A stretch of 64,000 bases of DNA, taken from contig NZ_CP016616.1 of NCBI RefSeq assembly GCF_002741015.1, positions 4,614,501-4,678,500 on the forward strand. Direction: 5' to 3'. Below the pieces are notes generated by a model that did not search any database, was not told the origin of the DNA, and saw only the letters and a program-made list of their open reading frames with translations. Both the position numbers and the translations under genes were made by a program. This DNA is from Microvirga ossetica (GTDB lineage: Bacteria; Pseudomonadota; Alphaproteobacteria; Rhizobiales; Beijerinckiaceae). This document shows, piece after piece, positions 1 through 64,000 of this stretch (within the stretch, counting starts at the first letter, position 1; every line of letters starts with the position of its first letter).

Positions 1-577
1 CGGCGATATAGACCGTGTACCCTGGCCTGACGCCTGCAGTGAAACAGCCGTGAAAGCCAGTCGGCAGGATGTCGGAGAGAAGCGTCAGATCCCTGATCTT
101 CTCCATCGCCTGGTCCTTGTCGGGGAACGGCAGGAGCTGGAAGTCAGCCCATGGGACCATCATGAAATCGGCCTGGCCGCCCTGCCAGCCGCCGAGATTG
201 AAGCCATAGGCTCCGCAGTCCACCTCGTCGTTCGCATTCATGCAGGTGTCGGTGTGGCCGTTCTTGCAGTTGCGGCACTTCCCGCAGGCGACATTGAACG
301 GGACCGATACGATGTCGCCCTTCTTGATGAACTCCACATGAGAGCCGACCTCGACGACTTCGCCGGTGTTCTCGTGCCCGAGGATCATGCCGCTGGGAGC
401 CGGGAAACGCCCGCGATAGATGTGGAGATCGCTGCCGCAGATGTTGGTCGTGATGAGCTTGAGAATGACGCCGTGATCACATTTCTGCCCCTTGGGGCCG
501 ACCAGTTTCGGATAATCGTAGCTTTTCACCTCGAGCTTGCGAGGCGCGATATATGTGACCGCTCGATTGCCTGCCAT
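1..577 (-). CDS. fdhA: Glutathione-independent formaldehyde dehydrogenase, N-terminal part
   Basis: Zinc-dependent medium-chain dehydrogenase cut by the window edge; 192 codons are visible from an ATG at 577 that follows GGAG. The catalytic zinc region reads TNICGSDLHIY followed by LGHENTGEVVEVG. The structural-zinc cysteine cluster is CGKCRNCKNGHTDTC. The NAFN-like and LPTGFHG segments match Pseudomonas putida-type FdhA, which oxidises formaldehyde with a tightly bound NAD and no glutathione. The catalytic half only is present, so activity cannot be judged. It lies next to a protein-quality-control block, and formaldehyde is a protein-damaging aldehyde. A generic zinc alcohol dehydrogenase is the alternative. 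Confidence 0.85.
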   Translation of the reverse strand, partial: MAGNRAVTYIAPRKLEVKSYDYPKLVGPKGQKCDHGVILKLITTNICGSDLHIYRGRFPAPSGMILGHENTGEVVEVGSHVEFIKKGDIVSVPFNVACGKCRNCKNGHTDTCMNANDEVDCGAYGFNLGGWQGGQADFMMVPWADFQLLPFPDKDQAMEKIRDLTLLSDILPTGFHGCFTAGVRPGYTVYIA

Positions 578-703
578 TACATGATCTCCTGTCATGCGAT
601 CCCGTCGCCAAAGGTGATCCCCGCACGCAATACTGCTCTTGGTGCCGATCCGATCGTATTGGGTCAGCTTCAGACCTATTGCCGGGCTCGGCCCCGGCGC
701 CTC

Positions 704-3571
<2,868 letters not shown>

Positions 3572-3956
3572 GGCATGCCTCCATGCTGGCTATCCCGCGC
3601 CCCGGACGGGCGTTCTGTCATTTCAGCAGACGCTCGCCGCAGCACACTGCTTCAGCGCGATTCGTGGAGGGTAGCAGTTGCGAGGGCCTATACGCATACC
3701 GGTCGATTCCTGAGGAAAGGTACGTGGCTGCGAACCAAACGCGCAGGCCGACCCCCATCCGCCCATCAAGGCGAACGCCTTCATCGACAGCATGCTCGTG
3801 ACATCGATTTGGATTCATGCGTTTCGCAATCACGAACTAAACGGCCTGCCGATGCATTGACGAAGTTGCATGTTCCAATCGGTCTTGTCCCCGGAGCGTC
3901 CGCGACGCTGACGCGGAAGAACAGGCCTCGGGTCCGGACCACAAGCTGAGGTACGC
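3572..3956. other. Divergent intergenic region between clp-type ATPase and hsp20
   Basis: This 385-base gap must hold the promoters for the leftward Clp ATPase and the rightward hsp20-lon pair. I saw no CIRCE inverted repeat, no convincing RpoH (sigma-32) promoter and no convincing reading frame. The ribosome site of the Clp gene (GGAGG) lies just inside the left edge. Confidence 0.5.
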
Positions 3957-4361
3957 GTGGCCATGCGTGATCCGGCGGACTGGATGCTCTCGGAAGCAAT
4001 TGAGGCCCTTGCCCGCGCCGAGCGCCTGCACCGGCAGATATTCCAACCGCCCTCGGCGACGCGCCGACCCGCCTGGGAACCCCCCGTCGACGTGCTTGAG
4101 ACCGAGCAGGAGGTTCTCGTCCTCATTGCTCTGCCCGGCGTGGCGCCGGACCAGGTCGAGGCGGCGATCGAGGAGGGAACCCTCGTGGTCGCCGGCCGCC
4201 GCGTTCTGCCGCCGCAACTGCGCACCGCCGTGATCCACCGGCTGGAGCTGCCGCAGGGCCGGTTCGAGCGGCGTATTCCCCTGCCGCCAGGCCGCTACGA
4301 CGCCGTCCGGCGTGCCGCCGGAGACGGGTGCCTGGTTATCAGCCTCCGCAAAGCGCCCTGA
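3957..4361 (+). CDS. Small heat-shock protein, Hsp20/alpha-crystallin family
   Basis: 134-residue holdase with an alpha-crystallin domain at about 42-130: it begins PPVDVLETEQEVLVLIALPG and contains the beta-8/9 stretch LELPQGRFERRIPLP. It would bind unfolding proteins without ATP and pass them to disaggregases or proteases. The GTG start at 3957 sits 5 bases after GAGG; an ATG two codons later is the alternative. The C-terminus ends shortly after the domain and lacks an obvious IxI tail, so oligomerisation may differ from the standard type. The gene ends 12 bases before lon, so the two are very likely cotranscribed. Confidence 0.9.
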   Translation: MAMRDPADWMLSEAIEALARAERLHRQIFQPPSATRRPAWEPPVDVLETEQEVLVLIALPGVAPDQVEAAIEEGTLVVAGRRVLPPQLRTAVIHRLELPQGRFERRIPLPPGRYDAVRRAAGDGCLVISLRKAP

Positions 4362-4373
4362 GGAGCATCCGTC

Positions 4374-6785
4374 ATGATCGCTTCACATGATCTCCCGCGC
4401 GCGGTCGAGGACGGCACAAGCCCTGGTTCGGAAGGCTCCGCGAACGCTCTTCCGCCGGTTGGCCTTCTCATCGTACCCGTGCGCAACACGGTCCTGTTCC
4501 CAGGAACCGTGTTCCCCATTGCTCTTGGCCGTGAGCGCTCCATCGCCGCGGCCCAGCAGGCGGTGAGGGAAGAGCGTCAGATCGGCCTCCTGATGCAGCG
4601 GGACGCGGAGGTGGCCGACCCGGCCGCGGTTGATCTGCACAGAACCGGCACCATCGCTAACATCCTGCGCTATGTGAATGCGCCCGACGGCACGCACCAT
4701 GTCGTCCTCCAGGGCGAGCAGCGCTTCCGGGTCACCGAGTTCGTGAAGGAGCGGCCGTTCATCGTGGCGCGGGTTCTCCGGATCGAGGAGCCGGGGATGC
4801 TGACACCGGACATCGAGGCCCGCTTTCTTCACCTCCGGCAGCAGGCACTTGAGGCGCTGCAGCTCCTGCCGCAGGTGCCGCAGGAGCTTGTCGGGACCGT
4901 GCAGGCCGCCGCCACGCCCGGGACTTTGGCGGACCTCGTTGCGGCCTATCTCGATGTCAGTGCTGACCAGAAGCAGGAGCTTCTGGAAACCATTGATCAC
5001 ACCACGCGGCTCGACAAGGTCTCCCGCCTGCTGGCGGAACGGATCGAGGTCCTGCGCCTGACGCAGGAGATCGGCCGTCAGACCCGGGCCACCCTGGACG
5101 AACGCCAGCGCGAGGTGATCCTGCGCGAGCAGATGGCGGCGATCCAGCGCCAGCTGGGCGAGGGCGACGGGCGCGCCCAGGAGGTCCAGGAGCTCACCGA
5201 GAAGATTGCGAAAGCCACCATGCCGCCGGAGGTTGAGGAGCAGGCCCGCCGGGAGCTGCACCGCTACGAGCGCATGCCGGAAGGCGCCATGGAGGCCGGG
5301 ATGATCCGGACCTACCTCGATTGGCTGGTCGAACTGCCCTGGGCGCTGCCCGAGGAGAAGCCCATCGATATCGCGCAGGCGCGCCGCATCCTCGACGAGG
5401 ACCATTTCGGGCTTGAGAAGATCAAGCAACGCATCATCGAGTACCTCGCCGTGCGTAGGCTCGCCCCGAACGGCAAGGCGCCGATCCTGTGCTTTGCTGG
5501 CCCACCCGGCGTCGGCAAGACTTCCCTTGGGCAGTCGATTGCCCGCGCCATGGGGCGGCCCTTCGTGCGGGTCAGCCTCGGCGGCGTCCACGACGAGGCG
5601 GAGATCCGCGGCCACAGGCGCACCTATGTGGGCGCTTTGCCGGGCAACATCATCCAGGCGATCAGGAAGGCTGGCGCGCGCGATTGCGTGATGATGCTGG
5701 ACGAGATCGACAAGATGGGACGCGGCGTCCAGGGCGATCCCTCCGCGGCCATGCTGGAGGTGCTTGACCCTGAGCAGAACGCCACCTTCCGCGATAACTA
5801 TCTGGGCGTTCCGTTCGACCTCTCGCGCGTGGCGTTCATCGCTACCGCCAACATGCTCGACACCATTCCGGGTCCCCTGCGCGACCGCATGGAGATCATC
5901 ACCCTTGCTGGCTACACCGAGGACGAGAAGCTTCAGATCGCCCGGCGCTACCTGGTTCGGCGCCAGCTGGAAGCGAACGGGCTTAAGGCCGAGCAGGCCG
6001 AGATCAGCGACGAGGCCTTGCGCCGGATCATCCGGGATTACACCCGCGAAGCCGGCGTCCGGAACCTGGAGCGCGAGATCGGCCGGGCCCTGCGCCACGC
6101 CGCCGTGCGGATCGCGGAGGGCAGCGCCGAGCACGTGCGCATCGACGCCGGGGATCTCGCCGCAATCCTCGGTCCGGTCCGCTTTGAGGACGAGGTGGCG
6201 ATGCGCACCAGCGTGCCAGGGGTCGCCACAGGTTTGGCGTGGACGCCGGTGGGCGGCGACATCTTGTTCATTGAGGCCAGCCGTGCGCCAGGCAAGGGAG
6301 GCCTTATTCTCACGGGGCAGCTCGGCGATGTTATGCGTGAGAGCGCACAGGCGGCGATGACCCTGGTGAAGAGCCGCGCCGCTTCATTCGGCATTGATCC
6401 CGCCCTATTCGAGAAGAGCGACATCCACATCCACGTTCCTGCGGGAGCCACTCCGAAAGATGGCCCAAGTGCGGGCGTGGCCATGTTCACGGCGCTTGTC
6501 TCGCTTCTGACGGGCCGGACGGTGCGCAGCGACACCGCCATGACGGGGGAGATCAGCCTGCGCGGGCTTGTCCTGCCGGTGGGTGGTATCAAGGAAAAGG
6601 TCACGGCGGCCGCGCGGGCGGGGCTCACCCGGGTGATGCTCCCGGCCCGCAACCGGCGCGACTTCGAGGACATCCCCGAGGATACGCGGGCCCGGCTTGA
6701 GTTCATTTGGCTGGAGCGGGTCGACGAAGCCATCGCGTCCGCCCTGGAGGACAAGCCGACGGATGTGCCGGATGCTGCCGAGTAG
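4374..6785 (+). CDS. lon: ATP-dependent Lon protease (LonA type)
   Basis: 803-residue soluble AAA+ serine protease. The N-terminal LON substrate domain (about 28-215, LLIVPVRNTVLFPG) is followed by a coiled coil and an AAA+ domain with Walker A GPPGVGKTS near 375. The C-terminal protease has the Ser-Lys dyad: S699 in DGPSAGVA and K740 in GGIKEK. Length is normal for LonA. It degrades misfolded and regulatory proteins in the cytosol. The 12-base gap to hsp20 and the divergent Clp-type disaggregase make this a second, accessory-looking Lon linked to stress proteostasis; whether the genome also has a housekeeping lon cannot be seen here. Confidence 0.97.
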   Translation: MIASHDLPRAVEDGTSPGSEGSANALPPVGLLIVPVRNTVLFPGTVFPIALGRERSIAAAQQAVREERQIGLLMQRDAEVADPAAVDLHRTGTIANILRYVNAPDGTHHVVLQGEQRFRVTEFVKERPFIVARVLRIEEPGMLTPDIEARFLHLRQQALEALQLLPQVPQELVGTVQAAATPGTLADLVAAYLDVSADQKQELLETIDHTTRLDKVSRLLAERIEVLRLTQEIGRQTRATLDERQREVILREQMAAIQRQLGEGDGRAQEVQELTEKIAKATMPPEVEEQARRELHRYERMPEGAMEAGMIRTYLDWLVELPWALPEEKPIDIAQARRILDEDHFGLEKIKQRIIEYLAVRRLAPNGKAPILCFAGPPGVGKTSLGQSIARAMGRPFVRVSLGGVHDEAEIRGHRRTYVGALPGNIIQAIRKAGARDCVMMLDEIDKMGRGVQGDPSAAMLEVLDPEQNATFRDNYLGVPFDLSRVAFIATANMLDTIPGPLRDRMEIITLAGYTEDEKLQIARRYLVRRQLEANGLKAEQAEISDEALRRIIRDYTREAGVRNLEREIGRALRHAAVRIAEGSAEHVRIDAGDLAAILGPVRFEDEVAMRTSVPGVATGLAWTPVGGDILFIEASRAPGKGGLILTGQLGDVMRESAQAAMTLVKSRAASFGIDPALFEKSDIHIHVPAGATPKDGPSAGVAMFTALVSLLTGRTVRSDTAMTGEISLRGLVLPVGGIKEKVTAAARAGLTRVMLPARNRRDFEDIPEDTRARLEFIWLERVDEAIASALEDKPTDVPDAAE

Positions 6786-6846
6786 CCGTGTCTTGCCGGA
6801 CATCAGGCACCCTCCTTTATTGACGCCTCCAGGCGGGAGGCCACGC

Positions 6847-7155
6847 ATGGCGAAAGCACGAAAGCTTTATTGCAGCCCCAATGGTGACCGGTGGTATCTG
6901 ATCCGGGATGCGTCGGGGGAGGTCTTCGTGCGGCACGAAGCCAACCGGGCGTCGGGAGGCCATGTGGCCCTCATCGAGATTGGGACGTTCCTGGGCTCCG
7001 GGCGCGGCCCGGAGCAGCAGGAGTTGCTTCGTCTGATCGGAACATTGGTGAACGACGGCACCGCTCAGGATGGAGGATCGCGGCCCGCGTCGCATCCCCG
7101 AACACGCTGTGGTCAGGGTTCCGCAGACCTGGAGCAGTCGCAGAGTGATCGCTAG
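6847..7155 (+). CDS. Conserved hypothetical small protein
   Basis: 102 residues from an ATG preceded by GGAGG at a 6-base spacing. The first 70 residues look globular and conserved in style (RWYLIRDASGEVFVRH, then HVALIEIGTFL, then PEQQELLRLIGTLV). The last 30 are rich in Gly, Ser and Arg and look like a non-conserved tail. There is no signal peptide or membrane segment. I do not know its function. Short proteins of this style are common next to Lon/Hsp20 genes in Bradyrhizobium-like genomes, from memory only. It may belong to the hsp20-lon transcript, as it begins 61 bases after lon. Confidence 0.65.
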   Translation: MAKARKLYCSPNGDRWYLIRDASGEVFVRHEANRASGGHVALIEIGTFLGSGRGPEQQELLRLIGTLVNDGTAQDGGSRPASHPRTRCGQGSADLEQSQSDR

Positions 7156-7329
7156 GACTCTGCAATGGGTCGGGAGACACGGAAGGAGACTCGCTCAACA
7201 AGGTGCTCGTCCTGGCCGTAAAGGGGCGCCGCAGCGGCATCTTCTCATGACCTTGCACCTGCTGCGCCGCCGGATTGCCGCCGTCACTCCTTGGGTGGCA
7301 GGATCGCAGTGGAAGAGGATGGCAAAGGG

Positions 7330-7947
7330 GTGAACGAGTCTGGCTTTGAAACTGCGCCCACATGTATGGAGAACAGGTTGGAATTCCGTGTCCACTATCT
7401 TCTGCCGAAGAACTGCGGCACGTCGTCGGTAATCGTCGAGGCCGGCACGCGCGAGGAGGCCGAGTTCGTAGCCGCTGTCCAGTATGAATTCCCGTCCGGC
7501 ACCAGGGTTCTCGACACCAGCCCGTACAACATCTATGGGCTCGCCCCAACTGCGCCAAGGCTTGGTCTCTATTGGGAGGTTCGGAAACGGATCGAGCAGG
7601 GCTACTATGACGAGTGGCCCTCGGTGCCTGAGGAGCGCTCCCGCCGCAGGCGTCAGCTATTCAAGGAGGTCGCCGCGATTTTCGGAACCAGGCAAGGGCA
7701 CGAGCACCTGTTCGACACGGCGGAGCGGCTGGCGCGCCAGTTCCGGCTCGCCGGCAAGACAACCATTTCCGGCGGCATCGCCGCGATCGTGGACCAGCAT
7801 CCTTTGATCAACCTGTTGGACTGGTATCAGCAGCTAAAGCTTGTTGCCGACGACGTGGCGAAGGCGCCGACCCGCGGGGACCCAATGGAGGTGGTGAAGC
7901 CGGTGGACAACCGCGTCGGCTCCCGCGTTCTTCGGGAAACCAGATAG
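7330..7947 (+). CDS. Hypothetical protein, possibly frameshifted at its 3' end
   Basis: 205 residues from GTG 7330 next to AAAGGG; ATG 7366 (MENRLEFRVHYLL) is an equally good start. The N-terminal half resembles a small alpha/beta protein, and the middle (about 85-165) is helical and charged. No family was recognised. The final part ends RVLRETR at a TAG, but the next reading frame runs on as about 35 further codons (start NQIAFWGEDQR) to a TGA near 8044. A one-base slip near 7940 would lengthen the protein, so the C-terminus is uncertain. Confidence 0.6.
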   Translation: MNESGFETAPTCMENRLEFRVHYLLPKNCGTSSVIVEAGTREEAEFVAAVQYEFPSGTRVLDTSPYNIYGLAPTAPRLGLYWEVRKRIEQGYYDEWPSVPEERSRRRRQLFKEVAAIFGTRQGHEHLFDTAERLARQFRLAGKTTISGGIAAIVDQHPLINLLDWYQQLKLVADDVAKAPTRGDPMEVVKPVDNRVGSRVLRETR

Positions 7948-8288
7948 CATTCTGGGGCGAAGACCAGAGGATCACCGGCGAGGCGGCTAGGCGCAGGCTC
8001 CGAACTGCCGAAACGGTGCTCAAGCTCAGCCGCGGCGAGGTCTGACGCCTCGATCGTGATGCGGTGTGGATTGCTGCCGCCAATGACCCGCACGCCTGGT
8101 ACCTCGCGAACATAATCGTCGGCCGTCGAATGGATCCATCAAAGGGGCTTTGGGTTCCTGTAATGAAATGGTGTGGGACGCATCGGCTGGGAATACGCGC
8201 AGCCCTTATCCGTTTGGCAAGCCGCCCCCACAATCGTAAAGACCTGTCGACAGACCCCTCATGATGTTTTTCCAAAAAGGGGAATGAA
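7948..8288. other. Intergenic region upstream of the PAS hybrid regulator
   Basis: The first 97 bases can be read as a continuation of the upstream hypothetical gene in another frame. The rest contains no convincing gene on either strand. An AAAAGGGG ribosome site lies just before the next ATG (8289). Confidence 0.4.
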
Positions 8289-10550
8289 ATGAGCACGGCG
8301 GAAGGTTTCCCCAACGGCGGCATCATGGGCGAATGCGTGCGAACCCACGACTGGGCTGCCACGCCCCTTGGGCCAGCGGAGACTTGGCCGCAGTCGCTCC
8401 GCACCGCCTTGAGCATCATGCTGAACTCCGCCTTCCCCACCTACCTAGTCTGGGGGCCGGAACTGACGAGCTTCTACAATAACGCCTACATTTCGATCAT
8501 GGGTGACAAACCGAACGGCCTTGGGCGGCCGTTCCCTGAGGTCTGGTCGGAGGTGTGGGATACTATCGGTCCGATCACCACGCGGGCCATGCACGGCGAG
8601 GCCAGCTACTTCGAGGACCTGCCGCTGACGCTTATGCGCCGCGGCTATCCCGAGGCAACATGGTTCTCATTCTCCTACAGCCCCATTCGGGATGAGACGG
8701 GCGGAGTTGGCGGGATCCTGTGCACTTTCCATGAGACCACCCAGCGTGTCCATGCCGAGACTGCCCTGCGCCAGAGCGAGGCGCGGCTCTGGGCCGCCAT
8801 CGATCTCGTCGATGTTTCACCCTATACCTGGGACCTGGCAACCGGTGTGCTGGACTGGGATGCTCGCCTGAGGGCAATGTGGGGCCTGTCCCCGGATAAG
8901 CCCGTCTCCCCAGATGTATGGATGTCTGGCATTCATCCTGAGGACCGAGCTCAGGTCGAAGCCGCGCTTGCCTATTGTGTCGATCCCACAGGCGATGGTG
9001 TCTACCACATCGACTATCGCGTCATCGGGATTGAGGATGGGGTTGAGCGCTGGGTCTCCACCCATGGCCGGACCACCTTCGAAAATGGCCAGCCGGTGGG
9101 GTTCACCGGTGTTGCGCTTGAGATCACCGAGCGCAAGCGGGCCGAGGCGGCCCTGCGTGAGAGCGAGGTCCGGCTTGCAGCGATCCTGGACCAGCTGCCG
9201 GTCGGTGTGGGGCTTGCCGACCAAGAGGGAAACATCACGCTGGGGAACCAGATGCTTGAGCAATACGCCCTCAACAAAATCCCCTCCAGAGACCCGAAGC
9301 AAGCCGGGCGTTGGCGGGCCTACACCCCCGAGGGCCAGCCTCTCAGCCCCTCGGACTACCCAAGCGCGCGGGCGCTGCGGGGCGAAACGGTCGTTCCCGG
9401 CATCGACTTCATCTTCACCTTACCGGATGGGCGGGAGGCGTGGACGCGTGTGAGCGCTGCGCCCTTCCGCAATGCCGCCCAGGAGAGCCTGGGCGCGGTC
9501 TTCGTGGTGCAGGACATCGACCGTGAGAAGCAGGCCGAGGAGCGCTTCCGCGAGTTCGCAGCGCATTCCACGAACGTGTTCTGGATCGTCAACACGGGAG
9601 ACCGAACGCTCGAATACCTCAACCCGGCCTTCGAGACGGTTTTCGGTACAGCGCAAAACGCCTTCCGGCAGGACATGAGCCAGTGGATCGAGGTCGTTCA
9701 TCCTGATGACCGCGTCCGCGTCGTTGAGGCCTTCGACAGGGCTGCGCTCGGTGTGGTCTCCGTGGAGGAGTTCCGCATTATCCGATCCGACGGGGCGTTG
9801 CGTTGGATCAGCAACACCTTCTTCCCCATCCGTGACGAACAAGGCCAGATCCGGCGCACCGGTGGCATTGCCCAGGACATTACGCGCCATGAGGGGCGCT
9901 TCGTGTATGTCGTCGACGCAGATGGGACCTCTCGCCAGAGCCTCTCACGCGTGCTCCGGGAGGCCGGCTATGACGTCAGAGCCTTCCCATCCGGCAAAGC
10001 CTTTCTGGAGTCGGCACCGGCGCTAGTATCAGGCTGCGTCGTGCTCGACATTCATCAGCCTGACGCGGGTGGCCTTACCATCCCGAGAGAACTCAAGGCT
10101 CGGCGGATTGGCCTGCCAGTGATCGTTTTGGGTGATGCCGGAGGCGATGTAACCTTCGGAGTGCATGTAATGAAGGCCGGCGCTGTGGATTTCCTGCCGT
10201 TGCCTTATCGTACCGATGACCTGCTCGCCGCTGTTGCATCGGCCGCGGCTGACATTGGTCAGACTGAAGGGGACGACAACGAGGCCAGCTGGGCCCGGGC
10301 TCACATTGCCGAGATGTCGGAGCGGGAACGGGAGGTGTTGACAGGCCTTCTGGCCGGCCAGACTAACAAGCAGATCGGGCGGGATATCGGCATCAGCCCG
10401 CGCACGGTGGAGACCCATCGGGCCCATGTCATGCAGCGGCTTGGTGCCAAGACTGTGCCTGACGCGGTGCGGATTGCCGCATCAGCTGGCGTGCAGGCGC
10501 CGCAGCGGTCAACTGATGGAGTGAGGAATTCCTGCGCGGAGGTTCCCTGA
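8289..10550 (+). CDS. Multi-PAS sensor fused to FixJ-like receiver and LuxR DNA-binding domain
   Basis: 753-residue one-protein signalling device. An N-terminal PAS/GAF-like region occupies about 1-160 and further PAS domains lie at about 170-285, 290-420 and 425-535, with PAC ends of the type GITERK or DITRHE. A receiver domain spans about 537-665 and a LuxR-type HTH lies at 676-735 ([20 protein letters not shown]). No histidine kinase (no H-box, no HATPase) is present. The receiver keeps the phospho-acceptor aspartate D587 in CVVLDIH and the acid pair VDAD, but the conserved Thr and Lys are replaced (VIVLGD, FLPLPY). It therefore probably works without normal phosphorylation, coupling PAS sensing directly to transcription. 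Confidence 0.85.
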
Positions 10551-10695
10551 GGAACCATCCCTAGGAACGTGGTCAGGCTCGCTCACGTTTGAGGGTTTGA
10601 ATCCGACAAACCACCCCCGCAGAGACATGCCCTTCGGTCCGAAGCATTCCCGGAAGCGCAGGCCTCGGTACCTTTGCAGGATGAAGGAGGAAAGC

Positions 10696-11871
10696 ATGCG
10701 AGCCTTGGTTTGGCACGGCAAGGAAGACATCCGCTGCGACACCGTCACTGATCCCGAACTCGAGCAGCCGCGCGACGCCATCGTCAAGGTGACGAGCTGC
10801 GCCATCTGCGGCTCGGACCTGCACCTGTTCCACAACTTCATCCCGGCGATGCTGCCCGGCGACGTCATGGGACACGAGATGATGGGGGAGGTCGTCGAGG
10901 TCGGGCCTGAGGCCAAGCACAAGCTCAAGGTCGGCGACCGGGTCGTTGTCCCCTTCACAATCATCTGCGGCGAGTGCGATCAGTGCAAGCGCGGCAATTT
11001 CTCAGTCTGCCAGCGGAGCAACCGCAAGAAGGATCTCGCCGACAAGGTATTCGGCCACGCGACCGCAGGCCTGTTCGGCTACACGCATCTGACCGGCGGC
11101 TATCCGGGCGGGCAGGCCGAATATCTCCGCGTTCCCTTTGCCGATGCGACGCACATCAAGGTGCCGGATGGTATCCCGGACGAGAAGGTTCTTTTCCTCG
11201 GTGACATCTTCCCGACCGGATGGCAGGCCGCTGTCCAGTGCGACATCCAGCCGACGGACACGGTAGCGATCTGGGGCTGCGGTCCCGTCGGTCAGATGGC
11301 GATCCGCAGCGCCGTCCTCCTTGGTGCCAAGCAGGTGATCGCCATCGATCATTTGCCGGAGCGCCTGGAAATGGCGGAAGCCGGTGGCGCCATCACGATC
11401 AACTTCGACGAGGAGAGCGTGGTCGAGCGCCTGAACGAGCTCACCGGCGGCGAAGGCCCGGAGAAATGCATCGATGCCGTCGGAATGGAAGCCCATGTGT
11501 CGCCCTCCATGCCGGATACGGTGTACGACCGCGCCAAGCAGATGCTGGGAGCCGAAAGCGACCGGCCGCACATCCTTCGCGAGATGATCTACGTCTGCCG
11601 CCCGGCCGGGGTGATTTCGATCCCAGGTGTCTATGGCGGGTTGGTCGACAAGATCCCGATGGGCCAGCTGATGAACAAGGGTCTGACCATCCGGGCGGGC
11701 CAGACGCATGTCAACCGTTGGACCGACGATCTCCTGCACCGGATCGAGGAGGGGCAGATCGACCCATCGTTTGTCATCACCCACACGGTCAGCCTCGATG
11801 AGGGGCCCGAGATGTACAAGGTGTTCCGGGACAAGCAGGACAACTGCATCAAGGTGGTTTTGAAGCCCTAA
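10696..11871 (+). CDS. Zinc-dependent alcohol dehydrogenase (threonine-dehydrogenase-like)
   Basis: 391-residue medium-chain dehydrogenase. Catalytic zinc ligands sit in [12 protein letters not shown] and [12 protein letters not shown]; the structural-zinc cluster is [15 protein letters not shown]. The Rossmann motif is [10 protein letters not shown]. The ATG at 10696 follows AGGAGG, which fixes the start. The enzyme resembles the glutathione-independent formaldehyde/alcohol dehydrogenase-like group more than classic liver ADH. It is the second zinc dehydrogenase in the stress block, besides the partial gene at the left edge. The substrate is unknown. The next gene starts 18 bases on and likely shares its transcript. 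Confidence 0.92.
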
Positions 11872-11889
11872 AAGACCGGGAGAGAAGAC

Positions 11890-12489
11890 ATGGCTTATTA
11901 CATCTCGAACATTGCCCGGTCCAAGGGCGACCCGAAAGTCCTCCACTCCGGCCCCAGCTCACTGGGGGCCGCTGACCGCCTGGCCAAAGCGTTGGGTTGG
12001 TTCAGCATCGGTCTGGGCGTAGCGGAGCTGGTCGCGCCGGAGCGCTTCACCCGGGCGCTTGGCATGGAGGGCAAGGAGACCCTTGTGCGGGCCTATGGCG
12101 TCCGCGAACTCGGGCACGGCATCGTCTCGCTCTCCCCCGACATGCCTCTCGGATTGTGGAGCCGCGTCGCCGGAGACGGGCTCGACATCGCCACCCTGAT
12201 GGCGGCCATGCGGCATGACAATCCGAAGCGCGACAATGTTGGGATTGCTCTTGCGGCAGTGCTGGGGGTGACGCTGCTCGACATCATTGGCGCACAAGGA
12301 GTCACGGCCCGCCACAGCCGCCCCCGTGGCCGGCCACGCTCCTACCGGAATCGGACAGGCTTCCCGCAGGGTGTCCAGGCGGCACGAGGCGCCGCCAAGG
12401 ACTTCCAGGTGCCTCCGGACATGCGGGCCGCACCAGCCCTCGCAGCGGTGTCCGATCGTGCCCCGCAAGAGAGGGCACGTCCTCACTGA
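11890..12489 (+). CDS. Membrane-associated hypothetical protein (cyclase/dehydrase-associated type)
   Basis: 199 residues. Hydrophobic helices occur around 35-50 (LGWFSIGLGVAELVA) and 120-138 (VGIALAAVLGVTLLDIIG). The stretch YGVRELGHGIVSL between them is typical of small membrane proteins found beside zinc alcohol dehydrogenases and START-domain cyclases in Rhizobiales (recalled, not searched). The last 60 residues are basic and probably disordered. It begins 18 bases after the dehydrogenase. Function unknown. Confidence 0.75.
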   Translation: MAYYISNIARSKGDPKVLHSGPSSLGAADRLAKALGWFSIGLGVAELVAPERFTRALGMEGKETLVRAYGVRELGHGIVSLSPDMPLGLWSRVAGDGLDIATLMAAMRHDNPKRDNVGIALAAVLGVTLLDIIGAQGVTARHSRPRGRPRSYRNRTGFPQGVQAARGAAKDFQVPPDMRAAPALAAVSDRAPQERARPH

Positions 12490-12580
12490 ACGAACGACGA
12501 TACGGCTGCGTTCGAACGGCGTTCACGCTGTGAGGGGCAGCCGCATCCCACACGATCATTGCCACGCGATGGAGGTGAGC

Positions 12581-13741
12581 ATGCTCAGGCTCGCAACGGT
12601 GACCCTGCTTTTCGGAACGCTCCTGGCCACCCCATCCATGGCCCAGCAGAGTGCAGCACCATCTCAGGGTCCAGCGCAATTGCAGCAGGTCGCCAGCTTT
12701 GAACACCAGGTGACCGGAGTGACCGTTTCGAAGGATGGACGCATCTTCGTCAACTTCCCGCGTTGGACGGAGGATGCACCGATCTCGGTGGCCGAGGTAA
12801 CGCGCGATGGCCAGATCAAACCTTACCCGGATGACGAGTGGAATTCCTGGCGCAACGCCAAGAAGAACCAGATGCCGGCCGGCGATCACTTCGTGTGCGT
12901 CCAGAGCGTCGTGGCCGATGCGCACGGCAATCTCTGGGTCGTCGACCCGGCTGCGCCAGCCACTGCACCTGTTGTGCAGGGTGGGCCCAAGCTCGTCAGG
13001 ATCGACCTGAAGACGAACAAGGTTGCGCAGGTGATCCGCTTCGACGAGACGGTGGCCCCTCAGGGCAGCTACCTGAACGACGTGCGGTTTTCGCCGGATG
13101 GGCGGCATGCCTATCTGACCGATGCCGGGGCCAAGGGTGCTCTCGTTGTTGTGGATCTACAGAATGGCAAGGCTCGACGTGTCCTTGACGGCCACCCGAG
13201 CACCCAGCCGGAAAAGGACGTGGTGGTGAAGGTGGACGGGCAGGAGTTGCGCCGGCCCGATGGGCGCGGGGTCGAATTTGCCGCCGACAGCATCGCGCTC
13301 TCTCCCGATGGGCGCACGCTCTATTGGAAAGCCCTGACCGGCCGGACCCTCTATCGCATCACGACGGATGCGTTGGAGAACCCGCGTCTGTCCGAGAAGG
13401 ACCTCGAGGCTCGTGTGGAGCAAGTCGCCGAAACCGAGCCGACGGACGGTCTTTGGATCGATGGGCGCGGGCGGCTTTATCTGAGCGCGATTGAGCAGGA
13501 TGCCGTGAAGGTTCGTGATGGGGATCGCATCACCATCCTCGTACAGGACAAGCGGCTGCGCTGGCCCGATACATTTTCGGAGGGACCCGACGGGACCATC
13601 TACGTCACCAGCTCCCGCATCCAGGACCTGAGCTGGTTCAAGCCCGAGACCGGCCCGCGCCTTGAGACGCAGCTGTGGCGCATCGAGCCTGGACAGAACG
13701 GGGAGGCGACCGGCTCGGCCGGGCAACCCCAACGACCCTGA
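12581..13741 (+). CDS. Secreted SMP-30/Yellow (major royal jelly protein)-like beta-propeller
   Basis: 386 residues from ATG 12581, placed 5 bases after GGAGG; an earlier ATG at 12569 lies inside the ribosome site. A signal peptide ends at SMAQQ near residue 20. The mature part has repeated beta-propeller blades (GNLWVVDPAAP, LNDVRFSPDGRHAYLTD, DSIALSPDGRTLYW, EGPDGTIYVTSSR) as in MRJP/Yellow and SMP-30 proteins, which often act as lactonases or bind small ligands in the periplasm. Catalytic residues could not be assigned. It probably continues the alcohol dehydrogenase transcript, 91 bases after the previous gene. Confidence 0.82.
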   Translation: MLRLATVTLLFGTLLATPSMAQQSAAPSQGPAQLQQVASFEHQVTGVTVSKDGRIFVNFPRWTEDAPISVAEVTRDGQIKPYPDDEWNSWRNAKKNQMPAGDHFVCVQSVVADAHGNLWVVDPAAPATAPVVQGGPKLVRIDLKTNKVAQVIRFDETVAPQGSYLNDVRFSPDGRHAYLTDAGAKGALVVVDLQNGKARRVLDGHPSTQPEKDVVVKVDGQELRRPDGRGVEFAADSIALSPDGRTLYWKALTGRTLYRITTDALENPRLSEKDLEARVEQVAETEPTDGLWIDGRGRLYLSAIEQDAVKVRDGDRITILVQDKRLRWPDTFSEGPDGTIYVTSSRIQDLSWFKPETGPRLETQLWRIEPGQNGEATGSAGQPQRP

Positions 13742-13770
13742 CGGAGCAGCTGGGATGACAGGAGGCTGCC

Positions 13771-14922
13771 ATGATGGGGCGACTGGAGCAGGGCCTTGGA
13801 ATACTGCTGATCCTGATCATCTTGCTCGATATCTTTCTGACCGTGCTCTACGCCCGGATCGGCACCAGCATCATCGGATCCAGGGTCGGGCGGCTGATCT
13901 GGGCCTCCTTCGTCAAAGCCTCAAAGGTTTCTGGCCCTAGACAAGGAGCCGTTCTGTCCTTCTGCGGGCCGGTCATCCTCGTGCTGCTGGTTGGGGTCTG
14001 GGCTCTCGGGCTGACGCTCGGGGCAGCTTTGATCATGCACCCGGAACTCGGCACGTCCGTCCGCGCCACCAACGGCGAGACGCCCACCGACTTCGTCACC
14101 GCGATGTATGCCGGTGGCACCAGCATGGCGATCGTCGGAGCGAGCGACTTCACCCCGCACACGGGCCCGACACGGTTGCTCTTCCTGCTCAACTCGCTGA
14201 TCGGCATGTCGGTGATGTCGCTGACGCTGACCTACCTGATGCAGGTCTACACAGCGCTCCAGCGGCGCAACGTGCTGGCCATGAACATCCATTTCCTCTC
14301 GGGGTGCACAGGCGATGCCGCCGAATTGCTGGCACGTCTCGGACCTCAGTGGCAGTTCAGTAGTGGCTACACCAACCTGTCGGAACTCGGTGTCGAGATG
14401 ACCATGGCCAAGGAGGCACATCACTTCTACCCGGTACTGTTCTATTTCCGCTTCAGTGACCCATACCACTCCGTGTCCCGTTCCACGCTGGTCGCATTGG
14501 ACACGGTGAGCCTGATCAAGAGCGCCCTGGATGATCAAAAGGACCGCTGGCTGAAGGAGGCAGGAGCCGTCACGCAGCTCTGGGAAGCATCAATGATGCT
14601 GGTCACCACCTTGGAGAACACGTTCCTTCCCCATGGCGCACCGGACCGGGAGGCCCAACCGGACCAGCAGACCCGAGAGCGCTGGCGAGCACGCTACCGC
14701 GCTGCCCTGCTTCGGCTTCGGCAGGCGGGGATCGAGATCACGGCTGACGGGCAGGCCGGTGCCGAGGCCTACATCTCCTGCCGAATGCAATGGGACCATC
14801 ACATCACGAACCTGGCCCCCTCAATGGCTTACACCATGGAAGAGATCGACACGGCAATGAGCGGTTTAGGATCGAAGCACAGCCCGAACGATCCCGGGCT
14901 CCGCCTACACGTGGCCGAATAG
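13771..14922 (+). CDS. Two-pore-helix ion channel-like membrane protein with degenerate filter
   Basis: 383 residues with hydrophobic segments at about 8-28 and 60-88, a pore-helix/filter region at about 108-130 and a last helix at 130-158 (LLNSLIGMSVMSLTLTYLM). The order TM, pore loop, TM resembles the prokaryotic K+ channel pore domain (Ion_trans_2). The filter position reads IVGASDFTP (I121-P129) where K+ channels have TVGYGDxxP, so Tyr and the second Gly are lost. A 220-residue cytosolic tail follows and holds no RCK motif that I can recognise. The start follows AGGAGG at 5 bases. Ion selectivity is unknown. Confidence 0.75.
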   Translation: MMGRLEQGLGILLILIILLDIFLTVLYARIGTSIIGSRVGRLIWASFVKASKVSGPRQGAVLSFCGPVILVLLVGVWALGLTLGAALIMHPELGTSVRATNGETPTDFVTAMYAGGTSMAIVGASDFTPHTGPTRLLFLLNSLIGMSVMSLTLTYLMQVYTALQRRNVLAMNIHFLSGCTGDAAELLARLGPQWQFSSGYTNLSELGVEMTMAKEAHHFYPVLFYFRFSDPYHSVSRSTLVALDTVSLIKSALDDQKDRWLKEAGAVTQLWEASMMLVTTLENTFLPHGAPDREAQPDQQTRERWRARYRAALLRLRQAGIEITADGQAGAEAYISCRMQWDHHITNLAPSMAYTMEEIDTAMSGLGSKHSPNDPGLRLHVAE

Positions 14923-14948
14923 CAGAAGTTGATCCGATGGAGGCGAGA

Positions 14949-15179
14949 ATGCCGCTCAGCGAGCTGGCCTGCGAGATCCTCGGGTTCTTTCGTGAGACAC
15001 ACCGAAAACCCGGTGCCCGCATGACAATGGCAACACTGGATGCGCACTTCGGGACAGATCCCGCTGTTGCAGTGGCCATTTCCGAGTTGAAGCAGCTTGG
15101 ATACGTGACCGTGCCGGACGCTGGGACGGTCGAACTGACAGACCTTGGCTTCGACGCGATCCATCGTGGCGTTGCATGA
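14949..15179 (+). CDS. Hypothetical small winged-helix-like protein
   Basis: 76 residues from the ATG 5 bases after GGAGG (an ATG at 14937 is the alternative). The pattern MATLDAHFGTDPAVAVAISELKQLGYVTV and a final beta-hairpin (AGTVELTDLG, given here as two short pieces) suggests a compact winged-helix fold with a recognition helix near 40-52. No family was recognised. It starts 26 bases after the channel gene and could be cotranscribed. Its end abuts the transposase fragment. Confidence 0.55.
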   Translation: MPLSELACEILGFFRETHRKPGARMTMATLDAHFGTDPAVAVAISELKQLGYVTVPDAGTVELTDLGFDAIHRGVA

Positions 15180-15180
15180 G

Positions 15181-15606
15181 GTTCTTCTTCTGGCTGCAGC
15201 CCGCAAGGCCGTTCTGGAAGCGGTCGTGGCGATCGACCGTGACATGCGCCTGCTGGCCCGCTCGTCACAAGCCTGCCACCGGCTGATGACCATCCCGGGT
15301 GTGGGTCAACTGACAGCCTTGGCCTTTGTCGCCACCATCGATGCTCCGGAGCGCTTCCGCCGCTCGCGTGATGTGGGAGCCTATCTCGGTCTGGTGCCGA
15401 GGCACTTCCAATCCGGCGAAATCGACTATGTCGGCAGCATCTCCAAATGTGGGGGCCGTCGGGTGCGAACCCTGTTGTGCGAGGCCGCCAACGTGATGCT
15501 GACGCGCTACCGCGGCGCATTGGCTCTCAAAGAATGGGCGCTGGGCATCGCCCGGCACTCGACCATGCGGAACGCTCGTGTTGCCTTGGCTCGCCGGTTG
15601 TCCTAG
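15181..15606 (+). pseudogene. IS110-family transposase, C-terminal fragment
   Basis: About 140 codons encode only the C-terminal Transposase_20 domain: MTIPGVGQLTALAFVATID and YLGLVPRHFQSG are hallmarks of IS110/IS116/IS902 transposases. The N-terminal DEDD (RuvC-like) catalytic domain is absent, and the reading frame stops after ALARRLS, short of the usual end. It is therefore a dead fragment. It marks the border between the stress block and the next gene set. Confidence 0.88.
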
Positions 15607-15703
15607 GGGCTATCTGTCGCATCGAGATGTCCAATGTCCAGCTCCAATGCGCTGGAAGCTTAGACGCTGAAGTCATGGGCTCAAGCGGCCCCTTGCACCA
15701 AGT

Positions 15704-16522
15704 TCAGCGTAGATCCGGATGCGGTCCCGACCGGTTGCCGCGGTCGAGAGCATCGATCGCAAGCATATCGGAGCTATCCAGCTCAAAGTCAAAAATTGTA
15801 ATATTTTCAACGATGCGATAAGGGGTTGCCGACTTTGGAATTGCAATATTGCCCTTCTGCATGTGCCAGCGCAGGATCACCTGAGCAGAGCTTCTCCGAT
15901 GTTTCTCCGCAACTGCGCAGATAGTGGGTTCATCGACCGCACCCTTCGCTAAGGGACTCCAGGCTTCAGTTGCGATCCCGTGCCTTCGGTGAAAGACAGC
16001 AAGCTCCTCTTGTTGGAATGTGGGATGGAGTTCGATCTGATTGACGGCTGGCACTGTCCCTGTCCCGCCGAGCAGTCGTTCGAGATGGTTGATCTGGAAG
16101 TTGGAAACGCCAATGGCCCGGATCCGCCCCTCGCTCCGGAGCGTTTCCAACGCTTTCCAAGTCTCGATATAGCGATCGAGTTTCGGCAGCGGCCAATGGA
16201 TCAGATAGAGATCGACAACATCGAGCCCCAACCGCCTAGACGCCTCATCAAAGGCCCTGCGTGCTTCATCAAATCCGTGGCTCGCGTTGTCCAGCTTCGA
16301 GGTCACGAAAATCTCGGCTCGGGTCAACTCGCTCTCGGCGATGGCTCGTCCGACGCCCTCCTCGTTTCCGTAGAGGGATGCCGTGTCAAAGCTGCGGTAA
16401 CCGGCATCGAACGCAAGCTTCACTAAACGAACCACATCGGTGTTATCCATCTGCCAGACCCCAAATCCGAGTTGGGGAATGGAAACAGATTGATTGAGCA
16501 TCACGGAAGGAACAGAGACCAT
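15704..16522 (-). CDS. Aldo/keto reductase (2,5-diketo-D-gluconate reductase-like)
   Basis: 272-residue NADPH-dependent (beta/alpha)8 reductase. The catalytic tetrad is visible: Asp and Tyr in FDTASLYGNE, Lys in FVTSKLDN, His in LIHWPLP. The family signature GVSNFQINHLERLL and the cofactor-binding segment IPKSATPYRIVEN are present. ATG 16522 follows CCCGGAG; a TTG six codons upstream is less likely. The substrate is not predictable. It stands alone, facing the IS110 fragment and 112 bases from the kinase operon. Confidence 0.9.
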   Translation of the reverse strand: MVSVPSVMLNQSVSIPQLGFGVWQMDNTDVVRLVKLAFDAGYRSFDTASLYGNEEGVGRAIAESELTRAEIFVTSKLDNASHGFDEARRAFDEASRRLGLDVVDLYLIHWPLPKLDRYIETWKALETLRSEGRIRAIGVSNFQINHLERLLGGTGTVPAVNQIELHPTFQQEELAVFHRRHGIATEAWSPLAKGAVDEPTICAVAEKHRRSSAQVILRWHMQKGNIAIPKSATPYRIVENITIFDFELDSSDMLAIDALDRGNRSGPHPDLR

Positions 16523-16633
16523 GAGAAACTCCGGGTTCAACGTATCCTGCTTACAGCATTGCGCAGATTGGGATCATAGACAGGGGGTGGTTCGACCGGT
16601 CCCGCTCCAAGCCGGACTTGTTACCGAGCCGGC

Positions 16634-17545
16634 TCACGCAATTCCGAGTTGCTCCCGTATCGGCATGCCCGTCTGAGCACCGTGAGCCAGGCAGGCCAGC
16701 GAGGCACCGCGGCAGGCTCGCTCAAGGGCTGTCGTGACGGGTAGTCCCTCATCGAGGCTACTGGCCAGAATGCCGACGAAAGTGTCGCCCGCCCCAGTCG
16801 TGTCGACGGGCTGAACCGGCTTCGCTTCGATAGTCTCGCGATACCCATTCGGGTGAAACACAAAGGCTCCGCGTGCACCTGCCGTCACAACGCATATGCA
16901 ACCGGTCCGCGACAGAAAGCTTCCGGCCTCTTCAAATGCGGCCGTCGCGCGCCCGAGGAGTGCCGCCGCTGCGAGAGCCTCGTGCTCATTGACGACGAAG
17001 ATATCGGTCGCATTGACGAGATCCGAGAGATCCGTCGCCGAGAATTTTGAGGGAGCCGGTGCGAGGTTCCAGATGACGCGGCCGCCGACAGCGCGAACCT
17101 GCCGGGCGACGCTGAGAGACCCAGGGAAGGGGACCTCCATCTGGAGAACAGCAACAGTGGAGGCATCGATCCCGAAGTTGCGGATTGATGCCTCCGTCAG
17201 CGTAGCATTCGCCCCGCTAGCAACGGTGATCGCATTTTCGCCGTGCTCATCAACGGTGATGAAGGCACATCCGGTCGGCTCAGTACTGTTGGTGACGAGA
17301 TCAGCCCCCACACCATTGCGGTTGAGGTTGTCGCGCGCAGATCGGCCGAAGGCATCGTCTCCGACGCAGGCTGCGATCGTCACCCGACGCGGCAAAGAGG
17401 CCCGCGCGGCAGCGATCGCCTGGTTAGCACCCTTCCCGCCAAACAAGGTCTCATAGCGAGGCGAGAGGACAGTTTCGCCCGGGCGCGGGATTGAGGCCAC
17501 GCGGGCGACAAGATCAATGTTGATCGAGCCAAAAACAAGGATCAT
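16634..17545 (-). CDS. Ribokinase-like PfkB-family sugar kinase
   Basis: 303 residues. PfkB signatures: N-terminal FGSINIDLVARV, FGGKGANQAIAAAR, and C-terminal DTTGAGDTFVGILA with the catalytic Asp. It phosphorylates a sugar or nucleoside hydroxyl using ATP. The ATG follows AAGGAG. It is the last gene of an eight-gene leftward operon and starts 32 bases after the RpiB-like gene, so a pentose or tetrose phosphate is the likely product. True ribokinase versus another specificity cannot be told from sequence. Confidence 0.88.
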   Translation of the reverse strand: MILVFGSINIDLVARVASIPRPGETVLSPRYETLFGGKGANQAIAAARASLPRRVTIAACVGDDAFGRSARDNLNRNGVGADLVTNSTEPTGCAFITVDEHGENAITVASGANATLTEASIRNFGIDASTVAVLQMEVPFPGSLSVARQVRAVGGRVIWNLAPAPSKFSATDLSDLVNATDIFVVNEHEALAAAALLGRATAAFEEAGSFLSRTGCICVVTAGARGAFVFHPNGYRETIEAKPVQPVDTTGAGDTFVGILASSLDEGLPVTTALERACRGASLACLAHGAQTGMPIREQLGIA

Positions 17546-17577
17546 GTCGCGCGCTCCTTTGCCCAAGTCGATCGGAC

Positions 17578-18024
17578 TCAGCCTTCGGCATCCATGGCAT
17601 GGAGCATTTCCACGCGACGGCGGCAGTCCTCGTCGGTGGAGAATTCCGCCGTTAGGTACGACTCAACGAGATCCTGTGCGAGCCAGGAGCCGACGATCTT
17701 GGCGCCGATGCACATCACGTTGACGTCGTCATGCTCAACGGACTGGTGTGCCGAATGGATGTCGTGGCAAACGGCAGCGCGGATGCCCTTGACCTTGTTG
17801 GCGGCGATCGACGCGCCGACGCCCGTACCGCAGACCATGATGCCGCGCTCAGCCTCGCCGGATTTGACTTTCTGGGTCAGTGCGCGGGCAATGTCCGGAA
17901 AGTCGACAGGCTTGTCATCGAAGGAGCCGACGTCGATGACCTCATGTCCGAGCGAGCGGACATGTTCGACCACTGCATTCTTGAGGGGCCATCCGGCATG
18001 ATCCGACCCGATTACGACGCGCAT
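17578..18024 (-). CDS. RpiB/LacAB-family sugar-phosphate isomerase
   Basis: 148 residues. All RpiB marks are present: D8-H9 in GSDHAG, C65 in CGTGVGASIAANK, and H98 in the EHDDVNV segment equivalent to the HNDANV of E. coli RpiB. It interconverts aldose and ketose phosphates, such as ribose-5-P and ribulose-5-P; homologues also act on tetrulose phosphates in erythritol and threitol pathways. The ATG at 18024 follows AAAGG; longer upstream frames lack a ribosome site. Position between an ABC binding protein and a sugar kinase suggests a dedicated catabolic role rather than the housekeeping isomerase. Confidence 0.9.
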   Translation of the reverse strand: MRVVIGSDHAGWPLKNAVVEHVRSLGHEVIDVGSFDDKPVDFPDIARALTQKVKSGEAERGIMVCGTGVGASIAANKVKGIRAAVCHDIHSAHQSVEHDDVNVMCIGAKIVGSWLAQDLVESYLTAEFSTDEDCRRRVEMLHAMDAEG

Positions 18025-18088
18025 TGGGAAACCTTTCTTTTTGATTGCAGGCGAGTGGTGCCGGGGCACCACTCGGGTTCTTCTAAGC

Positions 18089-18889
18089 TCAGCTCCGCAT
18101 TTCCTGAGGGAGTTCGCTACCATGGAACTTCTTGTAGATCTCGTTTAGCTTGCCGTTCTTCAAGTTGATCGAAATCCATTCATTGAGCTTCTCGACCAAG
18201 CGCGGCTCACCCTTGCGCACACCGATGGCAAGATCGAAGGTGCGGATGAGCACCTTTGGCTCGAATGCACGGGCCGGGTTCTTGACTCCGATCTGGTTCA
18301 CGATCGTTGCGGACGTTGCGACGCAGTCGGCCTGACCCGAGACGGCAGCTGTCACCATCGTGGCATCGTCGTCGAAGCGGGCGAGGGTGAGGTTGCGATC
18401 CTTCATGTTCGTTAGTTCGGTATCCTGCGTCGTGCCGCGGGAGACGGCGATCGTCTTGCCCTTCAGGTCGTCCCAGCCCTTTGCCTCAACGGTCTTCAGG
18501 CAGCCAACAACGGACTGCAAGGCCGCATAGGCCTTGGTGAAATCGATCACCTTGGCACGCTCGGGCGTGACCGAGAGGGTCGAGATGATGATGTCCGCCT
18601 TGTTGGTCTGGACGTTCGGGATCCGCGTCGCGCCGGTGGTCTGGATGAACTCGAGCTCGAGCCCAAGGTCCTTGGCGAGAAGCTGGGCGGTTTCTACGTC
18701 CGATCCCGTCGGCTTAAGATTGGCATCCATCATGCCGGATGGTGGAATCGCCAGGTCGGTCGCAATGCGGATCTTCTTCGCCTTCATGATGTCGTCGAGA
18801 AGGTCAGCATGTGCAGCTGTGGTGCCGAGCGCTACCATGCAGGTCATTGCGACTGCGGCAGCATAGAGCGGGCGCTTCATCATCGTCAT
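18089..18889 (-). CDS. Polar-amino-acid-type ABC transporter binding protein
   Basis: 266 residues with a signal peptide ending AAHADL. SBP_bac_3 fold: IRIATDLAIPPSGMMD, TGSDVETAQLLAKDLGLELE and DIIISTLSVTPERAKVIDFT are typical family-3 solute-binding stretches. It delivers a small, usually amine- or carboxylate-bearing ligand to the two permeases encoded upstream. ATG 18889 follows AGGGAG. The usual arginine that holds an amino-acid carboxylate (SVTPER) is kept, but ligand identity is open because the operon also carries sugar-phosphate enzymes. Confidence 0.9.
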   Translation of the reverse strand: MTMMKRPLYAAAVAMTCMVALGTTAAHADLLDDIMKAKKIRIATDLAIPPSGMMDANLKPTGSDVETAQLLAKDLGLELEFIQTTGATRIPNVQTNKADIIISTLSVTPERAKVIDFTKAYAALQSVVGCLKTVEAKGWDDLKGKTIAVSRGTTQDTELTNMKDRNLTLARFDDDATMVTAAVSGQADCVATSATIVNQIGVKNPARAFEPKVLIRTFDLAIGVRKGEPRLVEKLNEWISINLKNGKLNEIYKKFHGSELPQEMRS

Positions 18890-18914
18890 TATCTCCCTAG
18901 GTCTTGGTTGTGGT

Positions 18915-19670
18915 TTAGAGCCCTGTGCCAACGAACTGGGCGAGTTCCGGAGTTGCAGGCGATGTCAGGATCGCGGCAGGCCCGGTCTCATGGACCTTGC
19001 CGTGGTGCATGAACACCACCCGGTTGGCGATACCCCTGGCAAATCCCATCTCGTGCGTGACCATCACCATGGTCATGCCGTCCGCAGCGAGCGCCTCAAT
19101 GACTTTCAGAACCTCACCGGTCAGCTCCGGGTCGAGGGCCGAGGTCACTTCGTCGAACAGCATGACCTTGGGCTGCATGGCGAGCGAGCGGGCGATCGCC
19201 GCACGCTGCTGCTGGCCGCCGGAAAGCTGTTCGGGATATTGGTGGAGCTTGTCCTCCAGACCGACCTGGGCAAGGACCCGCCGCGCCTGCTCCTTCGCTT
19301 GGGACTTCGGGGTCCCCTTCACGGAGCAGGGGGCGAGCGTGATGTTCTGCTCTATAGTCAGGTGAGGAAACAGGTTATAGCTCTGAAAGACGATGCCGAC
19401 ATCCTGGCGCAGCGCTCTCAGATTGAGCTTTGGGTCGCTGACGCGATGGCCGCACACGACGATCTCGCCGCTGTCGATCGTCTCGAAGCGGTCGATGCAG
19501 CGAAGGGCAGTGCTCTTGCCCGAGCCGCTGCGGCCGATGAGGACAAGAACCTCGCCGCGATTGACCTCGAAGCTCACCCCGTTGAGCACCTTGAGCGCGC
19601 CGAAGCTCTTGTGCACGTTCGAAAGGCCGACGACCGATGAAGCGGTATCTGTTCTGGTGATCTTGTGCAT
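18915..19670 (-). CDS. Polar-amino-acid-type ABC transporter ATPase
   Basis: 251 residues. Walker A GRSGSGKST, Q-loop FQSYNLFPHLT, signature LSGGQQQR, Walker B VMLFDEVTSALD and H-loop VMVTHEMGFA are all intact. It is a GlnQ/HisP-like nucleotide-binding subunit. The ATG at 19670 lies one base past the stop of the permease gene upstream, so translation is probably coupled; a TTG at 19685 is a weaker start. Confidence 0.94.
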   Translation of the reverse strand: MHKITRTDTASSVVGLSNVHKSFGALKVLNGVSFEVNRGEVLVLIGRSGSGKSTALRCIDRFETIDSGEIVVCGHRVSDPKLNLRALRQDVGIVFQSYNLFPHLTIEQNITLAPCSVKGTPKSQAKEQARRVLAQVGLEDKLHQYPEQLSGGQQQRAAIARSLAMQPKVMLFDEVTSALDPELTGEVLKVIEALAADGMTMVMVTHEMGFARGIANRVVFMHHGKVHETGPAAILTSPATPELAQFVGTGL

Positions 19671-19671
19671 G

Positions 19672-20340
19672 TCAGGCAGTCTCAAGTTCGATGCGAGCCG
19701 GGCCGCCCCGCGTTTCCAATCGGTGACTGAACCGCGAGAGCGGGTAGCAGAGGGCGAAATAGATGACGGCGATGATGGTGTAGATCAGGAAGGGCTCGAA
19801 TAGGGAGTTGTTGATGATCTGACCCGATCGCGCGAGCTCAACGAAGCCGACCACCGACGCCAGCGACGTATTCTTGATGATCTGCACCATGAAGCCTACG
19901 GTCGGAGGCGTGGCGATCCGGACGGCTTGCGGCAGGATGACCTTGATCATCCGCTGGGAGCGGCTGAGGGCGAGTCCCTCGGCTGCTTCCCACTGCTGCT
20001 TCGGGACGGACTCGATGCTGCCGCGCCAGATCTCGCCGAGATAGGCACTGACGTAGATCGTGAGCGAGGCGCCCGCCGCCATTAGGGGAGAGACGGTCAC
20101 GCCGAGCGCCGGCAGGCCGAAATAGGTCAGGAACATGATGACGAGAAGTGGCGTGCCCTGGATGAGCTGGACATAGCCGGCGCTCAGAAGCCGCACGATC
20201 CGGCTCGGCGAGATGCGGCAGAGGGCGATGATGAAGCCGGCCAAGCCCCCGCCGAGCAGGCCGATGAGCGACAGTCCGATGGTCCACAGCGCTCCGTAGC
20301 CAAGGAACATCAGGTGATTGACATTGAGGGAACCGCCCAT
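19672..20340 (-). CDS. Polar-amino-acid-type ABC permease (HisM/GlnP family)
   Basis: 222 residues, about five membrane helices. The inner-loop coupling motif EAAEGLALSRSQRMIKVILP is the EAA motif that contacts the ATPase. The family start VQLIQGTPLLVIMFLTYFG is also present. It forms a heterodimeric channel with the neighbouring permease encoded 7 bases upstream. Confidence 0.92.
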   Translation of the reverse strand: MGGSLNVNHLMFLGYGALWTIGLSLIGLLGGGLAGFIIALCRISPSRIVRLLSAGYVQLIQGTPLLVIMFLTYFGLPALGVTVSPLMAAGASLTIYVSAYLGEIWRGSIESVPKQQWEAAEGLALSRSQRMIKVILPQAVRIATPPTVGFMVQIIKNTSLASVVGFVELARSGQIINNSLFEPFLIYTIIAVIYFALCYPLSRFSHRLETRGGPARIELETA

Positions 20341-20347
20341 CTTCTCC

Positions 20348-21031
20348 TCACAAAGGGGTGCCGAGGCGTCGACGACGCGGGAAGATCACGAGGCCGAGAA
20401 GCCAGAACCCGGCCCGCATGACCAGCGACAGGACGATGTAGACGAGAGCCACGAGAATATAGGTCTCGAAGGCGCGGTAGGTGTCGGACTGAACGTAGTT
20501 TGCAACCGCCGTCAGCTCCTCGGCCGAGATCTGGGACGTCACGGACGAGGCCAGCATCAGCAGCACGAACTGGCTCGTCAGCGCCGGGTAGACCTTCTCG
20601 ATCGCCGGCAACATGACCACATGCCAGTAGATCTGGGCGCGGGACAATGCCAGACCTTCGGCAGCCTCTATCTGACCGCGGGGAATAGCGTCGAAACCTG
20701 CGCGGATGATCTCGGTCGTGTATGCGCCGACATTGATGGTGAGCGCCGCTGCGGCGACCGTGAAGGCGGAGAACTTCAATCCCAGGCTGGCGAGGCCGAA
20801 ATAGACGAGGAAGATCTGGACCAGAAGCGGCGTGTTGCGGATCGCCTCGACATAGATGCCGCAAATGCGTGAGATCATCGGATGGTTGCTGCGTCGTCCG
20901 ATGGCGCCAAGAACGCCGATAGCCGAGCCCAGTGCGGTTGCGATGAAGGCGAGTTGAAGGGTGAGCAGCGCTCCCTCCAGGAAGGCTGGCCATCGTTCGA
21001 GGATCGCGGCAAAATCCAGGTTGAGGTTCAT
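20348..21031 (-). CDS. Polar-amino-acid-type ABC permease (HisQ/GltJ family)
   Basis: 227 residues, multi-helix inner-membrane subunit. The signature YVEAIRNTPLLVQIFLVYFG and EAA motif EAAEGLALSRAQIYWHVVML are present. It pairs with the following permease. The C-terminal end is basic (FPRRRRLG). It begins 17 bases after the dehydrogenase gene in the operon. Confidence 0.92.
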   Translation of the reverse strand: MNLNLDFAAILERWPAFLEGALLTLQLAFIATALGSAIGVLGAIGRRSNHPMISRICGIYVEAIRNTPLLVQIFLVYFGLASLGLKFSAFTVAAAALTINVGAYTTEIIRAGFDAIPRGQIEAAEGLALSRAQIYWHVVMLPAIEKVYPALTSQFVLLMLASSVTSQISAEELTAVANYVQSDTYRAFETYILVALVYIVLSLVMRAGFWLLGLVIFPRRRRLGTPL

Positions 21032-21047
21032 CGCAGCTGATCCGGGG

Positions 21048-21980
21048 CTAGGTCGCAGCCTGGTTCGTCATTCGGTCGTAGACCCGGAAAAGAGCCTGAT
21101 TGCCGTTCGTGCCTTCTCCGTGAGCGCGCGCCTCGACATACTGGCTGGTCACCAGGGCCGTTCCTGGCAGCGGGACGGAGAGTGAAAGCGCCTGCTCCTG
21201 CACGAGACGCAAATCCTTGAGCATCAGGTCGATGCGGAAGCCGGGAGAGGCATCGCCCGCGATCATCGCTGGCCCGAGCTTGTCGAGCATCCAGGACGCG
21301 GCCGAGCCGCCCAGGAGCACGTTGCGGAGCTGGTCAAGATCCACGCCGGAGGCGCGGCCGAGCGCAAGCGCCTCGCAAATGGCCTGGAGGTTGATGGCGC
21401 AGATGAGCTGGTTGCAGAGCTTGACCGTCTGCCCGGCTCCGGCCTCGCCCACATGAGTGATCGTCGTGCCCATGGCCCGAAAATACGGCTCGGCACGCAG
21501 GAAAGCGTCCTTGTCGCCCCCCGCCATGATCGAAAGAGATGCGTTCTTGGCGCCGACCGGCCCACCGGACACGGGTGCATCCAGGAAGGCCACGCCCGCA
21601 GCCTTGAGGTCAGCATGCATGCGGCGGACGGCAACGGGGGAGATCGTGCTCATATCGACGAGAAGCCGGCCGCGTGGCAGGGCGCTCAGCAGGCCGCCTT
21701 CGCCATAGACAATCTCCTCGACCTGCGGCGTGTCGGGGAGCATCGAAATGATAATGTCCGCGTCCCGCGCTGCGTCTGCCGGACTTTGGGCGCCGGTAGC
21801 ACCCTGGGCAACGAGGTCGTCAATGGCCTCCTTGCGCACGTCATAGGCGCAGACTGCAAATCCGGCCTTGAGCAGGTTGAGCGCCATCTCGCGCCCCATC
21901 GTCCCTAGGCCGACAAAGCCGACCGTTGCGTTGCGATCGTTTCGTCCCATCGTGTCTTCTCGCTTTTGAACATGTGTCAT
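21048..21980 (-). CDS. 3-hydroxyisobutyrate-dehydrogenase-like oxidoreductase
   Basis: 310 residues of the beta-hydroxyacid dehydrogenase family. NAD(P)-binding motif VGFVGLGTMGREMALNLL; substrate loop DAPVSGGPVGA; catalytic Lys in GQTVKLCNQ near residue 180. The family includes 3-hydroxyisobutyrate, tartronate-semialdehyde and L-threonate dehydrogenases; the last two fit a sugar-acid pathway. The ATG overlaps the stop of the FadR-type regulator as ATGA, showing translational coupling; a second ATG ten codons in is the alternative. Confidence 0.88.
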   Translation of the reverse strand: MTHVQKREDTMGRNDRNATVGFVGLGTMGREMALNLLKAGFAVCAYDVRKEAIDDLVAQGATGAQSPADAARDADIIISMLPDTPQVEEIVYGEGGLLSALPRGRLLVDMSTISPVAVRRMHADLKAAGVAFLDAPVSGGPVGAKNASLSIMAGGDKDAFLRAEPYFRAMGTTITHVGEAGAGQTVKLCNQLICAINLQAICEALALGRASGVDLDQLRNVLLGGSAASWMLDKLGPAMIAGDASPGFRIDLMLKDLRLVQEQALSLSVPLPGTALVTSQYVEARAHGEGTNGNQALFRVYDRMTNQAAT

Positions 21981-22729
21981 GAGGCGCTCCGGGCTTCGGA
22001 TTCGCCGATCGCGGCGCGCCGACGGAAATCGTCGCCGATCGCAAAATGCTCTCGCAGGACCCTTTCGGCATGCTCAGGGTCTCGGCCGACGATGGCGTCG
22101 AAGATGCGGCGGTGATCCTCGATCAGGTAGGTTTTCATGGAGTCGAACACCTGAAGAAGCTCCCGGCGACCGCGATGGGAGCGCATCAGGATGCCGGACA
22201 GCGAGTTGTGCAGCACGATCAGCGTCTCGGATTTGCCTGCGTTGACGACAGCGCGGTGGAAGTCGAAATCGGCTGCGCTGCCGCCGTCGGGATCGTCGAT
22301 GGTCTCGACGATGCGTGCGAGCGCCTGCTGCAACCTCTCGAAATCGGACACGGTGGCCCGCTCGGCGGCAAGCCGGACGGCTTGGCATTCGATCGCGATG
22401 CGCGCCTGCATCACGTCGTCGACGACGTCAGACTGCTGCGCGAAGGCGAAGGTGAAGAAGTCGTTGAGAACGGACGGGTCCGGGCGGCGAACGATTGTTC
22501 CGACCCGGTCGCGGATTTCCACGACGCCAAGAACCGTCAGGGCGCGCAGTGCCTCGCGCAGGATCGGTCGGCTCACACCGAGCTGCGCAGCGAGATCGCG
22601 TTCAGGGATCAGCCGGTCACCCGGTCGCAATGAGCCCGCAAGCAAACGCTCGCGCAAGAAGGCGAAGACCTTCTCGAACCCCTTGCCGCCACTCTCCCTA
22701 AGCCGCGTGATTTCCAGATCAGCGGTCAT
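21977..22729 (-). CDS. GntR-family regulator, FadR subfamily (FCD)
   Basis: 250 residues. A winged-helix DNA-binding domain lies at about 20-88 (RLIPERDLAAQLGVSRPILR, ALRALTVLGVVEIRDRVGT). The all-alpha FCD ligand domain lies at about 105-235 and keeps metal-binding-type residues (DFDFHRAVVNAG). It is the first gene of the operon and has a palindromic operator on top of its own promoter, so it most likely represses the whole catabolic cassette until its ligand appears. Confidence 0.92.
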   Translation of the reverse strand: MTADLEITRLRESGGKGFEKVFAFLRERLLAGSLRPGDRLIPERDLAAQLGVSRPILREALRALTVLGVVEIRDRVGTIVRRPDPSVLNDFFTFAFAQQSDVVDDVMQARIAIECQAVRLAAERATVSDFERLQQALARIVETIDDPDGGSAADFDFHRAVVNAGKSETLIVLHNSLSGILMRSHRGRRELLQVFDSMKTYLIEDHRRIFDAIVGRDPEHAERVLREHFAIGDDFRRRAAIGESEARSAS

Positions 22730-22740
22730 TCATCTTACCT

Positions 22741-22778
22741 TGGTCAGACCAGAATACATACCAAGATCATGTGGTCAA
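22741..22778 (-). promoter_or_regulatory. FadR-type operator overlapping a sigma-70-like promoter
   Basis: On the minus strand: -35 TTGACC (22778-22773), 16-base spacer, -10 TATTCT (22756-22751), directly followed by the perfect inverted repeat TGGTC-A-GACCA (plus-strand 22741-22751). FadR-subfamily regulators bind TGGTxxxACCA-like sites. Its place at the -10/+1 region, 12 bases before the regulator start codon, fits autorepression of the whole operon. Confidence 0.7.
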
Positions 22779-23250
22779 GCGCAGAATGCCTCGGTGGATC
22801 TGCGATTGATCTAAGAGAATTTCCCGTTTGGCATATGTAATAAAATAAAGTTACTAAGTGGGCCCGAAATCGGTCGTATCTTACGACTAGCCTTTACGCA
22901 TCACGAACGCGATTGAGTCTATGAGGGTGTCCCGCACAGTAATTTGCTGAGGACCGTCCGCGACCTGTCATTCAATTGTGAAGCTCGAGTTTTGGCACGA
23001 CGCGGAAGTAAACCGAATGTCCACTCGAGCAGGGAGCACCGGACGTTCCTGCCGAGCAGTGAATTTCCTCGGATGACCCCAAGCTGACCTTTGAGGGAGT
23101 GCTCAGCGTTAGTGTCTGCACTTCCACCAAATTAACCATGAAGTGAAAGATTGCCTTTCAAGTGGTCCAGCGTCGTAGACGGCACCGCCCACGCTGATCA
23201 ACATGGCTCCTGAGCATGCGACAGGGCTGGGGACCACCGAGGGCACTGTC
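22779..23250. other. Intergenic region between divergent FadR operon and TAXI lipoprotein
   Basis: About 470 bases with lower GC near 22830-22860 and no convincing reading frame on either strand. It must contain the promoter of the rightward lipoprotein gene; I could not assign one. A GAGGG ribosome site lies 7 bases before ATG 23251. Confidence 0.4.
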
Positions 23251-24465
23251 ATGTTTCGTCCCGTATGGCTGCTCGTGGCGGCAGGTCTTTGTTTGAGCTT
23301 GGAGGGGTGCTCCAACGAGGTCCCTCGCACCGTGGCGGCTGTCGGGCAGACCACGGCGGCTGCTCCCACGCATGCCCCGCCTGTTTCAAAGGTTCCATCC
23401 CGGCAGGCCACGGTATCGCAGCAGGCCACAGTACCGACACGCGAGAAGTCCCCGTTCATCGTCCTTGCGGGTGGCGATGGGCTCGCCGATGACCTTCTCG
23501 TTGCCAACCTTGCCACAGCCCTTGAGCGCAATCACCTCCACCTCCGGCTGGAGAGGAGCAAGGGACCTGAGCGAGACCTTCTCACGCTCCTCAACAATCC
23601 CGATATAGATGTCGCGCTCATTCCAACGGATGCCATCGAGTCCCTGCCTCGCCGAGTGCGAGCAGGTGCTCATGAGCGCCTTCGTTACCTTTTCCGGGTT
23701 CCGAGTCAGCGACTGCACATCTTAGCCCGAATTGACATCACGAACATTTATGACCTCAACGGGCGTAAGATCGACATAGGCCAGCCAGGCAGCGGCAGCT
23801 ATCTGACGGCGCGCCTCATCTTCGACAAGCTTGGGATCAAACCGGAATTCACGACCTCCGATCAGGCCACGGCGTTTCAGCACCTCCATTCGAACACGAT
23901 CCAGGGGATGGTTCTTCTCACCTCGGAAACGTCGAAGGAGGTTCTCGCATTTGAACCTGGTGGAGCCTATCACCTCGTACCCATCTCGTTTGAGACGATC
24001 GCTTCTCCGTTGGAAGAGCTTATTGTCCATTATGCTCCAAGCCAGTTTACGGCCGAGGAATATCCTAATCTTGTCGACCACGGCCACCCGACCGACACGA
24101 TCGCGGTCAGTCGTGTGCTTGCACTCCGCAACTGGCTTGAGGGAAACGCCCATTACGAGCGTCTCGCTGATTTCAACGAGGCTCTTTCGACCTATTTGTT
24201 CGAAGGGTTTCTGAAGTCAGCCGACAACGGAACCAATCCGGCCGAGCAGGCGCTTGGTTGGAAACGTTTCCGGCCGACCGAGATCCTGCTCGCGCGTAGA
24301 GCCCAACAGGCTGAAGAGCATCGTGCGTTTGAGGAGTTTACGGGGGCACAAGGCACTTGTCCCTTGCCGGACGCAGCAGCGCGCGAGCGCCTGTACAACG
24401 ACTTTCTGGCGTGGCGGAAGGCCCGCGGACAAGATCCGAGCTCTGCTGGTTCTGACATGAGATGA
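23251..24465 (+). CDS. TAXI-family solute-binding lipoprotein (orphan)
   Basis: 404 residues. A lipoprotein signal peptide ends in the lipobox LEGC (Cys near residue 20), followed by a Pro/Thr-rich linker to about 65. The remainder matches TAXI-type TRAP binding proteins: GDGLADDLLVANLATAL, DIDVALIPTDAIESLP, LNGRKIDIGQPGSGSYLTAR. Normal TAXI proteins are soluble periplasmic partners of a fused DctQM permease; here there is membrane anchoring by lipid and no TRAP permease within 20 kb. It may act as a sensor or serve a distant transporter. The start follows GAGGG. Confidence 0.82.
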   Translation: MFRPVWLLVAAGLCLSLEGCSNEVPRTVAAVGQTTAAAPTHAPPVSKVPSRQATVSQQATVPTREKSPFIVLAGGDGLADDLLVANLATALERNHLHLRLERSKGPERDLLTLLNNPDIDVALIPTDAIESLPRRVRAGAHERLRYLFRVPSQRLHILARIDITNIYDLNGRKIDIGQPGSGSYLTARLIFDKLGIKPEFTTSDQATAFQHLHSNTIQGMVLLTSETSKEVLAFEPGGAYHLVPISFETIASPLEELIVHYAPSQFTAEEYPNLVDHGHPTDTIAVSRVLALRNWLEGNAHYERLADFNEALSTYLFEGFLKSADNGTNPAEQALGWKRFRPTEILLARRAQQAEEHRAFEEFTGAQGTCPLPDAAARERLYNDFLAWRKARGQDPSSAGSDMR

Positions 24466-24500
24466 CAAACGCGCTCCGCTGGAGAGATCAACAGAAGATA

Positions 24501-24522
24501 TGAGGGGGTGCCTGACCCCTCA
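24501..24522 (+). terminator. Weak hairpin after the TAXI gene
   Basis: TGAGGGG / CCCCTCA, a 7-bp stem with an 8-base loop, 36 bases past the stop. There is no T-run, so intrinsic termination is doubtful. Confidence 0.3.
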
Positions 24523-24911
24523 GCAAACACTCCGGCAGGAGGCAGTACCCTCAGTTCAGGAGGCAAACCGGAGGTTTGTGAATTATTGGGGTACGTTCAG
24601 CAATGTCGGCCATAACCCTGCAAAGCTCCCCGATGCATTCGAGACCTCTGAACGATGGATCTTCGCCGACTGCGACGGGAATGGTCGCCGGAGGTTAGGA
24701 GCGGTTCGACGTGTTCGTCGATGTGCTCAAGCAGCTTGCCGACAAAGCCTAGCAGGACGGAGCCAGGGGATGCTAAGGCGGCGCCTCTTTGCTGAGTTCC
24801 AAAGGATACTCGCCAAAGAATATCCCTCAGCAATAATCCGTATGTTGCACTTTCCGGTCCAGAAACTCAAACTACACATGCAAGGGTCATCGTTTCACGA
24901 GGAGTTCATCA
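24523..24911. other. Intergenic region without a recognisable gene
   Basis: About 390 bases. A short frame ending ERFDVFVDVLKQLADKA then TAG near 24750 looks like the tail of a lost gene, but nothing upstream continues it. A GAGGAG ribosome site precedes the serine hydrolase start. Confidence 0.35.
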
Positions 24912-26471
24912 ATGCGGACTTGGACTGGCTTGGTTCTACGGCGCGGCCGGTTGTTCGTGATGGCGGCAGGCATGGCATTTCTGCCAGGAGTGGCCGAGGC
25001 GCAAACCATCCAGCGAGAGAGGATCACGAACGCGCTGCCCAGACTCGAGGCCATGATCGACAGGATCATCGCGGCCAAAGAGGTGCCGGGCTTGTCCATC
25101 GCCATCATCCATGATGATGAGGTCGTCTACCGCAAGGGTTTCGGCCTGCGCGAGATCGGCAAACCCGACATGGTCGGTGCCGACACGGTGTTCCAGATCG
25201 CATCCCTGTCGAAGCCCGTGTCCTCGACCGTCGTGGCGGCGCTGGTGAGTGAAGGGATTATCTCGTGGGACAGCCGGCTCGCGGATATCGATCCTGCCTT
25301 CCGCTTGGCTGAGGCTTACCCGACGAGCATGATCACGATCCGCGATCTGTTCGCCCATCGCAGTGGACTTCCGGGTGGCGCCGGCGACGACCTCGAGGAG
25401 ATCGGTTACGGTCGTGACGAGATCCTTCAGCGTCTGAGGCTGCTGCGCCCGGCCTCCAGCTTTCGCTCAGCGTACGCCTATAGCAACTTCGGTCTCACGG
25501 CCGGGGCGGTAGCGGCCGCGAAGCCGACGGGCCGATCCTGGGAAGATGTCGCCGAGGAGAAACTCTTCCGACCGCTTAGGATGACGTCGACCAGTTCCAG
25601 GCATGCGGACTTTCTCGCGCGACCGGATCGGGCTGCCTTGCACATCAGGGACAATGGCGGTTGGGCTGCGAAGGTGCGGCGCAATCCGGACCCGCAGGCG
25701 CCGGCCGGCGGAGTCAGCTCCACGGTCGGCGATCTGGCAAACTGGGCACGCCTGGAACTCGGCCGCGGAATGTTCGACGGGAAGCGCCTGATCGCCGTTA
25801 ATGCCCTCGATCAAACCCACGAGCCTCTGATGTCTCGTGGCCCTAATCCGGTCACACAGGCCCAATCATTCTACGGGCTTGGCTGGAATGTGGAGTTCGG
25901 ACGGCATGGACTGACATGGGGGCATGCGGGGGCCTTCAGTACGGGTGCGCGCAGTCTCGTCACTCTCTATCCGAAATCGGGCCTCGGGATCGTGGTGCTT
26001 TCCAATGCATTCCCGACTGGAGTTCCCGAAGGTGTGAGCGACAGCTTTGCCGACATGGTCTTTGACGGGGAGGTCAGCACGGACTGGGTGACAGCTTGGG
26101 ATAAGGCTTATGCCGGGCTGTTTGGGCCGGCGATCGGGGCGGCGAAGGCAACCTATGCCAAGCCTCCGGTACCGCGAAGTCCCCCCCTTGCGCCCGAGGC
26201 CTATGAAGGGCGTTATGCCAATCCTTACGTTGGTGAGGCCATCGTGAAACGCGAGGCAGGAGGTCTTGTGCTGAAGGTCGGGCCGGGAGAGGGGCAAACC
26301 ACTGCCCTGCATCACTTCGATCGCGATCTGTTCCTCACCTATCCCGGCACAGACATGCCCGAAATGCCCTCGGAGGTCCGGTTCTCAATCGGCCCAGACA
26401 GCCGAGCGACGGCGGTGACGATCGATTTCCTAGACGGAAGCGGCGTTGGCACCTTGCGGCGGGCTCCTTAA
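24912..26471 (+). CDS. Secreted serine hydrolase, class C beta-lactamase/esterase fold
   Basis: 519 residues. A signal peptide ends AEAQT near residue 31. The serine-active-site fold is complete: SLSK with nucleophile S98 and K101, YSN near 190, and an HAGAF third motif where beta-lactamases carry KTG. A C-terminal domain of about 100 residues (from EAYEGRYANPYVG, DUF3471-like) follows the catalytic domain. Such proteins are mostly esterases, D-aminopeptidases or peptidoglycan-related enzymes; true beta-lactamase activity is not implied. It acts in the periplasm or outside. The tail gene on the other strand is convergent. Confidence 0.88.
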   Translation: MRTWTGLVLRRGRLFVMAAGMAFLPGVAEAQTIQRERITNALPRLEAMIDRIIAAKEVPGLSIAIIHDDEVVYRKGFGLREIGKPDMVGADTVFQIASLSKPVSSTVVAALVSEGIISWDSRLADIDPAFRLAEAYPTSMITIRDLFAHRSGLPGGAGDDLEEIGYGRDEILQRLRLLRPASSFRSAYAYSNFGLTAGAVAAAKPTGRSWEDVAEEKLFRPLRMTSTSSRHADFLARPDRAALHIRDNGGWAAKVRRNPDPQAPAGGVSSTVGDLANWARLELGRGMFDGKRLIAVNALDQTHEPLMSRGPNPVTQAQSFYGLGWNVEFGRHGLTWGHAGAFSTGARSLVTLYPKSGLGIVVLSNAFPTGVPEGVSDSFADMVFDGEVSTDWVTAWDKAYAGLFGPAIGAAKATYAKPPVPRSPPLAPEAYEGRYANPYVGEAIVKREAGGLVLKVGPGEGQTTALHHFDRDLFLTYPGTDMPEMPSEVRFSIGPDSRATAVTIDFLDGSGVGTLRRAP

Positions 26472-26560
26472 GCGAGCCCACCTGCCTGTCAGCGTTCGCT
26501 ACGCAGAGCCCAGCCTCGCCGCGGCTCGTCGTACACGGGCGAGGTCTCGCATTCAGGCCG

Positions 26561-28630
26561 CTAATAACCGGTCAGCTCATCGGCCTTCGGTGGGTGGGGC
26601 ACGGGTTGTCCGAGAACCCTCGACATGATTGTCCCGAGAGTTGCAGCATCGTTGTCGAAGCCGCCATGCGAGCGAGATGCGGTCTTGCCACCGATGCCCG
26701 TCGAGTAAGCGACCTCAAGCTTCGAGTGGGAGGGAAGCTCCCGCACATAGGTCTGCATTCCGGCAATCGGCGTATTCGGCATCTGCTCATAGGCACGCGA
26801 GACCAGATACAGCAGGGAGCGGCTGTAGGACGGCAGCAGGGGAACGTTGGCGGAAACAGTATCATCCTGCTCCAACTGGTCCGTCAGATTGTATAGGTAG
26901 ATCCGGTCTTGTAACTTCAACGCGCCTTTGCCGGTCAGATAGGGCTCATAATGTTCCTTGAAAAACGCAACCGTGCAGGCCGGCGCCATCAGCTGGATCG
27001 TTCCGAGCTCGAGCTTGCTCAGGTTGAACCGTCCCAAGGCGGAGAGCAGGTATCCGAGCACATTTGCACCGGCGCTGTGCCCGACGAGATGTAGCTTCGG
27101 GCGCCGAGGCGCTTTGTCGAGGCCGGACAGCAATGGCGACAATCCCTTGAACCCGCCATCGTACTCGGATCTGCGGCTGAAGGACATCAGCGCATCTTGT
27201 TTCATGTTTCGCCAGGCGTATGAACCGGTCTGCTTTCCGATGCCGGCCTCAAAGAACCAGTCGGACAACGCGCCGCCGATGCGGCCGACGGCAGGCGACC
27301 GGGACAGCTGCCCGAACACCTCATCGATGAACCCTGAATCCCACATCAGATGGAAATTGTAGAGGCGGTTCCGGCCATAGATATTGTTCCGCTTCCAGGT
27401 CGCAATGCGCTGGGCCTCGGCCCCGAGCGGGTTCAGGCCACCATGCGCATAAATGATGAGGTGCTCATAGCCGAGATTGTCATTCGCGTCGGCTTTGGTC
27501 AGGCGCTCGACGGTCTCCTGCATCTCGGTCGCTGTCGGCGAGCCGTACTTGCCCGCCGTGACGAGGAGCCCGTCATCGATGTTGACGAAATGGCCGACGA
27601 TGTCGCCTCGGGTTGGCTCGTTGGAACCGAAGAGACCCGTTGTGCTCGTTGGCGTTGCGCCTGGAGCGGCCCCGAATGCCGCCGGGGCGCGGACACCGAG
27701 CTGCAGCACCCACGCGTCCATGATCGTGTTCGCCCAGTCCGCATAGATCCACTTCGCAACGCCGTTCACGCCCCAGTCCGGCCCCCAGGAGTTTAGGACC
27801 CAGAAGCCCGTGTCGTCGTATCCCACGATCGCAAAGGCATGGCCTCCGACGGAATCGCCGCCGGGCTCGATGAGATCGTCCTTCGGGTTCTCCCAGTGCG
27901 AATGGATCTGCGCGGACACGTAGATCACGCCGATCTCATTGAGCGCCGCATGGTAGTCGCTGATATCCGGCTGAAGCCGGAAATAGGCGCCCAGCCGGGT
28001 TTCCCGAGCTTCCTTCGCCATGACATAGGTGAGCGCCCAATCTTCGATCCCGGGCTTGTCCGGCGCGGTGGCATCGGTGCAAACGCCGCTCTGGTAAAGA
28101 CCCTTGATCGCTCCGCGCAGGCTCGATCCTTCGTAGGCCGTGCCCTCCCATTCGTCGTTGCGCTTCGCCATCTCGTAGAGCATGCGCGAGCTCACCGGCT
28201 CCGGCCGGTCGGGACCGATTTCCCGGCACCGCAGGAAGTCGATCACATGCGCCAAGGCAAAGCCCGTGCAACTTGAGTCCTTGCCTTGGTCCCGGACGGG
28301 AAATGCAATTCGCGGGTAGATGCCGGGATGGAGGGATCTCAGGTGGGGAAGATAGATGCGATCCCGGATGTCGGGCATGTCGGGGAGGATGTCGAGCACA
28401 TGGGCCCCGAGTTTCTTGCTCACACCGGCGAACGCGCGATTGCCAACTTGGATCCCTGTCGTAATCGGCGTCGTCGATGTGCTTGCATCGGTGGGAACGC
28501 TGTCGGGGACCGCTGCGGGCGCGGACCGTGGGGCGTTGCGGATCGTGGCCGGCCGGGAGGAGGAAACATCGGACCGGCTAGTCTTCCGCGATCCTTTCCC
28601 GGAGTTCGATTGGGCTCTTGCTCGCGCCAT
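26561..28630 (-). CDS. Papain-like peptidase fused to alpha/beta hydrolase
   Basis: 689 residues. Residues 1-60 are Ser/Arg/Thr/Pro-rich and disordered, with no signal peptide. A C1A-type peptidase domain (about 75-315) has the oxyanion Gln Q115 and nucleophile C121 in VRDQGKDSSCTGFALAHV, catalytic H264 in GGHAFAIVGYDD and N280 in LNSWGPDWGVNG. A second domain (about 340-660) has an IYAHGGLNPLG oxyanion-type strand and a GHSAG nucleophile elbow with S519. Candidate acid residues lie near 587-589 and a His at 655. I know both families but not this combination. The product may be an effector or a self-processing hydrolase. Confidence 0.8.
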   Translation of the reverse strand: MARARAQSNSGKGSRKTSRSDVSSSRPATIRNAPRSAPAAVPDSVPTDASTSTTPITTGIQVGNRAFAGVSKKLGAHVLDILPDMPDIRDRIYLPHLRSLHPGIYPRIAFPVRDQGKDSSCTGFALAHVIDFLRCREIGPDRPEPVSSRMLYEMAKRNDEWEGTAYEGSSLRGAIKGLYQSGVCTDATAPDKPGIEDWALTYVMAKEARETRLGAYFRLQPDISDYHAALNEIGVIYVSAQIHSHWENPKDDLIEPGGDSVGGHAFAIVGYDDTGFWVLNSWGPDWGVNGVAKWIYADWANTIMDAWVLQLGVRAPAAFGAAPGATPTSTTGLFGSNEPTRGDIVGHFVNIDDGLLVTAGKYGSPTATEMQETVERLTKADANDNLGYEHLIIYAHGGLNPLGAEAQRIATWKRNNIYGRNRLYNFHLMWDSGFIDEVFGQLSRSPAVGRIGGALSDWFFEAGIGKQTGSYAWRNMKQDALMSFSRRSEYDGGFKGLSPLLSGLDKAPRRPKLHLVGHSAGANVLGYLLSALGRFNLSKLELGTIQLMAPACTVAFFKEHYEPYLTGKGALKLQDRIYLYNLTDQLEQDDTVSANVPLLPSYSRSLLYLVSRAYEQMPNTPIAGMQTYVRELPSHSKLEVAYSTGIGGKTASRSHGGFDNDAATLGTIMSRVLGQPVPHPPKADELTGY

Positions 28631-28669
28631 GAAGTCACCGCAGCAGTCGATCGCCCCCGCAACATCATC

Positions 28670-28978
28670 TCACGCCCCAGGGTAGCCGTCGACTGGGGGA
28701 ACCTGGTTTTCGACGGAGATTGGCGGCGGAATATCGGGTGTGGGCCGGATAAGGAATATCTGACGGTGGCAGCGGCGGAATGTCGGGATCAGGCCTGTCG
28801 GACATAGATCACACCGTTCGTTTGTCTGTTCCTTAGCAAATCGATGAACGGCATCGTCGGGCCGCATTGAGGCAAAGATCTGCCGACAAGCCAGCTCAGA
28901 ATAGGCTTCAATCTGATCCAATGAGGAACGGATCGCCTCGGATTCAGACCACCGGAACGGCAACCATCGCTTGGACAT
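28670..28978 (-). CDS. Hypothetical protein upstream of the peptidase-hydrolase
   Basis: 102 residues from ATG 28978, ending 40 bases before the fusion gene on the same strand. The first half is helical and amphipathic (SEAIRSSLDQIEAYSELACR), the second half contains CDLCP and a proline-rich end. The CxxC could bind metal. There is no homology that I recognise, and the ribosome site is weak, so the gene itself is uncertain. If real it is the likely operon partner of the peptidase-hydrolase. Confidence 0.35.
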   Translation of the reverse strand: MSKRWLPFRWSESEAIRSSLDQIEAYSELACRQIFASMRPDDAVHRFAKEQTNERCDLCPTGLIPTFRRCHRQIFLIRPTPDIPPPISVENQVPPVDGYPGA

Positions 28979-29008
28979 TATCTCAAACCACAACCCGCTC
29001 GTTCAGGG

Positions 29009-29404
29009 ATGACGACAAGTATGTTTGACAATCTGCCCTCGGCGTTGCTTGCACTCTTCCTCGCCTTCTGTGTCCTGTGGCTGATCTGGCAGGCGCTCCG
29101 GCGGCTCCGGTCATTCCGCAGAAAGACGCAAGAGCCCTATCTTCAAGCGCAACCCGCGCCTCGCACGAGCCCCCATGAGGCAGCCCAGCCGCAGGCGGCA
29201 ACCACAATCTCGACCATTCCAGATGCGGCTGATATTCTCGCTCTTAAAGCAGCTATCGACAATCTGGCACGGCAAGTTGCTGCCTTGGAGAAACGACTGG
29301 CATCCGGACAAACCGATCTTCAATCAGCCTCGGCTTCACCGAGCGCGAGGACCGTCGAGCCGAGATCGGAGCTACCCGCTGTGACGCCGGATCATCGGAT
29401 CTGA
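29009..29404 (+). CDS. Single-pass membrane protein with coiled coil
   Basis: 131 residues. One N-terminal membrane helix (about 9-27, ALLALFLAFCVLWLIWQAL) is followed by a basic stop (RRLRSFRRK), a Pro/Ala/Gln linker and a coiled coil at about 75-100 (LKAAIDNLARQVAALEKRL). The topology suggests a cytosolic coiled coil anchored to the inner membrane. ATG 29021 with AGGGA upstream is an alternative start. Divergent from the peptidase-hydrolase pair. Function unknown. Confidence 0.55.
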   Translation: MTTSMFDNLPSALLALFLAFCVLWLIWQALRRLRSFRRKTQEPYLQAQPAPRTSPHEAAQPQAATTISTIPDAADILALKAAIDNLARQVAALEKRLASGQTDLQSASASPSARTVEPRSELPAVTPDHRI

Positions 29405-29845
29405 GGCAGGTTCGGCCGCTTGGCTGTAATTCAGCCTGAACCCCAGACCCGGTCACGTACTCGGCCTCAACGTCTCAGAAGCGTTTGGCTTGTGCTCAAA
29501 CCAGGAGGGTTACGACATGCTCCGCCTGTAACCCCACTGGTATCGGCGGTTGCTTCGCATCATCAACAGGGTGCGCTCATGCTGGTCCGGATCAATGTCT
29601 CTGAGCCGCTTTACAACGCGAACCCGGGCAGCCCACAGGCTGGGTACGGAGGCTCCCAACGTGTCTAGTCCGCCTTGCGCCTGACCGGCCCAATGCGATT
29701 CAACACCGCACGCGGAATGTGGTAAGCTTTCACGGCAGCGTCATCCTATGTTGGCGATGCGGTCGCAGCGCTGCACGATCTGGCCAGTGCCTACAGGCGC
29801 TTGCGAGCCGCCATGGCCGATGTGCCAGCGTGAAGATCTTGCGGA
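29405..29845. other. Intergenic region, remnant coding only
   Basis: About 440 bases. The last 100 contain an open stretch ending HDLASAYRRLRAAMADVPA then TGA near 29831, which reads like the end of a lost protein. No start or upstream body was found, and no promoter was assigned. Confidence 0.35.
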
Positions 29846-30640
29846 ATGAAGCCAATGAAGAAGCATAGGCGAGTTTCACCAACACTGCTGAGCTTAGCCT
29901 TGATATCGGGCTTAATGCTTGCCAGTGCCGGGCTTCGGCTCCCAAACGCGCACGCTGCTACTACTGGCAGCCAGGAGCCTCACTCCTTCACAAAGGAAAT
30001 CCGCAAGTCCGTGACCCTCAACTACCTCCTCTACGTTCCGTCAGGATACGGGCAGGACACGAGCATGCGCTGGCCGTTGATCCTGTTCCTCCACGGAGCC
30101 GGAGAGCGCGGCTCCGATCTCGAAAAGGTCAAAGCCTATGGTCCACCCAGACTGGTATCAGAAGGCCAGGAACTGCCCTTCATCATTGTCTCTCCACAGG
30201 CTCCGGAGCGCACCACCTGGGATCCGGACGCGCTTAATGCGCTTCTTGACGAGATTGTCGGCCACTACGCTGTCGATGAAGGCCGGATCTATCTGACCGG
30301 TGTCAGCATGGGAGGTGCTGGAGCCTGGAGGTTGGCTTCAGCTTACCCGGAGCGCTTTGCTGCTACAGCGCCGATTTGTGGGGTGGGGGATCCCAGCACG
30401 GCCCGGCGACTCGCGAAAATTCCAACATGGGTGTTTCATGGCGCCAAAGATGACCTTGTCCCGCTCCAGGCGAGCCAGGAGATGGTTGATGCCTTGAGGG
30501 AGGTTGGAAACGCAGCGAAGTTTACAATCTATCCCGATGCCGGGCACGATTCTTGGACACCGACCTACAACAATCCCGCCCTTCTTGATTGGTTTTTGAA
30601 CCAGAAACGGCAGGCGCCCAGTGTTTCTCACCTTAGGTGA
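29846..30640 (+). CDS. Secreted prolyl-oligopeptidase/esterase-like hydrolase
   Basis: 264 residues. A signal peptide ends AHAAT near 39. The alpha/beta hydrolase core has oxyanion strand LILFLHGAGERG, nucleophile GVSMGGAGAW, acid WVFHGAKDDLVP and His in AGHDSWT. The set matches the COG4099-type 'predicted peptidase' group related to feruloyl and carbohydrate esterases. It probably hydrolyses an ester in the periplasm. ATG 29855 is an alternative start. Confidence 0.88.
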   Translation: MKPMKKHRRVSPTLLSLALISGLMLASAGLRLPNAHAATTGSQEPHSFTKEIRKSVTLNYLLYVPSGYGQDTSMRWPLILFLHGAGERGSDLEKVKAYGPPRLVSEGQELPFIIVSPQAPERTTWDPDALNALLDEIVGHYAVDEGRIYLTGVSMGGAGAWRLASAYPERFAATAPICGVGDPSTARRLAKIPTWVFHGAKDDLVPLQASQEMVDALREVGNAAKFTIYPDAGHDSWTPTYNNPALLDWFLNQKRQAPSVSHLR

Positions 30641-30649
30641 TGGGATCGG

Positions 30650-31258
30650 TCAAGCTGTCAACTTAAGCGCATAAGAGCTTTTTGACAGTCTCAACTCCAG
30701 GCCATTGAATTTGCGTAATCTGCCTCGAACCCGAATCCGCGAAAAGCAAGCAAAACCTGTCAAATTGAGGATGCCGTGGGCTACAGCACAATTGCGAACC
30801 CCGGTCCGGAGCTGGATCGGCAAGTGCGATCCCGTCTCGATCCAGTTGTTGTTCGGCTCGGGCTTGGTTGCAAAGGGGTCGGTGTTGCTCGTGTCCGTGC
30901 CGCCGCGCAGCATGTACATGAAGCCGACCTTCCCGGCCGGTGGGTCCTTGCGCCCGATCAGGGCGGCCACCCATGCGAGCGCATTGGCGTCGACGCACAT
31001 CGGGTCCGGTCCGGGAGAGTTCGGATCGTCGGGGATGCAGGTGAACCCATTCGTGCCCTTACGGACTGTGCGCATTTCCCCATGTTCGTTGGCCACCATG
31101 ATGGTGGCGTTCTTGGCCACCGCGGGCGGGGCCGCCTCCATGGCGCTCTTGATGGCCTACTCGTCACTCATGGGCTTCATGCTGTGCTGGGCCAAGGCCG
31201 ATGAGGAGACTGCGACAACGCAAAACGCAACCGACGCGAGAGTGCAAAGCCGTCGTAT
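30650..31258 (-). pseudogene. Secreted hypothetical protein with lost start codon and internal amber stop
   Basis: Reading leftward from 31258 the frame begins ATA (not ATG), 7 bases after AGGAGG, and encodes a full signal peptide ending SSSALAQHS. After MKPMSDE it meets TAG (31159-31157) and then continues in frame with SAMEAAPPAVAKNATIMVAN and a body rich in DPNSPGPDPMCVD, as in a secreted Rhizobiales family of unknown function. The C-terminal 50 residues after NNNWIETGS look unrelated to that family, so the 3' end is also altered. Three lesions make a dead gene likely. Confidence 0.7.
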
Positions 31259-31545
31259 GGCTAACCTCCTGTCGTGATGCGACATGCCATTCTACCCCAA
31301 TCTCCCTGTTGCGTTAACCTCTCAATAGCATGAGAGAAAGCCGGCACACTGGTCCCAAACCTTCGCCGTTCAGTAATGCGGCCTCTGGCTGACAGGCTTA
31401 ACAATTTCTCCCAGGAGTGTCTGCTATCCGACAGACAGAGATGCCCTCGTCCAGTATCGGAACTCTATAAAACAAGTGGATGTATGGGGTGGGAGCGGCC
31501 GATAAGCTGCCACGCATTTGGTGCCTTGATTGTTGGACTGAGCCG

Positions 31546-31830
31546 ATGAACCGACACTCGTTTAGTTCGCCTGTTGTCGTGACCCTTGAGACCGCCCCCG
31601 GGCAGAAGCGTCAGTACCCGATCAGGGACCTCTACAAAGCCATGGCCGCAATGCGCTGGTACAAGCTCAGGCCTCTGAGTGATCTTCGTGTCATCAGTCC
31701 TGGAATTTGGCTCGTGACGGCTTCCGCTATAGCCCGGGCGCACGAGCAGCCCGATCCCGCGACCGTCGAGCACGCTCGCGACATGTTTGCCGCTCTTGCA
31801 AAAGCCGCCGGAGTTCTCGCCGGTCTGTAA
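31546..31830 (+). CDS. DUF982-like small protein
   Basis: 94 residues from ATG 31546 (an ATG at 31480 is possible). The layout of an N-terminal beta pair, a central RWYKLRPLSDL segment and a C-terminal helix VEHARDMFAALAKAAGVL resembles DUF982 proteins, which are short and abundant in Rhizobiales with unknown role. The ribosome site is weak. It stands alone among degraded sequence. Confidence 0.5.
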   Translation: MNRHSFSSPVVVTLETAPGQKRQYPIRDLYKAMAAMRWYKLRPLSDLRVISPGIWLVTASAIARAHEQPDPATVEHARDMFAALAKAAGVLAGL

Positions 31831-32297
31831 GCTCCAAAAAGGGAATTGGCTGCGGATGTGGAGCGCAAGAAGAAGCACAAGAAGCTGGCCCAGGTCTTCA
31901 AGGGCATCTTCAAACGGTGAGACAGCGAGGTCGGCCGGGAAGCGGCTCGCGATCGACAGAGAGAGGTCGAACGGCACTTACCGCTGGGCGACAGTCACTT
32001 GTGAGGTCCACAACGGCCGGAGGAGGGGCTCGGCAATGACGCTGCCAATGATGATCAGCGACGCGAGCACCAATCCAATCCGGCCACAGACCGCAACTCG
32101 ATCCTTCCAGGGCACGTTTGAACCCTCCGAGCGTCTCACATCGCGGACAACGTAGAGGAGTGACGGTTGGTTGCCAATACGGCCAAGCCGGTCCCCGTGC
32201 CCCCTTCATGGCTTGCTCCCTTTGGCCTGCTTCGTTGTTTCAGGAAGGAGTGCTAAGTCTTGCAAGACCAACCTCATTCGGCGGGATCTCACCCGGC
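31831..32297. other. Intergenic region with coding debris
   Basis: About 470 bases. Near 31830-31920 an open stretch reads ADVERKKKHKKLAQVFKGIF and stops, the tail of some basic protein with no head. A perfect 12-base palindrome GTCTTGCAAGAC lies at 32257-32268, just upstream of the next small frame. No intact gene was seen. Confidence 0.35.
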
Positions 32298-32471
32298 ATG
32301 ACCACGCGGACGCTCCTCCTTGCGCATGTCGGTAGTGCCGTGCTTGGAACGGCGGCCCTGTGGTGGTTTGTCATGCCGGGAGCCGCCCTGGAAGCGATCG
32401 CTGATGGCATTTCAGCCGCTGCCGTGGCGGGCTATGCTGAAATCATGGCGATCAGGCTTGGCCTTCTCTGA
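32298..32471 (+). CDS. Possible 57-residue membrane peptide
   Basis: Starts ATG ACC ACG and encodes two hydrophobic stretches (LLLAHVGSAVLGTAALWWFV and ISAAAVAGYAEIMAIRLGLL). Codon use looks coding. There is no strong ribosome site, so it remains a candidate only. No family was recognised. Confidence 0.35.
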   Translation: MTTRTLLLAHVGSAVLGTAALWWFVMPGAALEAIADGISAAAVAGYAEIMAIRLGLL

Positions 32472-32805
32472 CATTCTCTCATGCGGATTGCGTGGGTCGG
32501 CGCCGACAACCCGATGATCGCACCACTGCCTGCGCTGAAGGCAGCAGCTCCACTCGAAGTACAGTGATTTCGTCCCAGCGGGCCTCCCTGAAGCCAGCTA
32601 TGGTCTCTCGGCTTGGATCGTTGGAGCATTGCCCCCATTGCTCCTTCTCCAGGCGGGGAGGGGCCGGCGATGGTGCCATTTCTGGCCCCTCCCTCCCCAC
32701 GCAAAAGCTCCCTCGCCGACGAGTTGATGGAGCCGGGACGGAGCTGAGTCTCAAACCCACTCTCACGACAGATGAATAGGCCTGTAAGGCGCCACAGGGT
32801 GTATC
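32472..32805. other. Intergenic region without a recognisable gene
   Basis: About 330 bases. Open frames exist on both strands but show low-complexity, shadow-like composition. Nothing could be supported. Confidence 0.3.
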
Positions 32806-32943
32806 TTGGTTCCAACGGGAAACGCCCGTGACCTGCACCGCTTCCTCGAAGTGGGCAAGGACTTTTCATCGTGGATGAAGGACCGCATCAACCAGGACAG
32901 CTTCGTGGAAGGCGTCGACTGCGGTGTTGACTTTGGTCCCCTA
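32806..32943 (+). pseudogene. Phage antirepressor (AntA/AntB) N-terminal fragment
   Basis: The stretch NARDLHRFLEVGKDFSSWMK followed by DRINQDSFVEGVD matches the N-terminal AntA/AntB domain of phage antirepressors (typical NARELHxFLxVGKDFSxWIKxRI). It then loses similarity after about 45 residues and has no proper start. It is the only clear phage trace in the window and indicates an excised or decayed prophage. Confidence 0.7.
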
Positions 32944-33008
32944 AGCATCGTTCAGAAGGGATATGGAAATCGGTCAGCTGCCATCTGTATGTGCGAGCGG
33001 CCAAGAGG

Positions 33009-33152
33009 CTAGGGGTGTTGAGGCAGCTCGCCCGGATCTGCGTCTAACAACCGGATTATTGCAGTGATGAGTAGTATCGTGGTGATGATGCCGCTCACGC
33101 CCACGATGAACCGAAAAAAGTGTTCTACGAAATCCTCTGGCAGCCGCCTCAT
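33009..33152 (-). CDS. 47-residue single-helix membrane protein
   Basis: ATG at 33152, three bases after a GGGGGAG ribosome site. It encodes a charged N-terminus (MRRLPEDFVEHFFRF), one membrane helix (IVGVSGIITTILLITAIIRL) and an acidic tail ending GELPQHP. The strong ribosome site and clean amphipathic design support a real short gene. No family was recognised. Confidence 0.5.
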   Translation of the reverse strand: MRRLPEDFVEHFFRFIVGVSGIITTILLITAIIRLLDADPGELPQHP

Positions 33153-33356
33153 GATCTCCCCCCGAGATCTCTTCTAGGGAGGAAATCGGCGGTGATCCGT
33201 AACATAGGTTAGGGAGCGCTCGGCGATCTCGTCTGTCGGTGCCTTCTCCAGAAACATGACGCCGTGGTTCGCCCCTCGGCTCTGCACCAGACGCGCTTGG
33301 ACCGGCTTTGGTGCACAATTCAGACGTGGGCTGCTTTCATTCCCTGGCGCTGGAGC

Positions 33357-34007
33357 TTAGGTGATGCGCTGGGACACGGGCATGCCAAGTCGGGTCATGA
33401 CATTGAGGACCTTGCAGCCAGCAGCGGCTTCGGTCTTCTGTGTTGGCAGAGTCCGGGCGTGGAGGCGGCGGCCAATCAGGGTCTTGTAGCGCATTATCGC
33501 CACCTCGCCCAAAGGACCGCCGGCCGTAGTTGACCGCCTTTTGCCAGCCGCGCCGACCACGCTCCTGGATTATCTGGAAGTGCCGGTCGCGCTGCGCGCG
33601 CCGTCTCGGCGTCGATCACCACGTTCACTGGATCAGTTGCTGTTCTTACTGCCTTGGCGACGGCAGGTCGACGCTGCGGCGCGAAAAGGTGGTGTGATCG
33701 GGGACCGGGAGATTAACATCAAGCAGACGCAGGATCGAGGCCAGCATGCCTTCGGGCCGGCGCCAGGGCCGACCAAATGCCAGCCGCAGCATCAGGCCAG
33801 TTTCGACGACCATCTCGGAGTATCGCCGTGGTCGACCACGCCGGCCCGTGTTTGCCGGGGTCCACGCGTCAGCGCCTCAGCCGTCACCCACACCGTCAGG
33901 TCGCCGCGCCGACACAGTGCCGCATCATAGTCGCGCCAATTCTTTGCACGGTAGCGAGCCTTTGGAATCCTGTGGCGGCGCTCTTGATTGATCTTGTAGG
34001 GCATGCA
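33357..34007 (-). pseudogene. Degraded IS5-family transposase (left copy)
   Basis: From 34007 leftward: MPYKINQERRHRIPKARYRA and DYDAALCRRGDLTVWV, the N-terminus of an IS5-family DDE transposase. The frame then shifts near 33860 to ETGLMLRLAFGRPWR and PVPDHTTFSRRS, stops, and resumes near 33520 as EVAIMRYKTLIGRRLHARTL with MTRLGMPVSQRIT at the end. The middle with the DDE aspartates is lost. It is dead, and it lies left of the sugar ABC operon in opposite orientation to the right copy. Confidence 0.85.
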
Positions 34008-34137
34008 GCTCTCGGCTTCAGACAAGCGCCTCTATACCTCACCCCTGCGTTAAGCACGACACCTCAGGCCGGATAACGCACCAACGTCTCACCCAAGGAG
34101 AGTGACATTTGCAACGGGAAGAGGAGTGGCTGTTCTT

Positions 34138-34159
34138 GAGATGTTATAAAAAACATCTC
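34138..34159. promoter_or_regulatory. Perfect inverted repeat upstream of the sugar ABC operon
   Basis: GAGATGTT-ataaaa-AACATCTC, 8-bp arms with a 6-base AT loop, 147 bases before the ABC ATPase start. It lacks the CG core of LacI-type operators. It may be a repressor site for the operon or an end of the adjacent insertion. Confidence 0.4.
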
Positions 34160-34305
34160 GTATTACAAACAGTTTGGGACTTGAGCACCTCCCTAGGACT
34201 CTTGCTCGGTGCCAAAATCAGCCTAACATGTTACTGATACTAACGGTGGTCTCGCCAAACGCCTTGGTAACTCCGTCCAAAGCGGCTCCGTTCTAGGAGG
34301 CGATC

Positions 34306-35979
34306 CTGTCTGTTGCTCAGGAAAGAGAAGATCAGATCGACCCCTCTGTCAGCGCCTTGGTCATGCAAGGGGTGAGCAAGACATTTGGCAAAATCGACGT
34401 GTTGCGGAACGTTGATTTTGACCTTCGGGCCGGCGAAATCCATGCCCTTATGGGTGAGAATGGAGCTGGAAAATCCACACTCATGAAAATCGCTGGCGGG
34501 ATCTATCATGATTACCGCGGCGAGATGGCGGTTTTCGGTGAACCAGTGCGGTTCGCCAGCCCGCGGGACGCCTCCCGGGTTGGGATTGCCGTGATCCACC
34601 AAGAACTCAATCTTGTCCCTGCCATGACAGTTGCTGAGAACATTTTCCTCGGGTACGAGAAGGTGCGCGGGATACCTTTTCTCGTTGACCGGAAGGCCCA
34701 GGCACGCGCCGCCGCGCGCATCCTCAACACACTCAACTTCCAGGCCTCTCCCCACGCACCTGTGAGCAGTCTGCGTATCGGCGAGCAGCAACTCGTCGAG
34801 GTAGCGAAGGCGCTGGCGCAGAATGCACGCATCCTCGTTATGGATGAGCCGACCTCTGCGCTGTCGGTAGCGGAGGCCGAGCGATTGCACGCCATCATCC
34901 GCCGTCTCTCGTCGGAGGGAGCGAGCATTGTCTACATCTCACATCGGATGGAAGAGGTGTTCAACCTAGCGCAGACAATCACCGTCCTGCGTGACGGCGC
35001 GGTCGCAGGCAGCCTCCCCGCCGCCGGCGTTTCTCGCCGCGATCTGATCCGCCTCATGGTCGGACGTGACGTTCAGGAATTTCTGAGTCTCCGCAGCAAG
35101 GAAGTGGCTCGAGAGCCGGATCTAGACCTGAAGCCTCCCGTTCTTTCGGTACGCAATCTCTGGCTTACCCATCCGAAACCCACGGTGAGCCGCCCGCGAC
35201 TCGTCGATGGAGTGTCCTTCGATGTCGCCGACGGCGAGGTGCTCGGACTTGCCGGGTTGATGGGTGCTGGACGCAGCGAGGTGCTTGAAACCATCTTTGG
35301 CGCCCAGACGATGGCGTCCGGCGGCCAGATCAGGATCAATGGACAACTGGTCACGATCGGCTCCCCGACCGAGGCAAAGCAAGCTGGGCTTGCGCTCGTG
35401 ACGGAGGATCGGAAAAGGGATGGGCTTGTGCTCGACGCAGGGGTCGATTTCAACCTTGCCCTTCCCGTGCTGAAGCAGCTTTCCGCGGCGATGTTCGTCT
35501 CTCGAAAAGCTGAGAACGACCTCGCTGTGCGGCAGATTCGATCTCTCGGAATCCGGGTCCGAAGCCCGCGCCAGGCCGCGAGAACATTGAGTGGTGGCAA
35601 CCAGCAGAAGGTGGTCTTAGCCAAATGGCTCGAAACCAGTCCACGCGTTCTGCTGCTCGACGAGCCTACACGCGGCATCGACGTGGGCGCGAAGGCGGAG
35701 ATCTACCGCCTAATCCAGGATCTGAAAGAACGCGGGCTCGCGGTGGTCTTGGCAAGTTCGGAATTGCCGGAGCTGATGGCGTTGAGTGACCGCATCCTGG
35801 TGTTGCGGGAAGGGCAACCCACCGCTCTCCTGAAGAAAATCGAATTCTCGCCCGACCTTATCATGGACTACGCATCGCCGGGTGGCGCGGTGCAGATGGT
35901 GTTCCAGGGAGTAGCAGGAAACGCTCCTGAAGCCGAATCCGCAGATAGAATCACGGCCGGTCGCAGAGCTGGCGTCTAG
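34306..35979 (+). CDS. Ribose-type sugar ABC transporter ATPase (RbsA-like)
   Basis: Two fused nucleotide-binding domains. NBD1 has GENGAGKST, signature LRIGEQQLVEVA and Walker B ILVMDEPTSAL. NBD2 has the degenerate P-loop LMGAGRSE normal for RbsA, plus LSGGNQQKVVLAKWL and LLLDEPTRGIDV. Start choice: a perfect AGGAGG (34295-34300) is followed after 5 bases by CTG at 34306, giving 557 residues beginning (M)SVAQERE. The first conventional starts, TTG 34357 and ATG 34363, lack a ribosome site and would trim the N-terminus. CTG is therefore inferred. It heads an ATPase-permease-binding protein operon with no sugar kinase or isomerase beside it. Confidence 0.9.
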   Translation: MSVAQEREDQIDPSVSALVMQGVSKTFGKIDVLRNVDFDLRAGEIHALMGENGAGKSTLMKIAGGIYHDYRGEMAVFGEPVRFASPRDASRVGIAVIHQELNLVPAMTVAENIFLGYEKVRGIPFLVDRKAQARAAARILNTLNFQASPHAPVSSLRIGEQQLVEVAKALAQNARILVMDEPTSALSVAEAERLHAIIRRLSSEGASIVYISHRMEEVFNLAQTITVLRDGAVAGSLPAAGVSRRDLIRLMVGRDVQEFLSLRSKEVAREPDLDLKPPVLSVRNLWLTHPKPTVSRPRLVDGVSFDVADGEVLGLAGLMGAGRSEVLETIFGAQTMASGGQIRINGQLVTIGSPTEAKQAGLALVTEDRKRDGLVLDAGVDFNLALPVLKQLSAAMFVSRKAENDLAVRQIRSLGIRVRSPRQAARTLSGGNQQKVVLAKWLETSPRVLLLDEPTRGIDVGAKAEIYRLIQDLKERGLAVVLASSELPELMALSDRILVLREGQPTALLKKIEFSPDLIMDYASPGGAVQMVFQGVAGNAPEAESADRITAGRRAGV

Positions 35980-36002
35980 AAGAACGACGATTGGAGGAGC
36001 CC

Positions 36003-37400
36003 GTGGGGTCGCGAGTTTACGCGGAAGTGCTCAGCACTTTCCTGCTTCGAACGAAGCTGTACTGGAGCCTCCTGATCCTGCTCGCCGTAGGCATCATCAC
36101 ATCACCTGTGTCTTCCAAGGGCGTCAACATTTTCCTGAGCACCGGAAATCTGTCAGATGTGCTGCGGCAGGTGTCGAACAATGGGATCGTTGCAGTGGGT
36201 ATGACACTCGTGATCCTCACCGGCGGCATTGATCTCTCCGTCGGCTCGATCATGGCGCTTGGCTCGGTGCTCTGCGCCATGCTGCTCACACACGATGAGC
36301 GGACGAGCGCCACCCTCCTGTCATTTCCGGTTCTTGCCGCGGTTTGCGCTTTTTGTACAGCCTGGGGCGCCTCCCACTTGATGGGCTTGCGTGATCACGC
36401 AGCTGGCACGAAGTTGTCAAGCGCGCACCGCGCACTCGCCACGGGGCTCGCAGGGCTGGTGGCAGCGCTTGGAGCTTGGTGGCTTGCAGCCGCGCAGGTG
36501 CAGAGCAAGTTCGGCGTCATTGGCGTCCTCATTGTCGTGCCGGCGGTGGGCCTCGCCTTTGGGTGGTTTAACGGACTCATCATCACCAAAGGCCGCCTGC
36601 AACCCTTCATCGTGACGCTTGCAATGATGGTGGGCGTACTCGGGATCGCCAGGGTCGTAGCTGGTCAGGACGCAGCGGTGCACCCGGTTTATACAGGCAC
36701 CAATGCAACGGAGGACTTCGACATCCTCCGCTCCCTGCTCTACCGCATTGTGCCGGTCCCGGGCCTGTTCTTTCTTGCCGTTGTCGTTCTCTCCGCGACG
36801 CTACTGCGAGTCACCACCTTCGGACGATATGTCTATGCCATCGGCGGCAACGAGCAAGCGGCACGCCTCTCGGGGGTGGAAGTCGACCGGGTGAAGATCG
36901 CGGTCTATGCGATCTCTGGCTTCCTCGCGAGCCTAGCCGGAGTCCTATACACGGCCCAATACAGGCAAGGTAAGCCTGATGCTGGGGTTGGAATGGAACT
37001 CGATGCCATCGCGGCCGTGGTGATAGGTGGTACGAGTCTGATGGGTGGCAAGGGTTCGATTGCCGGTACCTTCGTCGGCGTGCTCATATTTGGGTTTCTG
37101 AGCAACATTCTCCAGCTCAACAACATCGACAGCAACACGCAACTGGTTCTGAAAGGCGGCATCATCCTTGCTGCCGTACTGGTGCAGGAACGATCTCTCG
37201 GCGATCTCCTCGGCCTCAAGTACCTGTTCAGCTGGCGTCCGGATCACTCCATAGCCGCACACGCCCACCATGACTTCTCACCGCAGCAAACTGTAACACC
37301 GGCATCGGCAACCGAGAGGCAGTTGATCGACCATCCATTACATAAGGGAGGATCAGGACAGCATCTACAGCCATCGAATGCGAAACATGACTCGAACTAA
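36003..37400 (+). CDS. Ribose-type sugar ABC permease (RbsC-like), extended
   Basis: 465 residues against about 320-350 for RbsC. The family core is clear: ILTGGIDLSVGSIMALGSV, FGRYVYAIGGNEQAARLSGV, and AVVIGGTSLMGGKGSIAGT. Extra length comes from an inserted pair of helices at about 100-175 and a hydrophilic tail of about 65 residues (from WRPDHSIAAHAHHD). GTG 36003 lies 5 bases after GGAGG. The permease starts 23 bases after the ATPase. The tail ends 16 bases before the binding protein, so it may be a read-through of intergenic sequence. Confidence 0.9.
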   Translation: MGSRVYAEVLSTFLLRTKLYWSLLILLAVGIITSPVSSKGVNIFLSTGNLSDVLRQVSNNGIVAVGMTLVILTGGIDLSVGSIMALGSVLCAMLLTHDERTSATLLSFPVLAAVCAFCTAWGASHLMGLRDHAAGTKLSSAHRALATGLAGLVAALGAWWLAAAQVQSKFGVIGVLIVVPAVGLAFGWFNGLIITKGRLQPFIVTLAMMVGVLGIARVVAGQDAAVHPVYTGTNATEDFDILRSLLYRIVPVPGLFFLAVVVLSATLLRVTTFGRYVYAIGGNEQAARLSGVEVDRVKIAVYAISGFLASLAGVLYTAQYRQGKPDAGVGMELDAIAAVVIGGTSLMGGKGSIAGTFVGVLIFGFLSNILQLNNIDSNTQLVLKGGIILAAVLVQERSLGDLLGLKYLFSWRPDHSIAAHAHHDFSPQQTVTPASATERQLIDHPLHKGGSGQHLQPSNAKHDSN

Positions 37401-37416
37401 GTGATGGGAGTAAACC

Positions 37417-38376
37417 ATGGAACGTAGGACTTTTCTCAAAATTACTGCCAGCGGGCTTATCATGGCCGCTTCGCCGCTTCGCTCTGCATTCGCACAGGCG
37501 AAGAAATACCGCTTCGGCTTCTCGCAATCGACAACGCTCGAGCCGTGGCGCGTTCAGTTCAACAAGGACATGAAGCGGGAGGCCGATATGCATCCCGAGG
37601 TTGAGCTTCTCATCTCAGATGGCCAGGACAAGACCGAGAAGCAGGTCGCAGACGTCGAGAATTTCATCCGGCAGGGTGTTGACGTGCTCCTGATCTCACC
37701 CAAGGAGTCAGCTGGCCTTACGGGTGTGACCTTGAAGGCAATCGAAGCCGGCATTCCTGTGGTTGTCCTCGACCGAAACGTGAATACCGACAAGTTCACC
37801 CAGTTCATTGGTGGCGATAATGTGTTGATTGGGCGAGCGGTTGGCGAATACGCGGTAAAGGTGCTAGGCGGTCCTGGTCAAGCGAAGGGCAATGTTGTGG
37901 AAATCTGGGGTGGCTTTGGAACCCAAGCCTCACATGACCGCTCGAATGGCTTTCATGAGATTGCCGACAAGGAAAAAGGTATCAAGCTCGTCAACGAGAA
38001 GATCGACTGCGACTGGAAGCAGAACAAGGCCTACGATCTGATGGCCAACCTGCTCAAGGCTCACGAGGAGATTGACTTGGTCTACGGCCACAATGATCCC
38101 ATGGCGTACGGTGCCTACCTCGCGGCGAAGGATGCTGGTCGAGAAAAGGACATCAAGTTCCTCGGTGTTGACGCGATTCCAAACGAGGGCGTTCAATGGG
38201 TGAACAAAGGCCAGCTAACTGCAACATTCCTCTATGCCACCCCTGGTGCGGAGGGTGTTCGTCAGGCGCTCAAGATTGTTAAAGGCGAGAAGGTGCCGAA
38301 GACCATAACTCTGCCGACAGCCACGGTCGACAAGAGCAATGCTATGCAGATTCTCAAGGAGAACGGCCTCGGCTAG
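37417..38376 (+). CDS. Ribose-type sugar-binding protein with Tat signal
   Basis: 319 residues. The N-terminus MERRTFLK is a twin-arginine export motif, and the signal ends SAFAQA near 28. The mature part is a Peripla_BP_4 fold: YRFGFSQSTTLEPWRVQFN, GVDVLLISPKESAGL, GIPVVVLDRNVNTD, VYGHNDPMAYGAYLAA. It binds a monosaccharide, probably a pentose, and loads the ATPase/permease above. Export by Tat rather than Sec is notable but seen in this family. The ribosome site is GGGAG. Confidence 0.92.
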   Translation: MERRTFLKITASGLIMAASPLRSAFAQAKKYRFGFSQSTTLEPWRVQFNKDMKREADMHPEVELLISDGQDKTEKQVADVENFIRQGVDVLLISPKESAGLTGVTLKAIEAGIPVVVLDRNVNTDKFTQFIGGDNVLIGRAVGEYAVKVLGGPGQAKGNVVEIWGGFGTQASHDRSNGFHEIADKEKGIKLVNEKIDCDWKQNKAYDLMANLLKAHEEIDLVYGHNDPMAYGAYLAAKDAGREKDIKFLGVDAIPNEGVQWVNKGQLTATFLYATPGAEGVRQALKIVKGEKVPKTITLPTATVDKSNAMQILKENGLG

Positions 38377-38389
38377 GCCACCTCTCACC

Positions 38390-38424
38390 GGTGCGGGTAA
38401 TGCCCGCACCGCGTCGTTCTTTTC
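38390..38424 (+). terminator. Intrinsic terminator of the sugar ABC operon
   Basis: GGTGCGGG-taatg-CCCGCACC, an 8-bp perfect GC stem with a 5-base loop, 14 bases past the binding-protein stop, followed by a T-rich run (TTCTTTT). Confidence 0.75.
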
Positions 38425-38589
38425 ATCAGAAGCTGATCATGCACTGGCTCAATGAGCCGACCTGCTGGCAGACTGAGGGTGACACGCCGCGTTGTCGCAC
38501 GAATAGGCGAGCTGGTAACCGGAACCGAGCGACATAGGAGGACTGCGCCCCTCCTGTCGGACATGTGCCGTGCCCTTCAAGGCCAATGC

Positions 38590-39135
38590 AGCTCGCGGCA
38601 CCACATTCCTAAGCAGCGGTACCGACTGACGAACTGCTCCGAGTACGATGCAGCCCTGCGTCAGCGCGGAAGTCTGACTGTCTGGTTCACGGACGGCGTG
38701 ATCGCGGCCTGGCGGGCTGAGCCTCGCACAACACGCGGTGGTCAAGCCCACTACTCGGCTTTGGCATCAGGACGGCGTTGACGCTGCGAGCCGTGTTCCG
38801 TCTGGCGCTGCGCCAAACTGAGGGACTGATCGGCTCGATCCTTCAGCTCCTCGGTCTGGATCTGGCTGTGTCCGATCACTCGACCCTGAGCCGCCGCGCC
38901 GGGACGCTGGAGGTTCCAAAGCATCGCAGAGCATGGACGCATGGGCTTGCAGAAGAGGTCCGGGTACACGCGACGAGCCTTGGTGGAAACATCCATGAGG
39001 CGCCTCAAACGAGTGATGGGAGACGGCTTGCGCTCGCAGATAGATCAACACCGCAAGACCGAGGTCGTCATAGCAATTTACGCCCTCAACCGCATGCTTG
39101 AGCTTGGACGCCCAAAGTCCGTCCGCGTCGCTTGA
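38590..39135 (+). pseudogene. Degraded IS5-family transposase (right copy)
   Basis: Fragments in order: RHHIPKQRYRLTNCSEYDAA and LRQRGSLTVWFT (N-terminus), then after a frame change LRAVFRLALRQTEGLIGSIL and DLAVSDHSTLSRRAGTL, then KRSGYTRRALVETSMRRLKR and YALNRMLELGRPKSV (C-terminus). The core between the second and third pieces is deleted. Related to, but clearly different in sequence from, the left copy at 33.4-34.0 kb. Confidence 0.85.
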
Positions 39136-39369
39136 ATGCGCGCTTGTCGGCCTTCAATCCGCTCACAGTCCGATCCCTGCAACAAAGCGGTCCAACTGCA
39201 CCAAGTGATAGTCGCTAGCGATCCCGTCCGAGGCCGAATACTGGCACATGGGGCAAGGACGAGGCGGTTCCTGACGGTCACGCCCCGAAGCCGGAGGGAG
39301 GAGAACAGCTTGCTCAGCGGCAGCTCCTTCGCTCCTGGGAAGGCAACTTGAACGTTCGGCAAAGGAACG

Positions 39370-39392
39370 CTGGAGCGTAAGCTACGCTCCAG
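39370..39392 (-). terminator. Strong hairpin downstream of the alpha/beta hydrolase
   Basis: CTGGAGCGTA / TACGCTCCAG, a perfect 10-bp stem with a 3-base loop, 19 bases beyond the stop of the leftward hydrolase. On the minus strand it is followed by CGTTCCTTTG, a weak T-tract. The rest of 39136-39369 shows no gene. Confidence 0.55.
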
Positions 39393-39410
39393 TATCGGAA
39401 AATCGCATGT

Positions 39411-40172
39411 TTACTTGGCGGTCGCGGCCTGCTCGATGAGCGCGGCGACTACCTCGGGTTTGGAAACGTACACCGCGTGGCTGCCAGGCGTTTCCACAAC
39501 AGTCGATCCGGCGCGTTGAGCCATCATGCGCTGCGCAGGAGGCGGGATCATGCGATCGTCCGCGGCAACCAGATAGTAGCTCGGTTTGCTCTTCCAGGCC
39601 GGAGCGGTGACGGCACCGGACAGAGCCTCCACGCCCCACGGAACCTGCGAGTCGGCCATGAAGGACGCCGTTTCGGGGTCGACATCGGCGGCGAAGGAGG
39701 CCGCGAATTTGGCTTTGTCGAGGAACAGGAAGCCATCTGCTGGCGGCAGGATCGGCGGCACGGGAGCGCCAGCCGGCGGATTGGCGATCAACGACGAAAC
39801 CGACTCGCCTTTGTCCGGAGCGAAGGCCGCGATGTAGACGACGGCTTTCACCTTCTCATCCGTGCCGGCTTCGCTGACGATGACACCGCCATAGGAATGG
39901 CCGACGAGAACGACAGGGCCATCCTGCTGGGCAAGCGTGCGTTTGGTGACGGCGACATCATCGGCAAGCGCGAGGGTCGGGTTCTGGACGATGCTGACGT
40001 TGTAGCCCTTCTTTTTCAGAAGCGCGTACACGCCTTGCCACCCCGAGCCGTCGACGAAGCCGCCGTGGACAAGGACAATATTCCTGATGCTGGCAGGCTG
40101 GGCGTGGACGGGATTGAGAGCGGTCGCGGCCAAACCGAGCACGGCAGCGGCGGTGATCAGGCTCTTGATCAT
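39411..40172 (-). CDS. Secreted alpha/beta hydrolase (EstC/hydroxynitrile-lyase-like)
   Basis: 253 residues. A signal peptide ends PVHAQP. Core motifs: oxyanion strand IVLVHGGFVDGSGW, nucleophile VGHSYGGVIVSEAG, acid loop AADDRMIPP, His in PGSHAVYVSKP. Together they match the HNL/EstC group of small esterases common in Proteobacteria, where aryl or short acyl esters are split. ATG 40172 follows GGGAG at 8 bases; an ATG five codons upstream overlaps that site. Confidence 0.9.
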   Translation of the reverse strand: MIKSLITAAAVLGLAATALNPVHAQPASIRNIVLVHGGFVDGSGWQGVYALLKKKGYNVSIVQNPTLALADDVAVTKRTLAQQDGPVVLVGHSYGGVIVSEAGTDEKVKAVVYIAAFAPDKGESVSSLIANPPAGAPVPPILPPADGFLFLDKAKFAASFAADVDPETASFMADSQVPWGVEALSGAVTAPAWKSKPSYYLVAADDRMIPPPAQRMMAQRAGSTVVETPGSHAVYVSKPEVVAALIEQAATAK

Positions 40173-40443
40173 CTGCTTATCTCCCATTAGTGGCGAGTCG
40201 ATGCTGGATGCGTCGAGGATACCTGCGCGCAGTATCTTGTTCCAAACCCTTGATGGGGGAAAGACGGTTTGACAGGCGCAGCCTCAGCCAATCGGTTCGC
40301 CCTCGACACCGCCGTTCCGGCGGCGTCACTTCGGCCGCCAGGAGGATGCCTTTCATCGCGCGGGCTCCCATGCCACGGCCTTGTGTGCTAAGATCGAGGC
40401 CTTAGCAGTGGAGTTGAACCCGGCACAGGCGAGGAGTCGCCTC

Positions 40444-41168
40444 ATGATGGAGTTCGTCCGCTACAGCCCTGGGATCGAAGCCCCAGACCCCAACTTCGAC
40501 ACGGCCCTTCAGGTCGTCCTCGACGATCTCAGGAAACAGGTAACGGCTTCGCCCAGGGTGGAGGGCCAAGGCCTAGCCATTCGCAACGCGCATGCGAAAG
40601 ACTACGGTCTCACGCGTGGCGAGGTCGAGATCCTCGCTAACCTTCCGCCCGAGCATGCGCAGGGCATCTACGCCAAGCCCGGCCGTCACGAGGCCATGGT
40701 CCGCTTTCTGCACGAACCTGTACCAGACGCCGATCGAGGACGTGACGGTGCGGTGGCCGGAGAGCCTGTCGCCGTTCGTGACCGTCGCGAAACTCCGCCT
40801 GCCGCAGCAGGACATCCGCGGCGACGACAATCTCGAGAGGATGGATGCGACCTCAATGTCGCCGTGGTGCGTGACCGAGGAGCACCGGCCTCTGGGCAGC
40901 ATCATGCGCCCGCAAGGAAGTGTACCGCCTGTCGTCGATCCTGCGCCACCAACTCAATCATCAGGACCGAAAGAAGCCGGAGAATCTCGTCGAGGTCTTC
41001 GGAGAGGGTAGCGGTCATTGCAGCCGGCCAATGGGGTTTTCACAATCCCGAGGGATCCTGTCCGCCGACGGGTCCACGGGATCGAGACGTTCAACGTCCT
41101 TCGCGGCGGCGAGTATCTGTTCATGCCGAGCCTTTCGGCGCTCGACTGGATCTCACGTCTTCCGTGAT
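40444..41168 (+). pseudogene. Catalase-family / DyP-peroxidase remnant
   Basis: Three frames carry related pieces. The N-terminal piece is VRNAHAK-like (AIRNAHAKDYGLTRGEVEIL, GIYAKPGRHEAMVRF). From about 40715 in another frame comes PIEDVTVRWPESLSPFVTVA, LPQQDIRGDDNLERM and MSPWCVTEEHRPLG, typical of catalase-family proteins. Then SSILRHQLNHQ and NLVEVFG. The last stretch (TFNVLRGGEYLFMPSLSALD) resembles the C-terminus of DyP-type peroxidases. About 150 residues of the catalase core are missing, so it is a multiply broken gene. Confidence 0.75.
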
Positions 41169-41194
41169 CTGATGGCAATTAGGAAGGAAGGACA

Positions 41195-41719
41195 ATGAAC
41201 ACCCGCGCCAAGACACTTCCCGCAGCCGCGGTAGTGCTGATCCTGGGCACAGCCGTTTACGCGCAGGACAAATACGCGTTGACATCGCTGAGTGGGATCG
41301 CGTTCTCCGACTTCAGGGGATATGAGGACTGGGCGGTGGTCTCGTCCGCGCGGACCGATGAGGTGCTCAAGGTGATCGTCGCCAATCCGACCATGATCGA
41401 GGCGTACAAGGCCGGCGTACCGGGCAACGGCCAGCCGTTCCCGGATGGCTCCAGGATCGCAAAGCTCCAGTGGAAGCCGAAGAAGAGCACAGAGGCCCCC
41501 TTCGTCGTGGACGTGCCGGACGTGTTCTCGCAGGCGTTCGTCATCGAAAAGGACAGCAAGCGGTTTCCAGACAGCGGCGGATGGGGTTATGCGTTGTTCA
41601 ACTATGAGCCCGCGTCCGACAGTTTCACGGCCGATCCTAGCCCTTCGGACTGCGGACACGCATGCCACGTGGCAGTGAAGGCGAAGGACTACATCTTCCA
41701 TCCGTACCAGAAGCGTTGA
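41195..41719 (+). CDS. Cytochrome P460-family haem protein
   Basis: 174 residues. A signal peptide ends AVYAQD near 24. The cytochrome P460 fold is recognisable (FRGYEDWAVVSSARTDEVLK, GNGQPFPDGSRIAKLQW, GGWGYALFNYEP) and the C-terminal haem motif CGHACH is intact. Family members bind a c-type haem cross-linked to lysine and oxidise hydroxylamine or take part in other redox roles; the substrate here is unknown. The start has a clean AGGAAGG site. It is intact although flanked by two broken genes. Confidence 0.9.
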   Translation: MNTRAKTLPAAAVVLILGTAVYAQDKYALTSLSGIAFSDFRGYEDWAVVSSARTDEVLKVIVANPTMIEAYKAGVPGNGQPFPDGSRIAKLQWKPKKSTEAPFVVDVPDVFSQAFVIEKDSKRFPDSGGWGYALFNYEPASDSFTADPSPSDCGHACHVAVKAKDYIFHPYQKR

Positions 41720-41809
41720 AACAGCGATTTCCGCATGGCCGCTAGATATACACCATCCCGAATTTTGGGGGGCCCGATCCGCGCCGTTTCATCATAACGG
41801 AGGTCTGTC

Positions 41810-43116
41810 ATGAGCGCTTCGACGTTTCTGTTCGCCACGGGGATCGAGAACAGCTATCCGACCATCAATAGTGGCCGAACCCGCATCGACCAGATGGAAA
41901 AGTGCGGGCACTACACCTTCTGGAAGACGGACTTCGATTTACTCGACGACGTCGGCATAAGGGTGCTGCGGTACGGCCCGCCAATCCACACGACGTGGCT
42001 CGGGCAGGGACGCTACGACTGGGAATTCTGCGACCAGACCTTCGGTGAACTCTATCGCCGCAATGTCGTGCCGATCGTCGACCTCTGCCACTTCGGGGTG
42101 CCCGACTGGATCGGCAACTTCCAGAACCCCGACCTTCCCGAGCTCTTTGCTGGGTATGCGCAGGCTTTTGCCGAGCGTTTTCCCTGGGTTCAGCTCTACA
42201 CGCCGGTCAATGAGATGTTCGTCTGCGCCGCATTCTCGGCGGCCTACGGCTGGTGGAACGAGCAGCTTGCGAGCGACCAGGCCTTCGTCACGGCCCTGAA
42301 GCACATCGTCAAGGCCAACGTGCTGGCCATGGGTATGATCCTCGACGTCCGCGCCGATGCCATCTTCATCCAGAGCGAGTCCTCGGAGCACTTCCACCCC
42401 GACTGCCCGAATGCGATTCCGCTCGCCGAGTTCTGCAACGCCCGCCGCTTTCTTCCGCTCGATCTCAACTACGGCCGGCGGGTGGATTCGGACATGTTCG
42501 TCTATCTCATGGACAACGGCATGACCGGGAAGAGTACTACTTCTTCATGCGCGCCAATCTCAAGCGGCACTGCGTCATGGGCAACGACTATTACGTGACC
42601 AACGAGCACCTCGTCTCGGCTAACGGACACAGCAGCGCATCCGACGAGGTCTTCGGCTATGCGGAGATCACCCGCCAATACCACGACCGCTACCGGCTGC
42701 CGGTCATGCACTCGGAGACGAACGTCAAGGAGGGGCCGCGCGGAGACGAGGCGGTCAAGTGGCTCTGGAAGGAGTGGTCCAATGTCCTGCGTATGCGCAA
42801 CTCCGGCGTGCCGATGATCGGCTTCACATGGTACTCGCTCACCTACCAGGTCGACTGGGACACTGCCCTGCGGGAGGAGAATGGGACTGTCAACCCGCTC
42901 GGCCTGTATGACCTGGACCGTAACATCCGGGCGGTCGGGCAGAGTTATCGGAAACTGATCCACGACTGGTGCCAAGTGCTACCGGCCCAGAGCGTCTGTC
43001 TGCAACTGCTGATCAGGGAGCCGCAAGACTTCGACGAGCCGTTCGCCGAACGTGTGCGAAAGTCCATGAAGTGGATCTGCGAGAGAACGCCCAGCGAGCC
43101 CCTGATGTCCAGCTAG
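41810..43116 (+). pseudogene. Family 1-type glycoside hydrolase with one frameshift
   Basis: Frame 1 (41810 to about 42525) encodes a TIM-barrel start with PPIHTTWLGQGRYDWEFCD, PIVDLCHFGVPDWIG and the acid/base glutamate in YTPVNEMF near residue 135. Frame 2 (about 42527 to 43116) continues EEYYFFMRANLKRHCVMG, nucleophile glutamate in VMHSETNVKEG, and GFTWYSLTYQVDWD. Inserting one C at ATGACC/GGGAAGAG (about 42530) restores one protein of about 435 residues. Both catalytic residues survive, so this is either a recent mutation or a sequencing error. Confidence 0.85.
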
Positions 43117-43141
43117 CATCAATGCAAGCAACAGCACAGAG

Positions 43142-43348
43142 GGCTGGCTGCGGCGGCAATGCCACCAGGGTCTGCTCGCGCTCGATGATCCCGGTGTCGC
43201 CGCCGATATGCTGCGCGGCATGATGATCATGGAGCCGCAGCGAGCCGTGATGCTGGGCCAACGTCCCGCGCCCGATGCGGAAGAGATCGCGGCGCGGGCC
43301 AGCATGTGCGCGCGCTTGTTCCTGAACGGTTGCCGCTCGATTGGGTGA
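43142..43348 (+). pseudogene. TetR/AcrR regulator, C-terminal remnant
   Basis: The 68-codon open stretch (GLLALDDPGVAADMLRGMMI, EEIAARASMCARLFLNGC) has the pattern of the C-terminal ligand domain of AefR/AcrR-type TetR regulators. The DNA-binding helix-turn-helix half is absent and there is no start. It converges on the MaoC gene, with stop codons 3 bases apart. Confidence 0.55.
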
Positions 43349-43351
43349 TGC

Positions 43352-43825
43352 TCAGGACACGGAAGTGGACGGGCTCCGTGGAACCACAAGCTTCGACGTC
43401 AGCACCTGAACGACTTCGCCGCGGTGGTTCCGGGTCTCGCTCCGCAACACCACGATGCCCCGGTCCGGCTTTGAGCGGGACGGAATGATCTCCATGACCT
43501 CGCTGACGACATGCAGCTCGTCGCCGGGACGGGTTGGTTTGGGCCACGCGATCTCGCCTCCCGCGCCGATGAGGCCGCCGGCGATGGGCGCGCCACCGTT
43601 CACGAGCAATCGCATCGTGAGGGCGGCGGTGTGCCAGCCGCTGGCGGCGAGGCCGGCAAAGAGCGATTGGGCGGCGGCATTCTCATCGAGATGAAAGGGC
43701 TGCGGGTCGAACTCTTTCGCGAACCGTTTGATTTGTTCGGCATCCAGTCTATGCGACGGGCTGGTGAAGGTCTGGCCAACGTGCAGATCGTCCAGAAACA
43801 GATAATTCCGTGTTTCGTTAACCAT
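43352..43825 (-). CDS. MaoC-like (R)-specific hydratase
   Basis: 157 residues, a single hot-dog fold. The hydratase-2 motif is present with D40 and H45 (FDPQPFHLDENAA), followed by GLAASGWHTAALTMRLLV. It hydrates or dehydrates an acyl-thioester. The size and the GGEIAWPKPTRPGDEL segment match stand-alone MaoC enzymes of acyl-CoA metabolism. Monocistronic in appearance. The TauE-type transporter lies upstream on the same strand, 96 bases away. Confidence 0.9.
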   Translation of the reverse strand: MVNETRNYLFLDDLHVGQTFTSPSHRLDAEQIKRFAKEFDPQPFHLDENAAAQSLFAGLAASGWHTAALTMRLLVNGGAPIAGGLIGAGGEIAWPKPTRPGDELHVVSEVMEIIPSRSKPDRGIVVLRSETRNHRGEVVQVLTSKLVVPRSPSTSVS

Positions 43826-43921
43826 TTGAGCCGGGTCCCTACATGATCAGGATCAAGGTGCCCGCAGGGTGACGCTGATGTCACAGAGGCACGACCAACA
43901 GCAGACATACACAGTCTAAAT

Positions 43922-44701
43922 TTACGCGAGATAGCCGGAAACACCATCCCACAACAGTTTCAACGCCGTCACGACCAGCAATCCATAGCAGGCCCGATAG
44001 AGCTGACGCTGGTCCAGCCTTCCGTGAAGTCGCCAACCCAACCACACGCCGCTGGGAATGGCGAGCAGGCAGGCCGCCATCAGTGTCCAGTCATTGCCCG
44101 CCGGTCTCACCAGCAGCAGCCACGGCACCGCCTTGGTCGCGTTGCCGACGGTGAAGAACAGGCTCGTCGTTCCCGCATAGACGTCCTTGCTGAGGCCGAG
44201 TGGCAGCAGATACATCGCGAGCGGCGGTCCGCCCGAATGCGCCACCATGGTGCTGATGCCCGATGCGAGGCCGGCAGCGACCGCCTTCGGCGACGAACGC
44301 GGGCGGATCGTCACGTTCGTGCCGCTCACGAGCCACAGGCCGACGAAGACCAAGGTGATCGCCGCCATCATGATCGCGATGGCGCGATGGTCCAGAACGC
44401 GGAACAGCAGATAGCCAAACCCGATCCCGATCACGAGCCCCGGCAACAGCCGCACGAGGTCCGGTTTCGACCATGTCGAAGGCTTCCAGTAGCGCAAGGC
44501 GAACAGGTCCATCGCCACCAGCAACGGTGCGAGGAGGCCGCCGGCCGTCACCGGATCCATCACAATCGACAACAGCGGAATGCCCACGATGGAGAACCCG
44601 CCGCCGAACGCGCCCTTCATGAAGCAGATCAGGAAGACGCCGGCAAACGCGACCAGGATCGTGACTGCTGTCAGCTCCGGCGCGGCCGGGGAGGCGATCA
44701 T
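43922..44701 (-). CDS. TauE/SafE-family membrane exporter
   Basis: 259 residues with about eight membrane helices. The family motif is seen twice: CFMKGAFGGGFSIVGIPLLS at the N-terminus and ASGISTMVAHSGGPPLAMYL in the second half. Members export or import sulfite, sulfoacetate and other small organic anions. The ATG overlaps the stop of the DUF1127 gene upstream as ATGA, so translation is coupled. Confidence 0.92.
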   Translation of the reverse strand: MIASPAAPELTAVTILVAFAGVFLICFMKGAFGGGFSIVGIPLLSIVMDPVTAGGLLAPLLVAMDLFALRYWKPSTWSKPDLVRLLPGLVIGIGFGYLLFRVLDHRAIAIMMAAITLVFVGLWLVSGTNVTIRPRSSPKAVAAGLASGISTMVAHSGGPPLAMYLLPLGLSKDVYAGTTSLFFTVGNATKAVPWLLLVRPAGNDWTLMAACLLAIPSGVWLGWRLHGRLDQRQLYRACYGLLVVTALKLLWDGVSGYLA

Positions 44702-44937
44702 CGCATCCTCGCCCGGTTAGGAGCAGTCATGAAGCCGTGGACCGCAGCCTCGATCTCGGAATACGCGAGGCCGATGTCCCGGAGTCCTTCGTCATCGAGC
44801 TCGCGGAGGTGTGCAACGGCCGCACGACGGGCGAAATGGCGCCTGATCCTCTTCCAAGAGGCGGTGACCGTCAGAAGGCCTGCGCCGGTCCTCGACGCTC
44901 CGGCTGGATGGATGATGGTCGAAAGGGTTGCGGACAT
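44698..44937 (-). CDS. DUF1127-family small protein
   Basis: 79 residues. The C-terminal DUF1127 core is clear: RRAAVAHLRELDDEGLRDIG followed by LAYSEIEAAV. DUF1127 proteins of alphaproteobacteria are short, Arg-rich and often linked to RNA turnover or phosphate metabolism. ATG 44937 is 8 bases after GGAG. It overlaps the TauE-type gene by four bases (ATGA), an unusual operon partner. Confidence 0.9.
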   Translation of the reverse strand: MSATLSTIIHPAGASRTGAGLLTVTASWKRIRRHFARRAAVAHLRELDDEGLRDIGLAYSEIEAAVHGFMTAPNRARMR

Positions 44938-45026
44938 GTCTGATCTCCAGTGCTTGCTCCGCAGCAATGCCAGGTACAATCGGGTTGATGTCGGCAGAAT
45001 GCTCCACGCCACGAGGCAGACTATCT

Positions 45027-45335
45027 TCACTTGATCATGTCGTAGAGCTGGCCCGAGCACTGGGCGACGAGGATCAGGAGGAGGACGCCGAAGAACCACA
45101 GCCAGGAGCCGCTGCGCCGCCTGGGCTGAGGGGCTGGGTATTCGCTTGCCTGCGGCCTGATCACCGGCGCGGGCGGTACGGGCAGGCGCTCGATCAGTTC
45201 GGCCGATGCGGCCGGGATGGTGCCCTCCATTCCAATGAACCTGAATCGCACCGGAATCCCGCCCACGAAGCCGACTTCGGCCGGCTGAACCGTGGCATTG
45301 TAGCTAACCCACCAGTATTCCCTGCGATCGTCCAT
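45027..45335 (-). CDS. Tail-anchored membrane protein of unknown function
   Basis: 102 residues. A soluble head with beta pattern (REYWWVSYNATVQPAEVGFV, IPVRFRFIGMEGTIP) is followed by a proline-rich linker and one C-terminal membrane helix (WLWFFGVLLLILVAQC), giving a tail-anchored topology. ATG 45335 was preferred over an upstream in-frame start because the added 41 residues look non-coding; the ribosome site is weak. No family was recognised. It is 89 bases upstream of the DUF1127 gene. Confidence 0.6.
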   Translation of the reverse strand: MDDRREYWWVSYNATVQPAEVGFVGGIPVRFRFIGMEGTIPAASAELIERLPVPPAPVIRPQASEYPAPQPRRRSGSWLWFFGVLLLILVAQCSGQLYDMIK

Positions 45336-45456
45336 CAAGCACTCTTTCAAATATCGGAGGCAACTCTCACGGGTATTGGGGGCACCTTGATCTGGAAATC
45401 CAGAGCCAATTAGGTCAGGGTGGCCAAAGTTTTTTGCAGGCCTTCCAGAGGATTTC

Positions 45457-46449
45457 ATGAACGTATTAGTGACCGGCGGCGCGGGCTATATCGGGGGCCA
45501 TATGGTTCTGGCCCTCCTCGATGCGGGCCACCGCCCCGTGGTTTTCGACAATCTGTCGACCGGCTTCCGCTGGTCGGTGCCGGAGGGCGTGCCGCTCGTG
45601 GTCGGCGATGTGGGCGACTACGAGCTGGTGCTGCGCACCCTGCAGACCCACCGCATCGACGCCATCGCCCATTTCGCCGCCAAGCTGGTGGTGCCGGAAT
45701 CGGTCTCCGATCCACTCGGCTATTATCTCAACAATACGGTGAAGAGCCGCTCGCTCATGGCGGCTGCTGTCGCCGCAGGAATCGACAAGTTCGTCTTTTC
45801 CTCGACGGCCGCCGTCTACGGCAACACCTCCGACAGGCCGATCGACGAGGATACGCCGCTCGCGCCCCTGTCGCCCTATGGCAGCTCGAAGCAGCTCACC
45901 GAGGTGATGCTGCGCGACGTGGCTGCCGCCCACAACATGCGCTACGTGGTGCTGCGCTATTTCAACGTGGCCGGCTGCGACCCGGCCATGCGCCATGGGC
46001 AATCGACGGCGAACGCCACCCACCTGATCAAGGTGGCGATCCAAACTGCGCTCGGCATGCGCCCGCACATGGAGGTGTTCGGCACGGATTATCCGACGAA
46101 GGACGGCACCTGCATCCGCGACTACATCCATGTGAGCGACCTGATCGCGGCGCATGTGCAGGCGCTCGACCATCTCGGCGGGGGCGGGGAAAGCCTGGTC
46201 ATGAACTGCGGCTACGGCCATGGCTATACCGTGTCCGAGGTCATCGAAACCGTGCGGCAGGTCTCCGGCAAGCCGGTGGAGGCCAAGATCGGCCCGCGCC
46301 GGGCCGGCGATCCGGTCACCATCGTGGCGGATTCGACCAAGATCCGCACCCGCCTGGGCTGGGAGCCGCGCCTCGACGATCTTGCCACCATCGTCGAGCA
46401 TTCCCTGCGCTGGGAGACCATGCTCCGTGAGCGCAACCTCAAGCTCTGA
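45457..46449 (+). CDS. galE: UDP-glucose 4-epimerase
   Basis: 330 residues. SDR extended fold: NAD motif VTGGAGYIGGHM, catalytic Ser-Thr and Tyr-x-x-x-Lys in SSTAAVYG and SPYGSSKQLTE, and substrate segment LRYFNVAGCDP. Interconverts UDP-glucose and UDP-galactose for surface polysaccharides. Length and motifs are normal. The start lies after AGAGGA. It marks the return to ordinary chromosomal genes. Confidence 0.96.
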   Translation: MNVLVTGGAGYIGGHMVLALLDAGHRPVVFDNLSTGFRWSVPEGVPLVVGDVGDYELVLRTLQTHRIDAIAHFAAKLVVPESVSDPLGYYLNNTVKSRSLMAAAVAAGIDKFVFSSTAAVYGNTSDRPIDEDTPLAPLSPYGSSKQLTEVMLRDVAAAHNMRYVVLRYFNVAGCDPAMRHGQSTANATHLIKVAIQTALGMRPHMEVFGTDYPTKDGTCIRDYIHVSDLIAAHVQALDHLGGGGESLVMNCGYGHGYTVSEVIETVRQVSGKPVEAKIGPRRAGDPVTIVADSTKIRTRLGWEPRLDDLATIVEHSLRWETMLRERNLKL

Positions 46450-46510
46450 TAACCGTGGATCGGCGCCCGTCTGTAAGGGCGGGTTAAGAACCTCTGCCTC
46501 AAATGCTTGT

Positions 46511-46538
46511 CGGGCGGCCGGCGATTCCCGGCCGCCCG
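46511..46538. terminator. Very strong hairpin between galE and doxX
   Basis: CGGGCGGCCGG / CCGGCCGCCCG, a perfect 11-bp stem with a 6-base loop, 62 bases past galE and 26 bases before the next start. There is no T-run, so it may act as a rho-dependent barrier, an mRNA stabiliser or a leader structure instead. Confidence 0.45.
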
Positions 46539-46563
46539 CGATCGGCAAGCCGGAGGTAGGACC

Positions 46564-47112
46564 ATGTTTGAGGGCAGGGGAGCAGGGATCAACGGAATTC
46601 TGCTGCTGAATCGCCTGCTGCTCGCAGGCTGCTTCCTGCCGGCGGCGATCGGGCGGGTCACGAACATTTCCGGCTTCGCCGCCACGCTCACCATGAAGGG
46701 CGTTCCCTATGGCGATGTGGTGGCGACCCTGATCGTCCTTGCCGAGGTTTTCGGCCCCTTGGCCCTGATTTTCGGCCTGGCGCCGCGCCTCAGCGCTTCC
46801 GTCCTCATCGGGGCGCTGGCGGTGACGACGGGCACCCTGCACCGCTTCTGGGAATATGGCGGGCTGAACCGGCAGGCGGAGCAGGCCTTGTTCCTGTCTC
46901 ATCTCGGCGTTCTTGCCGGGCTTCTCTTCTATGCCCTCACGGGCCCCGGCGCCTGGAGCTGGCAGGCCTGGTGGCGCGGCTTCAACGGCAAGGCCAAGCC
47001 TGCGAAGGGCAAGAGGAAGCAGCCGTCCCGTCCCCGTGCGGCGCCCCGTCCGCGGCCCGCGCCGGCCCGGCAGCCGATGGAGGACGACGACGAGATGGCC
47101 GATGCGGCGTGA
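46564..47112 (+). CDS. DoxX-family membrane protein
   Basis: 182 residues. Four membrane helices (LLLNRLLLAGCFLPAAIGRV, VVATLIVLAEVFGPLALIFG, SVLIGALAVTTGTLHRFW, LGVLAGLLFYALTGPG) match DoxX proteins, which support quinone-linked or detoxification reactions at the inner membrane. A basic, Pro/Arg-rich tail of 40 residues ends with an acidic patch (EDDDEMAD). GGAGG precedes ATG 46564. Confidence 0.85.
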   Translation: MFEGRGAGINGILLLNRLLLAGCFLPAAIGRVTNISGFAATLTMKGVPYGDVVATLIVLAEVFGPLALIFGLAPRLSASVLIGALAVTTGTLHRFWEYGGLNRQAEQALFLSHLGVLAGLLFYALTGPGAWSWQAWWRGFNGKAKPAKGKRKQPSRPRAAPRPRPAPARQPMEDDDEMADAA

Positions 47113-47217
47113 GGCTTTCCCCCGCCTTCATTCAGCCTCTTATCCAGACCATAAAGCCTTGCAGGGCCGTGCTTTTACGCACCGGCATGGGTGATTTTTC
47201 AGGTTAGCAGTGGCGTC

Positions 47218-48300
47218 ATGCTCAATTCGTCTTCGCGTTGCATTCTTGGTCTGGCTGCCGCCCTTGTGTGCGTCTCTCCAGTCGCCGCCCAGCAGGCACC
47301 CGACCCGCTGACGCGGCTCCTCGACGGCATCTTCAAGAAGCCTGCGGCCCCCGCTGCCGCTCCCCAGGCCGCACCGCCGGCCCAGCCCGCGGCACCGGCG
47401 GCATCGAACCCGCAGGCCCGCCCGGCTCCGGCGCCGAAACCCGCTGCTGCCGCACAGAAGCCGCAGACGCCGCCTCCGCAGCGGGCCGCCCAGCCGAAAC
47501 CGCAGACTCAGCCCGCGCCCCAGACTGCCGCGAAGCCCGAGCCGCAGCCCCGCCCGCCGGCTCCCGAAAAGGTCGAGGCCAAGCCGGCTGCCCCCGAGCC
47601 CCAGAAACCCGCGAGCCCGCCTCCAGCCGAGACGGCGGAACAGCAAAAGCCGGCTGTTCCAACCCCGGCCAAGGTGGCCGAGCCACCGAAGCCTGCGCGC
47701 GCGACTCCGGCCTCGCTGGTCCCGGCTCCCACCGCCGTCGCGGCGCCGGCCTCCACTCCGACGCCGACTTCGCCGCCCGGGCCGAAATCGCCCGAGGAGG
47801 CGCTCGACCGGGTCAATGCCTATTTCAACAGCATCGACGTGATGTCGGCCTATTTCGTGCAGAGGAACCCCAACGGCCAGCAGGCCGAGGGTACGCTCTC
47901 CATGCGCCGCCCGGGCCAGTTCCACTTCGCCTATGCCCCGCCGAGCACGCTCGAGGTAATCTCCGACGGGCGCAACGTGGCGATCCGCGACAAGAAGCTC
48001 GGCACGAACGATGTCTATCCGGTCGGCCAGACGCCCCTGAAATTCCTGGTGCAGGACAATATCGACCTGTCGCGGGACACCAAGGTGCGCGACGTTCAGG
48101 TGGGCCGCGACGGTATCGTCACCGTCCGCTTCGACGACAGTGCTACCCTCGGTGGCACCTCCAAAATCACCCTGCGCTTCGACAGCCGGGCCAATGCGCT
48201 CAGGCAATGGACCATCATCGATGCCCAGGGCTACGAGACCACCGTGACCTTGTCTGGTCTCAACGCCACCTACCGCCGAGACGCCAGGGCGACGCAATAA
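47218..48300 (+). CDS. LolA-like outer-membrane lipoprotein carrier with long Pro/Ala linker
   Basis: 360 residues. A signal peptide ends VAAQQ near 24. Residues about 40-190 are almost only Pro, Ala, Lys, Gln and Thr. The LolA domain occupies about 200-350: NAYFNSIDVMSAYFVQRNPN, GQFHFAYAPPSTLEVISDGR, DIDLSRD-like IDLSRDTKVRDVQV. LolA carries lipoproteins across the periplasm and is normally about 180-200 residues. The linker may reach through the cell wall. ATG 47218 was chosen by signal-peptide fit; the ribosome site is poor. Confidence 0.88.
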   Translation: MLNSSSRCILGLAAALVCVSPVAAQQAPDPLTRLLDGIFKKPAAPAAAPQAAPPAQPAAPAASNPQARPAPAPKPAAAAQKPQTPPPQRAAQPKPQTQPAPQTAAKPEPQPRPPAPEKVEAKPAAPEPQKPASPPPAETAEQQKPAVPTPAKVAEPPKPARATPASLVPAPTAVAAPASTPTPTSPPGPKSPEEALDRVNAYFNSIDVMSAYFVQRNPNGQQAEGTLSMRRPGQFHFAYAPPSTLEVISDGRNVAIRDKKLGTNDVYPVGQTPLKFLVQDNIDLSRDTKVRDVQVGRDGIVTVRFDDSATLGGTSKITLRFDSRANALRQWTIIDAQGYETTVTLSGLNATYRRDARATQ

Positions 48301-48390
48301 GATCGCAGCGCTCTAAGATCGCAGCGCTCTCGACCCCTCGTCATGGCCGGCCTTGTGCCGGCCATCTCGATCTGAAGATCGCAGCTTTTT
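48299..48390. repeat. Direct repeats plus REP-like palindrome after lolA
   Basis: AAGATCGCAGCGCTCT occurs twice in tandem (48299-48314, 48315-48330) and its first 11 bases recur at 48375-48385. Between them lies the palindrome ATGGCCGG-ccttgtg-CCGGCCAT (48343-48365). The third copy runs into TTTTTT, so the 3' part could terminate lolA transcription. The palindrome core (TCATGGCCGG..CCGGCCAT) is a known style of dispersed repeat in Rhizobiales. Confidence 0.7.
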
Positions 48391-48478
48391 TCTGAATTGG
48401 GCTGGCATGCTGCTGAATTCGGTCTAGAACACCGCCAGTCGCCGTCGGGGCGGCATCCGAAATCCTTGGCAGGTGAGC

Positions 48479-49453
48479 ATGGTGGATAAAGCAGCCCTTG
48501 GAGCCTATGCCGGTTACGTCCTCGAGGACGCGACCATCCCGGAGCTGCCGAACCATTACCGCGGCAAGGTGCGCGACAATTACGACTTGCCGGACGTCCG
48601 CCGGATTATCATCGCCTCGGATCGCCTGAGCGCCTTCGACCGCAACCTCGCCGCCATTCCGCTCAAAGGTCAGGTGCTGACGCAGACGGCGAAGTTCTGG
48701 TTCGAGGCCACCGCCGATATCTGCCCCAACCACGTGATCGAATATCCCGATCCGAACGTGTTGATCGGCCGCAGGCTCACCATCCTCCCTGTGGAGATCG
48801 TGGTGCGCGATTATCTCGCCGGCACCACCGGCACCTCGATCCTATCCCTCTACAAGGCCGGCCAGCGCGAGATGTACGGCATCCGCTTGGCCGACGGCAT
48901 GCGCGACAACGAGAAGCTGCCTGAGACCATCATCACGCCGACGAGCAAGGCCTTCCACGGCGGCCATGACGAGCCGCTGACGCCTGCCGAGATCGTCGGT
49001 CAGGGCCTGCTGAGCGAGGCGCAGTGGAAGACGGTTTCCGACTATGCCCTCGCGCTCTTCGCCAAGGGCAGGGCAGTGGCTCGCGAGCGCGGCCTCATCC
49101 TCGTCGACACGAAATACGAGTTCGGCATCGACGAAAACGGTACCATCATGATCGCCGACGAGATCCATACCCCGGACAGCAGCCGTTACTGGTTCCTGGA
49201 GAGCTACCAACAGCGCTTCGAGGCCGGCGAGCGGCCCGAGAGCTTCGACAAGGATTTCGTCCGCACCTGGGTCGTCGCCCGCTGCGACCCCTACAAGGAC
49301 GACATTCCCGAGATACCACAGGACGTCGTGCTCGAGACCTCGCGGGTCTATATCGACGCCTTCGAACGGATCACGGGACAGACCTTCGCATTGCCGGATC
49401 CGGACGTGCCGGTGCTGGAGCGGGTGCGGGGGAATTTGAGGGCGTTTTTCTGA
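48479..49453 (+). CDS. purC: SAICAR synthase
   Basis: 324 residues. Signatures [39 protein letters not shown] and the C-terminal LIDTKYEFG-like [14 protein letters not shown] with [14 protein letters not shown]. It ligates aspartate to CAIR in purine synthesis. The longer (over 300 residue) eukaryote-like form occurs in many alphaproteobacteria. ATG 48479 follows AGGTGAG; a GTG two codons upstream is possible. Confidence 0.96.
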
Positions 49454-49577
49454 AGCTGGTTGACGTTTCCGCCTCGCATCCGTATTTTGCGCTCCATGAT
49501 CACCGGTCGCACCACTTTCACGAATTATTTTACGCCGTCCCCATAGGGCGGCTCCGTTCGGTTGCGACCAGACGTTC

Positions 49578-49609
49578 GATGCCGCCGCTCTCCGGCGGCA
49601 TCTTCATTT
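49578..49609 (+). terminator. Hairpin in the purC-tyrS gap
   Basis: GATGCCGCCG / CGGCGGCATC, a perfect 10-bp stem with a 5-base loop, then TTCATTT. It lies 60 bases before tyrS, so it can end purC transcription or act as an attenuator in a tyrS leader. Confidence 0.6.
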
Positions 49610-49661
49610 GGTGATCGGGTCTCCGGGCAGCGGCTTTAGCCAAACCCCAAGGAGACAGACG

Positions 49662-50915
49662 ATGAATACCCCGAAATCCGAATTCCTGAAGACGCTCGTC
49701 GAGCGCGGCTTCATTCATCAATGCACCGACTTCGAGGCGCTCGACGCGCAACTCTCGTCCGGGCCCGTCGCCGCCTATATCGGCTTCGATGCCACGGCAG
49801 ACAGCCTGCATGTGGGCAGCCTCGTTCAGATCATGACCCTGCGCTGGCTGCAGAAGTGCGGCCATAAGCCGGTCGTGCTCATCGGGGGCGGCACCACGCA
49901 GATCGGCGATCCGAGCTTTCGCGATGCGAGCAGGCCGCTGCTCGACGATGGGCAGATCGCCAGGAATGCCGCGGGTTTGAGGCAGGTCTTCTCCCGTTAC
50001 CTCGCCTTCGGCGACGGGCCGACGGATGCGGTGATGGTGGACAATGCCCTCTGGCTCGATCCGCTTAGATATCTCCCTTTCCTGCGCGATTTCGGCACTC
50101 ATTTCACCATCAACCGGATGCTGAGCTTCGACAGCGTGCGCCAGCGGCTCGAGCGCGAGCAGCCGCTGACGCTGCTCGAGTTCAACTACATGGTGCTCCA
50201 GGCTTTCGACTTTCTCGAATTGTCGCGCCATCACGCCTGCGTGCTGCAGATGGGCGGCTCGGACCAATGGGGGAACATCGTCAACGGCATCGAGCTCGCC
50301 CGCCGCATCGATCAGCGCCAGCTCTTCGGTCTGACGACGCCGCTGCTCACCACGTCGGCAGGCGCCAAGATGGGCAAGACGGCCTCCGGCGCCGTGTGGC
50401 TCAATGCGGAAAAGCTCGGTCCTTACGAGTTCTGGCAGTTCTGGCGCAATATCGAGGACGACGATGTGGCGCGCTTCCTGCGCCTCTTCACCGAGCTGCC
50501 GCTCGACGAGGTTCATCGCCTCGGAGAGCTGCAGGGTTCGGAGATCAACGAAGCGAAGCGGATTCTCGCGATGGAAGCGACGAGGCTGGCCCATGGCGAG
50601 AAGGCGGCGCGCGAAGCCGCCGACACGGCACGGCGCGCCTTCGAGGATGGCGAGAATGCCTTAGGCCTGCCCAGCATCGGCCTGTCCCAGGCCGAACTGG
50701 ATACGGGCGTCACCATCGCGCAGCTTCTCGTTCGCGCGGGCCTTTCGCCGTCGAAGAGCGAGGCGCGCCGCCTCGTTCTGAACAATGGCGCGCGGCTCAA
50801 CGGAGCGCTCGTGCAGGACGCGGATGCGCAGGTCGGCACCGCGGATCTCGCCGACGGAGCGCTGAAGCTGACGGCGGGCAAGAAGCGGCATGTGCTGGTT
50901 CATGTGAGCGATTGA
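49662..50915 (+). CDS. tyrS: Tyrosyl-tRNA synthetase
   Basis: 417 residues, class I synthetase. N-terminal [20 protein letters not shown] holds the HIGH-type [20 protein letters not shown] binds tyrosine; KMGKT near 236 is the KMSKS loop. A C-terminal S4 RNA-binding domain (about 350-415, [18 protein letters not shown]) is present. ATG 49662 follows AAGGAGA. Single gene between two hairpins. Confidence 0.97.
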
Positions 50916-50977
50916 GGCTCACGCGACCGGATGCGCGCAGCTTTGCAACCGCTCACCCGCCTCGCAGCAATGAGAAG

Positions 50978-51008
50978 CGGCGGCTCTAAGCGGAGCCGCC
51001 GTTCTTCC
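50978..51008 (+). terminator. Intrinsic terminator of tyrS
   Basis: CGGCGGCTC / GAGCCGCCG, a 9-bp perfect stem with a 6-base loop, followed by TTCTTCC, 62 bases past the stop. Confidence 0.7.
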
Positions 51009-51090
51009 GATGTGTGCGGAAACACTGTCCTGCGTGCCGTGCCGGCCTAAAAGAGAGGCGGGGGCTTCGCACGATGCGGGAGGCGCTTTC

Positions 51091-52050
51091 ATGTCCGGCG
51101 GCCGATTTGCCTTTCCACCCTCACAGGATGCGGTCTTCCTCACCGATGGCGGTTTAGAGACGACGCTGGTATTCCTCGATGGTGTCGATCTGCCCTGCTT
51201 CGCCTCGTTTCCTCTGCTGCAGAGCGAGGAGGGGCGCATGAAACTCGAGAACTATTTCAAGCCCTATATCCGCACTGCGGTCGAGCGCGATGTCGGCTTC
51301 ATTCTCGATACGCCCACATGGCGCGCCAATCCCGATTGGGGGGCGAAGCTCGATGTCTCGCCGGAGGCGCTGGCGGAGGTGAACCAGGATGCCGTGCGCT
51401 GGGCGGCCGGTCTTCGCGACAGGCTGTCCGACGACAGGGAGCGCGTCCTGATCAACGGCGTCGTCGGCCCGCGTGGGGACGGCTACCGCGTCGATGCGCA
51501 GATGTCGGCCGAAGAGGCCCAGGCCTATCACGCGCCGCAGGTCGAGGCCTTCCGCGAAGCAGATGCCGATATGGTGAGCGCGGTCACCATGAATTATGCG
51601 GAAGAGGCCATCGGCATCGCCCGCGCCGCGGAGGCGCTGGGCCTGCCCGCGGTGATCTCGTTCACGGTCGAGACGGATGGCAGACTGGCTTCCGGCGAGA
51701 CGCTCCGATCCGCCATCGAGCGCACGGACCGGGAGACGGGCCATTCGCCGGTCTACTACATGATCAACTGTGCGCATCCGACTCATTTCGACGACGCGCT
51801 GCCCGAAGGCGAAGCGTGGACGCGGCGCATCCGCGGCCTGCGTGCCAATGCCTCCGCAAAGAGCCATGCGGAGCTCGATGAATCGACGGAGCTCGATCCC
51901 GGCGATCCGGTCGATCTTGCCCGGCGTTACCGGGACTTGCGCCACCGCATGACGCAACTCTCCGTGCTCGGCGGCTGCTGCGGGACGGATCACCGGCATA
52001 TCGCCGCGATCTGCGAAGCCTGCCTTCCGGCCTCAGGCCGTGCCGTTTGA
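51091..52050 (+). CDS. Homocysteine S-methyltransferase-family protein
   Basis: 319 residues. The zinc ligands of the family are present: Cys in MINCAHPTHF and the Cys pair in LGGCCGTDHRH. The N-terminal LTDGGLETTLVFLDGVDLPC is typical. It transfers a methyl group to homocysteine, probably from S-methylmethionine or a betaine. ATG 51091 follows GGGAGG. The last 18 bases overlap the convergent DUF1622 gene. Confidence 0.9.
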   Translation: MSGGRFAFPPSQDAVFLTDGGLETTLVFLDGVDLPCFASFPLLQSEEGRMKLENYFKPYIRTAVERDVGFILDTPTWRANPDWGAKLDVSPEALAEVNQDAVRWAAGLRDRLSDDRERVLINGVVGPRGDGYRVDAQMSAEEAQAYHAPQVEAFREADADMVSAVTMNYAEEAIGIARAAEALGLPAVISFTVETDGRLASGETLRSAIERTDRETGHSPVYYMINCAHPTHFDDALPEGEAWTRRIRGLRANASAKSHAELDESTELDPGDPVDLARRYRDLRHRMTQLSVLGGCCGTDHRHIAAICEACLPASGRAV

Positions 52051-52416
52051 CGGGCGCTCTTCGTCGCTCTTGTGCCGGGCCCAGGGCCAGCGCCCTTCGA
52101 TCTCGACCTCGAGCGAGAAGCTGAGGAAAGTCCGGATGAGAACGATGCCGCCGAGGATGAGTAGGCTCTGAAGCGTCGGCTCGATCGCCACCGTATTGAT
52201 GATGTCGGCGGCGACCAGGAACTCGAGCCCGAGCAGGATGGCGCGGCCCACATTCGCGCGATAGAGCGTGAAGGCGTCCGATCCTGACCGGCCGTGCAGC
52301 ACCTGCCAGAGGACGGCGAGACTCGCTCCGAGAATGCCCAGGACGATGATCGCGATCCCGCCGACCTCGATGGCACGCGTCATCAGTTTCAGTGCCGGTG
52401 GAAACCAGTCGTCCAT
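52033..52416 (-). CDS. DUF1622-family membrane protein
   Basis: 127 residues with three hydrophobic helices: GGIAIIVLGILGASLAVLWQ, LLGLEFLVAADIINTVAIEP and LQSLLILGGIVLIRTFLSF. The R-A-N-V-G-R-A-I-L-L-G-L-E-F-L stretch is the DUF1622 core. Function unknown; often an uncharacterised inner-membrane protein. Overlaps the methyltransferase tail to tail. Confidence 0.88.
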   Translation of the reverse strand: MDDWFPPALKLMTRAIEVGGIAIIVLGILGASLAVLWQVLHGRSGSDAFTLYRANVGRAILLGLEFLVAADIINTVAIEPTLQSLLILGGIVLIRTFLSFSLEVEIEGRWPWARHKSDEERPSNGTA

Positions 52417-52500
52417 GGGCGATCCTTCGCAACCCTTATGGACATAGATTCATAGGACAGCGGGGGCGGACCACCAGAGGCCGGGCAGGAGATCCGGGCC

Positions 52501-52704
52501 TCAAGTGAAGCCGGGCTTGCTCGGAAGGCCCATGCGCTTGAACATCATCACCACCGGGCACATGCCGGTGAAGGAGGCCTGCACCAGATGGGCGCCGAGC
52601 AGGCCGGTGAGCCAGAGCCAGTTGATGTTGACGTAAACAGCGAGCAGGACGCTGAGAATGATGAGCCCGCCGACGGTGAGAAGAATCGCGCGTTCTACGG
52701 TCAT
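52501..52704 (-). CDS. YgaP-like DUF2892 membrane protein
   Basis: 67 residues, two membrane helices (ILLTVGGLIILSVLLAVYVN and WLTGLLGAHLVQASFTGMCP) ending in the family motif GMCPVVMMFKRMG. Stand-alone DUF2892 proteins correspond to the membrane part of the rhodanese YgaP. The conserved Cys is kept. Monocistronic. Confidence 0.9.
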   Translation of the reverse strand: MTVERAILLTVGGLIILSVLLAVYVNINWLWLTGLLGAHLVQASFTGMCPVVMMFKRMGLPSKPGFT

Positions 52705-52763
52705 GGCCGTGCCTCCAAGAGACTTGGCAATCCTACATCAAAGCGTGACCGGCCGCCAAAGCA

Positions 52764-52793
52764 AAAGGGCTGGCCACTCGGTGCCAGCCCTTT
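52764..52793 (-). terminator. Intrinsic terminator of the L,D-transpeptidase gene
   Basis: AAAGGGCTGGC / GCCAGCCCTTT, a perfect 11-bp stem with an 8-base loop. On the minus strand it lies 21 bases beyond the stop of the transpeptidase gene and ends in a T-run. The symmetric A/T flanks could let it work in both directions. Confidence 0.8.
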
Positions 52794-52813
52794 CGAAAGC
52801 CATCTTAATGCGC

Positions 52814-53563
52814 TCAGCGGACGGACGATACCCGCATCTCGTCCTCGACATCGAACAGGCGCTGCCCGTTCAGCACGACCACCGGCGAGCCGACAGGAAC
52901 CCGGCTGTAGAGGTCGATGATGTCCTGGTTGAACAGACGGATGCAGCCGCTCGACACGGATTGGCCGATGGACCAGGGCTCCGTGGTGCCGTGGAGCCGG
53001 TACATGGTGTCGCCGCCGTTGTTGTAGAGATAGAGCGCGCGTGCGCCGAGCGGGTTGCTCAGGCCGCCCTCCATGCCGCCGGCCCAGCGCGCATTGCGCT
53101 CCGGCTCGCGGCGGATCATGGAGGCGGTCGGGGTCCAGCGCGGCCAGGCGGCCTTGCGGCCGATCCGGGCGCGGCCGGCCCAGGCAAGGCCTTCCTTGCC
53201 GACGCCGATGCCGTAGCGGATCGCCCGGCCGCCCTCGCGCACGAGATAGAGATAGCGGGACTCTGTGTCGACGACGATGGTGCCGGGCTCCTCGCGGCCG
53301 TGATAGGCGACCTCGCGGCGCAGGAAGCGCGGATCGACCTCGGTGATATCGGTCGCGGGCAGGGGATACGGCTCGTCGGGGCGTGCTCCGTACATCGCCA
53401 CATAGGTGGGGTCGATGCGGCGCACGGCCTGTTGCGAAGGCGCCTGGGTGGACACGCAGGCGGCAAGCGCCATTGGAAGCAGAAGTGTGGCGAAGCGAAG
53501 AATCGTCCGTAACGAAGACGGGCTGGGAACCGGCACAGCAAACATCAGTTGGGTAACCTGCAT
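52814..53563 (-). CDS. L,D-transpeptidase (YkuD family) lipoprotein
   Basis: 249 residues. The N-terminal hydrophobic signal ends in the lipobox ALAAC near residue 36. The YkuD domain (about 90-235) has the catalytic motif: His in YRLHGTTEPWSIGQ and Cys in SVSSGCIRLFNQD. It makes 3-3 cross-links in peptidoglycan or ties proteins to it; alphaproteobacteria carry many such enzymes. Lipidation would anchor it at the outer or inner membrane. Confidence 0.93.
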   Translation of the reverse strand: MQVTQLMFAVPVPSPSSLRTILRFATLLLPMALAACVSTQAPSQQAVRRIDPTYVAMYGARPDEPYPLPATDITEVDPRFLRREVAYHGREEPGTIVVDTESRYLYLVREGGRAIRYGIGVGKEGLAWAGRARIGRKAAWPRWTPTASMIRREPERNARWAGGMEGGLSNPLGARALYLYNNGGDTMYRLHGTTEPWSIGQSVSSGCIRLFNQDIIDLYSRVPVGSPVVVLNGQRLFDVEDEMRVSSVR

Positions 53564-53804
53564 TTTCTGGTTTTTGGCTTCATCCGCCGTCTCTTACGAG
53601 GCGCGGCGGTACTTCCGAAGAGACATAGCCTCGGCAGTGACGACAAGGTGGATCTCGGGTGGCGGAAATGTGGCAACGCCGCGCTGTGGTTTGCAAGACA
53701 CAGTATTTTGAACGGCCGCGATCCAATCTCGACGTAGGGAGTTAACTTCCCGGCAAGATTCGGTAAGGTTCCCGTCCCATGCCAGCCTTCGAGCGAGAGA
53801 ATTG

Positions 53805-54377
53805 ATGCAATCTCCTCCCATCCAGATGCTGACGATCTGCGGCATCTCGGAATTGTCGGACCCGCGCGAGCGGTCCGTGACCCACGTTCTCTCGATCCTC
53901 GATCCGGATCACCCCGATCCGGAGGCGTTCGAAGCTTACGAGCGCCACCACAGGACGATCCTGCGCTTTCACGACATCATCAACCCGATTCCCGGCATGA
54001 TCCTGCCTGCACCGGAGCATGTGGAGGCCATTCTGCGCTTCGGCGACGAGGTGGGGGAAGGGCAGGCCGCCGAGGGCCATCTGCTGGTCCATTGCCACAT
54101 GGGCGTGTCGCGTTCGACAGCCGCAATGCTGACGCTGCTCGCCCAGTCGAACCCGCAGGAGAGCGAGGACAGTCTTTTCGAGCGACTCGCAGAGATCAGG
54201 CCGCAGGCCTGGCCGAATTCGCTCATGATCGGCTTTGCCGACGAGCTTCTGTCCCGCGACGGCCGCCTGACCGCTGCCTTGCGACGCCATTACGGCCGTC
54301 AGCTCCGGCGCATGCCCAATTACCTCCAGGTGATGCACGATCTCGGACGGGGCCGCGAGGTGGACATGGCGGCCTGA
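53805..54377 (+). CDS. Protein tyrosine phosphatase-like protein
   Basis: 190 residues. The signature HCHMGVSRS (C97 to R103, CX5R) is a cysteine-phosphatase P-loop and is preceded by a dual-specificity-type fold (VTHVLSILDPDHPDPEAF). The general acid aspartate is not obvious. Close relatives are annotated as tyrosine phosphatases in Rhizobiales. ATG 53805 was chosen over an adjacent TTG. The ribosome site is weak (GAGAG). Confidence 0.85.
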   Translation: MQSPPIQMLTICGISELSDPRERSVTHVLSILDPDHPDPEAFEAYERHHRTILRFHDIINPIPGMILPAPEHVEAILRFGDEVGEGQAAEGHLLVHCHMGVSRSTAAMLTLLAQSNPQESEDSLFERLAEIRPQAWPNSLMIGFADELLSRDGRLTAALRRHYGRQLRRMPNYLQVMHDLGRGREVDMAA

Positions 54378-54427
54378 CGGGCCGTGAAACTCTGATCCTT
54401 TACAATATTCGGTTCATTGATTTCTCC

Positions 54428-54535
54428 CCCTCATCCTGAGGAGCAGCGCAGCTGCGTCTCGAAGGAGGATTCAGAGAGCGCTGGAGACGCCCTGATCCTT
54501 CGAGACACCGCCATCGGCGGCCCTCAGGATGAGGG
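54428..54535. repeat. Composite palindromic (REP/BIME-like) element
   Basis: The outer arms CCCTCATCCTGAGG and CCTCAGGATGAGGG are exact inverted repeats at both ends of a 108-base unit. An inner pair GTCTCGAAGGA / TCCTTCGAGAC is also exact. This layout is a well-known dispersed repeat of Rhizobiales genomes. It lies between the phosphatase and the convergent cueR and may end transcription from both sides. Confidence 0.85.
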
Positions 54536-54564
54536 CTAAGGAGGGAGTCTCCGTTCGGGGAAGT

Positions 54565-55020
54565 CTATCGCGTTGAAGTCTTGCCCAGCGCTCCGAACTT
54601 CGCGTCGGGCTTTGCTGGCGCAGGCGTCGCATCGTCGTTCGCCAGCTCCTCCAGGATCGGACATTGCGGACGCCCATCGCCGTGGCAGGTTCTGGCGAGA
54701 TGCTTCAGGGTCGACGCCATTTCCTGCAATTCGCGGATCTTGCGTTCGAGCACGCTCACATGTTCGAGCGCGATCGTCTTCACATCCTTGCTCGCCCGCT
54801 CCCGGTCCTGCCAGAGCGAGACGAGATCGGCGATCTGCTCGACCGAGAAGCCGAGATCTCGCGCGCGGCGGATGAAGCGCAGTGTATGCACGTCATGCTC
54901 GGAATAGACCCGGTAGCCGGATTCCGTCCGCACGATCTTCGGCATCAGGCCGATGGATTCGTAATAGCGGATCATCTTGGCCGAGACGCCCGAGGCGGCA
55001 GCTGCCTGTCCGATATTCAT
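54565..55020 (-). CDS. cueR: Copper-responsive MerR-family regulator CueR
   Basis: 151 residues. A MerR winged helix ([38 protein letters not shown]), dimerisation helix and metal loop with two cysteines ([11 protein letters not shown]), the Cu(I) ligand pair of CueR. A disordered Ala/Pro tail follows. Its ATG overlaps the copA stop as ATGA, so it is made from the copA transcript. It would activate the promoter in front of copA by DNA distortion. Confidence 0.94.
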
Positions 55021-57542
55021 GCGACACCTCCGGCGGTCCGAGCAACGGGAGCAGCTTCCGGCATCGTCCTGACCGGCGCCGTGAAGCGACGCAGGCGCAG
55101 GGCGTTTCCGAGAACGAAGACGCTTGAGAGCGCCATCGCACCCGCCGCGAAGATCGGCGAGAGCAGTGTGCCGTCGAGCGGATAGAGCACGCCGGCGGCG
55201 ACCGGGATCAGCAGCACGTTATAGGCGAAGGCCCAGAACAGGTTCTGCCGGATATTGCGGATCGTCGCCTTCGACAGGGCGATGGCATTCACGACGCCGC
55301 GCACGTCGCCGGACATGAGCACCACGTCGGCGCTCTCGATGGCGATGTCGGTGCCGGTGCCGATGGCAATGCCGATATCGGCTTCCGCGAGCGCAGGCGC
55401 ATCGTTGATGCCGTCGCCGACGAAGGCGATGCTGCCATGTGTATTACGCAGCCGCTTCAGGGCGTCGACCTTGCCGTCGGGCAGAACCTCGGCGATCACC
55501 TCGTCGATGCCGATCCGCTTGGCGATGGCCTCGGCAGTCCTGCGGTTGTCGCCGGTGATCATCGCGACCTTGAGGCCCAACGCATGGAGCGATGCAATCG
55601 CCTCCGGCGTCGAGGGCTTGACCGGGTCGGCGACCGCAACGATGGCGGCGAGCCTGCCGTCGATGGCGGCATAGAGCGGGCTCTTGCCCTCGGTCCCGAG
55701 ACGGGAGGCCGCACCCGAAAGGGCGGATACATCGAGCCCGAGCTTTGTCATGAAGCGGTCGGCTCCCACGTCGACCTTGCGCCCCTCGACCCGTGCCGAG
55801 ACGCCGAAGCCGGGCACGGCCTCGAAGCTTTCCGTCGACGGAAGCGACAGGCCGCGTTTCTCGGCCGCCGCAACGATGGCCTGCGCGATCGGATGCTCGG
55901 AGCGGCTTTCCACGGCCGCGACGAGCCGCAGGGCGTCCGCTTCCGCGAATCCCTCGGCGGTGACGAAGTCCGTCAGCTCCGGACGCCCGAGCGTCAGGGT
56001 GCCGGTCTTGTCGAGGGCGACGACATCGACTTCCTTCAGGCTCTGCAGAGCCTCACCCTGCCGGAAAAGCACCCCGAGTTCCGCCGCGCGGCCCGTGCCG
56101 ACCATGATCGAGGTCGGTGTCGCAAGTCCCATGGCGCAGGGGCAGGCGATGATCAGCACCGCCACGGCATTCACCAGCGCGAAGGTCATGGCCGGCTCTG
56201 GGCCGAAGATCAGCCAGATCAGGAAAGTGAGGGCGCCGGCCGCGATCACGGCCGGCACGAACCACGCGGTCACCCGGTCGACCAGGGCCTGGATCGGCAG
56301 CTTTGAGCCTTGGGCCTGCTCGACCATACGGACGATCTGGGCAAGCACAGTGTCGGCGCCGATGCGGGTCGCGCGGAAGGTGAAGCTGCCGGTCTTGTTG
56401 ATTGTGCCGCCGACGACCTCGGCGCCTTCCATCTTCTGCACTGGCACCGGCTCGCCGGTGATCATCGACTCATCCACGAAGGAGGAGCCCTCGATAACCT
56501 CGCCGTCGACCGGGATCTTCTCGCCGGGGCGGACCTGGACGATGTCGCCGGCGAGCACCTGATCGAGCGGGACCTCGCGGGCCTCACCGTCGCGCAGGAC
56601 GCGGGCGGTCTTGGCCTGCAGCCCCATGAGGCGCTTGATCGCCTCGGAGGTGCGGCCCTTCGCCTTGGCTTCGAGATAGCGCCCGAGCAGGATCAGCGTC
56701 ACGATCACCGCGGCGGCCTCGTAATAGACGTTGTCCATGCCGGCGGGCAGGGCACCGGGCAGGAAGGTGGCCACCACCGAATAGGCATAGGCGGCGCTGG
56801 TGCCGAGAACGACGAGCGAGTTCATGTCGGGCGCGCGTCGCAGGAGGGCAGGGATCCCTTTGCGGAAGAAGCGCAGGCCCGGACCGAACAGGACCAGGGT
56901 GGTCAGGGCGAATTGCAGGTACCAGCTCGTCCGGTGCCCGAGCGTGCCCATCACCCAATCGTGGATCGCCGGGACGAAGTGCGAGCCCATTTCGAGGATG
57001 AAGACGGGCAGGGTGAGGACCGCCGCGAGCAGCAGCGCGTGTTGCAGGCCGGCAATCTCGGCCTCGCGAGCCGCCCGTTCGTGGTCGGTCACGGTGCTGT
57101 CCTGGCGCAGCTTGGCTCCGTAGCCGGTCTGCTCGACGGCAGCGATCAGCCGCCCCGCCACGTCCGAGCCGCCGAGATAGCGGACCGACGCCCGCTCGGT
57201 GGCGAGATTGACATTGGCCTCGATCACGCCGGGAACGCGCTCCAACGCCTTCTCGACCCGGTTGACGCAGGAGGCGCAGGTCATGCCTTCGATCGTCAGG
57301 TCGAGCGATTGGGCCGAGGGCTCATAGCCCGCCGCCCGGATCGCGTCCGCCACGGCGACCGGGTCTGCCGTAGCCGGGGCGAATTCCACATGCGCCCGCT
57401 CCGTCGCCAGGTTGACATTGGCGGCCGTCACGCCAGCGACGGAACGGATCGCCTTCTCCACGCGGCCGACGCAGGAAGCGCAGGTCATCCCCTGAATCGG
57501 AATGTCGATGGAATCGGTGGGGGCAAGGTTGCCGGCGGCCAT
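55017..57542 (-). CDS. copA: Cu(I)-exporting P1B-type ATPase
   Basis: 841 residues. Two N-terminal HMA domains with C21/C24 and C89/C92 (GMTCASC in each), eight membrane helices, actuator motif TGEP, transmembrane CPC (IACPCAMG near 465), phosphorylation site DKTGTLT near 510, and GDGINDAP in the hinge. Pumps Cu(I) to the periplasm. ATG 57542 follows AGGAG; longer starts lack a site. The upstream CueR promoter and downstream cueR make a self-contained copper response. Confidence 0.97.
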
Positions 57543-57573
57543 GGTTAATCTCCTGATCCTCATATGGGAACAG

Positions 57574-57604
57574 GGTGTAATCCTTCCAATGATGGGAAGG
57601 TCAA
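57574..57604 (-). promoter_or_regulatory. CueR-type promoter of copA
   Basis: Minus strand: -35 TTGACC (57604-57599), a 19-base spacer, -10 TACACC (57579-57574). The spacer holds the dyad CCTTCC-catcatt-GGAAGG (57582-57600), which fits the consensus ACCTTCC-N7-GGAAGGT of E. coli copA and cueO boxes. The over-long spacer is the hallmark of MerR-activated promoters. Confidence 0.9.
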
Positions 57605-57794
57605 GCGGGCTCATAAAAGCCATTTCCGGCTTTGCCGGCGAACGGGCCCCTGCATCGCCCGGTAGGAACCATGCCTACGCCTGGGTCATTGATCCGACAC
57701 GTTCGGCAGGTAGGCGGGCACGAGCGATTTCCCGCTTGTGCCGGATGCTGCGGTGCTTTTAGCTTTTCACGAACGATTGAGCCGGTACTGACCT

Positions 57795-58604
57795 TTGAAG
57801 CATAGCGACAAACAGGGGCGAACCCTTCGGATCCTGACCTATAACGTCCATCGCTGGCTTGGCACGGACAGGCAGATCTCACCGAACCGGATCACCGATG
57901 TCATCGCCTCCTGTAATCCCGACATCGTGGCTCTGCAGGAGGTTCGCGTTGGGCGCGTCCGGCCGGGCGAGATCGACCAGGCGGCCTCGGTGGCATCTGC
58001 GCTGGGCATGGATCTGCACTTCCAGCCCACGATCCGCATTCTCGGCGAGCAGTACGGGATTGCCGTTCTCGCCCGTCACTCCTCCAGGATCGTCCGGTGC
58101 GGGCGCCTGCCGACCCAGTCGACGCGGCAATCCTTCGAGAAGCGCAGCGCCCTCTGGGTCGAGGTCGAGGTTGAGGGCCAGACGATCCAGGTCATCAATG
58201 CACACCTGTCCCTGCGCTCGGGCGAGCGGCGGACGCAGGCTGCGGCCCTGATCGGGCCGGAATGGATCGGCCACCCCGATTGCACCGGACCCGCGGTGCT
58301 TCTAGGCGATTTCAATGCGCCGCCTTATTCACGCTCCTACAGGATGATCGCCCATCGGATGCAGGATGCACAATTGTCGAATTCGTTCGGCGAGCCGCAG
58401 CCGACATTTCACACGCGGGCGCCCGTTCTGCGCCTCGATCACGTCTTCGTCACGAAATCGATCGAGGTGGTCGATGCCGGGCCGGTGCGGAACGCGCTGA
58501 CCCGGGTGGCGTCGGATCACTTTCCTCTCCTTGCGGAACTGCGCGTCCGGAAGAAGCCTGCTGTGGCTGTGGGAAGCAAGGCGAAAGAGGGTGTGCTGTT
58601 CTGA
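57795..58604 (+). CDS. Endonuclease/exonuclease/phosphatase-family hydrolase
   Basis: 269 residues. EEP fold: LRILTYNVHRWLGTD, DIVALQEVRVGRV (metal-binding Glu), VINAHLSLRSGER (His), LLGDFNAPPYS (Asp/Asn) and RVASDHFPLLAEL (Asp-His). Acts on a phosphodiester, either nucleic acid or phospholipid/inositol phosphate. The start appears to be TTG; no ATG lies upstream in frame and the ribosome site is poor. It is divergent from copA, 252 bases away. Confidence 0.85.
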   Translation: MKHSDKQGRTLRILTYNVHRWLGTDRQISPNRITDVIASCNPDIVALQEVRVGRVRPGEIDQAASVASALGMDLHFQPTIRILGEQYGIAVLARHSSRIVRCGRLPTQSTRQSFEKRSALWVEVEVEGQTIQVINAHLSLRSGERRTQAAALIGPEWIGHPDCTGPAVLLGDFNAPPYSRSYRMIAHRMQDAQLSNSFGEPQPTFHTRAPVLRLDHVFVTKSIEVVDAGPVRNALTRVASDHFPLLAELRVRKKPAVAVGSKAKEGVLF

Positions 58605-58741
58605 GACTCCCAACCGATTTAATGAAACAAAGTATCAATTAGTCTAATGCGCCTTGAAAGCGCCACGCTGTGACGTAGTAATGAGCCATCGTGTTACGTT
58701 ATATATTTCATCTCCCGAGGGGCGCGGGAGGAAGGAGCGCG

Positions 58742-59356
58742 ATGAAGCTGTATTACACCCCCGGAGCGTGTTCGCTTGCGCCCCGCATCATCGCCTGCGA
58801 GGCCGGCCTCGAGATCGAATACGACAAGGTCGATCTCAAGACGCAGACCACAGCGTCGGGTCGTGACTTCATCCGGATCAATCCCAAGGGATACGTGCCG
58901 GCCCTGGTCCTGCGCAACGGAGATATCCTGGCCGAGGTGCCCGTCATCCTCGAATATCTCGCCGATCAGGCGCCGGCCGCCCGTCTGTTGCCGAAGCTCG
59001 GGTCGCTCGAACGCTACAGGGTCAAGGAATGGTTCGATTTCACCGGCACCGAACTTCATAAGGGCTTCGACCCGCTCTGGGTCGCGCCCATGCCTCCGAA
59101 GGCGCGGCAGCTGGCCGTCAATCATCTCCAGCGACGGTTCGCATACCTGAACCAGAGCCTCGGGGGACGCCCCTATCTGGCGGGCCAGCATTTTACGGTC
59201 GCCGATGCCTATTGCTTCACCGTGCTGAGCTGGGCCCGCTTCCACCGGGTCGACCTCTCCGCTCACACGGCCATCGTCGACTACATGGCCCGGGTCTCGG
59301 CCCGCCCGATGGTGAAGCAGGCCCTGGCTGCGGAGGGTTTGCTCGTGCAGGCGTGA
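58742..59356 (+). CDS. Glutathione S-transferase, beta-like
   Basis: 204 residues. N-terminal thioredoxin fold starting KLYYTPGACSLAPRIIAC with the beta-class Cys in the CSLAP motif; cis-proline loop GYVPALVL; glutathione site EVPVILEYLAD. C-terminal helical domain with HFTVADAYCFTVLSW. Conjugates or reduces electrophiles in the cytosol. ATG 58742 follows GGAG. Confidence 0.94.
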   Translation: MKLYYTPGACSLAPRIIACEAGLEIEYDKVDLKTQTTASGRDFIRINPKGYVPALVLRNGDILAEVPVILEYLADQAPAARLLPKLGSLERYRVKEWFDFTGTELHKGFDPLWVAPMPPKARQLAVNHLQRRFAYLNQSLGGRPYLAGQHFTVADAYCFTVLSWARFHRVDLSAHTAIVDYMARVSARPMVKQALAAEGLLVQA

Positions 59357-59414
59357 CGAGGCGGTGCCAAAGGGCCTTGCCAGGGAACGGCAAGGCAGCT
59401 AGGCACCCGTTGCT

Positions 59415-60230
59415 ATGCTTCCTGTCTCCGTCTTCATCATCGCCAAGAACGAGGCCGACCGGATCGGCCCGACGATCCGCGCCGTCCGCGGCCTGACGGA
59501 CGATCTGGTGGTGGTGGATTCCGGCTCGACGGACGGGACTCAAGGTGTGGCGGAAGAACTCGGCGCCCGCGTCGTCTACAATCCCTGGCCGGGCTATGGC
59601 CTGCAGAAGCGCTTCGCCGAGGATCAGTGCCGGCACGACTGGCTTCTGAACCTCGATGCCGACGAGGAAGTCTCTCCGGCGCTGCTCGCGGAGATCAAGG
59701 CCCTCTTCGCCCAGGGCGAGCCGCCCTGCCAAGCCTATGGCATCCGCATTGCCGAGACGTTTCCCGGCGAGAGAGAGCCGCATCCTCTGGCCTACCGGGT
59801 CGCGCCCGTCCGGCTGTACCGCCGGGATGCCGGCCGGTATTCCTCCTCCCTCGTGCACGACCGGGTCGACCTGGCGCCGGGGACGAAGATCGGCAAGCTG
59901 AAGGGCCTCGTGCACCATCGCTCCGTGCGCTCCCTCGGCGACCAGCTTGCTAAGCTCAACAGCTACACGGACCAGCAGGCCGTCGATCTCGAAGTCAGAG
60001 GCGTCTCGATCCCGACCTGGCGGGTCTATTTCGAGTTTCCGGCAGCCTTCCTGAAGGCCTATTTCGGGCGGCTGCATTTCCTGCGCGGCACCTATGGTTT
60101 CCTGATCGCCATGAACTACGCCACCTGGCGTCATCTGCGCCTGGCCAAGCACTATGAGCGCAAGCGCCTGAGCGCGCTTGCCAAGGCGAATTCCAGGACT
60201 GGCGAGCGCAAGGAAACGATCAGCGGCTGA
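59415..60230 (+). CDS. Family 2 glycosyltransferase (lipopolysaccharide core type)
   Basis: 271 residues. GT2 fold: SVFIIAKNEADRIGPTIRAV, VVVDSGSTDGTQGVAEELGA, and DxD in LNLDADEEVSP. The C-terminal amphipathic part (YFEFPAAFLKAYF, GLIAMNYATW-like) resembles WaaE/KdtX heptose-core glucosyltransferases that sit on the inner face of the membrane. The acceptor is not known. The convergent RidA gene ends 3 bases away. Confidence 0.9.
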   Translation: MLPVSVFIIAKNEADRIGPTIRAVRGLTDDLVVVDSGSTDGTQGVAEELGARVVYNPWPGYGLQKRFAEDQCRHDWLLNLDADEEVSPALLAEIKALFAQGEPPCQAYGIRIAETFPGEREPHPLAYRVAPVRLYRRDAGRYSSSLVHDRVDLAPGTKIGKLKGLVHHRSVRSLGDQLAKLNSYTDQQAVDLEVRGVSIPTWRVYFEFPAAFLKAYFGRLHFLRGTYGFLIAMNYATWRHLRLAKHYERKRLSALAKANSRTGERKETISG

Positions 60231-60233
60231 AGG

Positions 60234-60587
60234 TCAGAGCGCAGCGACGACCTGGATCTCCAGCGCGTAGTCCGGGTCCGCAAGCCGGGATTCGACGCAA
60301 ATCCGCGCCGGAGCCTGACCGGGCAGCACCCAGGCATCCCAGACCGCATTCATCTCGTCGTAGGACGCGATATCCGCCAGCCAGATGGTCGCGCGCAGAA
60401 GCCTGGACTTGTCGCTGCCGATCTCCGCAAGCGACTGCTCGATCTGGGCGAGAATGTCCCGGGTCTGTTCGGCGACCGAGAGGCCGAGGGTAGTCTCGGG
60501 GACATAGCCCGAGAAGTGAGCCGTATCACCGAGGATGACGAGATCGCTGTAGCGTGCGGCAACGCCGATGCGCCGAATGTCTGTCAC
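60234..60587 (-). CDS. RidA/YjgF-family deaminase
   Basis: 117 residues. The RidA marks are present: HFSGYVPE near 25, DILAQIEQSLAEIGSDKSRL, and the active-site Arg in PARICVESRLADPDYALEI. Removes reactive enamine/imine intermediates from pyridoxal enzymes. Length normal. Single gene. Confidence 0.92.
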   Translation of the reverse strand: MTDIRRIGVAARYSDLVILGDTAHFSGYVPETTLGLSVAEQTRDILAQIEQSLAEIGSDKSRLLRATIWLADIASYDEMNAVWDAWVLPGQAPARICVESRLADPDYALEIQVVAAL

Positions 60588-60736
60588 GATGGTCTCCGCT
60601 CGCCTGAGGCTTCGGTCAGCCTCGTATCACAGTACTGCCTGCCCGTGCCATCGGCGATACGGCTGGCGGGCAGGTGATGTTCGAGGGGAGCGCAGACGCG
60701 GCCCGTCGCGTTCGCCGGACCGCTCGATGATCTGCT

Positions 60737-61192
60737 TCAGGAAGAAGGTTGGGCCTCATCGATCAGGCGGGCGAGGCGCTGGAGGGCCAACTGGTACCCT
60801 TGCGTGCCGAAGCCGGCGATCACTCCTGAGGCCACAAGGGACACATAGGAATGGTGCCTGAAGGATTCGCGCTTGTGCACGTTGGAGATGTGCACCTCGA
60901 TGATCGGGAACTCGCAGGTATTCAGCGCGTCGAGAATGGCGACTGAGGTATGCGTGAAGGCAGCTGGGTTGATCACAATGCCGCCTGCACGTTCCCGGGC
61001 TTCGTGGATCCAATCGATGATCTGGTACTCGGCATTGCTCTGGTGAAACTCGATCTCGAGCTTGAGCTCACCGCCAACGCGGCGGCAATCCGCCTCCACA
61101 TCCGCTAAGGTTTCATACCCGTAGATCGCAGGCTGGCGCTTCCCGAGAAGGTTGAGATTGGGGCCATTCAGGACGTAGACGATGCGGCTCAT
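60737..61192 (-). CDS. aroQ: Type II 3-dehydroquinate dehydratase
   Basis: 151 residues. Motifs [17 protein letters not shown] with the flexible-loop Arg and catalytic Tyr, [17 protein letters not shown] and [17 protein letters not shown] with the catalytic His. The dodecameric type II enzyme. It serves either chorismate synthesis or, more likely here, quinate/shikimate breakdown, as a quinate/shikimate-type dehydrogenase and TRAP transporter lie to the right. ATG 61192 follows GGAAAG. Confidence 0.94.
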
Positions 61193-61546
61193 GATGACTT
61201 TCCTTCCTGTTGCGATTGGTTGCGTCTGTCTCAAGTTTGTCGTTTCGCCGAGAACGCCCAATCCAAGGTCTGCTCTGGACAGTTGTCTGGGTCACATCCG
61301 TCAGTCCGAACCAATGGTGCCGAACGTCTCCGCTCAACGGATACGCCCTGGGACAGCCCCCTGCATGTGAGACAAAAGTCTGCGCTGGGCGCATGTTATT
61401 GAATCGATTTTGCTTTTGGTATGCATCTGTTGCGGATGAACTATGTCCCATTTCCCCTGGTACGCAGGGATTCAAGGATCCATATCTTGCAAAAATACCA
61501 AGAAGGAAACGCCTGAGGTCACGTTCTCTCCGAGAAAGATCCTCTC
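61193..61546. other. Intergenic region upstream of aroQ
   Basis: About 350 bases with falling GC toward 61400 (TTATTGAATCGATTTTG). It should hold the leftward aroQ promoter. I saw no convincing operator copy of the palindrome found before the dehydrogenase. Confidence 0.35.
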
Positions 61547-61723
61547 ATGGCCAACGTTCATTTCCCTATCGAAGACCTGCCCAACCACAAGGCAGCAATC
61601 CGCACAGGCTCATGGCTTCAACTGTTCGGTCGGCTTTTTGCGAAAATGGCTAAGCTTGTCGATGACGCGACCGAAACCCGTCACGCAGCTCGCCGCCAAC
61701 GATATGCGGCGCTTCTCGGCTGA
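61547..61723 (+). CDS. 58-residue basic protein of unknown function
   Basis: MANVHFPIEDLPNHKAAIRT begins the frame; the C-terminal half is an amphipathic, basic helix (LFGRLFAKMAKLVDDATETR followed by HAARRQRYAALLG). The composition is coherent from ATG to TGA and looks coding, with only a weak GAGAAAGA site upstream. It runs opposite to the TetR gene, ending 37 bases before that gene's stop. Family not recognised. Confidence 0.45.
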   Translation: MANVHFPIEDLPNHKAAIRTGSWLQLFGRLFAKMAKLVDDATETRHAARRQRYAALLG

Positions 61724-61760
61724 CCGCCCGCGTCGTTGCGCCCCCTGTCTCGCGTCAACG

Positions 61761-62429
61761 TCACTTCTTCAAATAGCGGATAACCGTATCGATTACGGTT
61801 TCCCGCCGTTTCGCCAGCATTTCCTGGGACGACATATCCTTTTTGAAGATCTGGGAGAACGTTGCGCGATTGGAGACATTGAAGAAGCACAAGGCGCTGA
61901 TCGTCATGTGCAGGTCGATTTCATCGATGCCTTCACGGAAGACACCATCCGAGACGCCTCGCTCGTAGATCTCACGCAATGTGTTGATCACGGACACGTT
62001 CAGGTCTTGGATCGCTCGCGAGCGTGCAAGATGAACCCCTTGGTGGATATTCTCGACCATCACGAGGCGAATGAAGTCTTCATTCGAGTTCTGATAATCG
62101 AATGTGAAGCCCACAAGAGCCCGGATTGCGGCCTCCGGCTCCAGATCGACCAGATCTAATGTCGCCTCGATCTGCCTGATACGCCGGTAAGCGTCTTCGA
62201 GCACCGCAACGAACAATCCCTCCTTATCCTCGAAGTAGTAGTAGATCATCCGCTTGCTGGTGTTCGTCTGGGCGGCGATCTCGTCCACCCGCGCTCCGCT
62301 ATAACCTTTCTCGGCAAATTCCCTGGTTGCGACCGCCAAGATGTTCTGCCGTGTCAGTTCAGGATCGTAACCGCCACGGCCGGAGGTCGACCGCTTGGTA
62401 ATGTGACGGGAGGGTTTAACGTCATGCAT
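61761..62429 (-). CDS. TetR-family regulator of the shikimate/quinate locus
   Basis: 222 residues. TetR HTH at about 25-70: RQNILAVATREFAEKGYSGA, VDEIAAQTNTSKRMIYYYFE. C-terminal domain all helical with a TetR_C-type end (MLAKRRETVIDTVIRYL). ATG 62429 was used; a GTG at 62447 is possible. Divergent from the dehydrogenase gene, which carries a TetR-type palindrome in its promoter, so repression of that operon is the likely role, with a ring compound as inducer. Confidence 0.9.
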   Translation of the reverse strand: MHDVKPSRHITKRSTSGRGGYDPELTRQNILAVATREFAEKGYSGARVDEIAAQTNTSKRMIYYYFEDKEGLFVAVLEDAYRRIRQIEATLDLVDLEPEAAIRALVGFTFDYQNSNEDFIRLVMVENIHQGVHLARSRAIQDLNVSVINTLREIYERGVSDGVFREGIDEIDLHMTISALCFFNVSNRATFSQIFKKDMSSQEMLAKRRETVIDTVIRYLKK

Positions 62430-62634
62430 CGCGGGGACATCCTTCACGCCCAGTCATGGACAATCCTCTCGTCACCTGGATCTTCTTCCGGGCAATGGCT
62501 CAGCACGAACCCGTTTCGTGGGCAAGGCGGATTAGGCGTCAACGTGAAAGCTCCAAAGGGCCCAATCAAAGGGAACGCAAGCTTTGTTCGTCTAAAGGCG
62601 TAGAGGCGCAGTTAAAAAACACCGATCACCCCCG

Positions 62635-62660
62635 TTGACTATACTAACTAGTTCGTACAT
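62635..62660 (+). promoter_or_regulatory. TetR-type operator inside the promoter of the dehydrogenase/TRAP operon
   Basis: -35 TTGACT (62635-62640) followed by the near-perfect palindrome TACTAACTAGTTCGTA (62642-62657, one mismatched pair) and TACATT as possible -10 with a short 15-base spacer. A palindrome filling the spacer is the usual layout for TetR repression. The remaining leader to 62768 shows no gene. Confidence 0.6.
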
Positions 62661-62768
62661 TAATCCCACTGCCCGCCGGATGCAAGCGATCGAGCAGAGA
62701 AATGCCGCGATCCTGGGCAAGAATGAGGAAAAGCTCCGACTGCGCGTCGGATTACCGAGAGGGACGTC

Positions 62769-63737
62769 ATGGTCATGCCCACTGAAGGCATCCGACATGC
62801 TGACTCCTTGCTTCATGCAGGTGGCGTCTGTTTCCAGCCTGCAGAGGCTCCTAACGCCGGGGCTGCCAGCCTGAGCCCTGCGGCAGAGTACGCCCGCGCC
62901 AAGTCCGTCCTCGTCGGTCTGATTGGATCCGGCATCCAGGCCTCCCGCACGCCGGCTATGCATGAGCGCGAGGGGGCTGAGCAGGGCCTGCGGTACATTT
63001 ATAAACTGATCGATCTCGACGAGCTTCGGATCGGACCGGAAGCTCTGCCCGAGCTCGTCACAGCAGCGCGGCGGATGGGCTTCGCCGGCCTGAACATTAC
63101 CTATCCCTGCAAGCAGGCTGTTATTCCGCTGCTCGATGAGTTGACGCCCGACGCCCAAGCGCTCGGTGCGGTCAACACAGTCGTGTTCCGCGACGGGCGC
63201 AGCATCGGCTGCAACACCGATTGGTGGGGCTTTGCCGAGAGCTTCAAGCGCGAGCTGGCCGACGTTGCCCGCGATCGGGTGATCCAGTTCGGAGCCGGCG
63301 GCGCAGGCGCCGCCGTGGCTCACGCCCTGCTGACTCTCGGGGTAGGCCAGCTCCGCATCGTCGATACGGATGCGAGCCGCGCCCAGCGGCTTGCGACTGA
63401 GTTATGTACACGCTTCGGTTCGGAGCGCGCGATCCCGGAAGGCGATCTCGAAAAGGCCTTGTCGGACGCGAACGGGGTGGTCAACACCACGCCGGTCGGC
63501 ATGGCGAAGTATCCCGGCATGCCGTTGCCCGCGCACCTTTTGCATCCCGCTCTCTGGGTTGCCGACATCATTTACTTCCCCCTTGAGACTGAACTGCTGC
63601 GGACAGCGCGCGGCATGGGCTGCCGCACCATGGGGGGCGGAGGAATGGCCGTCTTTCAAGCCGTTGGAGCCTTCCGTCTGTTCACCGGAGTTGAACCGGA
63701 TCCCGAACGAATGAGGCAACACTTTCAATCGATGTAA
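62769..63737 (+). CDS. Quinate/shikimate dehydrogenase-type AroE family enzyme
   Basis: 322 residues, about 45 longer than AroE at the N-terminus. Catalytic Lys K115 (LNITYPCKQ) and Asp D151 (CNTDWWGF), N136, cofactor loop GAGGAGAAVAHALL. The substrate motif is ASRTPAMHEREG, that is Ser-x-Thr, the pattern of quinate/shikimate dehydrogenases (QsuD type), instead of the Ser-x-Ser of biosynthetic AroE. NAD-like specificity is suggested by IVDTDASRAQ with Asp after the glycine loop. ATG 62769 follows GAGGGA. The next gene is a TRAP permease subunit. Confidence 0.9.
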   Translation: MVMPTEGIRHADSLLHAGGVCFQPAEAPNAGAASLSPAAEYARAKSVLVGLIGSGIQASRTPAMHEREGAEQGLRYIYKLIDLDELRIGPEALPELVTAARRMGFAGLNITYPCKQAVIPLLDELTPDAQALGAVNTVVFRDGRSIGCNTDWWGFAESFKRELADVARDRVIQFGAGGAGAAVAHALLTLGVGQLRIVDTDASRAQRLATELCTRFGSERAIPEGDLEKALSDANGVVNTTPVGMAKYPGMPLPAHLLHPALWVADIIYFPLETELLRTARGMGCRTMGGGGMAVFQAVGAFRLFTGVEPDPERMRQHFQSM

Positions 63738-63787
63738 CGCGTCCGCTCCAAAAACAACAATAAGGACGCCAGATACAGGAAACGCCG

Positions 63788-64000
63788 ATGCACATGATCG
63801 TTGAAGGCTACTTCAAGCTGCTAAAGATCCTGATTGCCCTCTTCCTGGCGATCATGGTCGTTCTCGTTTTCGGCAACGTGGTGCTGCGTTACGCCTTCAA
63901 CTCCGGCATTACGGTCTCGGAGGAGGTCTCGCGCTGGCTCTTCGTCTGGCTGACCTTCCTGGGCGCCATCGTGGCCCTGCGCCAGCATGGCCATCTCGGT
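63788..64000 (+). CDS. TRAP transporter small permease (DctQ-like), N-terminal part
   Basis: 71 codons are visible before the window ends. Helices ILIALFLAIMVVLVFGNVVL and WLFVWLTFLGAIVAL, with the family motif SEEVSRWLFVW between them, identify a DctQ-type subunit. It starts 50 bases after the dehydrogenase, with AGGAAA as ribosome site. The large permease and binding protein should follow. Likely substrate: quinate, shikimate or another ring acid, by context. Confidence 0.9.
   Translation, partial: MHMIVEGYFKLLKILIALFLAIMVVLVFGNVVLRYAFNSGITVSEEVSRWLFVWLTFLGAIVALRQHGHLG

What the first reader, a model, noticed from the sequence alone, without database searches (positions are those of the whole stretch)
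26561..28978. Papain-like peptidase fused to an alpha/beta hydrolase, with a small partner frame
Both active sites look complete (C121-H264-N280; S519 in GHSAG). The N-terminus is disordered and lacks a signal peptide. A 102-codon frame with CxxC lies 40 bases upstream. I know no described enzyme with this arrangement. Possible uses: toxin or effector activated by proteolysis, a cytosolic defence enzyme, or a polyester/peptide processing enzyme.
Basis: partly seen in the sequence, partly recalled or inferred. Interest (0 to 1): 0.7.

Follow-up and report, generated by a model that had tools for sequence, protein, structure and literature searches.

The report
Papain protease fused to lipase-like hydrolase
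A soil bacterium carries one member of a widespread, little-studied family of enzymes that join a papain-type protein-cutter to a lipase-like enzyme; relatives that add cell-wall-cutting parts or use a caspase instead suggest, but do not show, that it helps a cell dismantle itself or an invader on cue.

Summary
26561-28630(-) encodes 689 aa: disordered N-terminus, xylellain-like C1A protease with a probable prosegment, then an alpha/beta hydrolase with Ser-acid-His in canonical order. Both halves are under strong purifying selection, and 202 of 230 homologues in hand carry both, so the fusion is neither an error nor unique. The 'small partner frame' has no counterpart beside fetched relatives and partly resembles a GNAT acetyltransferase: probably a gene remnant. 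The hydrolase family recurs between a cell-wall amidase and a caspase in one chain (hhalign probability 100, E 1e-60). Some C1-hydrolase relatives are fused to a muramidase or chitinase-like domain, or sit beside SGNH hydrolases, wall hydrolases, a trypsin-nuclease fusion, haem peroxidases or MnxG-like oxidases: 27 of 81 C1-bearing loci, but not the window's, nor any of its 11-row subclade. Best reading: a cytosolic, zymogen-controlled protease-lipase effector of a self-lysis or defence module in which papain and caspase are alternative proteases (about 0.4). Function is inferred, not shown. My searches of an open-licence library listed no paper on the papain-hydrolase fusion.

The parts
26561..28630 (-). 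C1A papain-like peptidase / alpha-beta hydrolase fusion gene, 689 aa
   Evidence: homologues; dN/dS
28460..28630 (-). Residues 1-57: low-confidence, fast-evolving N-terminus without a visible leader
   Evidence: pLDDT; dN/dS 0.27-0.86 against three Microvirga orthologues
28340..28459 (-). Residues 58-97: probable prosegment
   Evidence: model residues from 70-72 on align with propeptide residues of procathepsins B, K, L and with pro-papain, mature forms start near 89-100; xylellain aligns from 58
27683..28339 (-). Residues 98-316: C1A peptidase domain; C121 codon 28268-28270, H264 27839-27841, N280 27791-27793
26564..27619 (-). Residues 338-689: alpha/beta hydrolase domain; S519 codon 27074-27076, D590 26861-26863 (acid not certain), H655 26666-26668
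   Evidence: fold search; conservation; secondary structure
28670..28978 (-).
   Evidence: no counterpart beside fetched relatives; residues about 12-44 hit frames of 171-201 aa in several same-genus genomes, one of them a GNAT by Pfam (pairwise E 9e-9)

Best explanation
A cytosolic two-headed hydrolase made as a zymogen: an N-terminal prosegment blocks a xylellain-type C1A protease, and the C-terminal alpha/beta hydrolase is a lipase/esterase-like enzyme, probably acting on membrane lipid. When a trigger (infection, damage, a partner protease) removes the prosegment, the protease cuts cell proteins or frees its own and partner effector domains, and the hydrolase damages the membrane, so that the cell is killed or lysed. 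Some relatives carry the wall-cutting step in the same chain or the next gene; the window's copy is a solo version. SHOWN: the fusion, its conservation, intact protease residues and a conserved Ser and His in the hydrolase, predicted folds, purifying selection on both halves, homology of the hydrolase to the one in amidase-hydrolase-caspase proteins, partner genes at a third of the loci examined. INFERRED: zymogen state, lipid substrate, lysis, trigger, defence role.
For: (1) The hydrolase is homologous over 324 columns to the middle domain of Amidase_2-hydrolase-caspase proteins (hhalign probability 100, E 1e-60; shared HGGL, GHSxG, LE..D, HGGFD.D blocks). That family is large (1311 homologues of L107 at E<=1e-3, 115 of the 120 listed carrying both PF00656 and PF01510 by my count); the consensus of the 15 aligned starts close to the amidase, with no leader. 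(2) C1-hydrolase relatives are fused to a muramidase (L102, 207 bits), a chitinase-class-I domain (L099, 38.5 bits, over the cut-off; L100, 22.6, below it) or, weakly, a phage-lysozyme-like domain (L088, below the cut-off). (3) Same-strand neighbours within about 40 bases: SGNH hydrolases at seven loci (L060, L061, L069, L070, L073, L082, L103), wall amidase at L034, M15 peptidase at L035, and at L066 an overlapping trypsin-Endonuclease_NS gene whose trypsin part scores against a PADLOC model named 'nacht' (E 1.8e-15). (4) Published parallels: trypsin-endonuclease LypC is needed for lysis in Caulobacter (PMC13236601, passages); caspase with alpha/beta hydrolase in conflict systems, and NucA-trypsin systems, mostly alphaproteobacterial (PMC7159879, passages and section 32); amidase-metacaspase proteins proposed for cell death (PMC3501461, passages). 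(5) Patchy distribution: 11 of 385 alphaproteobacterial genomes, the window's included, and no shared flanks with the fetched Microvirga loci.
Against: The window's locus has none of these partners within 3 kb, and neither has any of the 11 rows of its own subclade; 54 of 81 C1-bearing loci have none (several loci have short flanks). The partner list was drawn from these same loci, so 27 of 81 is descriptive, not a test. The SGNH partner family is absent from the window's genome and found in 10 of 30 genomes or records searched. PADLOC has no model for the protein. Some partners are oxidases (haem peroxidase, MnxG-like, tyrosinase), which do not obviously fit lysis, and some neighbours are plainly ordinary. 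No STAND/NACHT-type NTPase, EAD or Death-like domain appeared among the Pfam hits of the proteins scanned. The hydrolase Ser is lost in 12 of 129 relatives while the protease residues never are, so lipolysis is not always needed. Substrates are unknown.
Confidence: 0.4

Rival explanations
1. An activating convertase: the papain domain's job is to switch on partner enzymes made as inactive precursors (SGNH hydrolase, wall hydrolase, nuclease, haem peroxidase, tyrosinase, MnxG-like oxidase), and the hydrolase domain is partly a binding or regulatory module.
For: The protease residues never vary while the hydrolase Ser is lost in 12 of 129 rows, seven of them in the trypsin-C1 group that sits beside MnxG-like genes. 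Partners are chemically diverse but sit directly beside the gene. Proteolytic gating of pro-nucleases is published for other defence systems (PMC12799240, passages).
Against: 54 of 81 C1-bearing loci, the window included, show no such neighbour within 3 kb; in 117 of 129 rows the hydrolase Ser is kept, and the hydrolase is under purifying selection.
Confidence: 0.2
2. A secreted or injected interbacterial effector, its wall- and membrane-attacking parts aimed at rivals.
For: Wall hydrolase, lipase and protease combinations without leaders are typical of such effectors (general knowledge); one relative is fused to a muramidase.
Against: The T6SS sheath protein VipB was not found in the window's genome and was found in 6 of 30 genomes or records carrying the family (two are single plasmids and some are MAGs). 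No small neighbour recurs that could be an immunity gene, among frames of 80 aa or more. Other secretion systems were not searched.
Confidence: 0.15
3. A metabolic or housekeeping enzyme: protein and ester (storage polymer, peptide ester) turnover in the cytosol.
For: Solo gene at 54 of 81 loci by the partner scan; window neighbours are a beta-lactamase-fold hydrolase, an NMT1/TAXI-type binding protein and an esterase-like hydrolase.
Against: Rare and patchy (11 of 385 genomes; 7 of 61, both counts including the window's genome). No neighbour family recurs at more than 15 of the 62 loci clustered, and that one is a mix of ABC-type ATPases at varying distances. Caspase, wall hydrolase and nuclease company in some relatives.
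Confidence: 0.15
4. An artefact: two genes fused by an error, or a decayed gene.
For: None found.
Against: Both domains in 202 of 230 proteins in hand and, by HMM, in 74 of 81 C1-bearing loci; dN/dS 0.06-0.13 in each half.
Confidence: 0.01

Closest known systems
Amidase_2-metacaspase ('caspase family') proteins, e.g. of Polaromonas naphthalenivorans (PMC3501461, passages seen; a protein of that species is P0305)
   Same: Homologous alpha/beta hydrolase domain with the same motif blocks in a chain with a cysteine protease; no leader in the consensus of 15.
   Different: The protease is a C-terminal caspase rather than an N-terminal papain, and a wall amidase is fused. The passages I saw name amidase and caspase but not the hydrolase between them.
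Caspase plus alpha/beta-hydrolase pairs in NTPase conflict systems (PMC7159879, passages seen)
   Same: A cysteine protease accompanied by an alpha/beta hydrolase, suggested to operate together.
   Different: Caspase, with the hydrolase in a neighbouring gene, in MoxR-vWA systems; no papain-hydrolase fusion in the passages seen. Whether their hydrolase is the same family was not tested.
NucA-trypsin systems and LypABC (PMC7159879 section 32; PMC13236601 passages)
   Same: Intracellular protease-effector fusions of alphaproteobacteria; one relative (L066) has a trypsin-Endonuclease_NS gene overlapping its C1-hydrolase gene.
   Different: No nuclease or trypsin within 3 kb of the window gene; not a member.
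Xylellain (PDB 3ois), C1A protease of Xylella fastidiosa
   Different: No hydrolase domain in the solved chain.
Lipase-type alpha/beta hydrolases (Archaeoglobus lipase 2zyr, Nir2 DDHD domain 9jyx, dienelactone hydrolase 9bld)
   Different: 10-14% identity and many tied rows; the substrate cannot be read from the fold.

Membership tests
Peptidase family C1A (papain) | Gln-Cys-His-Asn active site | tested here: met
   Q115, C121, H264, N280 invariant in 133-row alignment, gaps aside
Peptidase family C1A (papain) | Papain fold and Pfam PF00112 above cut-off | tested here: met
Peptidase family C1A (papain) | Proteolytic activity, cleavable prosegment | not testable with these tools
   only structural correspondence of residues from about 70 to propeptides
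Alpha/beta hydrolase superfamily | Nucleophile elbow, then acid, then His, each after the expected strand | tested here: met
DUF900 (PF05990) | Pfam match over the cut-off | tested here: not met
   no hydrolase family at E<=1 for the window protein; a relative scores 17.0 bits against 20.5; some listed homologues carry PF05990 precomputed
Hydrolase of amidase-hydrolase-caspase proteins | Homologous hydrolase domain | tested here: met
   hhalign probability 100, E 1e-60, 324 columns
Hydrolase of amidase-hydrolase-caspase proteins | Amidase and caspase in the same chain | tested here: not met
   window protein has neither; the nearest of two caspase-domain matches in the genome lies about 124 kb away
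NucA-trypsin / LypABC system | Trypsin plus Endonuclease_NS next to the gene | tested here: not met
   no such partner within 3 kb of the window gene
NucA-trypsin / LypABC system | NLR-like (STAND) partner | not tested
   no dedicated search was run
T6SS effector | T6SS in the same genome | tested here: not met
   no VipB match in G000
Known anti-phage system | PADLOC model match | tested here: not met
   0 families at E<=1 for the window protein
EAD-recruited effector | Effector-associated domain | not tested
   no EAD-specific search beyond Pfam

The most novel reading that the evidence does not exclude
A prokaryotic 'cathepsin arm' of programmed self-lysis: one modular machine (wall hydrolase + lipase-like hydrolase + cysteine protease) in which evolution exchanges a caspase for a papain-type protease as trigger or executioner, parallel to the caspase and cathepsin arms of animal cell death.
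Probability: 0.25. Interest if true: 0.8.

Novelty: new variant of a known kind. Interest (0 to 1): 0.55.

Why it matters
It puts a domain architecture to a large uncharacterised family hidden behind the label 'C1 family peptidase' (2347 homologues at E<=1e-3; the 120 listed all hit both domain models) and ties it by homology to amidase-caspase proteins long suspected in bacterial cell death. It gives a testable prediction: papain and caspase are interchangeable protease parts of one lytic kit. It also offers candidate wall, lipid, nuclease and oxidase partners for bench work.

Tried and rejected
Artefactual fusion: rejected. Small frame as antitoxin, immunity protein or inhibitor: not supported. 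T6SS effector: not supported as a general explanation. Phage gene: weak matches over the C1 part only, in 3 of 50,697 phage records; in plasmids, 25 of 72,556 records match and 8 cover at least 80% of the query. Caspase presence in 19 of 30 genomes or records: not used as evidence, since no background rate was measured. GC content: 57-64% in 1-kb steps, no island signal. In the fold re-alignments each list was filled by one domain, so nothing is concluded from families that are not listed. The viral structure library was never searched.

Dropped rows and limits: searches scored only the 8000 candidates sharing most words; 120 are listed for each. The 230 proteins are P0001 and the listed rows, and one search was limited to proteins of about 198-630 aa, which favours truncated ones. 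A1 used 42 of the 120 rows plus P0001; A2 has 33 rows and A3 122. Gene calls are my greedy longest-ORF calls and include spurious frames (L044 and L053 downstream look spurious), and two of 64 inputs (L004, L023) gave no main gene there; so re-scanned 85 loci stop-to-stop, leaving out the duplicates and fragments listed in its script. The tree used 76 of the 85 (those with at least 200 hydrolase residues); I put L110 in its 'caspase' group although no caspase is seen in L110's short flank. L087's lysozyme-like part rests on similarity to L088, whose own Pfam score is below the cut-off; L100's chitinase-like domain is below its cut-off too.

Full report

ACTIVE SITES. In 133 rows (62 loci plus 71 listed proteins, some of them fragments) the protease residues Q115, C121, H264 and N280 never vary, gaps aside; S519 is Ser in 117 of 129 and H655 His in 120 of 127; the acid is D584 (Asp 97, Glu 16 of 128), E587 (119 of 128) or D590 (119 of 129). 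E587, D590 and H655 have counterparts in the caspase-linked family (E491, D494 and H561 of P0232, invariant in 15). The 12 rows without Ser are L016, L017, L018, L056, L060, L065, L066, L067, L068, L070, L071 and L072; seven of these (L017, L018, L065, L067, L068, L071, L072) belong to a group in which a trypsin domain lies in front of C1 and the hydrolase is not recognised by my model, or only barely (L067, 3e-4).

THE FUSION IS OLD AND COMMON. 2347 homologues at E<=1e-3, not all necessarily fusions; the 120 listed all hit both of my domain models. Of 230 proteins in hand (P0001 included) 202 hit both; 28 hit only the hydrolase and by eye mostly begin at methionines internal to the gene, so they look like truncated calls; P0161 may be a real standalone. 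One scan of genome contigs gave 53 loci, in Alpha- and Gammaproteobacteria, Planctomycetota, Acidobacteriota, Myxococcota and Sumerlaeota (labels). It is rare per genome: 7 of 61 (E<=1e-3), 11 of 385 of the class (E<=1e-20) and 16 of 398 of the phylum (E<=1e-20; 4 of these show only the hydrolase); each count includes the window's genome, and G323 is in the last two. The DNA match to the four nearest fetched Microvirga loci (two genomes, each fetched twice) covers the gene and 63-81 bases upstream, with no shared flank. dN/dS against L021 and L022 is 0.06-0.07 in each half and 0.27-0.30 in residues 1-57.

THE SMALL FRAME. It has no counterpart beside the gene in any of the loci held at the time: the best tblastn match other than itself has E 0.26. 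In the genus, 16 of 48 genomes, the window's included, gave some match at E<=0.1, mostly weak; a recurring one covers residues 12-44 and falls in frames of 171-201 aa, one of which is a GNAT acetyltransferase (18 of 32 identical, E 9e-9 in a two-sequence comparison). The same genome holds a 73% copy with a stop on contig 3. The likeliest reading is a gene remnant.

COMPANY OF RELATIVES. I re-scanned 85 loci (81 with the C1 domain, the window included; 4 with the hydrolase only) with 26 reference sequences of 14 partner classes drawn from Pfam hits at these loci. 27 of 81 C1 loci have a partner fused or within 3 kb; 54 have none, among them the window and the other ten rows of its 11-row subclade in the tree. 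Because the classes came from the same loci, this describes and does not test; loci from the genome search have flanks of only about 1.5 kb. Fused: muramidase (L102), chitinase class I (L099; L100 below the cut-off), lysozyme-like (L088 below the cut-off; L087 by similarity), trypsin (L017, L018, L065, L067, L068, L071, L072). Adjacent: SGNH hydrolase at seven loci, its GDS, GND and D..H blocks invariant in the seven rows aligned (six of these loci and L032, where the gene lies about 6 kb off); haem peroxidase (L016, L064, L081; in pieces near L061); wall hydrolases (L034, L035, divergent at L013); trypsin-nuclease and tyrosinase (L066); trypsin, YLATT and an SGNH-caspase gene divergent at L014, the last 3.7 kb off. 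Beside the trypsin-C1 fusions lies a 2400-residue protein; L065's is related to the manganese oxidase MnxG (E 3.7e-59), the other six match L065's. The SGNH family profile finds nothing in the window's genome and something in 10 of 30 genomes or records. Ordinary same-strand neighbours (LysR and AraC regulators, luciferase-like, aldehyde dehydrogenase, histidine kinase) also occur.

THE LINK TO CASPASES. In two genomes (L107, L108) the same hydrolase family lies between Amidase_2 and a caspase domain in one chain; in L109 the hydrolase gene ends one base before a caspase gene. A search with L107 found 1311 homologues at E<=1e-3. Profile comparison of the two families gives probability 100, E 1e-60 over 324 columns, with HGGL, GHSxG, LE..D and HGGFD.D in common. 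In a tree of 76 hydrolase domains L107, L108, L109 and L110 (no caspase seen beside the last) form one group (97/82) next to the muramidase-fused L102 and L019 (83/90), and lie inside a 20-row group that also holds all five rows labelled wall-hydrolase fusions (99/96). The window's clade of 21 is separate (100/100), and its placement beside that group is weak (83/30). The root is a midpoint and one row (L066) is very long.

READING. A protease, a lipase-like enzyme and a wall hydrolase, joined in interchangeable ways and without visible leaders where I looked, make most sense as a lysis kit kept silent by zymogen control. The 2012 survey of prokaryotic caspases already called one amidase-lipase-caspase chain 'a highly destructive weapon' and linked amidase-metacaspases to cell death (PMC3501461, passages). 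Trypsin-nuclease LypC is one of three proteins essential for gene-transfer-agent lysis in Caulobacter (PMC13236601, passages). The papain version would extend this to a second protease class. For the window's solo gene the inference is by homology only, and its closest kin show no partner.

LITERATURE. Ten searches were answered. Those aimed at the fusion or its parts listed no paper that, by title or start of abstract, describes a C1-hydrolase fusion; two searches were for the words YLATT and xylellain. Searches returned nothing at all, and the library holds open-licence papers only. [quoted passage not shown] The xylellain paper itself was not held; only its title was seen. A classification of papain-like proteinases was seen in passages only and did not contain the words lipase or DUF900 (PMC10318531).

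Noticed in passing
L107 559-3426(+), L108 577-3318(-): Amidase_2 - alpha/beta hydrolase - caspase in one chain; a large family whose middle domain gave no Pfam hit in these two.
   Followed up: partly
L065 1344-8780(-), also beside the genes of L017, L018, L067, L068, L071, L072: About 2400-residue proteins related to the Mn oxidase MnxG encoded beside trypsin-C1 fusions in Rhodobacterales-type genomes; why a protease accompanies them is unexplained.
   Followed up: partly
L064 5586-7538(+), L016 4019-5902(+), L081 3-1418(+): Animal-type haem peroxidase genes about 60-73 bases upstream of C1-hydrolase genes at three loci (L081 by similarity to L064).
   Followed up: partly
L069 8948-9946(+), L070 8822-9811(+), L014 189-2099(-): SGNH hydrolases share a short N-terminal stretch (about KITxxELxxxLxDPxxP) outside the Pfam matches; in L014 it heads an SGNH-caspase chain. 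Possibly an adaptor.
   Followed up: no
L039 6584-8380(+), L041 8360-10159(+): Unknown protein of about 598 residues, 11-16 bases downstream of the C1-hydrolase gene in two Planctomycetota, no Pfam hit.
   Followed up: no
window 24912-26471(+), 29846-30640(+), 23203-24465(+): Neighbours: beta-lactamase-fold serine hydrolase with DUF3471, esterase/depolymerase-like hydrolase, NMT1/TAXI-type binding protein.
   Followed up: no
window 4374-6785(+), 49608-50915(+), 55017-57623(-): Lon protease, tyrosyl-tRNA synthetase, heavy-metal P-type ATPase: ordinary genes in the same window.
   Followed up: no
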